Shown here: positions 1 through 64,000 of the stretch, in pieces
Layout: the number at the start of each line of letters is the position of its first letter
How positions within the stretch are numbered: position 1 is the stretch's first letter
NCBI RefSeq assembly: GCF_030413615.1
Contig: NZ_CP129236.1
Location: 101,001-165,000 of the forward strand
Source: Planococcus shixiaomingii
GTDB taxonomy: Bacteria; Bacillota; Bacilli; Bacillales_A; Planococcaceae
Length of the DNA stretch: 64,000 nucleotides
Reading direction: 5' to 3'
Made by a program: the position numbers and the translations under genes
The notes under the pieces: model-generated
What the model saw: only the letters and a program-made list of their open reading frames with translations
Told to the model about the DNA's origin: nothing
The model's database searches: none

Positions 1-742
1 TATGGTTAATGAGGAAGACCACTTGCGGATACAGAGTTTGCAATCGGGTTTTCATCTACAAGAAGCGTACCAGGTAGCTCATCAGCTCGACTCATTGCTT
101 GAGAAGCATTTATCTTATGCGTTTCATGAAAAATTTGGTTATTTAACAAGTTGTCCGACGAATACTGGTACCGGAATGAGGGCATCGGTTATGCTGCATT
201 TACCGGCTCTGACTATGTCGCACCAAATTAACCGAATTATTCCCGCTATATCACGATTAGGAATGGTTGTGAGAGGGAGTTATGGCGAAGGTAGCGAAGC
301 GCTCGGAAATGTTTATCAAATTTCCAATCAACTTACACTTGGAAAATCCGAGTACGAAATTCTTCAAGACCTTCAAAATATGACAGAGCAAATTATTCAA
401 CAAGAACGTCGAGCTAGAGAAGCAATTCTGAATAACTCGCCAGTAGTATTGGAAGATCGGATTTACCGGTCTCTTGGGACACTTACACATTCGCGGCTTC
501 TTACCACAGAAGAAGCAGCAACGTGTTTGTCAGATGTCCGGTTGGGTATTGATTTAAAAATGATCAAAGATATGGATATGTCTATATTGAATGAATTGAT
601 GATTTTTATGCAACCAGCTTTTTTACAGCAATATTCTAACAAGCCACTACAGCCAAAAGAACGCGATTTTGCTCGAGCGAGATTATTTCGCGAACGCTTA
701 AATAGAGAAAGCTTAAATGATGAAGGAGAGGATTTTGTATGA
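1..742 (+). CDS. mcsB: Protein arginine kinase McsB, C-terminal part (5' end outside window)
   Basis: McsB phosphorylates arginine residues on proteins and marks them for ClpCP degradation; it also acts on the CtsR heat-shock repressor. The visible 246 codons begin inside the gene at the family motif NEEDH-L-RIQ and include [10 protein letters not shown], with the conserved cysteine of the phosphagen-kinase fold, and [12 protein letters not shown] with its catalytic-type glutamate. About 110 N-terminal residues lie upstream of the window. The stop overlaps the clpC start as ATGA, which indicates translational coupling. The order mcsB-clpC matches the ctsR-mcsA-mcsB-clpC operon of Bacillales. 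Confidence 0.95.
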
Positions 743-3189
743 TGTTCAATCGATTTACACAACGCGCACAAAAAGTTCTTCAACTAGCTCAAGAAGAGGC
801 AATTCGCATGAAACATGAATCCATCGGTACAGAGCACATTTTGCTTGGCTTGATTCGTGAAGGTGGCGGTATTGCCGCTAAAGCACTTGAAGCAATTGAA
901 GTGAATACACAGTTGATTGAAGAAGGCGTAAAAGAACTTGTTGGTGTTGGTGAGAAAAATGTTGGACCGATTGTCCACTACACGCCAAGAGCAAAAAAAG
1001 TCATCGAGTTATCTGTAGATGAATCACGTAAATTAGGCCATTCTTATATCGGTACAGAACATTTATTGCTTGCATTGATCCGTGAAGGTGAAGGCGTTGC
1101 AGCACGAGTACTTGGGAATGCCGGCGTTAGCTTGAATAAAGCACGTCAGCAAGTATTGCAGCTGCTTGGCAGCAACGAACAGGCTTCTACTGGCAGCAAT
1201 CCGAATGCCTCTGCTAATACACCTACATTGGACGGTCTAGCGCGCGACTTGACTCAAGTGGCTCGCGAAGGCAGCTTAGACCCAGTGATTGGGCGCAGTG
1301 ACGAGATTACTCGCGTAATTGAAGTATTAAGCCGAAGAACCAAAAATAACCCAGTATTAATAGGGGAACCTGGTGTTGGTAAAACTGCCATCGCTGAAGG
1401 TTTAGCGCAACAAATTATTAATAATGAAGTACCGGAAACTTTGCGCGACAAACGCGTTATGGTGCTTGACATGGGTACTGTGGTAGCTGGTACAAAATAT
1501 CGCGGTGAGTTTGAAGACCGTTTGAAAAAAGTGATGGATGAAATCCGCCAAGCGGGCAATATCATTCTCTTTATCGATGAGCTTCATACATTGATTGGAG
1601 CCGGTGGAGCAGAAGGGGCAATCGATGCATCGAATATACTAAAACCTTCTCTAGCACGCGGGGAATTGCAATGTATCGGTGCGACAACTCTTGATGAGTA
1701 CCGCAAGTACATTGAAAAAGATGCGGCTCTTGAACGCCGTTTCCAGCCGATCCAAGTAGATGAGCCGTCAGTTGATGAAACGATTTTAATTATTAGAGGA
1801 TTGCGTGACCGTTACGAAGCGCATCACCGGGTGAAAATTACCGATGAAGCAATTGAAGCGGCTGCGAAGATGTCCGACCGCTACATTTCTGACCGGTTCT
1901 TGCCGGATAAAGCGATCGATTTGATCGATGAAGCGGGTTCTAAAGTAAGACTTCGCTCTTACACTACTCCACCTGATTTAAAAGAATTAGAAGCGAAATT
2001 AGAAGCAGCGCGTCATGAGAAAAATGAAGCTGTGCAAAGCCAAGAGTTTGAAAAAGCAGCTTCACTTCGTGATGTTGAACAAAAATTAAAAGATCAACTA
2101 GAAAAAACGAAAAAAGAGTGGAAAGAAAAACAAGGTAAAGAAGAATCACAAGTTACTGTAGAAGATATCGCGAAAGTTGTTTCTATGTGGACTGGGATTC
2201 CAGTGTCTAAATTGGCACAAACTGAATCTGATAAGCTATTAAACTTGGAAGAAATTCTTCACGGACGTGTTATCGGGCAAGATGAAGCCGTTACGTCGAT
2301 TTCGAAAGCCATCCGCCGTGCGCGTGCTGGATTGAAAGATCCAAAACGTCCAATCGGTTCATTTATCTTCCTTGGACCAACTGGGGTAGGTAAAACTGAA
2401 TTGGCTCGGGCCCTTGCTGAATCAATGTTCGGTGATGAAGATGCGATGATCCGAATTGATATGTCCGAGTACATGGAAAGACATTCGACTTCACGCCTTG
2501 TTGGTTCGCCTCCAGGATATGTTGGTTATGAAGAAGGCGGCCAGTTAACTGAAAAAGTACGCCGCAAACCATATTCGGTTATCTTGCTTGACGAAATTGA
2601 GAAAGCTCACCCAGATGTCTTCAATATCTTATTACAAGTGCTTGAAGATGGACGATTGACTGATTCAAAAGGGCGTAGAGTCGACTTCCGAAACACTGTC
2701 ATCATCATGACTTCGAACGTTGGTGCGGAAGAATTGAAATACAATAAATATGTTGGTTTTAATTTAGAAGATGCAAAAACCGATTACAAAGACATGAAAG
2801 ACAAAATGCTTGCTGAGTTGAAAAAAGCATTCCGTCCAGAATTCTTAAACCGGATTGACGACATGATCGTCTTCCACTCACTTGAAAAAGATAACTTACG
2901 AGAAATTGTAACGCTGATGACAAAACAATTAACTGATCGATTAAAAGAACAGGATATTGATTTGGAATTGACTGAAGCAGCGCTTGATAAAGTAGCGAAT
3001 GAAGGATATGATCCTGAATACGGAGCACGCCCATTGCGCCGCGCACTTCAAAAGCATGTTGAAGACCGCTTGTCTGAAGAATTGTTGAAAGGCACAGCAC
3101 TTGCTGGCCAACACATCGTATTCGATGTAGAGGACGGAGATTTTATTGTCCGCACAGATCAACCAGTTGTAGAATTACAGAAAAAGTAA
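739..3189 (+). CDS. clpC: ATP-dependent Clp protease ATPase subunit ClpC
   Basis: This AAA+ unfoldase feeds substrates into ClpP and works with the McsB/MecA adaptors. The 816 residues show the two N-terminal Clp repeats (about 1-145), AAA1 with Walker A GEPGVGKT near residue 209, a UVR-type coiled segment around 425-460, and AAA2 with Walker A GPTGVGKT near residue 546. The SD GAAGGAGAG at 722-730 precedes two adjacent ATGs at 739 and 742; the first overlaps the mcsB stop. Length is typical for Bacillales ClpC. A strong terminator follows directly at 3201-3232. Confidence 0.97.
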
Positions 3190-3200
3190 GTGAGGGCGTT

Positions 3201-3232
3201 CCGCTCGCCAGATATCCGGCGAGCGGTTTTTT
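3201..3232 (+). terminator. Rho-independent terminator after clpC
   Basis: A perfect 9-bp stem CCGCTCGCC/GGCGAGCGG (3201-3209 and 3218-3226) with an 8-nt loop is followed by TTTTTT. It ends the mcsB-clpC operon. Confidence 0.93.
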
Positions 3233-3252
3233 ATTGAAAACAGGAGGTACGT

Positions 3253-4629
3253 ATGGCTAAAAAGAAAACAAAGTTCATGTGCCAGTCATGTGGCTATGAA
3301 TCTGCTAAATGGATGGGAAAATGTCCAGGGTGCGGTGATTGGAACACGATGGTTGAAGAAGTGGAAGTGACAGCCCCTAAAGGTACACGCGGCGCTTTTC
3401 AGCATTCGGCAACTGTGGCACAAAAAGCGACACCCATTAATTCAATTGAAACGCAGCAGGAGCCGCGGGTAGAGACTGAAATGGGCGAATTAAACCGGGT
3501 GCTTGGTGGCGGTATTGTTCCAGGATCGCTTGTTTTAATAGGAGGAGATCCGGGAATCGGGAAATCAACGTTATTGCTGCAAGTATCTGCAATGCTCGCG
3601 AACAGCGGAAGCCGGGTGTTGTATATTTCCGGTGAGGAATCCATCCGGCAAACAAAACTGCGGGCGGAGCGGTTAGATGCATCTTCTTCAGAACTGTTCA
3701 TTTACGCGGAAACAAATTTGGAGTTGATTCATCACACGATTGAAGAAGTGGCTCCTGATTTTGTCATTGTCGATTCAATCCAAACGGTTCACCACCCGGA
3801 AGTGACGTCTGCACCGGGTAGTGTTACACAAGTGCGGGAAAGTACGGCAGAGTTGATGCGTATTGCGAAAACGAAGAATATCGCGATTTTCCTTGTTGGC
3901 CATGTAACCAAAGAAGGGCAAATTGCAGGTCCGCGGATTCTCGAACATATGGTAGATACGGTGCTATATTTTGAAGGCGAACGCCACCATACGTACCGGA
4001 TTTTGCGGAGTGTCAAAAACCGTTTTGGTTCCACAAACGAAATTGCCATTTTTGAAATGCTACAAAGCGGTTTGAAAGAAGTACTGAATCCGTCGGAATT
4101 GTTCTTGCAAGAGCGTTCAAGCGGTGCTGCAGGTTCAACGGTTGTGGCCTCGATGGAAGGCACGCGTCCAATCCTTGTAGAAATTCAAGCTTTAGTAACA
4201 CCTTCAAGTTTCAACTATCCAAAACGAATGGCCACAGGCATTGATCAAAACAGAGTATCGTTGTTAATGGCGGTATTGGAAAAACGGGTTGGCATGCTGC
4301 TTCAAGCCCAAGATGCGTATATAAAAGTCGCGGGTGGGGTAAAGCTTGATGAGCCGGCCATCGATTTGGCGGTGTTGGCAAGCATAGTTTCGAGTTTCCG
4401 GGACACTGCACCCAACGTCTACGATTGTATTATCGGAGAAGTCGGGCTCACCGGTGAAATTCGCCGCGTGTCACGGATTGAACAGCGTGTCCAAGAAGCG
4501 GCGAAACTCGGGTTCAAGCGGGCGATTGTACCGGCTTCCAATTTAGGCGGCTGGGATTACCCTGAAGGAATCCGCGTTGTCGGAGTTGAAAGCGTGAACG
4601 ATGCGTTAAGAGAAATATTCCCACAATAA
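3253..4629 (+). CDS. radA: DNA repair protein RadA (Sms)
   Basis: RadA is a RecA-like helicase that processes branched intermediates in recombinational repair and transformation. The 458-residue protein has an N-terminal zinc finger (C10, C13, C24, C27), Walker [10 protein letters not shown] near residue 97, the RadA-specific KNRFG motif near 255, and a C-terminal Lon-like domain. The SD AGGAGGT at 3242-3248 fits the ATG. In B. subtilis disA lies directly downstream; here a terminator-like hairpin and then yacL follow. Confidence 0.96.
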
Positions 4630-4651
4630 GGAGGCGATTTCGCCTTCTTTT
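4628..4651 (+). terminator. Probable terminator overlapping the radA stop
   Basis: An imperfect stem of 9-10 bp, AAGGAGGCG.../...CGCCTTCTT with one G-T pair and a very short loop, is followed by TTTTACTTTG. It starts within the radA stop codon. The stem is good but the T-run is interrupted. Confidence 0.55.
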
Positions 4652-4732
4652 ACTTTGTTCTACGCTCTTACAGGGTCATCAAAGCGTTTCTATAACAAAC
4701 AGTGTATAATTATTTAAAAGGAGGTGGAGCAC

Positions 4733-5830
4733 ATGTTAAGGAGAATTATCCAGATTTTGTTTTTGTTAATTGGTGCTACTGTCGGAATAATATTTTTACC
4801 TTATGTTTTTGAACTTATCCCTTTTCTTGACAACCCGTGGAGCAACAACGCTATTGTCGCTGCTTTAATCGGAGCCATTGTCTTCTTTCTATTATCTCTC
4901 CTATTTACAGATTCGCTCGTTAAATTTATGAAATGGATGGAAGAAAACCTGCTGCGTGCCCCGACACCGGATTTATTGTTCGGTACGATTGGGTTGATCA
5001 TTGGGCTAGTGGTGGCGTTTTTAGTAGGGTTTGCTCTCAGTACAATTGACATCCCGCTGGTTGCTACTGCGGCACCGATTGTCTTATCTGTCGTTCTCGG
5101 TTATTTAGGATTTCAGGTAGGTTTCCAGAAAAGAGATGAGATGGTTGCCATGTTGACCCCACAGCGCTTGACTGCTCCTAAAAAAGTAGAAATCGAAGAG
5201 CCGGTTCAACAGATGTCATACAAGCTGCTCGATACAAGTGTCATTATTGACGGCCGGATTGCCGACATTTCGGCTACAGGCTTTATGGAAGGGACGTTTG
5301 TTGTTCCGCAATTTGTCTTGTCGGAGCTTCAGCATATTGCGGATTCGTCTGATACGTTAAAACGAACGCGCGGCCGCCGAGGGTTGGACATCTTGAAACG
5401 TCTGCAAAGCGAACGTGAAGGGGCCATCATGATTACGGAAGAAAGTTTTGATGAAGTTAGTGAGGTCGATTTGAAACTGATGAGAGCCGCGAAGAAAATG
5501 GGCGGACAAGTGGTAACGAATGACTTTAACCTCAATAAAGTATGCGAACTTCACAATGTCCCCGTATTGAACATCAATGACTTGGCGAATGCAGTAAAAC
5601 CGATTGTGATTCCAGGAGAAGACATGCATGTGGTCGTCATCAAAGACGGCAAAGAACAAAACCAAGGTGTCGCGTATTTAGATGACGGTACAATGATTGT
5701 TATTGAAGATGGTAAAGGCTTTATTGGACAGGCAATTGATGTTACGGTAACGAGTGTATTACAAACTTCAGCAGGGCGCATGATTTTCGCGAAGCCGCGA
5801 GACGGCCGCCAAGCTTCAATGAATGGATAA
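4733..5830 (+). CDS. yacL: PIN/TRAM-domain membrane protein YacL
   Basis: This is a conserved Firmicute membrane protein with a PIN-type nuclease domain and a C-terminal TRAM RNA-binding domain; its biological role is not established. About four hydrophobic segments span residues 1-125, followed by the PIN core (LLDTSVIIDGRIADI and VVTNDFNLNKVC) and a TRAM region. An upstream in-frame GTG at 4724 lies inside the SD AAGGAGGTGG (4718-4726), so ATG 4733 is preferred, giving 365 residues. A TATAAT at 4705-4710 may be a -10 box, but no good -35 is visible. The disA gene usually found before it is missing. Confidence 0.9.
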   Translation: MLRRIIQILFLLIGATVGIIFLPYVFELIPFLDNPWSNNAIVAALIGAIVFFLLSLLFTDSLVKFMKWMEENLLRAPTPDLLFGTIGLIIGLVVAFLVGFALSTIDIPLVATAAPIVLSVVLGYLGFQVGFQKRDEMVAMLTPQRLTAPKKVEIEEPVQQMSYKLLDTSVIIDGRIADISATGFMEGTFVVPQFVLSELQHIADSSDTLKRTRGRRGLDILKRLQSEREGAIMITEESFDEVSEVDLKLMRAAKKMGGQVVTNDFNLNKVCELHNVPVLNINDLANAVKPIVIPGEDMHVVVIKDGKEQNQGVAYLDDGTMIVIEDGKGFIGQAIDVTVTSVLQTSAGRMIFAKPRDGRQASMNG

Positions 5831-5843
5831 AGGATGTCGCAAA

Positions 5844-6539
5844 ATGAACTATACAGTCGTCTTGCCCGCTGGCGGAAGCGGGAAACGGATGAAAGCAAAT
5901 AAAAACAAGCTATTGCTGGAACTTCTTAATAAGCCTATCTTTCTTCACACATTGGAAGTGTTTCAACACGACCCGAATTGTGATGCAATTTGGCTCGCAG
6001 TCAAAGAAGACGAACGGCCATTGATCGATAGCTATGTAAAAAAGTATAAAATTACGAAAGTTCACGGCTATGCTGAAGGCGGAATGGAGCGGCAAGACAG
6101 TGTGAGAGCTTGTCTTGAAGCGATTCCGCCTTGCGGCATTGTATTAGTCCATGATGCGGCGCGACCATTCATCGATCGCGAGGTAATTGCCCGCTTAGTA
6201 GAAGCCGCTAATATTTCGGGTGCAGCAATTGCCGGAGTTCCTGTAAAAGATACGATCAAAAAAGCAACAGATGGTGTAATTACAGAAACGGTAGACCGCA
6301 ACCAATTGTGGATCATCCAAACGCCACAAGCTTTTAAATACGAATTGATTTTATCGGCTGCAAAAGCGGCCGTCGAAGACGGTTTTCTTGGAACGGATGA
6401 AGCGATGCTAGTTGAACGCTTAAATCATCCGGTACAGATAGTGGAAAGCACATATGAAAATGTAAAAATGACTACACCGGACGATTTAATTTATGGCAAG
6501 GCCATCTTAGAAAGCCGGATACAGGAGGAGCAGCGATGA
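5844..6539 (+). CDS. ispD: 2-C-methyl-D-erythritol 4-phosphate cytidylyltransferase
   Basis: IspD makes 4-CDP-methylerythritol in the non-mevalonate (MEP) isoprenoid pathway. The N-terminal nucleotide-binding motif [16 protein letters not shown] and the VHDAARPF motif identify it. The ATG at 5844 follows AAAGGA with suitable spacing and gives 231 residues, close to the family length. An ATG at 5823 lies inside the yacL end and has no SD. The stop overlaps the ispF start, so the two MEP genes are translationally coupled. Confidence 0.95.
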
Positions 6540-7036
6540 TGCGAATTGGACAAGGATATGATGTACATCAGTTGGCGGAAGGAAGACCATTTATCTTAGG
6601 AGGAATTGAAATTCCTCATGATCGGGGATTGCTGGGCCATTCAGATGCAGATGTGTTGCTTCATACTATTACCGATGCTGCACTAGGCGCAATTGGCGGC
6701 GGGGATATCGGCAAACATTTTCCGGATACTGATCCCGAATTCAAAGACGCCGATTCGAAAAAGTTGTTGACTCACATTTGGGAAATCGTCAAAGAGCAAG
6801 GCTACGAACTTGGCAATGTGGATTGCACGGTCATCGCTCAAAAACCGAAATTAGCTCCTTATATTGAGCAAATGCGTGAGTCAATCGCAAGTTTGCTGGA
6901 AGCGGATGTTTCACAGGTGAATGTTAAAGCGACCACTTCTGAACATTTAGGGTTTACAGGACGCGAGGAAGGTATTGCGGCACTTGCTGTAATCTTACTG
7001 ACAAAACGTCCACTTTCGTTAGACGTTCCAGAGTGA
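6536..7036 (+). CDS. ispF: 2-C-methyl-D-erythritol 2,4-cyclodiphosphate synthase
   Basis: IspF catalyses the cyclization step of the MEP pathway and acts as a trimer with bound zinc. The signature GQGYDVHQL (metal ligands D and H), [13 protein letters not shown] and a C-terminal ATT-E-LGFTGR-EGI segment are present. Two tandem ATGs occur at 6536 and 6539. The first overlaps the ispD stop and matches the family start M-x-RIGQG. The SD AGGAGG lies just upstream. Length is 166 residues. Confidence 0.95.
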
Positions 7037-7073
7037 TAAAATAGCAGAAGGATATTTTTTAGGAGGAAATTAC

Positions 7074-8537
7074 ATGACACAAGAAGTACGCGTACGATAT
7101 GCCCCGAGCCCGACTGGACATTTACATATCGGCGGAGCCCGCACTGCATTATTCAATTATTTATTTGCCCGCCACAACAATGGGAAATTTATCATTCGGA
7201 TCGAAGACACGGATATCGAACGGAATATCGAAGCCGGCGAAATGTCTCAGCTCGACAATTTAAAATGGCTAGGCATCGATTATGACGAGTCTGTTGATAT
7301 CGGCGGCAACTACGGTCCTTATCGCCAAATGGAACGTTTAGATTTGTATAGCGGCTATGCGCAGGAAATGCTGGAAAACGGTTCTGCTTATAAATGCTTC
7401 TGTACGCCTGAGAAGTTGGAAGCAGAGCGTGAAGCGCAAAAAGAAGCTGGAATTGCAGCTCCCCAGTACAGTGGAACTTGCCGCAATTTAACTGCAGAAG
7501 ACGTAGCTGAAAAAGAAGCGGCTGGCATGCCGCATACCATTCGTATGAAAGTGCCGACTAACGTAACGTATGAGTTCGAAGACTTGGTGCGCGGCCCGAT
7601 TTCATTTGAATCGAAAGACGTAGGCGACTGGGTATTGGTCAAAACAAACGGCATTCCAACCTATAACTTTGCTGTTGTCATTGACGATCATTTGATGGAA
7701 ATTTCTCATGTGTTCCGCGGTGAAGAGCATCTGTCAAACACACCGAAGCAGCAAATGGTGTTTGATGCGTTTGGCTGGAGCTATCCGACTTACGGGCATA
7801 TGACGCTTATTGTTAACGAAGACCGCAAAAAATTATCGAAGCGTGACGAGTCAATTATCCAATTCATCTCGCAATATAAAGACCTTGGCTATATCCCGGA
7901 AGCGTTGTTTAACTTCTTTGCACTCTTAGGCTGGTCTCCGGAAGGCGAAGAAGAGATCTTCTCAAAAGAAGAATTGATCCGCATTTTTGACGTAAACCGA
8001 TTGTCGAAATCCCCGTCAATGTTCGATAAACAGAAATTGACATGGATGAACAACCAATATATCAAAAAAATGCCGCTCGAAGAAGTTGTGAAATTGGCGC
8101 TTCCGCATTTGCAAAAAGCAGGGAAATTGCCAGAGACGTTGAGTGAAGAACAAACTGTTTGGGCTGATAAGCTAATTGCGTTGTACCATGACCAATTGAG
8201 CTTCGGCGCAGAAATTACGGAGCTGTCTGACCTATTCTTCACAGATAAACTTTCCTATGGGGAAGCAGAGCAAGAAGTGCTTGCCGGAGAACAAGTTCCG
8301 GAAGTCATGGCTTCCTTCAAAGAGCAGCTTCAAGCACTTGAAACATTCGAACCTGCAGAAATCAAAACGGCTATTAAAGCCGTCCAAAAAGCGACTGGCC
8401 ATAAAGGCAAAAACTTATTCATGCCAATTCGCGTCGTAACGACAGGGCAAACGCACGGCCCGGAACTACCGGATTCAATCGCTCTTTTAGGAAAAGAAAA
8501 GACGATTGCCCGAGTAGCTGAATATGCAAGAGTGTAA
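7074..8537 (+). CDS. gltX: Glutamyl-tRNA synthetase (probably also charges tRNA-Gln)
   Basis: GltX attaches glutamate to tRNA-Glu. In Bacillales it is normally non-discriminating and also mischarges tRNA-Gln for the GatCAB amidotransferase; that part is family knowledge. The class I signatures are [11 protein letters not shown] near the N-terminus and KLSKRDES (KMSKS equivalent). The 487-residue length is normal. A strong SD AGGAGG stands at 7061-7066. A new transcription unit with its own promoter and T-box starts immediately after the stop. Confidence 0.96.
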
Positions 8538-8539
8538 GA

Positions 8540-8567
8540 TTGACTTATAGCACGAAAAGTGTAGAAT
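8540..8567 (+). promoter_or_regulatory. Promoter of the cysE T-box operon
   Basis: TTGACT at 8540-8545 and TAGAAT at 8562-8567 are separated by 16 bp and lie directly upstream of the T-box leader. Confidence 0.75.
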
Positions 8568-8579
8568 AAAATTTACCAT

Positions 8580-8826
8580 TAAGAAATCGTTGACGAGAAT
8601 AAGTACATGCAGCACGCCCTAAAGAGAGGATCCTCACCGGCTGAAAAGGATCCGAGCCACTGCAGCATGGAAATGCCTCTCTGAGTGCTGAGTCGAATTA
8701 AGTAGACCAGACGTATTGCCTGCGTTAAAGGCGTTCGAGAGAAAAGGGATCCATCCCTTTTAATCAGAGTGGAACCGCGCAACTATGCGTCTCTGTCATG
8801 TAAATGACAGGGGCGCTTTTTATTTT
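8580..8826 (+). promoter_or_regulatory. T-box leader with cysteine specifier (TGC), upstream of cysE-cysS
   Basis: The leader carries the T-box hallmark AGAGTGGAACCGCG (8766-8779). Stem I closes with AGAGAG (8623-8628) against CTCTCT (8677-8682), and the triplet just 5' of the latter is TGC (8674-8676), a Cys codon. The T-box bulge TGGA can pair with a tRNA ending in UCCA, which fits the U discriminator of tRNA-Cys. The alternative terminator is the stem at 8787-8799/8804-8816 with a GTAA loop followed by TTTTTATTTT. Uncharged tRNA-Cys would favour readthrough into cysE and cysS. Confidence 0.93.
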
Positions 8827-8849
8827 GGAACAGAAAGGAGCTGGACAGC

Positions 8850-9512
8850 ATGTGGAAACGAATCAAAGATGATATTGACGTCATTTTTGAACAAGATCCA
8901 GCGGCACGCAGTTATTTTGAAGTGATGTTGACCTATTCAGGTTTGCATGCCATTTGGGCCCACAGGATTGCGCATTTCTTCTTTAAAAAGAACTGGTTTT
9001 TCCTAGCGCGGGTTATCTCCCAAATTAGCCGGTTTTTCACCGGCATCGAAATCCATCCGGGAGCGGTTATTGGCCGCCGATTCTTTATTGACCATGGAAT
9101 GGGTGTAGTAATTGGAGAAACGTGTGAAATCGGCAATAACGTCACACTGTATCAAGGGGTGACGCTCGGCGGAACGGGCAAAGAAAAAGGAAAACGACAT
9201 CCGACGCTTCAAGACAATGTGTTGGTCGCAACAGGCGCAAAAGTGTTGGGTTCCATTACGATTGGAGCCAATTCGAAAGTCGGAGCTGGATCGGTCGTGT
9301 TGAAGAATGTGCCGGCAAACTCCACTGTCGTCGGGATTCCAGGAAAAGTCGTTATTCAAGATGGAGTGAAAGTGAAACCGGATCTTAATCATCAAGATTT
9401 GCCAGATCCCATAATGGATAAAGTAGAAGCGCTGGAATTAAAGCTAGCAGATTTGCAGCAAGAAGTTGAAGCGTTGAGAAAAGCTAAGAAGGAAGAAGGG
9501 AAGTTGTTATGA
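8850..9512 (+). CDS. cysE: Serine O-acetyltransferase
   Basis: CysE acetylates L-serine with acetyl-CoA, the first committed step of cysteine synthesis. The 220-residue protein contains the left-handed beta-helix hexapeptide region (roughly 65-170) with the catalytic-type motif [10 protein letters not shown] and [12 protein letters not shown]. The SD AAAGGAG precedes ATG 8850. It is the first gene behind the Cys T-box and overlaps cysS by ATGA, so cysteine supply and tRNA-Cys charging are co-regulated. Confidence 0.95.
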
Positions 9513-10909
9513 GTATTCAACTATTCAACTCATTATCACGCCAAAAAGAAGAGTTTATTCCTTTGGAAGAAGGAAAAGTGAAAATGTATGTGTGCGGACC
9601 AACCGTTTATAATTACATCCATATCGGCAATGCACGTCCAGTCATCGTCTATGATACGGTCCGCCGCTATTTGGAATACAGAGGATATGACGTAACGTTC
9701 GTCTCAAACTTTACGGACGTCGATGATAAATTGATCAAAGCTGCAAACGAACTGGGCGAAGAAGTGCCGCAAATTGCGGAAAGGTTTATCGAAGCTTATT
9801 TTGAAGACACAAAAGCGCTTGGCTGCGAGGAAGCGGATGTACATCCGCGCGTCATGGACCATATGCCACAGATTATTGAGTTTATCGAAGCGTTGATTGA
9901 AAAAGGCTTCGCTTATGAATCGCAAGGAGATGTTTATTACCGGACCCGTAAATTTGACGGTTACGGCAAGTTATCGCATCAATCCGTTGACGAATTAAAA
10001 ATTGGGGCGCGTGTCGAAACCGGCAACAAAAAAGAAGACGAATTGGACTTTGCATTATGGAAAGCGGCAAAACCAAGTGAAATTTTCTGGGAAAGCCCAT
10101 GGGGCAAAGGGCGTCCAGGCTGGCATATTGAGTGCTCGGTTATGGCGCGTGAACATTTAGGAGATACGATTGATATTCATGCTGGAGGACAAGATTTGAC
10201 GTTTCCACACCATGAAAATGAAATTGCCCAATCCGAAGCACTGACTGGAAAAACTTTTGCACGTTATTGGATGCATAATGGGTATATAAATATTGAGAAC
10301 GAAAAAATGTCGAAGTCATTGAACAACTTCGTTCTAGTGCATGACATCTTAAAAGAACTAGACCCGCAAGTGCTGCGATTCTTTATGTTATCGGTTCATT
10401 ACCGTCATCCAATCAACTACTCGCGGCAATTGGTAGAAGATGCCCAGGCGGGGCTCGAGCGTTTGCGTACGGCTTATAGCAATTTGAAGCACCGCTTGGA
10501 GACATCGGCAGATTTAGGTGATCATTCCGATCTTTGGTTGTCCAAGATCGATGCTATCAGAACTGAATTTGTTGTAGCAATGGATGATGATTTTAATACA
10601 GCAAGCGGAATTTCAAAAGTCTTTGATTTATCGCGCCTGTCCAATACGTATTTATTGGAAAAGCAGACATCGACAAATGTACTAGAAGCATTTATCAAAA
10701 CGTTCGATGAGTTGGCCACTATTTTAGGTGTGCCATTCAAGCAGGAAGAAGAGCTGCTGGATGAAGAAGTGGAAAAATTGTTGGAAGAGCGTATTGAAGC
10801 CCGCAAAAACCGCAACTTTACGAGAGCTGACGAAATCCGTGATTTATTCAAAGAGAAAAATATAATATTAGAAGACACTGCACAGGGCACGCGTTGGAAA
10901 AGGGGGTAA
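9509..10909 (+). CDS. cysS: Cysteinyl-tRNA synthetase
   Basis: CysS charges tRNA-Cys. The 466-residue class I enzyme shows the zinc ligand region CGPTVYNY, the HIGH variant HIGNARP, the zinc-binding ECSVMAREH and [15 protein letters not shown] segments, and KMSKSLNN. Its start overlaps the cysE stop. The enzyme's substrate tRNA is the expected effector of the T-box upstream, which closes a feedback loop. Confidence 0.96.
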
Positions 10910-10913
10910 TAAG

Positions 10914-11333
10914 GTGAACGTTTTACGAAACAGGGACGTTGACCAGTTGAATGCACTGGCCCTTGCTTATATGGGAGATGCGGTTTTCGAACAGGCGGTT
11001 CGCGAGCATTTATTGCGTACCGGACACGTCAAACCAAATATGCTGCATCGCCAGTCCACAACATTCGTGTCAGCGAAAGCCCAGGCAATGGTCCTGAAGC
11101 GGTTGACAGAAGAAGAATTCCTAACAGAAGAAGAACTGGCGGTTATGAGAAGAGGGCGCAATGCCAAGTCAGGCAGCGTACCGAAAAATACTGACGTTCA
11201 AACTTACAACTTCAGTACCGCATTCGAAGCAGTGCTGGGTTTTCTGTATTTGAAAGAACAACAAGAGCGGCTCCACGAAATCGTTTCTTATTCGATCGAA
11301 ATTGTAGAAGAGCTGAGAGGAGTAGTCAAATGA
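10914..11333 (+). CDS. mrnC: Mini-ribonuclease 3
   Basis: MrnC is a dimeric RNase III-like enzyme without a double-stranded-RNA-binding domain; it matures 23S rRNA 5' and 3' ends in B. subtilis. The 139 residues contain the catalytic-core motif [11 protein letters not shown] and the family motif [17 protein letters not shown] at 10914 follows the purine-rich AAAAGGGGG. The stop overlaps the rlmB start by ATGA. Confidence 0.93.
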
Positions 11334-12082
11334 GCGAAGAACTAGCACCAGAAATTATCGGCGGCAAAAATCCGGTTCTTGAAGCGCTGCGGGCGGACCG
11401 GGATATCAATAAAATTTGGGTAGCCGAAGGCGTCCAGAAAAAAGGCATCACGGAATTGCTGCAGCTGGCAAAAGAGAAAGGTGTTTTGGTTCAGTTTGTG
11501 CCAAAGAAGAAAATTGACGGCCTGACCGATTCGAATCACCAGGGGATTGCGGCGGCTGTTGCCGCCTATAACTATGCCGAACTTGACGATTTATTTGCGG
11601 CAGCAAGCTCCCGCTCGGAAGATCCGTTCTTCTTAATTTTAGACGAACTGGAAGACCCGCATAACCTCGGTTCCATCATGCGGACAGCTGACGCGATTGG
11701 GGTCCATGGGTTGATTATTCCAAAACGGCGGGCAGTTGGTTTAACAGCGGTCGTGGCGAAATCTTCAACTGGAGCTATAGAACACATTCCGGTAGTCCGT
11801 GTCACGAATTTATCGCAGACAGTCGACGAATTGAAAAAACGCGGTGTATGGATTGCCGGAACCGATGCGAAAGAATCGGTGGATTATCGTCAGATGGATG
11901 CTGCACTGCCGCTTGCTGTCATTATCGGAAGCGAAGGCAAGGGCATGAGCCGGGTATTGCGGGACAAATGCGATTTCCTATACCAGCTGCCAATGGTTGG
12001 GCATGTGACGTCGCTAAATGCATCCGTTGCTGCAAGCTTGTTGATGTACGAAGTTTATAGAAAGCGTCATCCGCTCGGGTAA
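11330..12082 (+). CDS. rlmB: 23S rRNA (guanosine-2'-O)-methyltransferase RlmB / TrmH family
   Basis: This SPOUT-family enzyme 2'-O-methylates guanosine in 23S rRNA with S-adenosylmethionine. The N-terminal substrate-binding domain starts with [14 protein letters not shown], and the C-terminal knotted domain carries [25 protein letters not shown] and [12 protein letters not shown]. Length is 250 residues. It is coupled to mrnC and followed closely by rae1, a cluster of RNA-maturation genes. Confidence 0.93.
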
Positions 12083-12087
12083 AGGCC

Positions 12088-12597
12088 ATGAACATTCTGC
12101 TGGTTGATGGATACAATATCATTGGTGATTGGATGGAGCTCAAAGAATTAAAGAAGGACAAATTAGCGGATGCGAGAGACCGTCTGATTGAACAGATGGC
12201 CGAGTATCGAAGTTATAAAGGCTGGCGCGTTATTATCGTGTTTGACGCGCACCTGGTCCCTGGAATCGAAGCAAAAAACAAGCATCATGACGTTGAAGTC
12301 ATTTTCACGCGAGAAAGTGAAACAGCGGATGAGCGAATTGAAAAACTTGCGTCGAGTTTGAAGACGCGGCGCGATCAAATATATGTGGCTACTTCCGATT
12401 CAACAGAACAATCGGTTATTTTCGCTAAAGGGGCACTACGGATTTCTGCGCGTGAACTAGAAATCGAAATGGTAGAAATCCAGAAGAAAATTACAAAAAG
12501 GGTTAAAGAAATCCAGGAACAGCGAAAGCCGTCCAAACTTCCATTAACTGAAGAAATAGAAGAAATTTTCGAAAAATGGAGACGCGGAGAGAAATGA
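12088..12597 (+). CDS. rae1: Ribosome-associated endoribonuclease Rae1 (YacP, NYN domain)
   Basis: Rae1 belongs to the NYN/PIN-like nucleases and in B. subtilis cleaves mRNA in the ribosomal A site. The 169-residue protein begins with the NYN signature NILLVDGYNIIGDW and has the acidic motif VIIVFDAH and the TSDSTEQ segment. A lysine-rich C-terminal helix follows. It lies 5 bp after rlmB and ends immediately before the sigH promoter. Confidence 0.9.
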   Translation: MNILLVDGYNIIGDWMELKELKKDKLADARDRLIEQMAEYRSYKGWRVIIVFDAHLVPGIEAKNKHHDVEVIFTRESETADERIEKLASSLKTRRDQIYVATSDSTEQSVIFAKGALRISARELEIEMVEIQKKITKRVKEIQEQRKPSKLPLTEEIEEIFEKWRRGEK

Positions 12598-12601
12598 ACG
12601 G

Positions 12602-12631
12602 TTGACGCTCAAAATTTTCTTCCTGTATACT
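12602..12631 (+). promoter_or_regulatory. SigA-type promoter of sigH
   Basis: TTGACG (12602-12607) and TATACT (12626-12631) are separated by 18 bp, 37 bp upstream of the sigH GTG start. Confidence 0.72.
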
Positions 12632-12667
12632 GATAATATCGAGGCTCGCGCAACCGGAGGGATACCC

Positions 12668-13318
12668 GTGGGAAATCATGAGCAAGTTCAACCCCAACGA
12701 TTTACAGAAATGACAGACGAAGAACTTGTCAGTTTAGTCCACAGCGGAAATACTGAAGCCTTGGATTTTTTAATCACGAAGTTTCGGCATTTCGTACGCA
12801 TGAAAGCCCGTTCTTATTTTTTGATTGGTGCTGACAAAGAGGACATCATTCAAGAAGGCATGATTGGTTTGTATAAAGCAATCCGTGATTTTCGCAGCGA
12901 CAAGCTGTCTTCGTTCCGGGCATTTGCTGAATTGTGCATCATCCGGCAAATTATCACAGCCATTAAAACTGCGACAAGACAAAAACATATTCCGTTAAAT
13001 TCATACGTATCGCTTGATAAACCCATTTATGATGAGGAATCTGACCGCACATTAATGGATGTGCTGACCGGGAATGCAGTAGACGACCCGGAAGAATTAA
13101 TGATTAATAACGAAGAATTTCTGTATATGGAAGAGAAAATGGGAGAAGTGCTAAGTGATTTCGAGCGTGAGGTATTGACCTATTATTTAGATGGCCAATC
13201 CTATCAGGAAATTTCAGAGAAGCTAGGCCGGCATGTTAAATCGATCGATAACGCATTGCAGCGGGTAAAGCGGAAACTGGAGCGCCACTTGCAGACAAAT
13301 GAAACCGGAACCACTTAA
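12668..13318 (+). CDS. sigH: RNA polymerase sigma factor SigH
   Basis: SigH is the alternative sigma factor for the transition to stationary phase and competence. Region 2 (FLITKFRHFVRMKARSYFLI and EDIIQEGMIGLYKAIRDF) and region 4 (YLDGQSYQEISEKLGRHVKS) are well conserved. The GTG at 12668 is chosen because GGAGGG lies 6 nt upstream and it gives 216 residues; the reading frame stays open to an ATG at 12602 that sits inside the -35 box. SigH is kept although no sporulation genes are seen in the window. Confidence 0.93.
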   Translation: MGNHEQVQPQRFTEMTDEELVSLVHSGNTEALDFLITKFRHFVRMKARSYFLIGADKEDIIQEGMIGLYKAIRDFRSDKLSSFRAFAELCIIRQIITAIKTATRQKHIPLNSYVSLDKPIYDEESDRTLMDVLTGNAVDDPEELMINNEEFLYMEEKMGEVLSDFEREVLTYYLDGQSYQEISEKLGRHVKSIDNALQRVKRKLERHLQTNETGTT

Positions 13319-13353
13319 GGTCCGGTTGACAGGTTAGTTTTAAGGTGATAACC
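13303..13353 (+). promoter_or_regulatory. Hairpin at the sigH end and promoter of rpmG
   Basis: AACCGGA/TCCGGTT (13303-13309 and 13321-13327) forms a hairpin spanning the sigH stop, without a T-run. The last bases of the stem are part of TTGACA (13326-13331), which with GATAAC (13348-13353, 16-bp spacing) makes a promoter for rpmG-secE. It closely resembles the rpsL promoter. Confidence 0.6.
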
Positions 13354-13388
13354 TTGAAAAAGCTGCAAACTCGAATAGGATGAGGGAA

Positions 13389-13535
13389 ATGGCTAAAAAA
13401 ATCGTTTTAAGCTGCTCGAAATGTGCTTCACGCAACTATACGGTTCCAGCGAAAGCAGAGCCAAGCACCCGTTTGGAACTCAAAAAATTCTGTGCTCATT
13501 GCAACGAGCATACCGTGCATAAACAAACGATATGA
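13389..13535 (+). CDS. rpmG: 50S ribosomal protein L33 (zinc-ribbon form)
   Basis: This 48-residue large-subunit protein is too short for many gene callers. It reads MAKKIVLSCSKCASRNY and ends with CAHCNEHTVHKQTI, so it carries both CxxC pairs of the zinc-binding (C+) form. GAGGG precedes the ATG. The rpmG-secE-nusG order is the usual one in Bacillales. Confidence 0.93.
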   Translation: MAKKIVLSCSKCASRNYTVPAKAEPSTRLELKKFCAHCNEHTVHKQTI

Positions 13536-13594
13536 ATTTTACTTGAATGCCGGACGATATAGAGTGATTTTGAAATTCGGAGGTTTTTTAAATA

Positions 13595-13780
13595 ATGGGT
13601 AACATTGGTGGGTTCTTTAATAATGTTCTTTCAGAAATGAGAAAAGTCAGCTGGCCGAAACGCAAAGAGTTAACTCGCTATACGATTGTTGTTCTATCAA
13701 CCTGTATTTTCATGGCACTCTTTTTCGCTTTGGTCGATACAGGTATTTCAGCAGCAGTCCGCTGGTTCTTAGCACTTTAA
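13595..13780 (+). CDS. secE: Preprotein translocase subunit SecE
   Basis: SecE is the small clamp subunit of the SecYEG channel. The 61-residue single-span form is typical of Firmicutes: an amphipathic helix with FFNNVLSEMRKVSWPKRKEL and one membrane segment near residues 30-55. GGAGG lies 11 nt upstream of the ATG. Confidence 0.94.
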   Translation: MGNIGGFFNNVLSEMRKVSWPKRKELTRYTIVVLSTCIFMALFFALVDTGISAAVRWFLAL

Positions 13781-13808
13781 GCCAACAAGAATAACGAATA
13801 AAAAATAG

Positions 13809-13836
13809 CCCGTTATTCTATGCGAACGGGTTTTTT
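13809..13836 (+). terminator. Terminator or attenuator between secE and nusG
   Basis: CCCGTT (13809-13814) pairs with AACGGG (13825-13830) and is followed by TTTTTT. It sits 43 bp before the nusG start with no promoter visible between them, so it probably reduces rather than ends transcription into nusG. Confidence 0.75.
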
Positions 13837-13878
13837 AATTTGGGGAAAAGGAGGGATGGACGTTCAGTCCGCGCAATT

Positions 13879-14412
13879 ATGGAAAAAAATTGGTACGTAG
13901 TTCACACTTATTCTGGCTATGAAAACAAAGTGAAAGCAAACTTGGAAAAGCGTGTTGAAACAATGGGCATGGAAGATCTTATCTTCCGCGTCATCATTCC
14001 AGAAGAACAAGAAACAGACTTTAAAGACGGCAAAAAACGTACAGTTATGCGCAAAACTTTCCCGGGGTACGTGTTAGTTGAATTGATTATGACGGATGAA
14101 TCTTGGTATGTAGTACGTAATACACCAGGAGTTACCGGCTTTATCGGCTCATCAGGCGGCGGTGCAAAACCGACTCCGCTTTTAGATGAAGAAGTTGAGT
14201 TCATCTTGAAACAAATGGGTATGGCAGGGCGCAAGTTGGATATTGACTTTGCAGTCAGTGACACGGTCGAAGTAATGGAAGGGCCGTTTGCTAACTTCCA
14301 AGGCAAAGTAGAAGAAATCGATGAAACAAAAGGCAAAGTCAAAGTGTCGATCGATATCTTTGGCCGGGAAACAAAAATGGAATTGGATTTCGAGCAAGTT
14401 CAGAAGGTATAA
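13879..14412 (+). CDS. nusG: Transcription termination/antitermination factor NusG
   Basis: NusG binds RNA polymerase and couples transcription with translation and pausing. The N-terminal NGN domain starts MEKNWYVVHTYSGYENKVK and the C-terminal KOW domain is at about 125-175 (GPFANFQGKVEEID). ATG 13879 gives 177 residues, the family length. The only strong SD (AAGGAGG, 13848-13854) lies 24 nt upstream. The frame is open back to a TTG at 13840, but homology supports 13879. Confidence 0.92.
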   Translation: MEKNWYVVHTYSGYENKVKANLEKRVETMGMEDLIFRVIIPEEQETDFKDGKKRTVMRKTFPGYVLVELIMTDESWYVVRNTPGVTGFIGSSGGGAKPTPLLDEEVEFILKQMGMAGRKLDIDFAVSDTVEVMEGPFANFQGKVEEIDETKGKVKVSIDIFGRETKMELDFEQVQKV

Positions 14413-14543
14413 AGAGAAACTTTACTCAGCGGGGCATTGTTCCCAGCGGAATGTTAGTTGATCCAATCGAGTTTCTAAGGTCTGTAGTCTCCTGCTAAAA
14501 AAAGTGGAAGTCCTACTGTCCACTAATACAGGATAAAAACCAC
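14413..14543. other. nusG-rplK spacer with an inverted repeat of unknown role
   Basis: No gene is visible in this part of the spacer. AGTGGA (14503-14508) and TCCACT (14519-14524) form a hairpin, extended by CCTG/CAGG farther out at 14491-14494 and 14528-14531. There is no T-run, so it is not a standard terminator. Confidence 0.4.
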
Positions 14544-14572
14544 TTGCTATTCTTTTTCATCAGTGTTATTAT
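14544..14572 (+). promoter_or_regulatory. Promoter of rplK
   Basis: TTGCTA (14544-14549) and TATTAT (14567-14572) are 17 bp apart with an extended -10 (TGT before the box). Transcription would start near 14580, leaving a leader of about 120 nt before rplK. Confidence 0.75.
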
Positions 14573-14649
14573 TTCATAGGTCAGACTGTCAGAGTACCAT
14601 CTGTACATTTTAACTAATTCTATCAATAATGTTGATAGACGGATATTGA

Positions 14650-14675
14650 GTGGGAGGGGAAACCCTATTACCACA
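14650..14675 (+). promoter_or_regulatory. Candidate L1-binding leader motif upstream of rplK
   Basis: GTGGGAGG (14650-14657) and ACCACA (14670-14675) bracket a short inner helix GGG-AAA-CCC. The outer helix is GTGG/CCAC with an asymmetric internal loop. The same motif recurs before rplA at 15191-15216. L1 repression of the L11 operon is established in E. coli; binding here is inferred. Confidence 0.5.
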
Positions 14676-14700
14676 TCACGGACTTAAGGAGGTGTGTTTC

Positions 14701-15126
14701 GTGGCTAAAAAAGTTATTAAAGTTGTAAAATTGCAGATTCCTGCAGCAAAAGCAAATCCAGCGCCACCGGTTGGTCCAGCATTGGGTCAAGCAGGTGTTA
14801 ACATCATGGGCTTCTGTAAAGAATTCAACGCGCGTACTGCAGAACAAGCAGGACTTATTATTCCGGTTGAGATTTCAGTATTTGAAGACCGTTCATTTAC
14901 TTTCATTACGAAAACTCCACCCGCTGCAGTTCTTTTGAAAAAAGCAGCTGGTATCGAGTCAGGTTCAGGCGAACCTAACCGCAATAAAGTAGCGACTGTG
15001 AAACGCGATGTAGTTCGCGAAATCGCAGAAACTAAAATGCCAGATCTAAACGCTGCTTCAGTTGAAGCTGCTATGTTGATGGTTGAAGGTACTGCTCGCA
15101 GCATGGGCATTACAATCGAAGACTAA
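14701..15126 (+). CDS. rplK: 50S ribosomal protein L11
   Basis: L11 forms the GTPase-associated centre stalk base. The 141-residue protein starts with GTG at 14701 behind AAGGAGGTG; the frame stays open upstream to 14650, but that part is the leader motif and matches no L11. [20 protein letters not shown] and the C-terminal [13 protein letters not shown] are typical. Confidence 0.95.
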
Positions 15127-15149
15127 TTATTAGTAGTTGTTTTTGGATG

Positions 15150-15216
15150 GGTTGCGCCGCGTTCGTCATTGAACCGCGCAGCCTTTAATCGTGGGAGGCT
15201 TACACCGTTAGACCAC
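15150..15216 (+). promoter_or_regulatory. rplA leader: strong hairpin plus repeated L1-like motif
   Basis: A bulged hairpin spans 15150-15183 (GTTC/GAAC at its top). It is followed by GTGGGAGG (15191-15198) and CCAC (15213-15216), the same arrangement as in front of rplK. The motif sits about 20 nt before the rplA start and could mask translation. Confidence 0.5.
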
Positions 15217-15235
15217 AACAAGGAGGACATTTAAA

Positions 15236-15934
15236 ATGGCTAAAACAAGCAAAAAAATGCAAGAAGCAGCAAAACTAATTGACCGTTCTAAACTCTACAA
15301 CGCAACAGAAGCAATCGAACTAGCGAAAAAAACTAGCACGGTTAACTTTGACGCAACAGTAGAAGTAGCTTTCCGTCTTGGAATTGATACTCGTAAAAAC
15401 GATCAGCAAATCCGTGGAGCAGTAGTGCTTCCAAACGGTACTGGTAAAACTCAAAGCGTTTTGGTTTTTGCTAAAGGCGACAAAATTAAAGAAGCTGAAG
15501 CTGCAGGCGCTGACTTTGTTGGCGATGCTGAATATATCCAAAAAATCCAACAAGGATGGTTTGACTTCGACGTGATCGTAGCAACTCCTGATATGATGGG
15601 TGAAGTTGGTAAACTTGGACGCGTTTTAGGACCAAAAGGCTTAATGCCAAACCCTAAAACTGGCACGGTTACATTTGATGTAACTAAAGCTGTTCAAGAA
15701 ATCAAAGCTGGTAAAGTGGAATACCGTGCAGACAAAACTGGTATCATCCATGCTCCAATCGGAAAAGTTTCTTTCGATGACAGCAAACTAGCTGAAAACT
15801 TAGCGGCAATCTTCGAGGTAGTACAAAAAGCGAAGCCGTCGGCTGCTAAAGGTACTTACATGAAATCGTTGAATGTTACAACTACAATGGGTCCTGCTGT
15901 TAAAGTAGACACTAACACTGTAATCGCTAAATAA
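15236..15934 (+). CDS. rplA: 50S ribosomal protein L1
   Basis: L1 binds the mobile 23S rRNA stalk beside the E site and is a known translational repressor of its own operon in E. coli. The 232-residue protein has the signature [21 protein letters not shown]. The SD AAGGAGGA is well placed. It is co-transcribed with rplK; a new strong promoter begins five bases after its stop. Confidence 0.96.
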
Positions 15935-15938
15935 TATA

Positions 15939-15967
15939 TTGACATTTTATTTCTCCTTTGCTACAAT
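15939..15967 (+). promoter_or_regulatory. Strong promoter of rplJ-rplL
   Basis: Perfect TTGACA (15939-15944), a 17-bp spacer and TACAAT (15962-15967). Confidence 0.88.
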
Positions 15968-15973
15968 AGCGGA

Positions 15974-16163
15974 GTTGTGAAATATCCATTTGTACCGCAG
16001 ACAGCAGGGGCGCTAGCCGCTTAATTTATCCCTGCCGAGGACATGATGAATTCAGTAAACATCTTTTTGATGCTGACTTTATGCCTCTGTGTCTGTTAAA
16101 AGACCAGAGGCTTTTCTTATGTTGGGAAACGGTATAAGTGAAAAATCTATAGGAGGTGCCAAA
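15974..16163 (+). promoter_or_regulatory. L10 leader RNA (rplJ autoregulation)
   Basis: The approximately 190-nt leader between the promoter and rplJ holds several helices. It ends with a terminator-like hairpin GCCTCTG (16083-16089)/CAGAGGC (16105-16111) followed by TTTTCTT. Position and architecture match the L10 leader of Firmicutes, where the L10(L12)4 complex binds the mRNA. Assignment is by context, not by covariance search. Confidence 0.8.
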
Positions 16164-16664
16164 ATGAGCAAAGCAGTTGAAACGAAAAAAGTTGTCGTAC
16201 AAACAATCGCTGATAAATTCGGTGCTGCAGCTTCGGTTGTAGTTGTTGATTATCGCGGATTGAATGTTGCCCAACTTACAGAACTTCGCAAACAGCTTCG
16301 TGAAGAAGGAATTGAGTTTAAAGTTTACAAAAACTCAATGACTCGCCGTGCGACAGAAATGCACGGACTTGAAGCGATCAACGAACACTTTGTAGGTCCA
16401 AACGCCATTGCATTTTCAAACGAAGATGTAGTAGCGCCAGCGAGAATCATCAACGATTTCGCTAAAAAGAACGAAGCACTTGAAATTAAAGCAGGTATTA
16501 TTGAAGGCACGATCGCATCAGCAGATGAGGTTAAAGCGTTGGCAGAACTTCCATCACGCGAAGGCCTACTTTCTATGCTACTCAGCGTACTTCAAGCTCC
16601 AATCCGCAACTTTGCTGCTACTACAAAAGCAGTTGCAGATTCAAAAGAAGAACAAGGCGCTTAA
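16164..16664 (+). CDS. rplJ: 50S ribosomal protein L10
   Basis: L10 anchors the L7/L12 dimers on the ribosomal stalk. ATG 16164 follows AGGAGGTG and gives 166 residues; the frame runs upstream to 16089, but that stretch is leader [23 protein letters not shown] and the L12-binding C-terminal helix are present. Confidence 0.96.
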
Positions 16665-16716
16665 TAAGTTAGCCGGCTAGTTTTAAAAAATACCTAATCT
16701 ATAGGAGGAAATTATA

Positions 16717-17076
16717 ATGACACAAGAACAAATCTTAGACGCAATCAAAGAAATGACAGTTCTACAACTTAACGACCTAGTAAAAGCAATCGAAGAAGAG
16801 TTTGGCGTAACTGCTGCTGCTCCTGTTGCAGCTGCTGCAGGCGGCGCTGCTGTTGCTGAAGAGCAAACTGAATTTGATGTTATCCTTACTTCTGCAGGAG
16901 ACCAAAAAATCAAAGTTATCAAAGTAGTACGCGAAATCACTGGTCTTGGCTTGAAAGAAGCAAAAGGTCTTGTTGACGAAGCACCTAAAGCACTTAAAGA
17001 AGGCGTTTCTAAAGAAGATGCAGAAGAAATCAAAGGCAAACTTGAAGAAGTTGGCGCTGCAGTAGAAGTTAAGTAA
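16717..17076 (+). CDS. rplL: 50S ribosomal protein L7/L12
   Basis: This acidic stalk protein recruits translation GTPases. The 119 residues comprise the N-terminal dimerization helices, an Ala/Gly-rich hinge (about 35-50) and the C-terminal domain with [21 protein letters not shown] strong SD TAGGAGG precedes it, and a terminator follows. Confidence 0.96.
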
Positions 17077-17102
17077 TTTTAAGAATTTAGTTAAAGACAG
17101 AA

Positions 17103-17135
17103 AAGCTCGTCAGTGCATACCGACGGGCTTTTTCT
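17103..17135 (+). terminator. Terminator after rplL
   Basis: AAGCTCGTC (17103-17111) pairs with GACGGGCTT (17122-17130) with one G-T pair, and a T-rich tail follows. Confidence 0.88.
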
Positions 17136-17197
17136 TCTTTTTAAATTTAATTGTAAAACTCATTGTAAGAAATGGATCAATGTAAGGGGGGCTTCAT

Positions 17198-17800
17198 ATG
17201 TCGCAACATTACTATTCCAAAAATCCTCAAACAAAAAGCAATCCTCGAGAATGGACTTACACATTGCGAGGCGAGAAGTTCCATTTCCATACAGACGCAG
17301 GCGTTTTCAGTAAAGGCGAAGTGGATTTCGGTTCGCGTTTATTGATTGAAGCGTTTCAAGACTCAGAAGTAGATGGGCCGCTGTTGGATGTAGGGTGTGG
17401 ATATGGACCGATCGGGATGGCAATTGCAAGAGCATTTCCTCAAAAAGAAGTCCATATGGTAGACGTCAATACACGCGCAATTGATTTGGCTAAAAGGAAT
17501 GCGGATAAAAACGGCATTCAAAATGTAGTAATTTATGAAAGTGATGGATTGGCTTCAGTGAAAGTCGAAGGGTTTTCAGCAATTTTAACAAACCCGCCGA
17601 TCCGCGCAGGGAAAGAAACGATTTTTCGCTTCTATGAAGAGGCCTATGACAAGATGGCAAGTGGCGGATCTTTATGGGTAGTAATCCAGAAAAAGCAGGG
17701 CGCTCCTTCAACGCAAGAAAAGTTGGAAGAACTTTTTGGGGAAGTACGGGTAGCTGACAAGAAGAAAGGTTACTTTATTTTTGAAGCAAGAAAAATTTGA
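17198..17800 (+). CDS. RsmC-like class I SAM methyltransferase (YbxB family)
   Basis: This 200-residue Rossmann-fold methyltransferase resembles the 16S rRNA guanine-N2 methyltransferases. The SAM-binding motif is LLDVGCGYGPIGMAIA (about residues 65-80) and the catalytic-type motif is TNPPIRAGK near 130. A GGGGGG tract precedes the ATG. The same gene sits between rplL and rpoB in B. subtilis (ybxB). The exact rRNA target is inferred only from the family. Confidence 0.88.
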   Translation: MSQHYYSKNPQTKSNPREWTYTLRGEKFHFHTDAGVFSKGEVDFGSRLLIEAFQDSEVDGPLLDVGCGYGPIGMAIARAFPQKEVHMVDVNTRAIDLAKRNADKNGIQNVVIYESDGLASVKVEGFSAILTNPPIRAGKETIFRFYEEAYDKMASGGSLWVVIQKKQGAPSTQEKLEELFGEVRVADKKKGYFIFEARKI

Positions 17801-17801
17801 C

Positions 17802-17828
17802 TTGACAAAACGCCTATGATATTATAAT
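17802..17828 (+). promoter_or_regulatory. Promoter of rpoB-rpoC
   Basis: TTGACA (17802-17807) is followed by TATAAT (17823-17828) with a short 15-bp spacer; a TAATAA at 17825-17830 gives 17 bp instead. It starts two bases after the preceding gene. Confidence 0.7.
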
Positions 17829-17908
17829 AAAATGCAAAATTTATTATTTTGAGGTCGTTTGCCCTTTTTCGGGCATGGCATGGCGACAGTGTGGATCACG
17901 TGTTAACC

Positions 17909-17949
17909 GAAAATGAGCTATATTTAGTCTCGTTTTCTTTTTGTCTTTT
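17909..17949 (+). terminator. Terminator-like hairpin in the rpoB leader
   Basis: GAAAATGAG (17909-17917) pairs with CTCGTTTTC (17929-17937) with one G-T pair and is followed by TTTTTGTCTTTT. It lies about 80 nt into the leader and 67 nt before the rpoB start, so it is a candidate attenuator. Confidence 0.6.
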
Positions 17950-18015
17950 CGATATCATACACTATTTAGTGGAAATCGCAAAGACCTATAATCGTTTTAT
18001 TGAGGGGTGAATAAG

Positions 18016-21000
18016 TTGGCAGGTCAACTAGTTCAGTACGGTCAGCATCGTCAACGCAGAAGTTTTTCGAGAATCAGTGAAGTACTGGATCTTCCGAACT
18101 TGATTGAAATTCAGTCATCGTCTTATGAGTGGTTCCTTGAAGAAGGATTGCGCGAAATGTTCCGAGACATCTCGCCGATTGAAGATTTCACAGGAAATCT
18201 GTCGCTCGAGTTTGTTGATTACAGTCTCGCGGATCCAAAATATCCGGTTGATGAATCGAAGGAACGGGACGTAACTTACGCAGCTCCACTTCGCGTAAAA
18301 GTACGTCTTCATAACAAAGAAACGGACGAAGTGAAGGAACAAGACGTCTTTATGGGAGATTTCCCGTTAATGACGGAAACCGGAACTTTTGTGATCAATG
18401 GTGCGGAACGCGTTATCGTTTCTCAATTGGTACGTTCGCCGAGTGTTTATTTCCATGACAAAACAGACAAAAATGGTAAAAAAGGCTTTGGGGCTACGGT
18501 CATTCCAAACCGTGGTGCATGGCTTGAATACGAAACAGATGCTAAAGATGTTGTGTATGTTCGAATCGACCGTACACGTAAATTGCCTGTGACGGTTCTT
18601 TTAAGAGCGCTTGGATTCGGTTCCGATCAAGAAATCATTGATTTGCTTGGTGATAACGAATTCCTTCAAAATACGCTGGAAAAAGACAACACAGAAAGCA
18701 CAGAAAAAGCGCTTCTAGAAATTTATGAGCGTTTGCGCCCAGGCGAGCCACCAACAGTCGAAAGTGCTAAAAGCTTACTATATTCACGTTTCTTCGACCC
18801 AAAACGCTATGACTTAGCAAATGTGGGCCGCTATAAAATGAACAAAAAGCTACACATCAAAAATCGTTTATTCAATCAAACCATTGCTGAAACATTGGTT
18901 GATCCTGAAACAGGCGAAATTTTGGTTGAAGCTGGTACTTTAATCGACCGTCGAGTTCTGGATCGTTTGATTCCTAACTTGGAAAGTGGCGTAGGTTTCC
19001 ATACAGTGAACCCAGTAAACGGTGTTCTTGAAGGAGACGTAACACTTCAATCGGTTAAAATCTTTGCTCCAAATGATGAGAACCAGAAAGAAATTACGGT
19101 AATCAGTAATGCTTACGTGGAAGATAAGATTAAACATGTAACACCGGCTGATATCATTTCTTCTATTAGTTACTTCTTTAACCTACTTTACGGTGTTGGA
19201 AACACGGACGATATCGATCACCTTGGTAACCGCCGCCTTCGTTCGGTAGGGGAGCTATTGCAGAATCAGTTCCGCATTGGTTTATCCCGTATGGAGCGTG
19301 TAGTGCGTGAGCGTATGTCAATCAATGATACGCAAGCAATCGTACCGCAACAATTGATCAATATCCGTCCGGTTATTGCATCTATTAAAGAATTCTTCGG
19401 TAGTTCTCAGCTTTCTCAGTTTATGGACCAAACAAATCCATTAGCTGAATTGACGCATAAACGCCGTCTATCGGCGCTTGGACCCGGTGGTTTAACACGT
19501 GAACGTGCAGGCTTTGAAGTGCGTGACGTTCACTATTCCCACTATGGCCGCATGTGTCCAATTGAAACGCCTGAGGGCCCGAACATTGGTTTGATCAATA
19601 CGCTTTCTACTTTTGCGAAAGTAAATAAATTTGGTTTTATTGAAACGCCATATCGACGCGTCGATCCAGAAACCAGCATTGTAACAGAACATATTGATTA
19701 TCTGACGGCTGATGAAGAAGACAACTATGTAGTGGCGCAAGCCAATTCGCAATTGAACCCGGATGGTTCATTTGTCGAAGATGAAGTTGTTGCACGTTTC
19801 CGTGGTGAAAACACCGTTTACAAACGCAGCAGCATCGACTACATGGACGTTTCTCCTAAGCAAGTTGTATCTGTAGCGACAGCGTGTATCCCGTTCCTTG
19901 AAAATGACGACTCCAACCGAGCGTTGATGGGTGCGAACATGCAGCGTCAAGCTGTTCCATTGTTAAACCCTGAAGCGCCATTCGTTGGCACAGGAATGGA
20001 ACACCTTGCAGCACGTGACTCAGGAGCAGCAGTAATCGCTAAACACGATGGTATTGTTGAATCGGTAGAAGCGAAAGAAATTAAAGTTCGCAACATTGAA
20101 GAAGTCGACGGCCAAGAAGTAAAAGGCGACGTAACTACGTACAGATTGCAAAAGTTTGTCCGTTCTAACCAAGGGACTAGCTATAATCAACGTCCAATTG
20201 TAAAAGTGGGCGACCGCGTGTCAAAACGCGATATTCTAGCAGACGGTCCTTCAATGGAACGCGGAGAAATGGCATTAGGACGTAACGTATTAGTTGCATT
20301 TATGACATGGGATGGCTTCAACTATGAAGATGCGATCATAATGAGTGAACGTTTAGTTAAAGACGATGTTTACACATCTGTCCATATTGAAGAATATGAA
20401 TCAGATTCACGCGATACGAAACTTGGGCCTGAAGAAATTACACGCGATATCCCGAACGTTGGAGAAGATGCGCTTCGTAATTTGGACGACCGAGGAATTA
20501 TCCGTGTCGGAGCAGAAGTAAAAGACGGCGATATTCTCGTTGGTAAAGTCACTCCTAAAGGGGTTACAGAGCTAACTGCAGAAGAACGCCTCTTGCATGC
20601 AATCTTTGGTGAAAAAGCGCGTGAAGTACGTGATACGTCTCTAAGAGTGCCTCACGGTGCTGGCGGTATCGTACTTGATGTGAAAATCTTCAATCGTGAA
20701 GATGGCGATGAGTTGCCACCAGGCGTTAACCAATTGGTCCGCGCTTATATCGTTCAGAAACGTAAAATTTCAGTCGGCGATAAGATGGCCGGACGTCACG
20801 GTAACAAAGGTGTTATTTCACGCATTCTTCCTGAAGAAGATATGCCGTTTATGCCAGATGGCACTCCAGTCGACATCATGCTTAACCCGCTTGGTGTACC
20901 TTCGCGGATGAACATCGGGCAAGTACTGGAATTGCATTTAGGTATGGCTTCCCGTTCACTTGGAATTCATATGGCGTCTTCAGTATTTGATGGTGCCAAT

Positions 21001-21570
21001 GAAGAAGATGTATGGGGAACAATGGAAGAGGCAGGAATGTCGCGTGACGGGAAAACTGTTCTTTATGACGGCCGTTCCGGTGAAGCATTCGATAACCGTG
21101 TATCTGTAGGGATCATGTACATGATCAAACTTGCGCACATGGTTGACGATAAATTGCACGCCCGTTCAACTGGTCCTTACTCACTTGTTACTCAGCAGCC
21201 TCTTGGCGGTAAAGCTCAGTTCGGTGGACAGCGTTTCGGTGAAATGGAAGTATGGGCACTCGAAGCTTATGGTGCTGCTCATACCCTTCAAGAAATCTTG
21301 ACAGTCAAGTCGGATGACGTAGTTGGACGTGTTAAAACGTATGAAGCTATTGTCAAAGGCGAAAGCGTACCAGAGCCAAGTGTTCCTGAATCATTCAAAG
21401 TATTGATTAAAGAACTTCAAAGTTTAGGTATGGATGTTAAGATGTTGACGATTGACGATGAAGAAATTGAATTGCGCGATTTGGACGAAGAAGACGATCT
21501 TCAGCCAGCTGATTCATTAAATATCTTGCCAATTGCAGATAAAGAAGCACCTGTTGGAACAATTGATTAA
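18016..21570 (+). CDS. rpoB: RNA polymerase subunit beta
   Basis: This is the catalytic beta subunit of RNA polymerase. The start is set at TTG 18016 because GAGGGGTG lies 6 nt upstream and homologues begin at this point; a GTG at 18007 is part of the SD. The product is 1184 residues. The rifampicin region reads [20 protein letters not shown] and then RRLSALG, a wild-type sequence at the common resistance sites. The acidic tail is shorter than in B. subtilis. Confidence 0.97.
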
Positions 21571-21583
21571 TAACATTTGGGAT

Positions 21584-21607
21584 CGAACGGTACTAACCGG
21601 CCGTTCG
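21584..21607 (+). promoter_or_regulatory. Hairpin in the rpoB-rpoC spacer
   Basis: CGAACGG (21584-21590) and CCGTTCG (21601-21607) form a 7-bp stem with a 10-nt loop. There is no T-run, so it is a possible processing or stability element rather than a terminator. Confidence 0.45.
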
Positions 21608-21677
21608 GCTTCCATTTGCTTGGTTACAAACGAGGAAGAGCCGTGCAGAAACTCGAGACAAAAGGGAGGTAGGCTCC

Positions 21678-24600
21678 TTGATAGATGTTAACAATTTTGA
21701 GTACATGAAAATCGGATTAGCGTCACCCGATAAAATTCGCTCATGGTCTTATGGAGAAGTCAAAAAGCCAGAAACAATTAACTACCGTACATTAAAACCT
21801 GAAAAAGACGGTTTGTTCTGTGAACGTATTTTCGGTCCTACAAAAGACTGGGAATGTCATTGCGGAAAATACAAACGTGTTCGTTATAAAGGTGTTGTCT
21901 GTGATCGCTGTGGCGTTGAAGTTACGCGTTCAAAAGTAAGACGTGAACGTATGGGCCACATTGAACTTGCAGCTCCTGTTTCACATATCTGGTATTTCAA
22001 AGGGATTCCGAGCCGTATGGGCCTTATCTTGGATATGTCCCCGCGCTCACTCGAAGAAGTTATCTATTTTGCTTCTTATGTAGTAATCGACCCTGCGGAT
22101 ACACCGCTTGAAAAGAAACAACTTCTTTCTGAAAAAGAATACCGTGCATATCGCGATAAGTTCGGCAAGAAATTCCAAGCTGCGATGGGAGCAGAAGCGA
22201 TCAAACGACTTCTACAAGAAATCGATCTTGAACGTGAAACTGACTCATTGAAAGAAGAATTGAAAACGGCTCAAGGCCAACGCCGCACTCGTGCGATTAA
22301 ACGTCTTGAAGTGGTGGAATCTTTCCGTAACTCAGGAAACAACCCTGATTGGATGATTCTAGATGTTCTTCCAGTTATTCCACCTGAACTACGTCCGATG
22401 GTTCAATTAGACGGTGGCCGCTTTGCGACTTCCGATTTAAACGATCTTTATCGCCGCGTAATCAACCGGAACAACCGCTTGAAACGATTGTTAGATCTTG
22501 GTGCTCCAAGCATTATTGTTCAAAACGAAAAACGTATGCTTCAGGAAGCTGTAGATGCGTTGATCGACAATGGTCGTCGTGGCCGTCCTGTTACCGGACC
22601 GGGTAACCGTCCATTGAAATCTCTTTCTCATATGCTGAAAGGGAAACAAGGGCGCTTCCGCCAAAACCTTCTTGGTAAACGTGTTGACTATTCAGGGCGT
22701 TCCGTTATCGTTGTGGGACCAAACTTGAAAATGTATCAGTGCGGCTTGCCGAAGGGAATGGCAATCGAGTTGTTCAAGCCTTTCGTTATGAAAGAGCTTG
22801 TTGAACGCGGACTTGCTCACAACATTAAGAGCGCAAAGCGCAAAATTGAACGTCTTCATTCTGAAGTTTGGGATGTACTTGAAGATGTCATCAAGGAGCA
22901 TCCGGTTCTATTGAACCGAGCACCGACCCTTCATAGACTTGGTATTCAAGCATTTGAACCGACTCTTGTTGAAGGAAAAGCGATCCGTCTTCATCCACTT
23001 GTATGTACTGCATACAACGCCGATTTCGATGGTGACCAAATGGCTGTTCACGTACCGTTATCATCCGAAGCACAAGCAGAAGCAAGACTTTTGATGCTTG
23101 CAGCTCAAAACATTTTGAACCCGAAAGATGGAAAACCTGTTGTAACACCATCTCAGGATATGGTTTTAGGAAACTATTACTTAACTCTTGAGCGTGAAGG
23201 TGCTACAGGAGAAGGTGCTACTTTTACCGGACCGGAAGAAGTAATGATCGCTTATCAAACAGGCCACGTCCATCTTCATACACGAATCGCAGTTTTAGCG
23301 GGATCGGTTAATAACCCGACATTTACAAAAGAACAAAACAAAATGCTATTGCTGACTACGGTTGGTAAAGTCATTTTCAATGAAATTTTGCCAAAGTCGT
23401 TCCCTTATATAAACGAACCAACAAATTACAACTTGCAAGTAGAAACACCAGCCAAGTATTTCGTGCCGACTACTACAGATGTCCGCCGTTATATTCAAGA
23501 AGCTGAGCTAGTAACACCATTTAAAAAGAAAATCCTTGGAGAAATCATCGCTGAAGTATTCACGCGTTTCCATATTACGGAAACTTCAAGAATGCTTGAC
23601 CGTATGAAGAGCCTTGGCTTTAAATACTCAACTCAAGCCGGTATTACAGTTGGAGTGGCAGACATTGTCGTACTTCCTGATAAAGGTGAAATTTTGATTG
23701 AAGCACAAGCGAACGTTGACAAGGTAATGAAACAGTTCCGCCGCGGACTCATTACTGAAGAAGAGCGTTATGCACGTGTCATCTCTTACTGGAGTAGCGC
23801 GAAAGACGTTATTCAAGAAAAGTTGATGGCTTCTCTTGATAAGACCAACCCGATTTACATGATGAGTGACTCTGGTGCCCGTGGTAACGCGTCCAACTTT
23901 ACACAGCTCGCTGGTATGCGCGGACTTATGGCCAACCCGGCTGGTCGTATCATTGAACTCCCAATCAAATCTTCATTCCGTGAAGGTTTGACAGTACTCG
24001 AATACTTCATTTCAACTCACGGTGCGCGTAAAGGTCTTGCCGATACAGCACTGAAAACAGCCGATTCAGGGTATTTGACTCGTCGCTTGGTAGACGTTGC
24101 ACAAGATGCGATTGTCCGCGAAAACGATTGTGGCACAGACCGTGGTTTGCTTGTTGGGGCGTTAATGGAAGGTACGGAAGTTATTGAAGAGCTTGACGAG
24201 CGTATTGTTGGCCGCCATGCGAAGAAAACTGTCCGCCATCCTGAGACAAAAGAAGTGATTGTAGCAAAAGATGAATTGATTACTCAAGATTTGTCTCGCC
24301 TTGTTGTTGATGCGGGCATCAAAGAAGTTACGATTCGTTCTGCATTTACTTGCAATACAAAGCACGGCGTTTGTAAGAAATGCTACGGTACAAACTTGGC
24401 GACTGGTGACGAAGTTGAAGTGGGCGAAGCAGTAGGAATTATTGCAGCTCAATCAATCGGTGAACCAGGAACTCAGCTTACAATGCGTACATTCCATACA
24501 GGTGGGGTTGCGGGTGATGATATTACCCAAGGTCTTCCACGTATCCAAGAAATTTTTGAATCGCGTAATCCAAAAGGGCAAGCTGTTATTTCTGAAATCA

Positions 24601-25283
24601 ACGGTACTATCACCGAAATTGATGAGATTAGAGAAGGCCTGAAGGAAATTACGATTCAAGGAGACGTTGAAACCCGTAAATACCTCGCTCCTTATAATGC
24701 ACGCCTAAAAGTCCAGCTGAATGATCCAATTCGCCGCGGTGAAGTATTAACTGACGGTTCAATTGATCCAAAGCAATTGCTGCAAGTTAAAGATGTACAA
24801 TCTGTACAAGTTTATCTATTGAAAGAAGTTCAAAAAGTTTACCGTATGCAGGGTGTTGAAATCGGCGATAAGCACGTTGAAGTTATGGTTCGTCAAATGT
24901 TCCGTAAAGTTCGCGTAATCGAAGCCGGTGATACTGATTTGCTTCCAGGTTCACTTTTGGATATTCACCAATTTACAGAAGCAAACGTGAAAGCTGTTCT
25001 AGAAGGCAACTTGCCTGCTACAAGCCGTCCTGTTATTCTCGGGATCACAAAAGCTTCTCTTGAAACAGAATCATTCCTATCAGCAGCGTCCTTCCAAGAA
25101 ACGACTCGTGTCCTAACAGATGCAGCCATCAAAGGGAAGCGCGATGAATTATTAGGTTTGAAAGAAAACGTCATTATTGGTAAACTTGTTCCGGCGGGAA
25201 CTGGTATGCAACGTTATCGCCAGATCAAGATTGCTCAAAATGAAAAGCGTGAACAAGCAGAAGCAGTCAGCACAGAATCTTAA
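21678..25283 (+). CDS. rpoC: RNA polymerase subunit beta'
   Basis: The 1201-residue beta' subunit holds the catalytic magnesium site NADFDGD near residue 447. It has an N-terminal zinc-binding segment (CHCGKYK...CDRCG) and a second one (CGTDRG, then [11 protein letters not shown]). Start is TTG 21678 behind GGGAGGT, giving [14 protein letters not shown] as in homologues. It is co-transcribed with rpoB and ends at a strong terminator. Confidence 0.97.
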
Positions 25284-25299
25284 TAAGAGGTTATTGATT

Positions 25300-25334
25300 C
25301 CGGAAAGTTTAATAAAAACTTTCCGGGATTTTTT
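25300..25334 (+). terminator. Terminator after rpoC
   Basis: A perfect 11-bp stem CCGGAAAGTTT/AAACTTTCCGG (25300-25310 and 25316-25326) has a 5-nt loop and is followed by GATTTTTT. Confidence 0.93.
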
Positions 25335-25343
25335 AAGAATCGG

Positions 25344-25370
25344 TTGACACTGACAACGGAGAATGATAAC
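25344..25370 (+). promoter_or_regulatory. Promoter of the str operon
   Basis: TTGACA (25344-25349) is followed by GATAAC (25365-25370) at 15 bp, or TAACAT (25367-25372) at 17 bp. It lies just behind the rpoC terminator and drives rpsL-rpsG-fusA. Confidence 0.65.
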
Positions 25371-25371
25371 A

Positions 25372-25603
25372 TATTGAGGGTTGATGTTTAACGGTCTGTT
25401 ACTGCTCAATTTAAAATCATCAGATTAACTATTAAAGTAGTTTCAGATAAGTAAAACGATCAGCGGTAAAACAACAGTAAGCGCCTGAACGGTTACTGGA
25501 TACCAGTTTTTGTGTAGAAAACACAAAGACTTTGTTTTTACCCAAAAAATGAACCACCTGGATATGTGGTATTAGAACACCTTTTGAGAGGAGGAAAAAA
25601 TCA
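25372..25603 (+). other. Long rpsL leader without a gene
   Basis: This stretch holds no supported gene. Hairpins include ACTGG-ATA-CCAGT (25495-25507), TTTGTGT/ACACAAA around 25509-25527, and CCAC/GTGG around 25553-25568. In B. subtilis the L7Ae-like gene ybxF lies between rpoC and rpsL; it is absent here. A regulatory leader is likely, but no known ligand can be named. Confidence 0.5.
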
Positions 25604-26023
25604 ATGCCTACTATTAACCAATTAGTAAACAAACCTCGTAAACCAAAAAGCACGAAATCAGGCTCACCAGCGTTGAACAAAGGCTATAACAGTTTCCAAA
25701 AGTCTCAGACTAATGTTACCTCGCCTCAAAAACGTGGAGTTTGTACTCGTGTGGGTACGATGACACCAAAAAAACCAAACTCAGCATTGCGTAAATACGC
25801 ACGTGTGCGTTTGACAAACCAACTTGAGGTTAATGCTTACATCCCTGGAGAAGGCCACAACCTTCAAGAGCACAGTGTAATTCTTCTTCGCGGCGGACGC
25901 GTAAAAGATTTACCGGGTGTACGTTACCATATCGTACGTGGAGCACTTGATACTGCTGGAGTAAACGGCCGTATGCAAGGACGTTCTAAATACGGAACTA
26001 AACGCCCTAAAGAAAAAAAATAA
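25604..26023 (+). CDS. rpsL: 30S ribosomal protein S12
   Basis: S12 is part of the decoding centre. The 139-residue protein contains [19 protein letters not shown] and [14 protein letters not shown], with lysines at both classical streptomycin positions, so the sequence is wild type. The SD GAGGAGG is strong. First gene of the str operon. Confidence 0.97.
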
Positions 26024-26539
<516 letters not shown>

Positions 26540-26590
26540 TTTCTTTCGAGATGTTAAAATCTTAATCCGAGACGGAAGGAGAAAAACAAC

Positions 26591-28669
26591 ATGGCAAGAG
26601 AGTTCTCCTTAGACAAAACACGTAATATCGGAATCATGGCACACATTGATGCCGGTAAAACGACTACTACGGAGCGTATTTTATACTACACAGGTAAAAT
26701 CCATAAAATTGGGGAAACGCATGAAGGTGCTTCTCAAATGGACTGGATGGAGCAGGAGCAAGAACGTGGAATTACAATCACATCTGCTGCTACAACTGCT
26801 TCATGGAAAAACCACCGTGTTAACATCATCGATACTCCTGGACACGTAGATTTCACTGTTGAAGTCGAACGTTCATTGCGCGTTCTTGATGGTGCTGTTA
26901 CAGTTCTTGATGCTCAATCAGGTGTTGAGCCTCAGACTGAAACCGTTTGGCGTCAAGCTACAACTTACGGAGTTCCACGTATCGTATTCATTAACAAAAT
27001 GGATAAAATCGGTGCTGATTTCCTTTACTCTGTAGGTACATTACACGATCGCCTACAAGCTAATGCACATCCGATCCAGTTGCCAATCGGCGCAGAAGAC
27101 GACTTTTCAGCAATTATCGATTTAGTTGAAATGAAGGCTCGCTTCTATGCAAACGATTTGGGAACTGAAATCACAGAAGGAGATATTCCTGAAGAGTACA
27201 AAGAACTTGCTGAAGAATGGCATACTAAATTAGTAGAAGCTGTTGCTGAGCTTGATGAAGACTTGATGGAAAAATACCTTGGCGGGGAAGAAATCACAAA
27301 AGAAGAACTTAAAGCGGCTATCCGTAAAGGAACATTAGACGTTGAGTTTTACCCAGTGGTTTGCGGAACTGCATTCAAAAACAAAGGGGTTCAATTAATG
27401 CTTGATGCAGTAATTGATTACCTACCATCACCACTTGATGTACCACCTATGACTGGTGTTCTTCCAGATTCAGATGAAGAAGTTATTCGTAAACCTAGCG
27501 AAGATGAGCCATTCTCTGCACTAGCGTTTAAAGTAATGACGGATCCATACGTTGGGAAATTGACTTTCTTCCGTGTGTATTCCGGTTCTCTTAAATCTGG
27601 CTCTTATGTTCAGAACTCTTCTAAAGGCAAGCGTGAGCGCGTAGGACGTATCCTTCAAATGCACGCAAACTCCCGTGAAGAAATTGCTGAAGTATATTGC
27701 GGAGATATTGCTGCTGCTATCGGGCTTAAAGATACATCAACAGGTGATACTTTAAGTGACGAGAAACATCAGGTAATTCTTGAGCGTATGGTATTCCCAG
27801 AACCTGTTATCTCACTTTCTGTGGAACCTAAGTCTAAAGCCGATCAAGACAAAATGGGTCAAGCCCTTGCGAAATTGCAAGAAGAAGATCCAACTTTCCG
27901 TGCGCACACTGACCAGGAAACTGGCCAAACAATCATCGCAGGTATGGGTGAACTTCACCTTGATATCCTAGTTGACCGTATGCGCCGTGAGTTCAACGTA
28001 GAAGCTAACGTGGGTGCACCTCAGGTATCTTACCGTGAGACATTCCGTCAGTCTGCTAAAGTCGAAGGTAAATTCGTACGCCAATCTGGTGGACGCGGAC
28101 AATTCGGACACGTTTGGATTGAATTCTCTCCAAACGAAGAAGGAGCAGGTTTTGAATTTGAGAATGGTATCGTTGGTGGTGTTGTTCCACGTGAATACAT
28201 CCCAGCAGTTGAAGCGGGTCTTCGCGACTCTCTAGACAACGGTGTTATTGCCGGATATCCATTGATCGATATCAAAGCTCGTTTGTTCGACGGATCTTAT
28301 CATGATGTTGACTCGAACGAAATGGCATTTAAAGTTGCTGCTTCTATGGCACTTAAAAATGCAATCTCTAAAGTTAACCCGGTTCTTCTTGAGCCAATTA
28401 TGCGTGTTGAGGTTGTTATCCCTGAGGAATACCTTGGAGATATCATGGGTGACATTACGTCACGCCGCGGACGTGTAGAAGGTATGGACGCTCGCGGAAA
28501 CGCGCAAGTAGTTCGTGCTATGGTACCTCTTGCTGAAATGTTTGGTTATGCAACTTCATTGCGTTCTAACACGCAAGGCCGCGGTGTGTTCTCAATGCAC
28601 TTCGATCACTATGAAGAAGTACCAAAATCTATTTCTGAAGAGATTATCAAAAAAAATAAAGGTCAATAA
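26591..28669 (+). CDS. fusA: Elongation factor G
   Basis: EF-G drives ribosomal translocation with GTP hydrolysis. The 692 residues show G1 [12 protein letters not shown], the [11 protein letters not shown] switch, DTPGHVDF and NKMDK. All five domains are present at the usual length. The SD AAGGAG lies before ATG 26591, and rpsG ends 51 bp upstream. Confidence 0.97.
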
Positions 28670-28698
28670 TTGAAATTTGATCTTTAATAACGTATAAA
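28670..28698 (+). promoter_or_regulatory. Internal promoter of tuf
   Basis: TTGAAA (28670-28675), a 17-bp spacer and TATAAA (28693-28698) begin right after the fusA stop. Transcription would start near 28705, at the edge of a large palindrome. Confidence 0.72.
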
Positions 28699-28707
28699 TA
28701 ATTTGTA

Positions 28708-28740
28708 TGCCTAGAGTAATAGGGCCCTATTACTCTGGCA
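28708..28740 (+). repeat. 24-bp perfect palindrome (33 nt with flanks) at the start of the tuf leader
   Basis: AGAGTAATAGGG (28713-28724) is directly followed by its exact complement CCCTATTACTCT (28725-28736), flanked by TGCC/GGCA (28708-28711 and 28737-28740) with one bulged T. No T-run follows. It could be an RNA stability or processing hairpin, or a DNA operator just downstream of the tuf promoter. Confidence 0.85.
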
Positions 28741-28784
28741 CTTCAAATTACCGAATAACTTACATTTTGAGGAGGATTTTTCTA

Positions 28785-29972
28785 ATGGGAAAAGCTAAAT
28801 TTGATCGCTCTAAAACACATGCGAATATTGGTACAATTGGTCACGTTGACCATGGTAAAACAACTTTGACTGCTGCTATCGCTACAGTACTTGCAAAACG
28901 CTCTGGTGGTACTGCAATGAGCTATGCTCAAATCGACAACGCACCTGAAGAAAAAGAACGTGGAATCACAATCAACACTTCTCACGTTGAATACGAAACT
29001 GCTGCTCGCCACTACGCACACGTTGACTGCCCAGGACACGCTGACTATGTTAAAAACATGATCACTGGTGCTGCACAAATGGACGGCGGGATCCTAGTAG
29101 TATCTGCTGCTGATGGCCCAATGCCACAAACTCGTGAGCACATCCTACTTTCACGTCAAGTTGGTGTTCCTTACCTAGTAGTATTCATGAACAAATGTGA
29201 TATGGTAGACGACGAAGAACTTCTTGAACTAGTTGAAATGGAAGTTCGCGATCTTCTTTCTGAATATGACTTCCCTGGCGATGACATTCCTGTTATCAAA
29301 GGTTCTGCTCTTAAAGCTCTTGAAGGCGAAGAAGAGTGGGAAGAAAAAATCGTTGAATTGATGAACGCAGTTGATGAGTACATCCCAACTCCACCACGTG
29401 ACACTGATAAGCCATTCATGATGCCAGTTGAGGACGTTTTCTCAATCACTGGTCGTGGTACAGTTGCTACTGGACGCGTTGAGCGTGGACAAGTTAAAAT
29501 TGGTGATACTGTTGACATTATCGGTCTTACAGAAGAGCCAAAATCTACAACTGTAACAGGTGTAGAAATGTTCCGTAAATTGCTTGATTATGCTGAAGCT
29601 GGCGACAACATTGGTGCACTTCTTCGCGGGGTTTCTCGTGACGACGTACAACGTGGACAAGTATTGGCTAAACCAGGCACAATCACTCCACACACTGAGT
29701 TCAAAGCTGAAGTTTATGTTCTTTCAAAAGAAGAGGGTGGACGTCACACTCCATTCTTCACAAACTACCGTCCACAGTTCTACTTCCGTACAACTGATGT
29801 AACTGGCGTTTGCAACCTTCCTGAAGGCGTTGAAATGGTTATGCCAGGAGACAACATCGAAATGAACGTTTCTTTGATCTCTCCAATCGCTCTTGAAGAA
29901 GGAACTAAGTTCTCTATCCGTGAGGGTGGACGTACTGTAGGCGCTGGCGTTGTTGCTTCTATCCAGAAGTAA
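28785..29972 (+). CDS. tuf: Elongation factor Tu
   Basis: EF-Tu delivers aminoacyl-tRNA to the ribosome. ATG 28785 follows GAGGAGG and gives 395 residues ([19 protein letters not shown]). [25 protein letters not shown] and NKCDMVDD are the GTP-binding motifs. The frame is open further upstream through the palindrome, which is clearly leader. A very strong terminator follows. Confidence 0.97.
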
Positions 29973-29992
29973 TTTCTGTTAAGTGTTTTAAA

Positions 29993-30028
29993 CCCCCATC
30001 TCATTTTCCAATGAGATGGGGGTTTTTT
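29993..30028 (+). terminator. Terminator after tuf
   Basis: A perfect 13-bp stem CCCCCATCTCATT/AATGAGATGGGGG has a TTCC loop and is followed by TTTTTT. Confidence 0.96.
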
Positions 30029-30063
30029 GTTGATTTTATTAAAAGGAGAGGAGCAGCATAGTG

Positions 30064-30114
30064 ATGTGCTTTTCTTTGTTCTTTTTTTGTATATCCTCTG
30101 TTAACAAAGTTTAA
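30064..30114 (+). other. Possible 16-codon hydrophobic micro-ORF behind a strong SD
   Basis: AAAGGAGAGGAG (30042-30053) precedes GTG 30061 and ATG 30064. The ATG frame reads MCFSLFFFCISSVNKV and then stops. No promoter is visible between it and the tuf terminator. It could be chance, the remnant of a lost gene, or a small peptide. Confidence 0.2.
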
Positions 30115-30154
30115 AGAAAGAATTTTTAATAAGTAATTTAACTTTTTTAAAAAT

Positions 30155-30240
30155 AATTTTAACAAATTATTAAGTCTTCTTAAACCTTATCGCAATGGGA
30201 ATGAAAACGGATACATTCTAAGTGGAATATTCGGAATTTA
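30155..30240 (+). promoter_or_regulatory. Very AT-rich ilvE upstream region with two CodY-like boxes
   Basis: AATTTTAACAAATTA (30155-30169) matches 11 of 15 positions of the CodY consensus AATTTTCWGAAAATT, and AATATTCGGAATTTA (30226-30240) matches 10. CodY represses branched-chain amino acid genes in many Firmicutes. The surrounding sequence is so AT-rich that chance matches are likely. Confidence 0.35.
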
Positions 30241-30262
30241 GTGATTAATTATAAAAAGCCGG

Positions 30263-30291
30263 TTGACAGGCCATTTTAAAGGCGCTATGAT
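30263..30291 (+). promoter_or_regulatory. Promoter of ilvE
   Basis: Perfect TTGACA (30263-30268), a 17-bp spacer and TATGAT (30286-30291), with AT tracts upstream that may act as an UP element. Confidence 0.85.
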
Positions 30292-30367
30292 AACAACAAT
30301 TTAAAATTTTAAAACAATTATGCAATATATCGCTTGTTTAAGATTACAGAAGAAAGAAGTGAGCAGC

Positions 30368-31267
30368 ATGGGTGAACAGGTCATTTATATGAATGGTGGA
30401 TTTGTTAAGAAAGAAGATGCGAAGGTTTCCGTTTACGACCATGGGTTTTTATATGGGGATGGAGTCTTTGAAGGAATTCGGTCTTATAACGGAAATGTCT
30501 TCCGTTTAGAAGAGCATTTGGAGCGGCTTTATGATTCAGCCAAGTCTGTAATGCTTGAGATTCCATATACTTTTGAAGAAATGACCGATCTGGTTGTTCA
30601 AACGCTGCGTCGCAATAAGTTAAAAAATGCTTACATTCGTCTAGTTGTTTCAAGAGGGGTCGGAAACCTTGGTTTAGATCCTTTTAGCTGTAAAGAGCCT
30701 AACGTCATCATCATCGCTGAAGCATTGGCGATGTACCCGCAAGCTTTATATGAATCGGGTATTGAAATTGCATCAGTCGCGACACGGCGGAGCCGAGCAG
30801 ATGTACTAAGTCCGAAAGTAAAGTCGCTCAATTACATGAATAATATTCTTGTGAAAATTGAAGCGAACCTGGCTGGAGTCTCAGAAGCTTTGATGATGAA
30901 CGAACAAGGATATGTAGCAGAAGGTTCGGCAGATAATATTTTTATCATCCGTAAAGGGAAAATTTTGACGCCACCTGGTTATGTAGGAGCACTTGAAGGG
31001 ATTACAAGAAATGCCATTATAGATTTGGCGGGCGAGAAAGGCTACGACATTCAAGAGGGCGTATTTACAAGGCACGACGTCTACACTGCAGACGAAGTGT
31101 TCTTAACTGGTACAGCGGTTGAAGTTATTTCAGTAGTTAAAGTAGATGGCCGTGTAATCGGCGAGGGAAAACCAGGTCCGATTACCAATGATTTACTTGC
31201 TGCATTCCGAGAGCTTGTAGAAAAAGATGGAGTAAAAGTATACGACGAACAATTAAAAGCAATTTGA
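30368..31267 (+). CDS. ilvE: Branched-chain amino acid aminotransferase
   Basis: IlvE interconverts Leu, Ile and Val with their 2-keto acids, using PLP. The fold-type IV motifs include VSVYDHGFLYGDGVFEGIR, the PLP lysine in VKSLNYMNNI (about K152) and LTGTAVEVI near the C-terminus. ATG 30368 gives 299 residues, the short class. The frame opens earlier at 30320, but that stretch has no similarity and no SD. The SD before 30368 is only GAAAGAAG, which is weak. It has its own promoter and is separated from ilvB by a T-box. Confidence 0.92.
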   Translation: MGEQVIYMNGGFVKKEDAKVSVYDHGFLYGDGVFEGIRSYNGNVFRLEEHLERLYDSAKSVMLEIPYTFEEMTDLVVQTLRRNKLKNAYIRLVVSRGVGNLGLDPFSCKEPNVIIIAEALAMYPQALYESGIEIASVATRRSRADVLSPKVKSLNYMNNILVKIEANLAGVSEALMMNEQGYVAEGSADNIFIIRKGKILTPPGYVGALEGITRNAIIDLAGEKGYDIQEGVFTRHDVYTADEVFLTGTAVEVISVVKVDGRVIGEGKPGPITNDLLAAFRELVEKDGVKVYDEQLKAI

Positions 31268-31284
31268 GGAAAAATGAATAATAC

Positions 31285-31570
31285 AACTCAATGACGAGGT
31301 TAAAGTTGATGGAACATGTATTTACAGAGAGCCGGTATTGGTGGAAGCCGGTAATACTCCCATTGATGACATCCCCTCCGAGTGGAGTGCTGAAAGGTTA
31401 ACACCGTTTAGGCATTCCCGGTGGCCGTTCGATTAGGCTATCGTTACCAATGGATAATCAATTTATCCGTGAGGCTGCATTTGTGCAGCGAAGTAGGGTG
31501 GTACCATGAAGCTTTTTCATCCCTAAGCAAAGAACAGGTTTCTTTGTTTAGGGATGAAAAAGCTTTTTTT
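31285..31570 (+). promoter_or_regulatory. T-box leader with isoleucine specifier (ATC), upstream of ilvB
   Basis: The T-box core AGGGTGGTACC is at 31495-31505, and the stem I landmarks GACGAGG (31293-31299) and AGAGAGCCGG are present. Aligned with the Cys T-box at 8580, the specifier triplet is ATC (31371-31373) followed by CCCTCCGAG. The bulge TGGT pairs with tRNA ending ACCA, which suits tRNA-Ile. The terminator is very long: AAGCTTTTTCATCCCTAA (31509-31526) against 31548-31565, capped by CAAAGAA/TTCTTTG and followed by a T-run. Confidence 0.92.
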
Positions 31571-31605
31571 ATTTCAAAAGACATATTCAAAAGGAGGCGG
31601 ACAGA

Positions 31606-33336
31606 TTGGGAGTAAATGTGAAAGCTAGGCAAGAAACAGATCAACGACTTAAAGGCAGCGGGGCTGATGTACTGATTCAATCGTTACAAGAACAAGGAGT
31701 TGAAATAATCTTCGGTTATCCAGGAGGGGCTGTCTTACCGATTTATGATGCATTGCACAAAAATCCAATCCGGCATGTTCTTGCTCGGCATGAGCAAGGT
31801 GCAATCCACGCCGCCGAAGGATATGCCAGAGTTTCTGGAAAAACCGGGGTAGTTATTGCAACATCAGGACCGGGAGCAACTAATTTGGTGACAGGAATTG
31901 CGGATGCGATGCTCGATTCTCTACCGTTAGTGGTTTTTACAGGGCAAGTAGCAAGCAGCGTAATAGGAACGGACGCTTTTCAAGAAGCAGATATCATCGG
32001 CATTACACAACCAATTACAAAGCATAATTACCAAGTGAAAAGTGCAGAAGACTTACCGAGAATTATCAAAGAAGCTTTCTATATAGCTTCTACAGGGCGG
32101 CCGGGACCTGTGGTAATAGATGTTCCAAAAGATATTGCAGCAGGAATGTTTGTGGCGGCAGAACAGCAGCAAGAAGAAGTCGACTTACCGGGCTATCAGC
32201 CGACAATTCACCCCAATTTCTTGCAAATTCAAAAAGCAGTTCAAGCGTTATCAGAAGCTAACAAGCCATTGATTTTAGCGGGAGCTGGAGTTTTGGCAGC
32301 ACGAGCGACAGAAGAACTTCAGGAATTTATTGAGCGTCACCAAATTCCAATCACTAATACCTTACTTGGCCTTGGCACGATAGATGGAAATCACGAGCTG
32401 TTCCTTGGTATGGCTGGCATGCATGGAACGTACACAGCAAACACTGCAATTTGTGAATGTGACGTCCTCTTGAATATCGGGGCACGCTTTGATGACCGGC
32501 TTACTGGCAACTTGGCACATTTTGCGCCAAAAGCAAAAGTGATTCACATTGACATTGATCCAGCTGAAATCGGAAAGAACGTTCCGACGGCCATCCCGAT
32601 TGTGGCGGACGCCAAGGAAGCTTTGCGGGAGTTGCTGAATCAACCATTCGAATCACCAGAAACGAGTGAGTGGTTGAAAACATTGAGGTCTAATGCTTCC
32701 GAATTTCCTTTGCAATATAAGGAAAACGAAGAGCGTGGAATTCTTCCTCAACAAGCCATCGAACTGATTCATCGTTTAACAAGCGGAGATGCGGTTGTTA
32801 CAACAGATGTAGGGCAGCATCAAATGTGGGCAGCACAGTATTACAAATTCAACCATCCGCATCACTGGGTCACTTCTGGAGGACTCGGAACTATGGGCTT
32901 TGGCTTTCCTGCAGCAATTGGCGCTCAGCTGGCAAAGCCGAATGAGAAAGTGGTCGCCATCGTCGGAGATGCCGGATTCCAAATGACGCTGCAAGAATTG
33001 TCACTTTTGCAGGAAATGCGGTTGCCAGTGAAAATCGTCATTTTGAACAATCAGTGTTTGGGGATGGTAAGGCAGTGGCAAGAAACGTTTTATGAAGAGC
33101 GATATTCCCAGTCATTGATGCCTGTTCAACCAGATTTTGTTAAATTAGCCCAAGCGTATGATATTCAAGGGTACAAAGTGGAAACGATGGAAGAAGCGGA
33201 AGAGATATTTGCAAAAGCGTTTGAGTCGAATGAGCCGGTGTTGATTGATTGCCGTGTGGTTCAGTTGGAAAACGTTTATCCGATGGTTGCGCCAGGCAAG
33301 GGGTTGAATGAAATGATTGGAGTGAAGGTTGAATGA
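31606..33336 (+). CDS. ilvB: Acetolactate synthase, large catalytic subunit
   Basis: This ThDP-dependent enzyme makes acetolactate or acetohydroxybutyrate, the first common step for Val/Leu and Ile. The 576 residues contain the N-terminal [17 protein letters not shown], the catalytic glutamate segment [17 protein letters not shown] and the ThDP motif GDAGFQMT followed by LNNQCLGMV. The start is TTG 31606 behind AAGGAGGCGG. The stop overlaps ilvN by ATGA. It is controlled by the Ile T-box. Confidence 0.96.
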
Positions 33337-33845
33337 AACGAGTTATCACAACAACGGTAAGCAACCAAAGCGGCGTATTAAACCGGGTCACAGGCTTATT
33401 GATGAAGCGGCAGTTCAACATTGAAAGCATTTCAGTCGGGCATACGGAACAGCCGGGAATGTCAAAAATGACCTTTATCGTTAATGTCGAAGATAAAGAA
33501 AAACTCGAGCAGTTGCTGAAACAACTTCAAAAGCAGATCGATGTCATTAAAGTAAATGATATAACCGACAAGGCACTGGTAATGCGGGAGCTGGCATTAG
33601 TGAAAGTGGTAGCTCCTCCAGCTGTTAGAAGTGAAATTTATAGCATTGTTGAACCGTTCAGAGCCACGGTGGTCGATATGAGTAAAAACGTTACAACTTT
33701 CCAAGTAACAGGCGATCCGGAAAAAATTGAAGCCTTTATTGATTTGATGAAGCCGTATGGCATTAAAGAATTGACCCGAACCGGGGTTTCAGCATTTGTC
33801 AGGGAAACGCAGAAAGTACAGGCACCGCAACTGAATATCTTATAA
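33333..33845 (+). CDS. ilvN: Acetolactate synthase, small regulatory subunit
   Basis: IlvN carries the valine feedback site and activates IlvB. The 170-residue protein starts with the ACT domain ([20 protein letters not shown]) and has the C-terminal ALS-ss domain with RELALVKV and [10 protein letters not shown]. It is translationally coupled to ilvB. Confidence 0.95.
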
Positions 33846-33854
33846 AAAAACTAA

Positions 33855-36435
<2,581 letters not shown>

Positions 36436-36468
36436 CCCCATCAATCATTGAAAGAGGAGGAATTTAAT

Positions 36469-37569
36469 ATGAAAAAAACAATAGCGGTATTGCCAGGAGA
36501 CGGAATCGGACCAGAAGTGACAGAAGCGGCAGTAAAGGTGCTGCAATCCATCGCAATGCGCTATGGACATACTTTTCATTTAAAGTATGCGGCAATCGGC
36601 GGGGCAGCCATTGACCAGTTTGATAATCCGCTTCCTCAGGAAACGATTGAAACTTGTGAAGCGAGCGATGCCATTCTTCTTGGTGCGGTAGGAGGTTCGA
36701 AGTGGGAAAGCCAGCCTTCTCATATGCGGCCGGAAAAAGGGCTGTTGAATATTCGTAAACACTTTGATTTGTTTGCAAATATCCGGCCCGTTAAAGCGGT
36801 TCCTTCTCTTCTTAGCTCATCGCCATTGAAAGAAGAAGTAGCGAAAGACGTTGATATGGTGATTGTACGTGAATTGACAAGCGGCCTGTATTTCGGGGAA
36901 CCGAAACGGCGTTCCGAGAAATCGGCGGTTGATACGCTGGTCTACACCAGAAGTGAAATTGAGCGCATCGTTAATCAGGCTTTTGAGCTTGCACGGACCC
37001 GTAAAGGCAAGGTGACATCGGTCGACAAAGCCAATGTATTGGAAACGAGCAAACTGTGGCGTGAAGTAGTGGAAGAACGGAAGAAAGCCTATCCGGATAT
37101 CGAAGTTGAGCACATGCTGGTCGATTCAGCAGCTATGAAGCTGATTACAGATCCTCGCTCTTTCGATGTAGTAGTTACGGAAAATATGTTTGGAGACATC
37201 TTGAGCGACGAAGCGTCCGTTATCACCGGCTCTCTTGGCATGTTGCCTTCTGCCAGCGTCCGTTCAGACGGTTTCGGCCTTTACGAACCGGTACATGGAT
37301 CAGCACCTGATATTTCGGGACAAAACAAAGCCAACCCGTCCGCAGCTATCTTGTCGGCGGCAATGATGCTGAAACATTCCTTTGGCCTTCATACGGAAGC
37401 CGCTGCTATTGAAGAAGCGGTCATGAGCGTATTGGAAGATGGGTATTGTACGGGAGATTTGAGCGGCGTAGGGAAACGGGTCGTGTCGACAGAAACTTTT
37501 GTTACGAAAGTGATCGAAGAGTTGGAACGGGAACTTGTCTCTGAACATATCATGTATTCGTATGTATAA
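36469..37569 (+). CDS. leuB: 3-isopropylmalate dehydrogenase
   Basis: LeuB oxidatively decarboxylates 3-isopropylmalate with NAD. The protein starts [17 protein letters not shown] and contains [15 protein letters not shown] and [20 protein letters not shown] 36469 follows AGAGGAGG and gives 366 residues; an upstream TTG at 36448 is before the SD. The C-terminal tail after about residue 355 ([12 protein letters not shown]) shows no clear family motif. Confidence 0.96.
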
Positions 37570-37586
37570 ATAAAGGAGCGGGCGGC

Positions 37587-39002
37587 ATGGCAAAAACGAT
37601 TATTGAAAAAATTTGGAAACAGCATATAGTTTACGAAGAAACAGGGAAGCCGGATCTTCTTTATATCGATCTTCATTTATTGCACGAAGTAACTTCTCCG
37701 CAAGCATTTGAAGGGCTGCGGTTGAATGGACGGAAAGTGCGGCGGCCAGATTTGTGCTTTGCAACAATGGATCATAATGTACCTACCCGTAACCGGGAAA
37801 CTATTAAAGACCCGATATCAAGAAAACAAATCAAAACTTTGGAGGAAAACTGCGCTGAGTTCGGGGTGCCGCTAGCAGGTCTTAACCATCCAGACCAAGG
37901 CATTGTGCATGTTATCGGCCCAGAACTGGGACTTACACAGCCTGGCAAGACGATTGTTTGCGGTGATAGCCATACATCGACCCACGGAGCATTCGGTGCT
38001 TTGGCTTTCGGTATAGGCACCAGTGAAGTAGAGCACGTCCTTTCTACTCAAACTCTGTGGCAATCAAAACCTAAAACGATGGAAATACGCATTGAAGGCA
38101 AACTCGGTTTTGGCGTTTCTTCAAAAGATATCATTTTAGCAATCATTTCGAAATTCGGTGTGGATATGGGAACAGGGCATATTGTGGAATACACCGGAGA
38201 AGCAATTCGCAAGCTGTCGATGGAGGAGCGGATGACCATCTGCAATATGTCGATTGAAGCGGGTGCACGTGCTGGACTGATCAGTCCGGACCAGAAGACG
38301 GTCGACTATTTGAAAGGACGCCGGCATGTTCCACAAGGAGATGCATTTGATAGAGCAGCAGAACAGTGGCTGGCGTTGGCGACAGATGAAGGCGCAGTGT
38401 ATGATGTATCGCTTAGCATTGACGCAGATGAAATTTCGCCATTTGTCACTTGGGGGACAAACCCATCGATGGGTTCAGGCATCGCCGAACGGGTACCCAC
38501 TGCAGCAGATTTCGAAAAACAGGCAGACCGTGAGGCGCTAAAGCAGGCATTAGCTTACATGCAACTTGAAGAAGGGACACCACTTTCTTCTATTGAAATA
38601 CAGCATGTCTTTATCGGATCTTGCACCAATGCACGAATTGGAGATTTGCGGGCGGCAAGTGAAATCATTGCCGGCAAAAAAGTCCATCCATCGGTGACTG
38701 CTATCGTTGTGCCGGGATCAGAATCGGTGAAGCGTGCAGCAGAAGCGGAAGGCTTGGATCAAATCTTTCTGGAAGCCGGCTTTGAGTGGCGGGAGACAGG
38801 ATGCAGCATGTGCTTGGCGATGAATGAAGATTCTGTACCAGCAGGCGAACGCTGCGCTTCCACTTCCAACCGCAATTTTGAAGGACGCCAAGGAGCGGGT
38901 TCGATGACTCATTTGGTGAGCCCCGTTATGGCAGCGGCTGCAGCGATTGAAGGCCGGTTGACAGATGTCCGCAAATTTATGGAAGAACCCGTAACCGCAT
39001 AA
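37587..39002 (+). CDS. leuC: 3-isopropylmalate dehydratase, large subunit
   Basis: LeuC is the iron-sulfur subunit that isomerizes isopropylmalate. The 471 residues carry the cluster ligands in [14 protein letters not shown] and [11 protein letters not shown], and the early [16 protein letters not shown] segment. The SD AAAGGAGCGG lies upstream of ATG 37587. LeuD follows 27 bp later as its partner. Confidence 0.96.
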
Positions 39003-39029
39003 TCGAAAAGGACAAGGAGGCAGCCGGCT

Positions 39030-39620
39030 ATGAAACCGATCAACAAGATCACCAGCATATTAACACCATTAGACCGAAAGAATGTGGACACCGATCAAAT
39101 CATTTCCAAAGAATTTTTGAAGCGAATTGAACGTACGGGGTTCGGCAAATACTTGTTTTATCATTGGCGTTTTCGCCCCGATGGTTCACCGATTGAAGAA
39201 TTTGTCCTTAACAATCCACGCTTTCAAGGCTCCGAAATTTTAGTCGCACAAGAAAACTTCGGTTGCGGCTCTTCACGCGAGCATGCCCCTTGGGCGATTC
39301 AGGATTTTGGATTTAATGTGGTCATCGCGCCGAGCTATGCAGATATCTTCTATAATAACTGCGTAAAAAATGGCATTCTGCCAATTCGGCTAGAAGATCA
39401 TGAAGTGAATGAACTTATTCAAAAAGGGCAACAAGAAGATTTTCAACTAGAAGTCAATTTGGAAGAGCAGATCGTGATTGGGCAAGACGGCAGCCGTTAT
39501 GAATTCGCCATTGATCCGTATTGGAAAGAAATGCTCCTAAAAGGCTGGGATGAAATTGCGTTAACCTTCCAATACGATTCGTACATTACGGCATACGAAG
39601 AAAGACAGCGGCAGGCTTAA
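39030..39620 (+). CDS. leuD: 3-isopropylmalate dehydratase, small subunit
   Basis: LeuD supplies the swivelling domain for substrate recognition. NVDTDQIISKEFLKRIERTG and NFGCGSSREHAPWAI are diagnostic. Length is 196 residues, normal for the bacterial class. AAGGAGG precedes the ATG. It completes leuABCD in the same order as B. subtilis. Confidence 0.95.
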   Translation: MKPINKITSILTPLDRKNVDTDQIISKEFLKRIERTGFGKYLFYHWRFRPDGSPIEEFVLNNPRFQGSEILVAQENFGCGSSREHAPWAIQDFGFNVVIAPSYADIFYNNCVKNGILPIRLEDHEVNELIQKGQQEDFQLEVNLEEQIVIGQDGSRYEFAIDPYWKEMLLKGWDEIALTFQYDSYITAYEERQRQA

Positions 39621-39699
39621 AAGGCAACTTCTATTAAGAGGAGATGATTTAGTTGGGAATTCGTACGATACAGTAGGGTTATACAACGCATTTGAAAAG

Positions 39700-40644
39700 T
39701 TGGCGCCAATCGTCCACCGCACTCCGTGCAAACAGTCCCAAACGTTGAATGGCATTACAGAAAGCCAGGTATTCTTGAAATTGGAGAACCTTCAGAAGAC
39801 GGGCTCATTCAAAATAAGAGGGGCTTTCAATAAGATCAGCCGCTTAACGAAAGAAGAATGTGAAAAAGGAATTGTGGCTGCTTCTGCAGGAAACCATGCA
39901 CAAGGGGTGGCTTTAGCTGGAAGAGAAAAAGGTGTGCCGGTAACGATTTTCATGCCGGAAGCGACGCCGGAGGCTAAAGTGATGGCCACCCGCCAGTATG
40001 GAGCAACAGTCCGGCTTGTCGGTAAAAGTTTTGAAGAAGCTTATGCAGCTGCCAAAAAAGAACAGCTTTTCACCGGTGCTGCGTTTATTCATCCGTTCGA
40101 TGATATGGCCATCATCGAAGGCCAAGCGACGGTGGCAATGGAAATGATGCAGCAATGCCCGGAGCTGGATACGATTGTTGTTCCGGCTGGGGGAGGCGGC
40201 TTACTTGCCGGCACCGCTCTTGCTGTAAAGTCGATAAATCCGTCTATTCGCGTAATAGGAGTGCAAGCGCAAGCGGCTCCTGCGATAGCTTCGCTCTTTC
40301 ATGGCATCCAGAATTCTGCGGTGCCGTTTCTGCCTACCATGGCAGAAGGCATCAAAGTAAAAGAGCCAGGCAAGCTGACAACAAAAATCATTAATGCTTA
40401 TGTTGATGATGTGGTTACGGTCAGTGAACAAGAAATAGCTTCAGCTATCCTTTTTATGCTGGAACGGGAAAAAATGCTGGTAGAAGGAGCAGGAGCTGCT
40501 GCAGTGGCTGCGGTACTTCATCGGCACTTGCCTTTTCATTCCAACAGTACAGGGGTGATCGTGAGCGGCGGCAATTTTGATATCAGCAAGTTGAATGCGT
40601 GTATAAAGACCGTAACTGATATAAGTACGGCCAGTTCTTATTAA
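39700..40644 (+). CDS. ilvA: Threonine deaminase, short form without ACT domain; start disrupted
   Basis: This PLP enzyme converts threonine to 2-ketobutyrate, the entry to isoleucine. TGSFKIRGAFNKI holds the PLP lysine, and SAGNHAQGVA and PAGGGGLLAGTA are conserved. The protein ends after about 315 residues, so the C-terminal ACT-like regulatory domain of long IlvA is absent, as in TdcB-type enzymes. The SD AAGAGGAGATG (39636-39646) fits TTG 39653, but that codon is one base out of frame and hits TAG after seven codons. The body frame is open upstream and reads GNSYDTVGLYNAFEKLAPIV without any ATG/GTG/TTG before TTG 39700. Confidence 0.8.
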   Translation: MAPIVHRTPCKQSQTLNGITESQVFLKLENLQKTGSFKIRGAFNKISRLTKEECEKGIVAASAGNHAQGVALAGREKGVPVTIFMPEATPEAKVMATRQYGATVRLVGKSFEEAYAAAKKEQLFTGAAFIHPFDDMAIIEGQATVAMEMMQQCPELDTIVVPAGGGGLLAGTALAVKSINPSIRVIGVQAQAAPAIASLFHGIQNSAVPFLPTMAEGIKVKEPGKLTTKIINAYVDDVVTVSEQEIASAILFMLEREKMLVEGAGAAAVAAVLHRHLPFHSNSTGVIVSGGNFDISKLNACIKTVTDISTASSY

Positions 40645-40651
40645 TAGAAGA

Positions 40652-40681
40652 AACCCTTTGCTTAAGAGCAAAGGGTTTTTT
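40652..40681 (+). terminator. Terminator after ilvA
   Basis: AACCCTTTGCT (40652-40662) pairs with AGCAAAGGGTT (40667-40677) with a 4-nt loop, followed by TTT and more T. It closes the ilv-leu operon. Confidence 0.93.
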
Positions 40682-40724
40682 ATTTTCAGAGTTTTTCAGC
40701 TTTCTTCTATAGAAAGGAAAGCTG

Positions 40725-40753
40725 TTGACATCTCTTTGTCCATTTGTTAATTT
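40725..40753 (+). promoter_or_regulatory. Promoter of the yuiF-like gene
   Basis: Perfect TTGACA (40725-40730) with a weak -10 (TTAATT at 16 bp or TAATTT at 17 bp). A dyad immediately overlaps its downstream edge. Confidence 0.6.
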
Positions 40754-40769
40754 AAAGTGTGCACTTTAA
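40752..40769 (+). promoter_or_regulatory. Operator-like dyad at the yuiF promoter
   Basis: TTAAAGTG and CACTTTAA are perfect inverted 8-mers separated by TG. The element sits at the -10/transcription start region and could be bound by a dimeric repressor; no regulator gene is nearby. Confidence 0.55.
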
Positions 40770-40799
40770 CGCTTTAGCAAACTAAAGGAGATAGATAGT

Positions 40800-42122
40800 A
40801 TGAATGCAGTTATTATTGCCGTCTTGGTCATGTTAGTATTGAGCTTGCTTCGGGTCAATGTGGTTTTCGCATTGTTGATCGGAGCAATCGCTGGCGGACT
40901 GGGCGGTGGGTTATCATTTGCGGACACAATCACGGCATTTACAGATGGCCTCGGGGAAGGGGCTACCATTGCGCTTAGCTACGCCATGCTCGGCGGCTTT
41001 GCTGTTGCGATATCACGTACCGGTATTCCGGAATTGCTCGTCTCGAGTGTTTTGAAAATAGTTAATAAAGAAGGAGAAGCGACACGGGAAGGATTAGCGA
41101 AAGCGCTGATCATCTTTGCACTGTTAATCATGGCTGTCTTCTCGCAGAACTTGATTCCGATTCACATCGCGTTCATTCCATTATTATTGCCGCCGATGCT
41201 GCACATTATGAACGAATTGCGCATTGACCGCCGGTTGATTGCGTCGGTGTTGACATTCGGCTTGACGGCACCTTACATCTTATTGCCGTATGGGTTCGGA
41301 TTGATCTTCCATGATATTGTTGCGACGCAAATGGACCTAGCGGGACTTCCGATTGATATGGCGGATATTCCGAGAGCGATGGCAGTTCCTGTCCTAGGTT
41401 TAGCAGTAGGCCTTGCGATTGCGATTTTCATCTCATACCGCAAGCCGCGGGATTACCACATCGCAAAAACTAATATAGAAGAAATTCAAAAAAAGACGGC
41501 TTCAGGAAAAGATATTGTGGTCACGGTTCTTGCACTGCTTGCGGCATTGTACGGGCAGATTTCCACAGATTCCATGATTATTGGAGCATTAGCGGGTATT
41601 CTGGTCTTGTACTTGCTGGGTGCCATGAAATGGCGTGACGCAGATGATATTTTGAATGCGGGCATGCGCATGATGGCATTCATCGGTTTTGTTATCATTT
41701 CGGCCAATGGCTTCGCTTCTGTCATCCAAGCGACCGGTGCTATTGAACCGCTAGTAACGAGCGTATCGGAAATGTTCGCCGGCAACAGAGGGATGGCCGC
41801 ATTCGCAATGCTCGTGGCTGGCCTCGTGGTGACGATGGGCATTGGCTCTTCGTTTGCAACGATTCCAATTATCGCTGCCATCTTTGTTCCGATGAGTATG
41901 GAGTTTGGTTTCTCAACCCTTGCAATCATTTCGTTAATCGGTACAGCAGGGGCGTTGGGTGACGCCGGGTCTCCTGCTTCTGACTCAACACTCGGACCGA
42001 CAGCGGGACTGAATGTGGACGGTCAGCACAATCACATTTGGGATACATGCGTTCCGACATTCGTCCACTACAACATTCCGTTGCTGATTTTCGGTTGGGC
42101 TGCCATCATGTGGCTCGCTTAA
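40800..42122 (+). CDS. yuiF: Na+/H+ antiporter family membrane protein (YuiF-like)
   Basis: This 440-residue membrane protein has about ten to twelve hydrophobic segments and closely resembles B. subtilis YuiF, annotated in databases as a Na+/H+ antiporter family member or amino acid transporter. Conserved stretches are FSQNLIPIHIAFIPLLLPP, TMGIGSSFATIPIIAAIF and LGDAGSPASDSTLGPTAGLN. The substrate is not known. AAAGGAGAT precedes ATG 40800. It has its own promoter and operator-like dyad between the ilv-leu operon and rpsJ. Confidence 0.85.
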   Translation: MNAVIIAVLVMLVLSLLRVNVVFALLIGAIAGGLGGGLSFADTITAFTDGLGEGATIALSYAMLGGFAVAISRTGIPELLVSSVLKIVNKEGEATREGLAKALIIFALLIMAVFSQNLIPIHIAFIPLLLPPMLHIMNELRIDRRLIASVLTFGLTAPYILLPYGFGLIFHDIVATQMDLAGLPIDMADIPRAMAVPVLGLAVGLAIAIFISYRKPRDYHIAKTNIEEIQKKTASGKDIVVTVLALLAALYGQISTDSMIIGALAGILVLYLLGAMKWRDADDILNAGMRMMAFIGFVIISANGFASVIQATGAIEPLVTSVSEMFAGNRGMAAFAMLVAGLVVTMGIGSSFATIPIIAAIFVPMSMEFGFSTLAIISLIGTAGALGDAGSPASDSTLGPTAGLNVDGQHNHIWDTCVPTFVHYNIPLLIFGWAAIMWLA

Positions 42123-42153
42123 GATTAAAATGTTCGGTCTTTTAGCGTATCGG

Positions 42154-42181
42154 TTGAATTTGAAACGAATCCTGTTATACT
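42154..42181 (+). promoter_or_regulatory. Upstream promoter P1 of the S10 operon
   Basis: TTGAAT (42154-42159) and TATACT (42176-42181) are 16 bp apart, with an extended -10 (TGT at 42173-42175). Confidence 0.6.
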
Positions 42182-42194
42182 TATAAAGGTTATT

Positions 42195-42236
42195 AAAAGA
42201 ATTTCGTAAAAACACTTGCGGAATTCTTTTTAATTT
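42195..42236 (+). terminator. Terminator-like hairpin between P1 and P2
   Basis: AAAAGAATTTCG (42195-42206) pairs with CGGAATTCTTTT (42219-42230) with one G-T pair, then TAATTTT. It is the only terminator candidate after yuiF and would also attenuate transcripts from P1. Confidence 0.6.
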
Positions 42237-42244
42237 TGTATACT
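42216..42244 (+). promoter_or_regulatory. Downstream promoter P2 of the S10 operon
   Basis: TTGCGG (42216-42221), a 17-bp spacer and TATACT (42239-42244). It overlaps the 3' half of the preceding hairpin. Confidence 0.68.
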
Positions 42245-42683
<439 letters not shown>

Positions 42684-42732
42684 TCGGTAAACGAAATATA
42701 AAAACACAAATAATTACAGGAGGTGTGACAAC

Positions 42733-43362
42733 ATGACCAAAGGAATCTTAGGTAGAAAAATCGGTATGACGCAAGTTTTTGCTGAGAACGGTGATTTAAT
42801 CCCTGTAACTGTAATTGAAGCTGCTCCAAACGTAGTACTTCAAAAGAAAACAGTTGAGGTTGACGGCTACGAAGCAATCCAATTAGGTTTTGAAGACAAG
42901 CGTGAAAAGCTTTCTAACAAACCTGCTAAAGGACATGTAGCTAAAGCAAACACTGCTCCTAAGCGCTTCATTCGCGAACTTCGCAATGTAAACTTAGCTG
43001 ATTACGAGATTGGTCAGGAAGTCAGAGTAGATGTATTCGCAGAAGGCGATGTAGTAGATGTAACAGGAACAACAAAAGGTAAAGGTTTCCAAGGTGTTAT
43101 CAAACGCCACGGACAATCACGCGGACCAATGTCTCACGGTTCACGCTACCACCGTCGTCCTGGTTCAATGGGTCCGGTTGCTCCTAACCGCGTATTCAAA
43201 CAAAAGAAATTGCCTGGTCAAATGGGTGGCAATACAGTTACGATCCAAAACCTTCACATTGTGAAAGTTGATGCAGAACGCAACTTGCTTCTTATTAAAG
43301 GGAATGTTCCTGGTTCACGCAAAGCGTTGATCCGAGTGAAATCTTCTATTAAAGCGAACTAA
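42733..43362 (+). CDS. rplC: 50S ribosomal protein L3
   Basis: L3 reaches the peptidyl transferase centre. It is 209 residues long, with [20 protein letters not shown] at the N-terminus and the loop [19 protein letters not shown]. The SD AGGAGGTG is strong. It follows rpsJ by 49 bp. Confidence 0.97.
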
Positions 43363-43390
43363 TATCTTTTCAAGGAAGGAGGAAACAAGA

Positions 43391-44014
43391 ATGCCTAAAG
43401 TAGCTTTATTAAATCAAACAGGTTCACAAGTGGGCGACATCGAATTGAACGACTATGTATTCGGTATCGAACCAAATGAATCAGTGTTATTTGACGCAGT
43501 TGTGATGCAACGCGCTTCACTTCGTCAAGGTAACCATAAAGTAAAAAATCGTTCTGAAGTAGCTGGTGGTGGTAAAAAGCCATGGAAGCAAAAAGGAACT
43601 GGACGCGCTCGTCAAGGTTCGATCCGTTCACCACAATGGCGCGGAGGCGGTATCGTATTCGGTCCAACGCCACGCAGCTATAGCTATAAACTTCCTAAGA
43701 AAGTACGTCGTTTAGCTCTACGCTCTGCACTTTCATCTGCAGTAGTTGGAGACAACTTGATGGTACTTGAAGGATTGACTTTCGATGCACCGAAAACAAA
43801 AGCTTTCACTAAATTAGTGCAAGACCTTTCAATCGGCAAAAAAGCTTTGTTCGTAACTGCTGACCTAGACGAAAACGTAGCATTGTCTGCTCGTAACCTT
43901 CAAGGTATGACAGTAGTAACAGCAAACGGCATCAACGTTTTAGACTTGCTTGGACATGACAAAATTGTTATGACTAAAGCAGCTATCGAAAAAATTGAGG
44001 AGGTGCTTAGTTAA
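43391..44014 (+). CDS. rplD: 50S ribosomal protein L4
   Basis: L4 lines the exit tunnel. It is 207 residues long with the tunnel loop [20 protein letters not shown]. In E. coli L4 represses the S10 operon; the mechanism differs in Bacillus. Its TAA stop overlaps the rplW ATG (TAATG), so the two are coupled. Confidence 0.97.
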
Positions 44015-44298
44015 TGGAAGCACGTGATGTATTAAAGCGTCCAGTCATTACTGAGCAGTCTTCTGAAGTAATGGCAGAGAAAAAGTACACTTTTGAAGTG
44101 GACACTCGCGCAAACAAAACACAAGTAAAACAAGCCGTACAAGAAATCTTTGGCGTGAAGGTTGAGAAAGTCAACATCATGAACTACAAAGGCAAATTCA
44201 AACGTATGGGCAAACACGCAGGTTACACTAACAAACGCCGCAAAGCGATCGTTAAGTTGACTGCTGACTCTAAAGACATCGAATTGTTCGAAATTTAA
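44014..44298 (+). CDS. rplW: 50S ribosomal protein L23
   Basis: L23 sits at the tunnel exit and docks trigger factor and SRP. The 94 residues begin [20 protein letters not shown] and include [18 protein letters not shown]. An internal SD GAGGAGG lies within the rplD end. Confidence 0.96.
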
Positions 44299-44346
44299 TT
44301 TTCTAAAGTTCTTTTAGGAACCAATTAAAGAAGGAGGGGACACAAC

Positions 44347-45177
44347 GTGGGGATTAGAAAATATAAACCTACCACTAACGGTCGTCGTAACATGACGAGT
44401 TCGGATTTCGCTGAAATCACTACGAACAAGCCAGAAAAATCGCTTTTACAACCAACGAAGCGTAAAGGCGGCCGTAATAACCAAGGTAAAATAACTGTAC
44501 GCCATCACGGTGGTGGACATAAACGTCAATACCGTGTCATCGATTTCAAGCGTAACAAAGATGGCATTCCAGGACGCGTTGCTACAATCGAGTACGATCC
44601 AAACCGCTCTGCAAACATTGCATTGATTCATTATGCTGATGGAGAAAAACGTTACATTTTGGCCCCTAAAGGCGTCGAAGTTGGAACGCAAATCATGTCA
44701 GGTATTGAAGCTGATATCAAACCAGGTAACGCACTTCCGTTATCAAACATCCCTATGGGTTCAACAATCCATAACATTGAATTGAAGCCAGGCGGCGGCG
44801 GACAATTAGTACGCTCTGCAGGAACTTCAGCTCAGGTGCTTGGTAAAGAAGGTAAATACGTAACTGTACGTTTGCAATCAGGCGAAGTTCGCATGATTTT
44901 GGCTACTTGCCGTGCAACTATCGGTGCTGTAGGGAACGAACAACACGAATTGATCAACATTGGTAAAGCAGGACGTAACCGCTGGAAGGGCAATCGCCCA
45001 ACAGTCCGCGGATCTGTAATGAACCCTAACGATCACCCACACGGTGGTGGTGAAGGACGTTCGCCAATCGGACGTAAATCACCAATGTCTCCATGGGGCA
45101 AACCAACTCTTGGATACAAAACACGTAAGAAAAACAACAAGTCAGATAAATTTATCGTTCGTCGTCGTAAAAAATAA
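44347..45177 (+). CDS. rplB: 50S ribosomal protein L2
   Basis: L2 is required for subunit joining and peptidyl transfer. It is 276 residues long. The GTG start at 44347 follows AAGGAGGGG. The conserved [20 protein letters not shown] segment holds the histidine near the catalytic centre. Confidence 0.97.
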
Positions 45178-45237
45178 TTTGATTTCGCTACGGTTCGCCA
45201 ATAGAGCCGTGGTGCAATCACGAAGGGAGGATCCCAA

Positions 45238-45516
45238 ATGGGTCGCAGCTTGAAAAAAGGACCTTTTGCTGATGATCATCTTTTGAAAAAAGTTGACGCA
45301 CAAAAGGACTCTGAGAAAAAACAAGTGATCAAAACTTGGTCTCGCCGTTCTACAATTTTCCCGACATTCATCGGACAAACAATCGCTGTATATGATGGAC
45401 GTAAACACATTCCTGTATACGTAACTGAAGATATGGTAGGCCATAAGCTTGGTGAATTTGCTCCAACACGCAAATACGCAAGCCATGGTGCAGACGATAA
45501 GAAAACAAGACGTTAA
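45238..45516 (+). CDS. rpsS: 30S ribosomal protein S19
   Basis: S19 is a 30S head protein contacting the A-site tRNA and bridge B1a. The 92 residues begin [19 protein letters not shown] and include [20 protein letters not shown] and [18 protein letters not shown] precedes it. Confidence 0.97.
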
Positions 45517-45535
45517 TTGAGAGGAGGATTTCCCC

Positions 45536-45877
45536 ATGCAAGCAAAAGCTGTCGCTAGAACAGTACGTATTGCTCCTCGTAAAGTCCGTTTAGTAGTAGA
45601 TTTAATCCGAGGCAAGCAAATTGGCGAAGCCGTTGCGATTTTGAACCACACTCCTAAAGCAGCATCGATTGTTGTTGAGAAGTTGTTGAAATCTGCAGCT
45701 GCTAACGCTGAACATAACTACGAAATGAACCTGGATAACTTGATCGTCAGCGAAGTATTCGTTGATGAAGGTCCAACACTTAAACGTTTCCGTCCACGTG
45801 CAATGGGACGCGCAAGCGCAATCAACAAACGCACAAGCCACATCACACTAGTGGTATCTGAGAAGAAGGAGGGATAA
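45536..45877 (+). CDS. rplV: 50S ribosomal protein L22
   Basis: L22 forms part of the exit-tunnel constriction. The 113 residues include [15 protein letters not shown] and the tunnel hairpin region [20 protein letters not shown], with no change visible in the macrolide-relevant loop. GAGGAGG is the SD. Confidence 0.96.
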
Positions 45878-45880
45878 TTC

Positions 45881-46537
45881 GTGGGACAAAAAATACATCC
45901 AATCGGGATGCGTATCGGCATCATTCGTGACTGGGAGTCAAAATGGTACGCTGAAAAAGACTATGCGACACTTCTTCACGAAGATATCAAAATCCGTGAG
46001 TACGTTGAAGCTCGTTTGAAAGAAGCTTCAGTTTCGAAAATTGAAATTGAGCGCGCTGCAAACCGCGTAAACGTTACAATTCACACTGCTAAACCAGGTA
46101 TGGTAATCGGTAAAGGTGGTTCTGAAGTAGAAGTACTTCGCAAACAGCTTACTGCTATGACTAGCAAACGTGTACACATCAACATCATTGAAATCAAAAG
46201 AGCTGACCTTGATGCAAGATTGGTTGCTGAAAGTGTAGCGCGTCAATTGGAAAACCGAGTGTCTTTCCGTCGTGCACAAAAACAAGCAATCCAACGTACA
46301 ATGCGTTCTGGCGCTAAAGGAATCAAAACTCAAGTATCTGGACGTCTAGGCGGCGCTGATATTGCGCGTGCTGAACACTACAGTGAAGGTACTGTTCCGC
46401 TCCATACGCTTCGCGCTGATATCGATTATGCGCACGCTGAAGCAGACACAACTTACGGCAAACTAGGCGTAAAAGTATGGATCTACCGCGGTGAAGTCCT
46501 TCCAACTAAGAAGAAATCTGAGGAAGGAGGCAAATAA
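45881..46537 (+). CDS. rpsC: 30S ribosomal protein S3
   Basis: S3 lines the mRNA entry channel. The 218 residues have the KH domain signature [18 protein letters not shown] and the C-terminal [16 protein letters not shown]. Start is GTG 45881, three bases after the rplV stop; AAGGAGGG overlaps the rplV end. Confidence 0.97.
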
Positions 46538-46538
46538 T

Positions 46539-47163
<625 letters not shown>

Positions 47164-47186
47164 AAATCGAGAGGAGGTTTGCAAGT

Positions 47187-47450
47187 ATGACTGAGCGTAA
47201 TCAACGCAAAGTATACACAGGCCGTGTTGTGTCTGACAAAATGGACAAAACCGTTACAGTAATGGTTGAAACTCAAAAGAAGCACGCATTTTATGGCAAA
47301 CGTGTAAAATACTCTAAGAAATATAAAGCTCATGATGAGCTAAACGAAGCGAAAATGGGCGACATCGTTCGCATCATGGAAACTCGTCCGTTATCAGCTA
47401 CAAAACGCTTCCGCGTATTGGAAGTTGTAGAAAAAGCGGTTATCATCTAA
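47187..47450 (+). CDS. rpsQ: 30S ribosomal protein S17
   Basis: S17 is a primary 16S rRNA binder with an OB fold. The 87 residues include [20 protein letters not shown] and [28 protein letters not shown] precedes the ATG. Confidence 0.96.
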
Positions 47451-47460
47451 TTTAAATAAT

Positions 47461-47483
47461 TTCGGAACTTAAGAAATTCCGAA
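47461..47483 (+). promoter_or_regulatory. Hairpin in the rpsQ-rplN spacer
   Basis: TTCGGAA (47461-47467) and TTCCGAA (47477-47483) form a 7-bp stem directly before the SD GAAGGGAGGT. No T-run follows. Confidence 0.5.
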
Positions 47484-47497
47484 GGGAGGTTACCTAA

Positions 47498-47866
<369 letters not shown>

Positions 47867-47901
47867 TATATCAATGTGTAATATCAAGGAGGTGCGACAG
47901 A

Positions 47902-48213
47902 ATGCATGTTAAAAAAGGCGATACAGTTAAGGTAATCTCAGGCAAAGACAAAGGCAAAACAGGCGTTGTTTTGACTGCTTTACCTAAGAAAGAACGTGTG
48001 CTTGTTGAAGGTGTCAACATCGTTAAGAAGCATACAAAACCGAACCAGGCAAATCCGCAAGGCGGAATTGTCAGCCAAGAAGCAGCAATTCACGTTTCTA
48101 ACGTAATGTTACTTGACCCTAAATCCGGCGAGCCGACTCGTGTAGGATATAAGGTTGAAGATGGTAAAAAAGTTCGTGTTGCAAAAAAATCCGGCGAAAA
48201 ATTAGATAAATAA
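47902..48213 (+). CDS. rplX: 50S ribosomal protein L24
   Basis: L24 initiates 50S assembly. The 103 residues have the KOW motif [18 protein letters not shown] and [29 protein letters not shown] precedes the ATG. Confidence 0.96.
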
Positions 48214-48241
48214 AAATTCCTGAATGAAGGGAGGTACACAC

Positions 48242-48986
<745 letters not shown>

Positions 48987-49015
48987 TCCCCTAATTTGGG
49001 AAGGAGGTAAAAGTA

Positions 49016-49414
49016 ATGACAATGACAGATCCGATTGCAGATATGCTGACACGCATTCGTAATGCGAACATGGTTCGTCACGAGAAATTAGAGCTTCCAG
49101 CTTCTAACGTGAAAAAAGACATCGCTGAAATTCTTAAGCGTGAAGGTTTCGTTCGTGACGTGGAGTATGTTGAAGATGACAAACAAGGTATGATCCGCAT
49201 TTTCTTAAAATACGGAGCTAACAACGAACGCGTTATCACTGGCTTGAAACGTATTTCAAAACCAGGACTACGTGTTTACGCTAAAACAAATGAGGTGCCT
49301 CGTGTATTGAACGGTCTAGGAATCGCTCTAGTATCGACATCACAAGGTCTAGTTACAGATAAAGAAGCCCGCGCGAAACAAATCGGCGGAGAAATCATAG
49401 CATACGTTTGGTAA
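49016..49414 (+). CDS. rpsH: 30S ribosomal protein S8
   Basis: S8 binds 16S rRNA helix 21 and represses the spc operon in E. coli. The 132 residues begin [20 protein letters not shown] and end with [19 protein letters not shown] and [16 protein letters not shown] is the SD. Confidence 0.97.
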
Positions 49415-49444
49415 TAAACAACAAACGAATGGAGGTGCAACAGA

Positions 49445-49984
49445 ATGTCACGAGTAGGTAAAAAACCAATCGAGGTACCAGCTGGGGTGACTATTACTGT
49501 AGGCGAAAACAACGTCGTTACAGTAAAAGGCCCTAAAGGCGAACTATCTCGCACATTTAACAAAGATATCGCGATCTCTCAAGAAGAGAACGTTTTAACT
49601 GCGACACGCCCTTCTGACTCTAAAGAACACCGCACAATCCACGGTACAACCCGTGCTTTGCTTGCGAACATGATCACTGGAGTTTCAACTGGGTTCGAGC
49701 GTACACTTGAATTAGTCGGTGTAGGTTACCGTGCGCAATTGCAAGGAACTAAATTGGTTCTTAACGTTGGATACTCTCACCCGGTTGAATTCACACCGGA
49801 AGATGGTCTTACAGTTGAAGTGCCAGCTAACACAAAAGTTATCATCAAAGGCATCGATAAAGAACGCGTTGGAGCTCTTGCTTCTAACATCCGTCAAGTG
49901 CGTCCGCCAGAGCCATATAAAGGCAAAGGGATTCGTTATGAAGGAGAAGCAGTTCGCCGCAAAGAAGGTAAAACAGGTAAATAA
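49445..49984 (+). CDS. rplF: 50S ribosomal protein L6
   Basis: L6 lies near the factor-binding site. The 179-residue protein is built of two similar domains and begins [35 protein letters not shown] near the C-terminus is the family signature. The SD GGAGGTG is well placed. Confidence 0.97.
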
Positions 49985-50017
49985 TGCTGCTTAGGCAGGC
50001 TGAAAGGAGTGACCTCA

Positions 50018-50377
50018 GTGATTACGAAACTCGATAAAAACGCATCTCGTAAAAAACGTCATGCACGCGTACGTTCTAAAATTACGGGTTCAGCACTACG
50101 CCCACGTTTAAACGTATTCCGTTCAAACAAATACATTTACGCTCAATTGATCGACGATACTAACGGTGTAACACTTGTTAGCGCATCATCAATGGAAAAA
50201 GATTTCGAAGGTTCAACTGGAAATCTTGAAGCTGCAGCTAAAATCGGCGAAACTATCGCGAAACGTGCTGTAGAACAAGGATTGACATCGATTGTTTTTG
50301 ACCGCGGTGGTTATTTATATCACGGACGTGTTAAAGCTTTAGCAGAAGCAGCACGTGAAAATGGTTTAGAATTTTAA
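50018..50377 (+). CDS. rplR: 50S ribosomal protein L18
   Basis: L18 mediates 5S rRNA attachment. Start is GTG 50018 ([20 protein letters not shown], 119 residues). A GTG at 50009 is part of the SD AAAGGAGTG and is rejected. [20 protein letters not shown] is diagnostic. Confidence 0.95.
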
Positions 50378-50397
50378 AAGAAGGAGGGACACATTAC

Positions 50398-50898
50398 ATG
50401 CGTCGTATTGATCCAAACAAACTTGAACTTGAAGAACGCGTAGTTACGATTAACCGCGTAGCGAAAGTTGTAAAAGGTGGACGTCGTTTCCGTTTCTCCG
50501 CATTAGTTGTAGTAGGAGACAAAAATGGTAATGTCGGCTTCGGTACTGGTAAAGCTCAGGAAGTTCCAGATGCTATCCGTAAAGGTATCGAAGATGCTAA
50601 GAAAAACCTTATTACAGTGCCAATGGTTAAAGGTACAACTCCACACCTAGTAATCGGCCGTTTTGGTGCAGGTCAAATCCTGATCAAACCTGCTTCACCA
50701 GGTACTGGGGTAATCGCTGGCGGACCTGTCCGTGCGGTACTTGAACTTGCTGGAGTGCAAGATATCCTATCTAAATCTTTAGGTTCAAACACACCAATCA
50801 ACATGGTACGTGCAACTATTGATGGTTTAACTCAACTGAAAAGTGCTGAAGAAGTTGCAAAACTTCGCGGTAAAACTACAGCAGAGCTATTAGGATAA
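50398..50898 (+). CDS. rpsE: 30S ribosomal protein S5
   Basis: S5 contributes to decoding accuracy and mRNA unwinding. The 166 residues include [20 protein letters not shown] and [27 protein letters not shown] is the SD. The spectinomycin loop looks wild type. Confidence 0.97.
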
Positions 50899-50912
50899 GG
50901 AGGGAAAATTAC

Positions 50913-51095
50913 ATGGCTACTAAACTAGAAATTACCCTCACAAAAAGCGTGATTGGTTCAAAGCCGAATCAACGTAAAGTTGTTCAAGCTCTTGGCCTAC
51001 GCAAAATGCATCAAACTGTTGAGCAACAAGACAACGCAGCCGTTCGCGGAATGCTTGATAAAGTCGCTCACTTAGTAACTATCAAAGAAGTTTAA
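50913..51095 (+). CDS. rpmD: 50S ribosomal protein L30
   Basis: L30 is a small 50S protein, here 60 residues. It contains [20 protein letters not shown] and [23 protein letters not shown] precedes ATG 50913, 15 bp after rpsE. Confidence 0.96.
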
Positions 51096-51128
51096 TTACT
51101 GATTTCTATAGAAGGAGGTGCCAACCAT

Positions 51129-51569
51129 ATGAAACTTCATGAATTAAAACCAGCAGAAGGATCACGCAGCTCAAGAAAGCGGATCGGACGTGGTATCGGT
51201 TCAGGTACTGGTAAAACATCAGGTAAAGGTCATAAAGGTCAAAACGCACGTTCAGGCGGCGGAGTTCGTCCTGGATTTGAAGGTGGACAAAACCCGTTGT
51301 TCCGTCGTTTACCAAAACGCGGCTTTACGAACATTAACCGTAAAGACTATGCTATCGTGAACTTAGACGTATTAAACCGTTTCGACGAAGGCACAGAAAT
51401 CACGCCTGCATTGTTGATTGAGTCAGGTGTTGTGAGCAATGAACGTTCTGGAATTAAAATTCTTGGCAATGGTAGTTTAGAAAAGAAACTAACTGTCAAA
51501 GCTCACAAATTCTCTGGATCAGCTAAAGAAGCGATTGAAGCTGCCGGTGGACAAACCGAGGTGGTTTAA
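51129..51569 (+). CDS. rplO: 50S ribosomal protein L15
   Basis: L15 is a late-assembly 50S protein. The 146 residues start [20 protein letters not shown], with the glycine-rich extension [20 protein letters not shown]. The stop overlaps the secY ATG as TAATG. Confidence 0.96.
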
Positions 51570-52867
51570 TGTTTCAGACAATCTCTAATTTTATGCGCGT
51601 GACTGATATTCGAAATAAAATTATCTTTACACTACTGATGCTCGTCATTTTCCGTATCGGGACTTTCATTCCGGTACCGAATGTTGATGCATCAGTATTG
51701 CAAGCTACTGATCAAATGGGTTTGATTGGATTCTTAAATACTTTCGGTGGAGGCGCCTTAGCTAACTTTTCGATTTTAGCGATGGGAATCATGCCATACA
51801 TTACAGCATCAATCATCGTGCAATTATTGCAGATGGATGTTGTACCGAAATTTGCAGAGTGGGCTAAACAAGGAGAAGTCGGAAGACGGAAACTTGCGCA
51901 ATTCACTCGCTACTTCACAATAATACTGGCGTTTATTCAGGCAATCGGTATGTCTTACGGGTTCAACCAAATGTATGGTGGAACATTAATCCTAAATGAC
52001 ACAATTTCAACGTATGTTGTTATTGCTATCGTATTAACTGGAGGAACAGCGTTCTTACTGTGGCTTGGTGAGCAGATTACGGCAAAAGGTGTGGGGAACG
52101 GTATTTCGATTATCATCTTCGCTGGGATTGTCGCTGCAATACCTGGTTCTATAAACCAACTTTATGCACAACAGATTGAAGGAGCTGGAGATCAGCTTCC
52201 AATTAACATCGCCATCTTGGCTTTGATAGCACTAGCAGTTGTTGCCATTACAGTTTTGGTTATTTACGTTCAGCAAGCGCTGCGTAAAATTCCGATTCAG
52301 TATGCAAAGCGTGTTGCTGGCCGTGGTCAAGCAACAGGTGGAGGACAACAAACGCATTTACCTTTGAAAGTAAACGCGGCCGGAGTTATCCCAGTAATTT
52401 TTGCAGTGGCGTTTATCATTACGCCACAAACCATCGCTTCTTTCTTTGGAGCTAACGCGTTTACGGATGCGGTCCAAAATACTTTTGATTACACTCGTCC
52501 TGTCGGCATGATTATCTATGTTGCCTTGATTGTGGCTTTCACGTATTTTTACGCATTCATTCAGGTTAATCCTGAAAACGTGTCGGATAACTTGAAAAAG
52601 CAAGGTGCATATATTCCGGGAATCCGTCCGGGTAAAAATACACAAGATTACTTAACAAGTGTGTTGTACCGTTTGACCATCGTAGGAGCTCTTTTCCTTT
52701 CACTAATTGCTGTTATGCCAATTTTCTTCATCAACCTTGCGGGCTTGCCCCAATCGGCTCAAATTGGCGGAACCAGCCTTCTGATTGTTGTGGGGGTTGC
52801 GCTTGAAACGATGAAACAACTGGAATCACAACTTGTGAAGCGCCATTATAAAGGCTTTATGAAATAA
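51569..52867 (+). CDS. secY: Preprotein translocase channel subunit SecY
   Basis: SecY forms the protein-conducting channel. The 432 residues have about ten membrane helices, the plug-region segment FGGGALANFSILAMGIMPYI and the C-terminal cytosolic loop near LVKRHYKGFMK. It is coupled to rplO. A hairpin, GGAACG/CGTTCC, follows at 52882-52899. Confidence 0.97.
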   Translation: MFQTISNFMRVTDIRNKIIFTLLMLVIFRIGTFIPVPNVDASVLQATDQMGLIGFLNTFGGGALANFSILAMGIMPYITASIIVQLLQMDVVPKFAEWAKQGEVGRRKLAQFTRYFTIILAFIQAIGMSYGFNQMYGGTLILNDTISTYVVIAIVLTGGTAFLLWLGEQITAKGVGNGISIIIFAGIVAAIPGSINQLYAQQIEGAGDQLPINIAILALIALAVVAITVLVIYVQQALRKIPIQYAKRVAGRGQATGGGQQTHLPLKVNAAGVIPVIFAVAFIITPQTIASFFGANAFTDAVQNTFDYTRPVGMIIYVALIVAFTYFYAFIQVNPENVSDNLKKQGAYIPGIRPGKNTQDYLTSVLYRLTIVGALFLSLIAVMPIFFINLAGLPQSAQIGGTSLLIVVGVALETMKQLESQLVKRHYKGFMK

Positions 52868-53581
<714 letters not shown>

Positions 53582-53589
53582 TACTCGGC

Positions 53590-53935
53590 GCCGGGCGCAG
53601 TTAGTTGCCTCCATGTGGCTTTAAGGGGCACAGGAGAAATGAATTCTCGAGAGCTGCAAAAGCATAAATGCCTGGTTATACGAAATTCAGTGTCGATTGT
53701 CTTAGGCCTTTAAGCCGTGCATTTCAGCACTGGACGGAGTATAATGGGTTTCGTGGAAGCATCTGTGTAACGGGTTTGGAACTCATCCAAGGCAGTCCGG
53801 GCGGCCGAGGATACATGAGGCAGACTGGCAACCGGATTACCCCCGACCTGCATTAGTAGGAAGCGGAACTCGGAAACTTGCCTTCACTGTCACTCATGCA
53901 ATCCTGGTGAATGAATGTAGCACTATTGTTCAATC
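53590..53935 (+). pseudogene. map: Degenerate map (methionine aminopeptidase) with internal deletion and frameshifts
   Basis: No intact gene exists between adk and infA, although map belongs there. One frame encodes YNGFRGSICV (53740-53769), a signature of type I methionine aminopeptidases, followed by LELIQGSPG (53776-53802), which corresponds to EELVHGIPG. Upstream, ELQKH (53651-53665) in another frame and MPG-Y-TK (53668 on) match the ELKKHI-PG-TTKELD region. Downstream, GYMRQTGN-RITPD (53809-53847) resembles the late ADNW-TPD region. In a third frame, VTHAILVNE (53889-53915) resembles the C-terminal EHTILVTE. About 140 central codons with the metal ligands are gone. The match relies on recalled Map sequences. 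Confidence 0.78.
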
Positions 53936-53992
53936 AGCAAATACTGTTTGAAGATGAGATCCTAATTTGTATACAGAAGGGAGACTGGGTCG

Positions 53993-54211
53993 ATGGCGAA
54001 AGACGATGTAATTGAAATCGAAGGAACAGTCATTGAGACTTTGCCTAACGCGATGTTTAAAGTAGAATTGGAAAATGGCCATACGATTCTTGCGCATGTT
54101 TCTGGCAAGATCCGCATGCACTTTATCCGCATTCTGCCAGGAGATAAAGTAACAGTGGAACTTTCTCCTTACGATTTAACTCGCGGTCGTATCACATACC
54201 GTTTTAAATAA
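53993..54211 (+). CDS. infA: Translation initiation factor IF-1
   Basis: IF-1 occupies the ribosomal A site during initiation. The 72-residue OB-fold protein begins [20 protein letters not shown] and contains [27 protein letters not shown] precedes the ATG. It resumes the operon after the map remnant. Confidence 0.97.
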
Positions 54212-54248
54212 TCTTTTGCACTCCGGACTACTAAGGAGGTTAGGTTAG

Positions 54249-54362
<114 letters not shown>

Positions 54363-54385
54363 AATGAGGGAGGTGCATGGCACAC

Positions 54386-54751
54386 ATGGCACGTATTGCT
54401 GGTGTTGACATTCCACGCGACAAACGCGTTGTTATTTCATTAACATATATTTTCGGTGTTGGTAAAACAACTGCTCAGAAAGTTCTTTCTGCAGCTGGCA
54501 TTTCTGAAGATACACGAGTTCGTGATCTTACAGAAGATGAGTTGAACAATATCCGTGAACAATTGGATCAATACAAAATTGAAGGTGACCTTCGCCGTGA
54601 AGTATCAATGAACATCAAGCGATTGATGGAAATTGCTAGCTTCCGAGGTATTCGTCACCGCCGTGGACTACCTGTACGCGGTCAAAATACGAAGAACAAT
54701 GCGCGTACGCGTAAAGGTCCTCGTAAAACTGTAGCGAACAAGAAAAAATAA
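54386..54751 (+). CDS. rpsM: 30S ribosomal protein S13
   Basis: S13 contacts the P-site tRNA and bridge B1. Two in-frame ATGs exist: 54377 is only 3 nt from the SD GGAGG, while 54386 is 12 nt away and gives the conserved [15 protein letters not shown] start and 121 residues, the family length. [20 protein letters not shown] is diagnostic. Confidence 0.94.
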
Positions 54752-54758
54752 TCAGTAA

Positions 54759-55166
<408 letters not shown>

Positions 55167-55297
55167 TCGTTTATCTGAATCGGATTTTTGAACATCACGA
55201 CATACTGAATGTGTTCTAAACCGTAGCGAAAGTCTTAGACTCTCGAGTTCTTGATGAAACGAAAATAAACACCGACGTTTTGAAGGAGGGTAAATGA

Positions 55298-56242
55298 ATG
55301 CTCGAAATAGAAAAACCAAAGATTGAAACGATTGAGATCGATAGCAATTCCAAATATGGAAAATTTGTTATTGAACCTCTTGAGCGTGGATATGGAACCA
55401 CTTTAGGAAACTCCTTACGTCGAATCTTACTTTCATCTTTACCAGGCGCTGCAGTTACTTCAATTCAAATTGACGGTGTTTTGCACGAATTCTCTACAGT
55501 TGATGGTGTAGAAGAAGATGTGGCATCAATTATTTTGAACATTAAGAAGCTTGCGCTGAAAATTTACTCTGACGAAGAAAAAGTCATTGAAATTGATATT
55601 AAAGGTGATGGAACGGTTACGGCTGCAGATATCACTCACGATAGTGACGTGGAAATTCTGAATCCGGATCTTTATATTGCTACAATCGCAAAAAATGGCC
55701 ATCTCCGTATGCGTATGTATGCGAACCGAGGCCGTGGATATGCCCGTGCAGATCAGAACAAACGTGAAGATCTTCCAATTGGTGTTATTCCGATTGACTC
55801 TATTTATACTCCTGTTTCACGCGTTAATTTCCAGGTAGAAAACACTCGAGTGGGCCAGTTGGCGCATTTCGATAAACTTTCTCTTGATGTCTGGACAGAT
55901 GGCAGCATCGGTCCGAAAGAGGCAATTGCGCTTGGAGCAAGAATTTTTACCGAGCATTTAAATATCTTCGTGGGATTGACAGACGAGGCGCAAACGACTG
56001 AAATCATGGTTGAAAAAGAAGAAGACCAAAAAGAAAAAGTTCTAGAGATGACTATTGAAGAACTGGATCTTTCGGTACGTTCTTACAACTGCTTAAAACG
56101 TGCGGGTATCAACACGGTACACGAACTGGCTAGCAAGTCGGAAGACGACATGATGAAAGTCCGCAACCTTGGACGCAAATCACTTGAAGAAGTTAAAGTG
56201 AAGTTGGAAGATTTAGGACTAGGACTTCGTAAAGAAGACTGA
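55298..56242 (+). CDS. rpoA: RNA polymerase subunit alpha
   Basis: Alpha dimerizes to start RNA polymerase assembly and binds UP elements. The 314 residues comprise the N-terminal domain ([20 protein letters not shown]) and the C-terminal helix-hairpin domain ([34 protein letters not shown]). GAAGGAGGG precedes ATG 55298. Confidence 0.97.
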
Positions 56243-56290
56243 TTGCCTTAAACTCTGATCCGAACTATTTACCAAAGGAGGGAAACTTCA

Positions 56291-56665
56291 ATGAGAAAGC
56301 TTCAACGTACAAGTTCTCAACGTAAAGCACTATTACGTGACCTTACAACAGACTTAATCGTACATGAGCGCATTCAAACGACTGAAGCTCGTGCGAAAGA
56401 AGTGCGTTCTACTGTAGAAAAAATGATTACTTTAGGCAAACGTGGAGATGTTCACGCTCGTCGTAAAGCTGCAGAATGGATGCGTCGTGAATTGGTTACA
56501 TCTACTGATGAGGAAGGTAACGAGTCAACGATCTTTGCTTTGCAAAAATTGTTTGATGATGTTGCACCACGTTATGCAGAACGCCAAGGCGGATACACTC
56601 GCATTATGAAAATGGGGCCTCGTCGCGGAGACGGCGCACCAATCGTAATTATCGAATTAGTTTAA
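56291..56665 (+). CDS. rplQ: 50S ribosomal protein L17
   Basis: L17 sits near the tunnel exit. The 124 residues begin [20 protein letters not shown] and end with [29 protein letters not shown] is the SD. It is the last gene of the alpha operon. Confidence 0.96.
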
Positions 56666-56672
56666 TCAATTT

Positions 56673-56698
56673 GAAGAGGGTTCAGGCCCTCTTCTTTT
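56673..56698 (+). terminator. Terminator after rplQ
   Basis: GAAGAGGG (56673-56680) pairs with CCCTCTTC (56687-56694), loop TTCAGG, followed by TTTT. The T-run is short. Confidence 0.75.
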
Positions 56699-56743
56699 AG
56701 CATTATGATTTATACGACAATATGAAAAGCTGAGTGTTATGAT

Positions 56744-56870
56744 GAGCGAGCCGAAAGGCGGCGTCTTGTCTAGCTCTACGCACCTCATTCAACCCTGGCT
56801 TAAGCAACCGGGGAAGCCATAGAGACAGAAAAGCGCATTTCTCTGAATGAGGTGCGCGCTTTTTTTATTT
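56744..56870 (+). repeat. Structured three-helix element ending in a terminator, possibly a dispersed repeat
   Basis: A 12-bp stem GCACCTCATTCA (56780-56791)/TGAATGAGGTGC (56844-56855) encloses TGGCTT/AAGCCA (56796-56801/56814-56819) and AGAGA/TCTCT (56821-56825/56840-56844). CGCGC and TTTTTTT follow. Upstream lies a GCC-GAAA-GGC tetraloop hairpin (56750-56759) and the phrase CTTGTCTAGCTCTACGC. The phrase TGTCTAGCTC recalls a palindromic repeat scattered in Bacillaceae genomes (memory, unverified). It works at least as a second terminator. Confidence 0.6.
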
Positions 56871-56999
56871 GTACTGTTTTAAGCAAGTGAAAGAGGTCTG
56901 CACCTAAAAATTTCACAGATTGAGGTTTTGGTATATTTACAGATACATAGGATACAACGTAGAGTAGAGCATAGCAGGAGTTAGAGGAGGATAGCTGAG

Positions 57000-57848
57000 A
57001 TGAATTCGACTATTTTGTCATTTACAGATGTGACATTTACATATACGCCAGACGATGAAACGATACGCCCCGCTGTAGAGAACTTGTCTTTTGCAATCGA
57101 CAACGGGGAGTGGATTGCCTTGGTCGGCCATAACGGCTCCGGGAAGTCGACGATTGCCAAATTGATGAACGGCTTGTTGTTTCCTCAACAAGGAACCGTG
57201 AAAGCGATGGGGCAAATTATGTCCGAAGATACTTTATGGGATATTCGTTCGCAAATGGGAATGGTGTTTCAAAATCCGGACAACCAATTTGTCGGGGCGA
57301 CAGTCCAAGATGACGTGGCTTTTGCGTTAGAGAACAATGGAGTACCTCATGCCGAAATGGTGGAGAGAGTGAAAGAATCGCTGCGCCAAGTTAAAATGGA
57401 GGAGTTTGTGGATCAAGAACCTCATCATTTATCGGGCGGCCAAAAACAACGGGTGGCAATAGCTGGCGCCCTAGCTTTGAGGCCGCGGCTTCTGATTTTG
57501 GATGAAGCAACTTCGATGCTTGATCCTCAAGGGCGTATAGAAGTGATTGAAACGATACGGGAACTTCGAAAAGCAACAGGACTGACCGTTATTTCGATTA
57601 CGCACGACTTGGAAGAAGCGGCACTCGCAGACCGCATTATCGTTATGAATGCCGGTCATAAACATACAGAAGGTGTGCCACAAGAAGTGTTCTTATCTGG
57701 CAATGCCTTAGTGGATCTCGGCTTGGATTTGCCTTTTGCGATGCGCATGACGCATTTGCTGAGGGAAGCGGGTTTGCCTATCACTAAAGAACATATGTCA
57801 GAAGATGAGTTGGTGGATGAACTATGGACATCTTACTTCAAGAAGTAG
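57000..57848 (+). CDS. ecfA1: ECF transporter ATPase EcfA1
   Basis: This is an ATP-binding subunit of the shared energizing module for energy-coupling-factor vitamin and metal importers. The 282 residues show Walker A GHNGSGKST, the Q-loop FQNPDNQF, the ABC signature LSGGQKQRVAIA and Walker B LLILDEATSMLDP. GAGGAGG lies before ATG 57000. It overlaps the second ATPase gene by 25 bp. Confidence 0.95.
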   Translation: MNSTILSFTDVTFTYTPDDETIRPAVENLSFAIDNGEWIALVGHNGSGKSTIAKLMNGLLFPQQGTVKAMGQIMSEDTLWDIRSQMGMVFQNPDNQFVGATVQDDVAFALENNGVPHAEMVERVKESLRQVKMEEFVDQEPHHLSGGQKQRVAIAGALALRPRLLILDEATSMLDPQGRIEVIETIRELRKATGLTVISITHDLEEAALADRIIVMNAGHKHTEGVPQEVFLSGNALVDLGLDLPFAMRMTHLLREAGLPITKEHMSEDELVDELWTSYFKK

Positions 57849-58696
57849 GGTACAGCTATGCGCAAGATACGCCTTTTGAAAAAAGAGCGTTGCATGATGT
57901 GACGATGCATATCCCTTCAGAATCGTATACTGCGATTATAGGTCATACGGGATCGGGAAAATCAACAGTCTTGCAGCATTTAAATGCATTGCTATTGCCT
58001 ACCGAAGGGCACGTCGTTATTGGCGACCGAAAACTTCAAGCAGGGGTTAAAGCGAAAAATTTGCGTTCTGTACGCCGCCAAGTAGGTATTGTGTTTCAAT
58101 TTCCGGAACAGCAATTGTTTGATGAGACAGTTTTAAAAGATATTATGTTCGGGCCGTTAAACTATGGGGTGCCTGAAGAAGAAGCGAGCCGCCGGGCGCA
58201 TGAGCTGGTCGAACAGCTTGGACTGCCGGCTGAAGTGCTGAACAAGTCGCCATTTGACTTGTCAGGCGGCCAGATGCGAAGAGTTGCCATAGCGGGTGTA
58301 TTGGCTATGGAACCGGATGTTTTAGTGCTTGATGAACCTACGGCCGGCTTAGATCCAAGAGGCCGCCGTGAAATTATGGATCTTTTTCACAAGCTTCACA
58401 TTCAACGAAATCTCACTACTGTTCTGGTTACTCACAGCATGGAAGATGCCGCACGTTACGCCGATGTGGTCGCCATTATGCATAGCGGCCGCTGTGTAGC
58501 CACTGGAGAGCCGAGAGACATTTTTACTAATGAAGAGCAGCTGCAAGATTACCGGCTGGAACCACCGCGTTCTATACGGCTTCAACGCAAGTTTGAAGAA
58601 AAGACCGGCATTGCGCTGGATAGCATTTCTTTGACAGAAGAAGCACTGGCCAAAAATATCGCGCTCGCTTTATCAAAAGGACGTGGCGCAGAATGA
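57824..58696 (+). CDS. ecfA2: ECF transporter ATPase EcfA2
   Basis: This is the second ATPase, forming a heterodimer with EcfA1. The 290 residues include GHTGSGKST, FQFPEQQLFDETV, LSGGQMRRVAIA and VLVLDEPTAGLDP. The start lies inside ecfA1 and the stop overlaps ecfT by ATGA, so subunits are made in a coupled fashion. Confidence 0.95.
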   Translation: MDILLQEVGYSYAQDTPFEKRALHDVTMHIPSESYTAIIGHTGSGKSTVLQHLNALLLPTEGHVVIGDRKLQAGVKAKNLRSVRRQVGIVFQFPEQQLFDETVLKDIMFGPLNYGVPEEEASRRAHELVEQLGLPAEVLNKSPFDLSGGQMRRVAIAGVLAMEPDVLVLDEPTAGLDPRGRREIMDLFHKLHIQRNLTTVLVTHSMEDAARYADVVAIMHSGRCVATGEPRDIFTNEEQLQDYRLEPPRSIRLQRKFEEKTGIALDSISLTEEALAKNIALALSKGRGAE

Positions 58697-59490
58697 TAGA
58701 AAAAATGATCTTTGGCCGCTTTATTCCTGGCGACTCCTATGTCCACCGGATGGATCCAAGAGCGAAAATCCTTTTTGTGTTTCTATTTATTGCCATTGTA
58801 TTTATTGCCAATAGCGTTGTAACATATGCAATTTTATTGGCATTTACGCTCGCGGTCGTCTTTTTATCCAAAATTCGGCTTTACTTTTTAATAACAGGAT
58901 TGAAACCTGTCATTATATTGGTCGTTTTTACGTTTCTTTTGCATATCTTCTTTACAAGAGAAGGGGATTTGCTCGTCAATTTCTGGTTTTTGGAGATTTA
59001 CGAAGAAGGGTTGAGGCAAGGGATTTTCATCTCGATCCGGTTCTTGGTGTTGGTGTTCATTACCAGCATTTTGACGCTGACAACTTCGCCAATTTCTATA
59101 ACCGACGGAATTGAGGTTTTGCTTGGGCCGTTCAAGCGATTGAAGTTGCCAGTTCATGAATTAGCGCTGATGATGTCAATTTCGTTGCGCTTTATCCCGA
59201 CATTAATGGATGAGACAGGAAAGATCATGAAGGCTCAAATGGCCAGAGGATCTGACATCGGTTCTGGTCCGGTAAAAGAACGGGTGAAAGCGGTCGTGCC
59301 ACTTCTTATTCCATTGTTCGTCAGTGCATTTAAACGGGCGGAGGATTTGGCAACTGCAATGGAAGTGCGGGGCTACCGCGGAGGCGCGGGAAGAACACGT
59401 TACCGGCAGTTGAACTGGAGATTTGTTGATACGTTAAGTTTAGCGTTTCTCGCCGGTTTAGCGGCTTTGCTATGGTATTTACGGATCTAA
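58693..59490 (+). CDS. ecfT: ECF transporter transmembrane subunit EcfT
   Basis: EcfT couples ATP hydrolysis to substrate-specific S components encoded elsewhere. The 265 residues have about five membrane segments, and the coupling motif pair is recognisable as AQMARGSD and AMEVRGYRGG (Ala-Arg-Gly and its repeat). Start overlaps ecfA2. No S component is seen in the window. Confidence 0.94.
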   Translation: MIEKMIFGRFIPGDSYVHRMDPRAKILFVFLFIAIVFIANSVVTYAILLAFTLAVVFLSKIRLYFLITGLKPVIILVVFTFLLHIFFTREGDLLVNFWFLEIYEEGLRQGIFISIRFLVLVFITSILTLTTSPISITDGIEVLLGPFKRLKLPVHELALMMSISLRFIPTLMDETGKIMKAQMARGSDIGSGPVKERVKAVVPLLIPLFVSAFKRAEDLATAMEVRGYRGGAGRTRYRQLNWRFVDTLSLAFLAGLAALLWYLRI

Positions 59491-59501
59491 GGAGAGACAA
59501 A

Positions 59502-60245
59502 ATGAAACGAATGAAAGCGATGATTGCTTACGATGGCTCTGGATTTGCGGGATACCAGGTTCAGCCTGATTCACGCACCGTGCAGCAGGAGTTAATGAAC
59601 GTATTAAAAACCATCCATAAAGGGCAAATCGTCCAAGTAGTGGCGAGTGGCCGGACCGATGCCAAAGTGCACGCTACAGGACAGGTGATCCACTTTGATA
59701 CAGCGCTGGTGATTCCAGTGGCTGGCTGGCTGAAAGCTTTGAACGTGCTGCTGCCGGAAGATATTCGGGTTTTGGCTATTGAAGAAACGGATTCGTCGTT
59801 TCATGCCCGTTATCATACGAGCGGGAAAACTTATCGGTATAAATGGGATCGCAGCCAGATTATCAGCCCGTTTACCCGGAATTACATGGTGCATACAAAA
59901 CAAAGACCGGATGTGGCGGCGATGCGGAAAGCTGCGGAGGCAGTTTTGGGAACCCATGATTTTTCAAGTTTTTGCGCAGCTAATACCGGCGTCGTGGACA
60001 AAGTCCGGACAATTCGGCGACTCGATTTTGAAGAGCATGGAGAAGAGCTTCACATGGTGATAGAAGGTTCCGGCTTTTTATACAACATGGTGAGGATTAT
60101 TGCAGGTACCTTGATGGAAATTGGCCTTGGGAGAAGACCAGCCGATGAAATGGCTGAAATCATTGCGGCTTCGGATCGAAGTGCCGCAGGAAAAACAGCT
60201 GCAGCCCACGGTTTGTACCTAGAACAAGTGGTATACAAGGGCTGA
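59502..60245 (+). CDS. truA: tRNA pseudouridine38-40 synthase
   Basis: TruA modifies U38-U40 in tRNA anticodon arms. ATG 59502 follows AAGGAGAG and gives 247 residues (MKRMKAMIAYDGSGFAGYQV). The catalytic aspartate lies in VASGRTDAKVHATGQV, and GSGFLYNMVRIIAGTL is conserved. The upstream open extension overlaps ecfT and is not used. Confidence 0.95.
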   Translation: MKRMKAMIAYDGSGFAGYQVQPDSRTVQQELMNVLKTIHKGQIVQVVASGRTDAKVHATGQVIHFDTALVIPVAGWLKALNVLLPEDIRVLAIEETDSSFHARYHTSGKTYRYKWDRSQIISPFTRNYMVHTKQRPDVAAMRKAAEAVLGTHDFSSFCAANTGVVDKVRTIRRLDFEEHGEELHMVIEGSGFLYNMVRIIAGTLMEIGLGRRPADEMAEIIAASDRSAAGKTAAAHGLYLEQVVYKG

Positions 60246-60277
60246 AGCAACTTTTCCAGGTGTTTTCAGAAAAACCC

Positions 60278-60306
60278 TTGACTTTCGAGCGTCGGCGTTA
60301 TATGAT
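60278..60306 (+). promoter_or_regulatory. Promoter of rplM-rpsI
   Basis: TTGACT (60278-60283), exactly 17 bp, then TATGAT (60301-60306), 32 bp after the truA stop. Confidence 0.85.
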
Positions 60307-60312
60307 GATGTA

Positions 60313-60437
60313 TGGTATTTTCATTACCCCCACGATATGCCCCGGAAGGTTATTTGTTAGGGATAAGGAAAAAACGGAACAACGGAACATGGCACTGTAA
60401 TTTATAAAAGAGACGATTTATTAGGAGGACAATATAC
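60313..60437 (+). promoter_or_regulatory. rplM leader (candidate L13 leader RNA)
   Basis: A 125-nt untranslated region separates the promoter from rplM. Its position matches the L13 leader family of Firmicutes. It includes CCCCCACGATATGCCCCGG and the repeat ACGGAACAACGGAAC. I cannot confirm the consensus fold by eye. Confidence 0.5.
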
Positions 60438-60875
60438 ATGCGTACAACATTCATGGCTAAAGGTCACGAAGTAGAGCGTAAATGGTTGGTTGTCGATGCA
60501 GAAGGGCAAACTCTTGGACGTTTAGCTTCTGAAGTCGCTTCAATCCTACGCGGGAAATACAAACCAACATTCACACCAAACGTTGACACTGGTGATCACG
60601 TAATCATCATCAATGCTGACAAAATCCACTTAACTGGTAAAAAGCTAACTGACAAAATTTACTACCGTCACACACAATTCACTGGCGGGTTGAAACAGCG
60701 TACTGCACTTGAAATGCGCACACACTACCCAACAAGAATGCTTGAATTGGCTATCAAAGGAATGCTTCCTAAAAACTCTTTAGGACGTCAAACATTCAGC
60801 AAACTACACGTTTACGCTGGACCAGAACACAAACACCAAGCACAACAACCAGAAGTTTACCAACTTCGCGGATAA
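60438..60875 (+). CDS. rplM: 50S ribosomal protein L13
   Basis: L13 is an early-assembly protein. The 145 residues begin [20 protein letters not shown] and include [20 protein letters not shown] and [23 protein letters not shown] is the SD. Confidence 0.97.
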
Positions 60876-60902
60876 TTTAGTAAATAAGAGGAGGATACAC
60901 CT

Positions 60903-61295
60903 TTGGCACAAGTTCAATATATCGGTACAGGTCGCCGTAAAAACTCAACAGCTCGCGTACGTCTAGTACCTGGCGACGGCACAATTACAATCAACAACCG
61001 TGACGTATCGGATTACGTTCCATACGAAACGCTTGAGCAAATCATCAAACAACCACTAGTAGCTACTGAAACTCTTGGAAGCTATGACGTTCTTGTAAAC
61101 GTAAGAGGCGGCGGCTTCACAGGTCAAGCTGGAGCAGTTCGTCACGGAATTGCACGCGCTCTACTTACTGTAGATCCTGCTTTCCGCCCAGCATTGAAAT
61201 CTGCTGGATTGCTAACTCGTGACCCACGTATGAAAGAGCGTAAGAAACCAGGTCTTCGTTCAGCTCGTCGTGCACCACAATTCTCAAAACGTTAA
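60903..61295 (+). CDS. rpsI: 30S ribosomal protein S9
   Basis: S9 reaches the P site with its C-terminal tail. The 130 residues start with TTG 60903 behind GAGGAGG and end with the conserved [29 protein letters not shown] is diagnostic. It pairs with rplM as usual. Confidence 0.97.
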
Positions 61296-61304
61296 TTTCA
61301 ACAA

Positions 61305-61340
61305 AAGCCCTTTTCTCGATTCGAGAAAAGGGCTTTTTTC
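61305..61340 (+). terminator. Terminator after rpsI
   Basis: AAGCCCTTTTCTCGA (61305-61319) pairs with TCGAGAAAAGGGCTT (61321-61335), followed by TTTTC. Confidence 0.94.
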
Positions 61341-61357
61341 TAGTTACTTCTAAATTG

Positions 61358-61390
61358 AAAAATAAAAACCTCCTGAGTGATCAGGAGGTT
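61358..61390 (-). terminator. Terminator of the small minus-strand gene
   Basis: On the minus strand AACCTCCTGA and TCAGGAGGTT form a 10-bp stem with a 4-nt loop, followed by TTTATTTTTC. The stem overlaps the stop codon of the gene ending at 61389. Confidence 0.82.
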
Positions 61391-61622
61391 AAGCTAAATT
61401 ATAAGCACCTATTTCTTTTTCGATGGCAATCGCAGCTTCTTCTACCGAATCAAAGTATTCAACCGCTCCGGTTTGAAGATTCGTTACTTCTAAAGTAGAA
61501 GTATTCTTTACGCATACTACAGTAAATAACGCTTCTTTAGCTTTGCTGAAGGTTTGTGTAATATTCACGGTGTTGTAAAAACAAACGGTTTCTAAGATTT
61601 CTTTTATGCTTTCGAGTGACAT
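61389..61622 (-). CDS. Small protein of unknown function (77 residues)
   Basis: I do not recognise this gene. On the minus strand AAAGGAGA lies about 9 nt before the ATG, and a clear terminator follows the stop, so it is likely real. The product is small and acidic, with no signal peptide or membrane segment. A helix-like N-terminus (SLESIKEILETVCFYNT) and a C-terminal part with LEVTNLQTGAVEYFDSVEEA can be seen. It contains two cysteines, not arranged as a metal site. It faces rpsI and is divergent from the RsbR-type gene. Confidence 0.68.
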   Translation of the reverse strand: MSLESIKEILETVCFYNTVNITQTFSKAKEALFTVVCVKNTSTLEVTNLQTGAVEYFDSVEEAAIAIEKEIGAYNLA

Positions 61623-61848
61623 ACTGCATTCTCCTTTCTGTTTTTGGAAAGGGACTAGGAACTTCTATGAGATACATAGTTGAAATCAAGCATAGCATAA
61701 TTCCACGTTGTTATAAGTAGAACCGATCAAATGATATGTAATTGAAATAAACTCCAAAGAGAGAGTGAAAAAATTTACAATCAGTAACTTCTTTTGTTGG
61801 AACCAAATGATTATTTCTATACAGTCGCTCATACAAATTGGGGAAGGA
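61623..61848. other. Divergent intergenic region
   Basis: The region between the small minus-strand gene and the RsbR-type gene holds no further gene. I found no SigB-type GTTT-N14-GGGTA promoter. For the plus strand only the extended -10 at 61849 is visible; no convincing promoter was found for the minus-strand gene. Confidence 0.4.
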
Positions 61849-61857
61849 TGTTATACT
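61849..61857 (+). promoter_or_regulatory. Extended -10 promoter of the RsbR-type gene
   Basis: TGTTATACT is a perfect TGn plus TATACT; no matching -35 is seen 17 bp upstream. It lies 111 bp before the start codon. Confidence 0.6.
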
Positions 61858-61968
61858 ATAAAAATAGAAGCGCTTCCAGACAATTGAATTTTTATTGTAA
61901 CGATGGTGTTTAGTGAAAGCTGCAAGTCGATATAAGGTTGCCGGGACTACCCGGAGGAGGAGAGTTGC

Positions 61969-62811
61969 ATGGTTAAGAAAGTCAGTTTGTATGAATATTT
62001 TGTAGAAAAAACTTGGAGTTTAACGGAAGAGTGGTATGGCTCTTTAAGTCAAGACCAAAGTGGAGTTTACAGTTCCCGGGATCCTAAAGTTGTTGAAGTG
62101 CTTAAAAAGCAGAACCATGACTTTCATGTAAACTTCTCTTCAATATTTAACAAAGGAAAAGAAGAGTTTTCCAAACACTTTCAGGAATGGGTAACGGCTA
62201 TCGCTCAGGATGAAGCCCACCTGGCTACTCCTATTACGAATATAATCCAAGAATTCTTCCGGACTCAAGAGCAATACTTAAATCTTGTGGAAGAATATGC
62301 GGCACTTTACGAAGAGTCAATCTCTTTAGAAGAAATAACCGTTTGGAAACGCGAAATCGTAAAAACGTTCAGTGACATCATCCTCCGTTTTAGCTGCGAA
62401 AATGCAAAGGCGGCTGAAGAAAAATCCAATGCCCAGCAGCAGATGATCATCGAATTAAGTTCACCGGTCATTATTCTTGCTGATAAGATTGGATTGCTGC
62501 CATTGATTGGTGAAATCAATGCATACCGGGCAAATGTAATGTTTGAAAATACTTTGCAAAAAAGCGCGAAACATGGGCTTGAGAGACTGTTTATCGATTT
62601 GTCGGGAGTTCCGGTGATCGATACGATGGTCGTTCATCAAATCTTCCAGTTAATCAAAGGGCTGAATTTGATTGGTATTCAAACCTCATTATCAGGAATT
62701 CGCCCAGATATCGCACAAACTGCAGTTAACCTTGGAATTCAGTTTAAGGATATTGAAGTTTACAGTACACTTGCCCAAGCGTTTAAAGCGAGAGAACTGA
62801 TCGGAAACTGA
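61969..62811 (+). CDS. RsbR-family stressosome protein (STAS domain)
   Basis: RsbR paralogues build the stressosome with RsbS and hold the RsbT kinase that leads to SigB activation. The 280-residue protein has an N-terminal helical, globin-like sensor part (about 1-155) and a C-terminal STAS domain (about 162-275) with FIDLSGVPVIDTMVVHQIF and LSGIRPDIAQTAVNLGI. Thr219 in VIDT matches the second phosphorylatable Thr of RsbRA (T205). By hand alignment the first site (T171, in GTIDT) is Glu182 in GEINA. GGAGGAGAG precedes ATG 61969. It most resembles the RsbRD (YqhA) type, with no rsb genes beside it. Confidence 0.85.
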   Translation: MVKKVSLYEYFVEKTWSLTEEWYGSLSQDQSGVYSSRDPKVVEVLKKQNHDFHVNFSSIFNKGKEEFSKHFQEWVTAIAQDEAHLATPITNIIQEFFRTQEQYLNLVEEYAALYEESISLEEITVWKREIVKTFSDIILRFSCENAKAAEEKSNAQQQMIIELSSPVIILADKIGLLPLIGEINAYRANVMFENTLQKSAKHGLERLFIDLSGVPVIDTMVVHQIFQLIKGLNLIGIQTSLSGIRPDIAQTAVNLGIQFKDIEVYSTLAQAFKARELIGN

Positions 62812-62813
62812 GT

Positions 62814-62857
62814 AAGCATGAGACTTTCTCCTCTATAGAAAAGAGTGCCTCATGCTT
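62814..62857 (+). promoter_or_regulatory. Inverted repeat after the RsbR-type gene
   Basis: AAGCATGAG (62814-62822) and CTCATGCTT (62849-62857) are exact complements 26 nt apart, with a partial inner stem. No T-run follows, so termination is uncertain. Confidence 0.45.
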
Positions 62858-62890
62858 GAAGACTGAATAGAATTAAAATAGAAAACTCTG

Positions 62891-62899
62891 TGTTATACT
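62891..62899 (+). promoter_or_regulatory. Extended -10 promoter of the mrp/salA gene
   Basis: TGTTATACT, identical to the element before the RsbR-type gene, lies 37 bp before the start codon; no clear -35 is present. Confidence 0.6.
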
Positions 62900-62935
62900 G
62901 TACGGTGAGCATAAGACTTAAGGAGTGTATCGATT

Positions 62936-63997
62936 ATGATTAATGAACAACAAGTTCGTGAGTTGCTAGGAGAGTTACAAGATCCTTTTTTACATAGATC
63001 CTTGACTGAAACAAACGGTATTACATCTGTCTCAATCAAAGAAGAAAAAAACCACGTCAGCGTAAAGTTGGCTATTGCTAAAACAAATACGCCTGAGCAA
63101 ATGCAACTGCAAATGAAAGTTGTTGAAATGCTAAAAGGGGCTGGAGCTGGATCTGTCGGAATTCGTTTTGAGGAACTGCCTCCAGAAGCTTTGGCCCAGT
63201 TCCGTGGTCAAGCCACATCAGCGGAAGCGCAGGATTTATTGTCTCCATTGAATAAAGTTGAATTTATTTCAATTGCGAGTGGCAAAGGAGGAGTCGGGAA
63301 ATCGACTGTCTCTGTCAACTTAGCAGTTGCATTAGCGCGCCTTGGCAAAAAAGTTGGTTTAATCGATGCTGACATATACGGATTCAGTGTGCCGGATATG
63401 ATGGGCATCAACCAATCGCCAGTAGTGCGAGGAAATACAATCATTCCAGTCGAGCGTTTCGGAGTGAAAGTCATCTCCATGGGCTTTTTCGTAGAAGACA
63501 ATATGCCGGTTGTATGGCGCGGGCCGATGCTTGGAAAAGTATTGGACCAATTCTTCCGTGATGTTGAATGGGGAGAGCTTGACTATCTATTGTTAGATTT
63601 GCCGCCAGGAACAGGAGATGTTGCGCTTGATATTCATCAAATGCTTCCAGCTTCAAAAGAAATCGTCATTACAACGCCGCATCCAACAGCCGCATTTGTA
63701 GCAGCGCGTGCAGGTGCGATGGCTCTTCAAACGGATCATGAAGTTCTTGGAGTCGTTGAAAACATGTCGTGGTTCGAAAGCAAAGAAACGGGAACAAGAG
63801 AATATCTATTTGGACAAGGCGGCGGGCCGAAACTTGCTGAAGAACTGCAAGCGCCTTTGCTTGGACAAATTCCGCTTGGCCAGCCTGACTGGAACGAAGA
63901 AGACTTCGCTCCGTCCGTCTATACGGCAAATCATCCAACAGGAAAAATTTACGAAGAAATTGCTCAGCAAATTTTAAAACAGTTTGCTCAAAAATAA
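62936..63997 (+). CDS. salA: Mrp/NBP35-family P-loop ATPase (SalA-like)
   Basis: Mrp proteins are ParA-like ATPases; many carry Fe-S clusters for transfer, while B. subtilis SalA (YbaL) acts as a regulator. The 353 residues have an N-terminal MIP18-type domain (about 1-85) and a deviant Walker A SGKGGVGKST near residue 115, then DLPPGTGD. The CxxC that binds Fe-S in Mrp/ApbC is replaced by WFESKETG, and the whole protein has no cysteine. AAGGAGTG precedes ATG 62936. B. subtilis has salA downstream of rpsI too, but with ybaJ, ybaK and cwlD between. Confidence 0.9.
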   Translation: MINEQQVRELLGELQDPFLHRSLTETNGITSVSIKEEKNHVSVKLAIAKTNTPEQMQLQMKVVEMLKGAGAGSVGIRFEELPPEALAQFRGQATSAEAQDLLSPLNKVEFISIASGKGGVGKSTVSVNLAVALARLGKKVGLIDADIYGFSVPDMMGINQSPVVRGNTIIPVERFGVKVISMGFFVEDNMPVVWRGPMLGKVLDQFFRDVEWGELDYLLLDLPPGTGDVALDIHQMLPASKEIVITTPHPTAAFVAARAGAMALQTDHEVLGVVENMSWFESKETGTREYLFGQGGGPKLAEELQAPLLGQIPLGQPDWNEEDFAPSVYTANHPTGKIYEEIAQQILKQFAQK

Positions 63998-64000
63998 TGT

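Follow-up and report, generated by a model that had tools for sequence, protein, structure and literature searches.

Ordinary bacterial pseudogenes are typically expected to erode. The described systems that lie closest to the locus presented here are pseudogenes whose activity is covered by a paralogue, sigma-A promoters situated inside coding sequence, the infA-rpoA unit of Bacillus subtilis and the untranslated leaders of ribosomal protein genes. According to PMC4495994, the start of the B. subtilis rpoA unit lies upstream of infA, and the organism keeps mapA.

The locus of interest is the interval between adk and infA in a 64,000-nt stretch of the Planococcus shixiaomingii genome, the whole of which is termed the window. 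Like a pseudogene covered by a paralogue, it holds a remnant of map with broken frames, the catalytic half of the gene is gone and another Map is encoded elsewhere; unlike such pseudogenes, pieces of the remnant are under purifying selection across an entire family. Its likeness to intragenic sigma-A promoters lies in a candidate promoter, P2, whose -35 element, 17-bp spacer and TATAAT are placed in coding sequence and read towards the next genes, whereas here the host gene is dead and the putative promoter has outlived it. A control region upstream of infA would agree with the B. subtilis infA-rpoA unit, unlike the state of mapA itself. As with ribosomal protein leaders, of which the window has an example in its L10 leader, a long conserved untranslated stretch stands before translation genes, but this one has no Rfam match and no significant covariation. 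We consider it likely that the interval is an ancient mapA pseudogene, kept by selection as control sequence for infA-rpmJ-rpsM-rpsK-rpoA-rplQ.

Results

Identity of the adk-infA gap

With reference to Table 1, 411 nt separate the adk stop (53581) from the infA start (53993), and the ORF list places no intact gene within them. A first-pass annotation, made from the letters of the window, had proposed that this site carries Map-like sequence and no intact map, and both proposals were borne out, the former by similarity search, profiles and shuffled controls. When 53582-53992 was compared with intact outgroup Map proteins, by tblastn of the gap alone, the best match (E 2e-7, 44% identity) covered codons 53-95, and a map-DNA profile matched 53739-53820 (15.9 bits, E 6e-8), both E-values referring to a search space of this one stretch. 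The Map protein profile reached 11.3 bits in the frame of YNGFRGSICV versus a maximum of 4.3 bits over 500 shuffled gaps, and a non-significant -2.9 bits on the VTHAILVNE frame alone, so that in this window by itself only the first part of the remnant is recognisable as Map.

A profile derived from the gaps of the family matched intact map in two collinear blocks (nt 72-266 and 383-480, E to 1e-16); with 320 shuffled map genes, the gap profile gave no match under default filters and one at E 7.3 with the filters off. Since two collinear stretches of map are matched in this way, the remnant is read as map codons ~24-89 and ~128-160. The profile match leaves codons ~90-127 and those after ~160 uncovered, in line with the annotation's description of the catalytic part as lost, and translations show the open frame to be destroyed. 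The annotation had further suggested a deletion between short repeats at Gly-x-Arg codons; the region that this would concern, between the two blocks, is variable across alignments. We take the metal ligands of Map to fall in codons ~90-127 and after ~160. On these comparisons, the gap is confirmed as a dead type I methionine aminopeptidase gene (map, mapA).

The placement of the fragments in three different frames needed correction. YNGFRGSICV and ELIQGSPG share one frame (ORF 53668-53856), while that of VTHAILVNE does differ; the latter segment, formerly taken for C-terminal sequence, aligns instead with the mid-protein RLSNISHAIQ at map codons ~145-155. At its place the alignments of relatives show GTCTTTCGAACATC.CTCATGCAATCC (RLSNISHAIQ), and the segment is much altered in this species. 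The small KOW gene was rightly reported absent before infA, no KOW-type ORF being seen by eye in 53582-53992. A class-level relative (L237, gap 515 nt) is without map, yet a KOW-type ORF before infA is apparently kept there (by eye). Across the window as a whole, just two features exceed the Rfam gathering score, a T-box leader (8581-8797) and the L10 leader (15977-16126).

Table 1 Features of the adk-infA region, in window coordinates
Feature	Position	Strand	Basis or rate
adk, intact, 217 aa + stop	52928..53581	+	ORF list; listed ORF begins upstream at 52871
adk-infA gap, map remnant + infA leader, 411 nt	53582..53992	+	Map similarity
Block A / candidate promoter P1, AGCTGCAAAAGC ... TATA (map codons ELQKHI.PGI)	53652..53680	+	
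P2, -35-like hexamer GTGCAT (NTGCAW)	53717..53722	+	7.7 changes per site
Block C, GTATAATGGGTTTCGTGGAAGCATCTGTGTAACGGG, -10 + start of predicted transcript	53739..53774	+	Alignments, site rates
P2, -10 hexamer TATAAT	53740..53745	+	3.3 changes per site
Block D, GGAACTCATCCAAGGCAGTCC (map codons EELVHGIPG)	53778..53798	+	Alignments, site rates
Block E, core TGCCTTC..TCACTCATGC (map codons RLSNISHAIQ)	53860..53904	+	
infA ribosome-binding site, GAAGGGAGAC	53976..53985	+	1.6 changes per site over 53974-53985
infA (IF-1), first gene of presumed unit infA-rpmJ-rpsM-rpsK-rpoA-rplQ	53993..54211	+	ORF list; name presumed by us from the translation
rpmJ, rpsM, rpsK, rpoA, rplQ	54249..56665	+	ORF list; names presumed by us from the translations

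Extent of the loss

The idea of a fresh decay, private to the strain, had to be given up, as alignment with relatives shows the loss to be common to the family; recent private decay is thereby ruled out. Retrieval with Adk gave 80 named loci. In 78 of them the gap is short (351-631 nt, measured between tblastn ends); the other two, both from Jeotgalibacillus, have a gap of about 1080 nt with an intact map. A complete or partial match to the adk-infA stretch was obtained for 259 of the 261 family genomes and for 19 of 19 genera, a tally of stretch matches, the gaps themselves having been read in part of those genomes; the two genomes with no stretch match (G120 and G137) are assemblies 87% and 81% complete. 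The 220 loci that were read reduce to 173 distinct ones and, minus the two Jeotgalibacillus, to 171 gaps of Planococcaceae/Caryophanaceae. These distinct gaps measure 294-616 nt, none being long enough for an intact map (about 744 nt).

Of 18 class-level loci, 14 carry an intact map between adk and infA, as do the two Jeotgalibacillus. In a phylogenomic study (PMC6971209), Jeotgalibacillus groups with Bacillaceae, outside the monophyletic family; a single map loss at the base of the family would fit, because Jeotgalibacillus, with its intact map, branches outside it.

The remaining Map

The annotation had reasoned that the activity must come from another locus, and a second Map was indeed found in the genome of the window. 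It is full-length (G000:C1:1074237-1074968, 293 bits) and diverged from mapA. In 259 of 261 family genomes, one or more full-length Map proteins score above the curated cut-off, the misses being G127 and G271. Both are fragmented assemblies (310 and 640 contigs, respectively), and their Map perhaps lies in missing sequence. At E <= 1e-40, G282 and G283 each gave two Map matches, whereas any other family genome that matched gave one, among the matches listed.

When 151 genomes drawn from the class were searched with a Jeotgalibacillus Map, 121 gave a match at E <= 1e-60, some of them solely via copies of about 50% identity. At this threshold 12 of the 12 family genomes among those listed had no match to the Jeotgalibacillus Map, and the same held for 10 further class genomes.

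Rates of change across the gap

Changes were counted by parsimony on an adk+infA tree of 168 sequences, over columns of at least 70% occupancy and with gaps treated as missing data, which lowers the counts somewhat. Three insertion-bearing gaps (L057, L060 and L076) were left out of these counts to arrive at 168, L128 was left out as being without infA, and near-identical rows were left out of some of the alignment, block E motif, consensus-fold and alignment-z sets. The insertion in L060, and by length also in L057 and L076 (gaps 610-616 nt), is of ~190 nt and lies in the infA leader downstream of block E; that of L060 has inverted repeats and is MITE- or REP-like by eye.

The 394 gap columns have a mean of 9.3 changes (10.1 when scaled by occupancy) versus 24.4 at 51 four-fold adk sites, and 87 of the 394 fall below the fifth percentile of the four-fold sites. 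The slow sites are clustered in blocks A, C, D and E and in the ribosome-binding site. These rates are indicative of strong purifying selection on parts of the remnant as non-coding DNA; the earlier description of the locus as decayed thus holds for map as a gene and fails for those parts.

With 4.0 changes per site over 53877-53901, block E comes close to the P2 promoter in conservation, which a promoter would not explain. In other genera it reads GTCTTTCGAACATC.CTCATGC; when up to 2 substitutions are allowed, its core TCTTTCGAACATC is found in 119 of 171 gaps, and a loose motif occurs in 168 of 171, the block being masked as N in L066. Two gaps of one genus (L114 and L115, 294-296 nt) keep P2 and block D and have no block E, so that the block is dispensable in at least one genus.

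Candidate promoters within the remnant

The TATAAT of P2 corresponds to the Tyr-Asn codons of the Map motif GYNGFRGS and ends 247 nt before infA in this window. When NTGCAW-N-TATAAT was sought with spacings of 16-18 allowed, 125 of the 171 gaps matched, all at exactly 17, versus 0.12% of mononucleotide shuffles and 0 of 171 adk controls. TATAAT as such occurs in 153 of 171 gaps, in 149 of these at the place of P2. The spacer of P2 accumulated 24.0 changes per site, the neutral rate when set beside the 24.4 of four-fold adk sites. P2 is most likely a sigma-A-like promoter, because this spacer is fixed in length and free in sequence between two fixed hexamers.

The full signature is missing in 46 of 171 gaps. 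Solibacillus retains the -10 of P2 with the -35 gone, and in some Ureibacillus, among the sequences listed, TGTTAA replaces TATAAT. By consensus the -35 is weak, with few matches to TTGACA, and P2 was not among the predictions of a standard promoter scan. In block A, the candidate P1 has a YTGCAA-to-TATA spacing of 17 in 65, 19 in 41, 18 in 21, 16 in 4 and 15 in 3 of the 134 gaps (of 171) that match; since the spacing varies from 15 to 19, P1 is left as a candidate.

The elements of P2 are also found inside living map genes. Of 41 intact outgroup map genes, 38 were scored, the 3 without a GYNGF-type motif being left out. TGCAA-N17-TATAAT is present in 7 of these 38, which make up 7 of the 9 with a Map identity of at least 81%, and is absent from both Jeotgalibacillus map genes. 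In the eight nearest outgroup genes, synonymous sites around P2 have a value of 0.452 versus an average of 0.537 (p 0.023, uncorrected); over all 41 outgroup genes no synonymous constraint was detected at P2 (p 0.21), and it is at codons ~173-182, away from P2, that the synonymous windows of the outgroup genes are lowest. For blocks A, D and E, the intact outgroup genes gave no sign of synonymous constraint. Given the signature inside living map genes and the slight synonymous constraint at P2, with none at A, D and E, the P2 promoter may predate the gene loss, and the constraint on blocks A, D and E seems to have arisen later. Two of the four class-level map-less gaps (L238 and L239) also contain TATAAT.

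Discussion

Alternative explanations

The best surviving alternative, which we nevertheless hold to be unlikely, is that the remnant is a conserved structured RNA, either an infA leader or a small RNA of its own, with a fold that regulates translation or termination and with the blocks as its loops. The conserved blocks C, D and E do all lie downstream of the promoter, and hairpins recur, by eye, in single genera: Sporosarcina has them in the promoter spacer, Lysinibacillus and its relatives around block E. The alignment-fold z is below -3 in 7 of 25 plus-strand versus 2 of 25 minus-strand windows (mean -1.58 vs -0.84). However, a tree-aware covariation test yielded no pair at E < 0.05 and two at E < 0.5, one of which (E 0.28) is a standard pair, both of these measures having been taken on four small groups with low power. 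The folding energy of 22 chosen sequences is no better than that of adk coding controls (mean z -1.94 and -0.87 vs -2.03 and -1.48), and consensus folds vary, by eye, between genera. Between block E and the infA ribosome-binding site, pairing exceeds 0.3 in 49 of the 149 gaps (of 171) in which it was scored; one further alignment-based scoring of the blocks took 141 of the 171 gaps. The gap of the window has no Rfam match over gathering score.

Plain neutral decay, with erosion still incomplete, would account for real Map similarity, broken frames and the loss of large parts in some genera. It is rendered highly improbable by a remnant common to the whole family and by the uneven rates in it, since the -10 hexamer (3.3 changes per site) and block A (2.0 over 53652-53663) stand against a P2 spacer that changes like four-fold sites. 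A plain map pseudogene would have no constraint left, whereas the site rates reveal constraint in the gap.

Very little credence is likewise given to a small protein still being made from ORF 53668-53856 (62 aa, with YNGFRGSICVTGLELIQGSPGG). In 151 sequences tested, the frame that passes through TATAAT stays open over a median of 61 codons, but in 40 of these 151 a stop follows at most 25 codons downstream. The changes in block C, judged by eye from the per-site numbers, have no third-position excess, and in Psychrobacillus and Sporosarcina the frame is shifted by indels beyond block C (by eye, among the sequences listed).

An assembly error over an intact map, in favour of which nothing was found, is contradicted by the short gaps of 78 of 80 named assemblies from different projects and has a negligible probability.

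Proposed history of the remnant

Our preferred reading, a mapA pseudogene retained as control sequence, would have the following history. Before its loss, map probably carried a sigma-A-type promoter within the codons for (G/D/N)-A-(I/T)-PSFKG-YN. In the family ancestor, a diverged second Map would have taken over the supply of the enzyme, upon which mapA could lose its coding function. The promoter would have stayed in place while the surrounding sequence drifted or was deleted, and selection would now retain those parts of the remnant that act as control sequence for infA-rpmJ-rpsM-rpsK-rpoA-rplQ. The same control region would also take in blocks A, D and E, possibly in the roles of a second promoter and a leader. 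We infer the promoter activity of P2, its service to the infA unit, its activity before the loss and the order of events.

A bolder version, which we put forward tentatively and hold to be somewhat doubtful, is that the protein gene as a whole was turned into a control element common to the family, with blocks A, D and E, in addition to the inherited promoter, gaining new cis-regulatory work after the loss. Under that version, the new work might be that of a second promoter, or of a leader RNA controlling IF-1, rpoA and ribosomal proteins.

Significance

A dead mapA with a living Map elsewhere is the ordinary part of this finding, and an internal promoter with further blocks constant across the family the uncommon one. 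No paper treating this remnant was found by title or abstract, in a literature search that covered a minority of subscription journals.

Overall, the locus offers a clean case in which the control function of a protein-coding gene is separated from its coding function: once the coding constraint was gone, the sites that still do not change would delineate the promoter base by base. It also suggests that, in an operon that ranks among the most conserved in bacteria, conserved "gaps" can conceal promoters that arose within genes. Finally, it provides a natural experiment on the control of infA, rpoA and the adjoining ribosomal proteins separately from the S10-spc genes.
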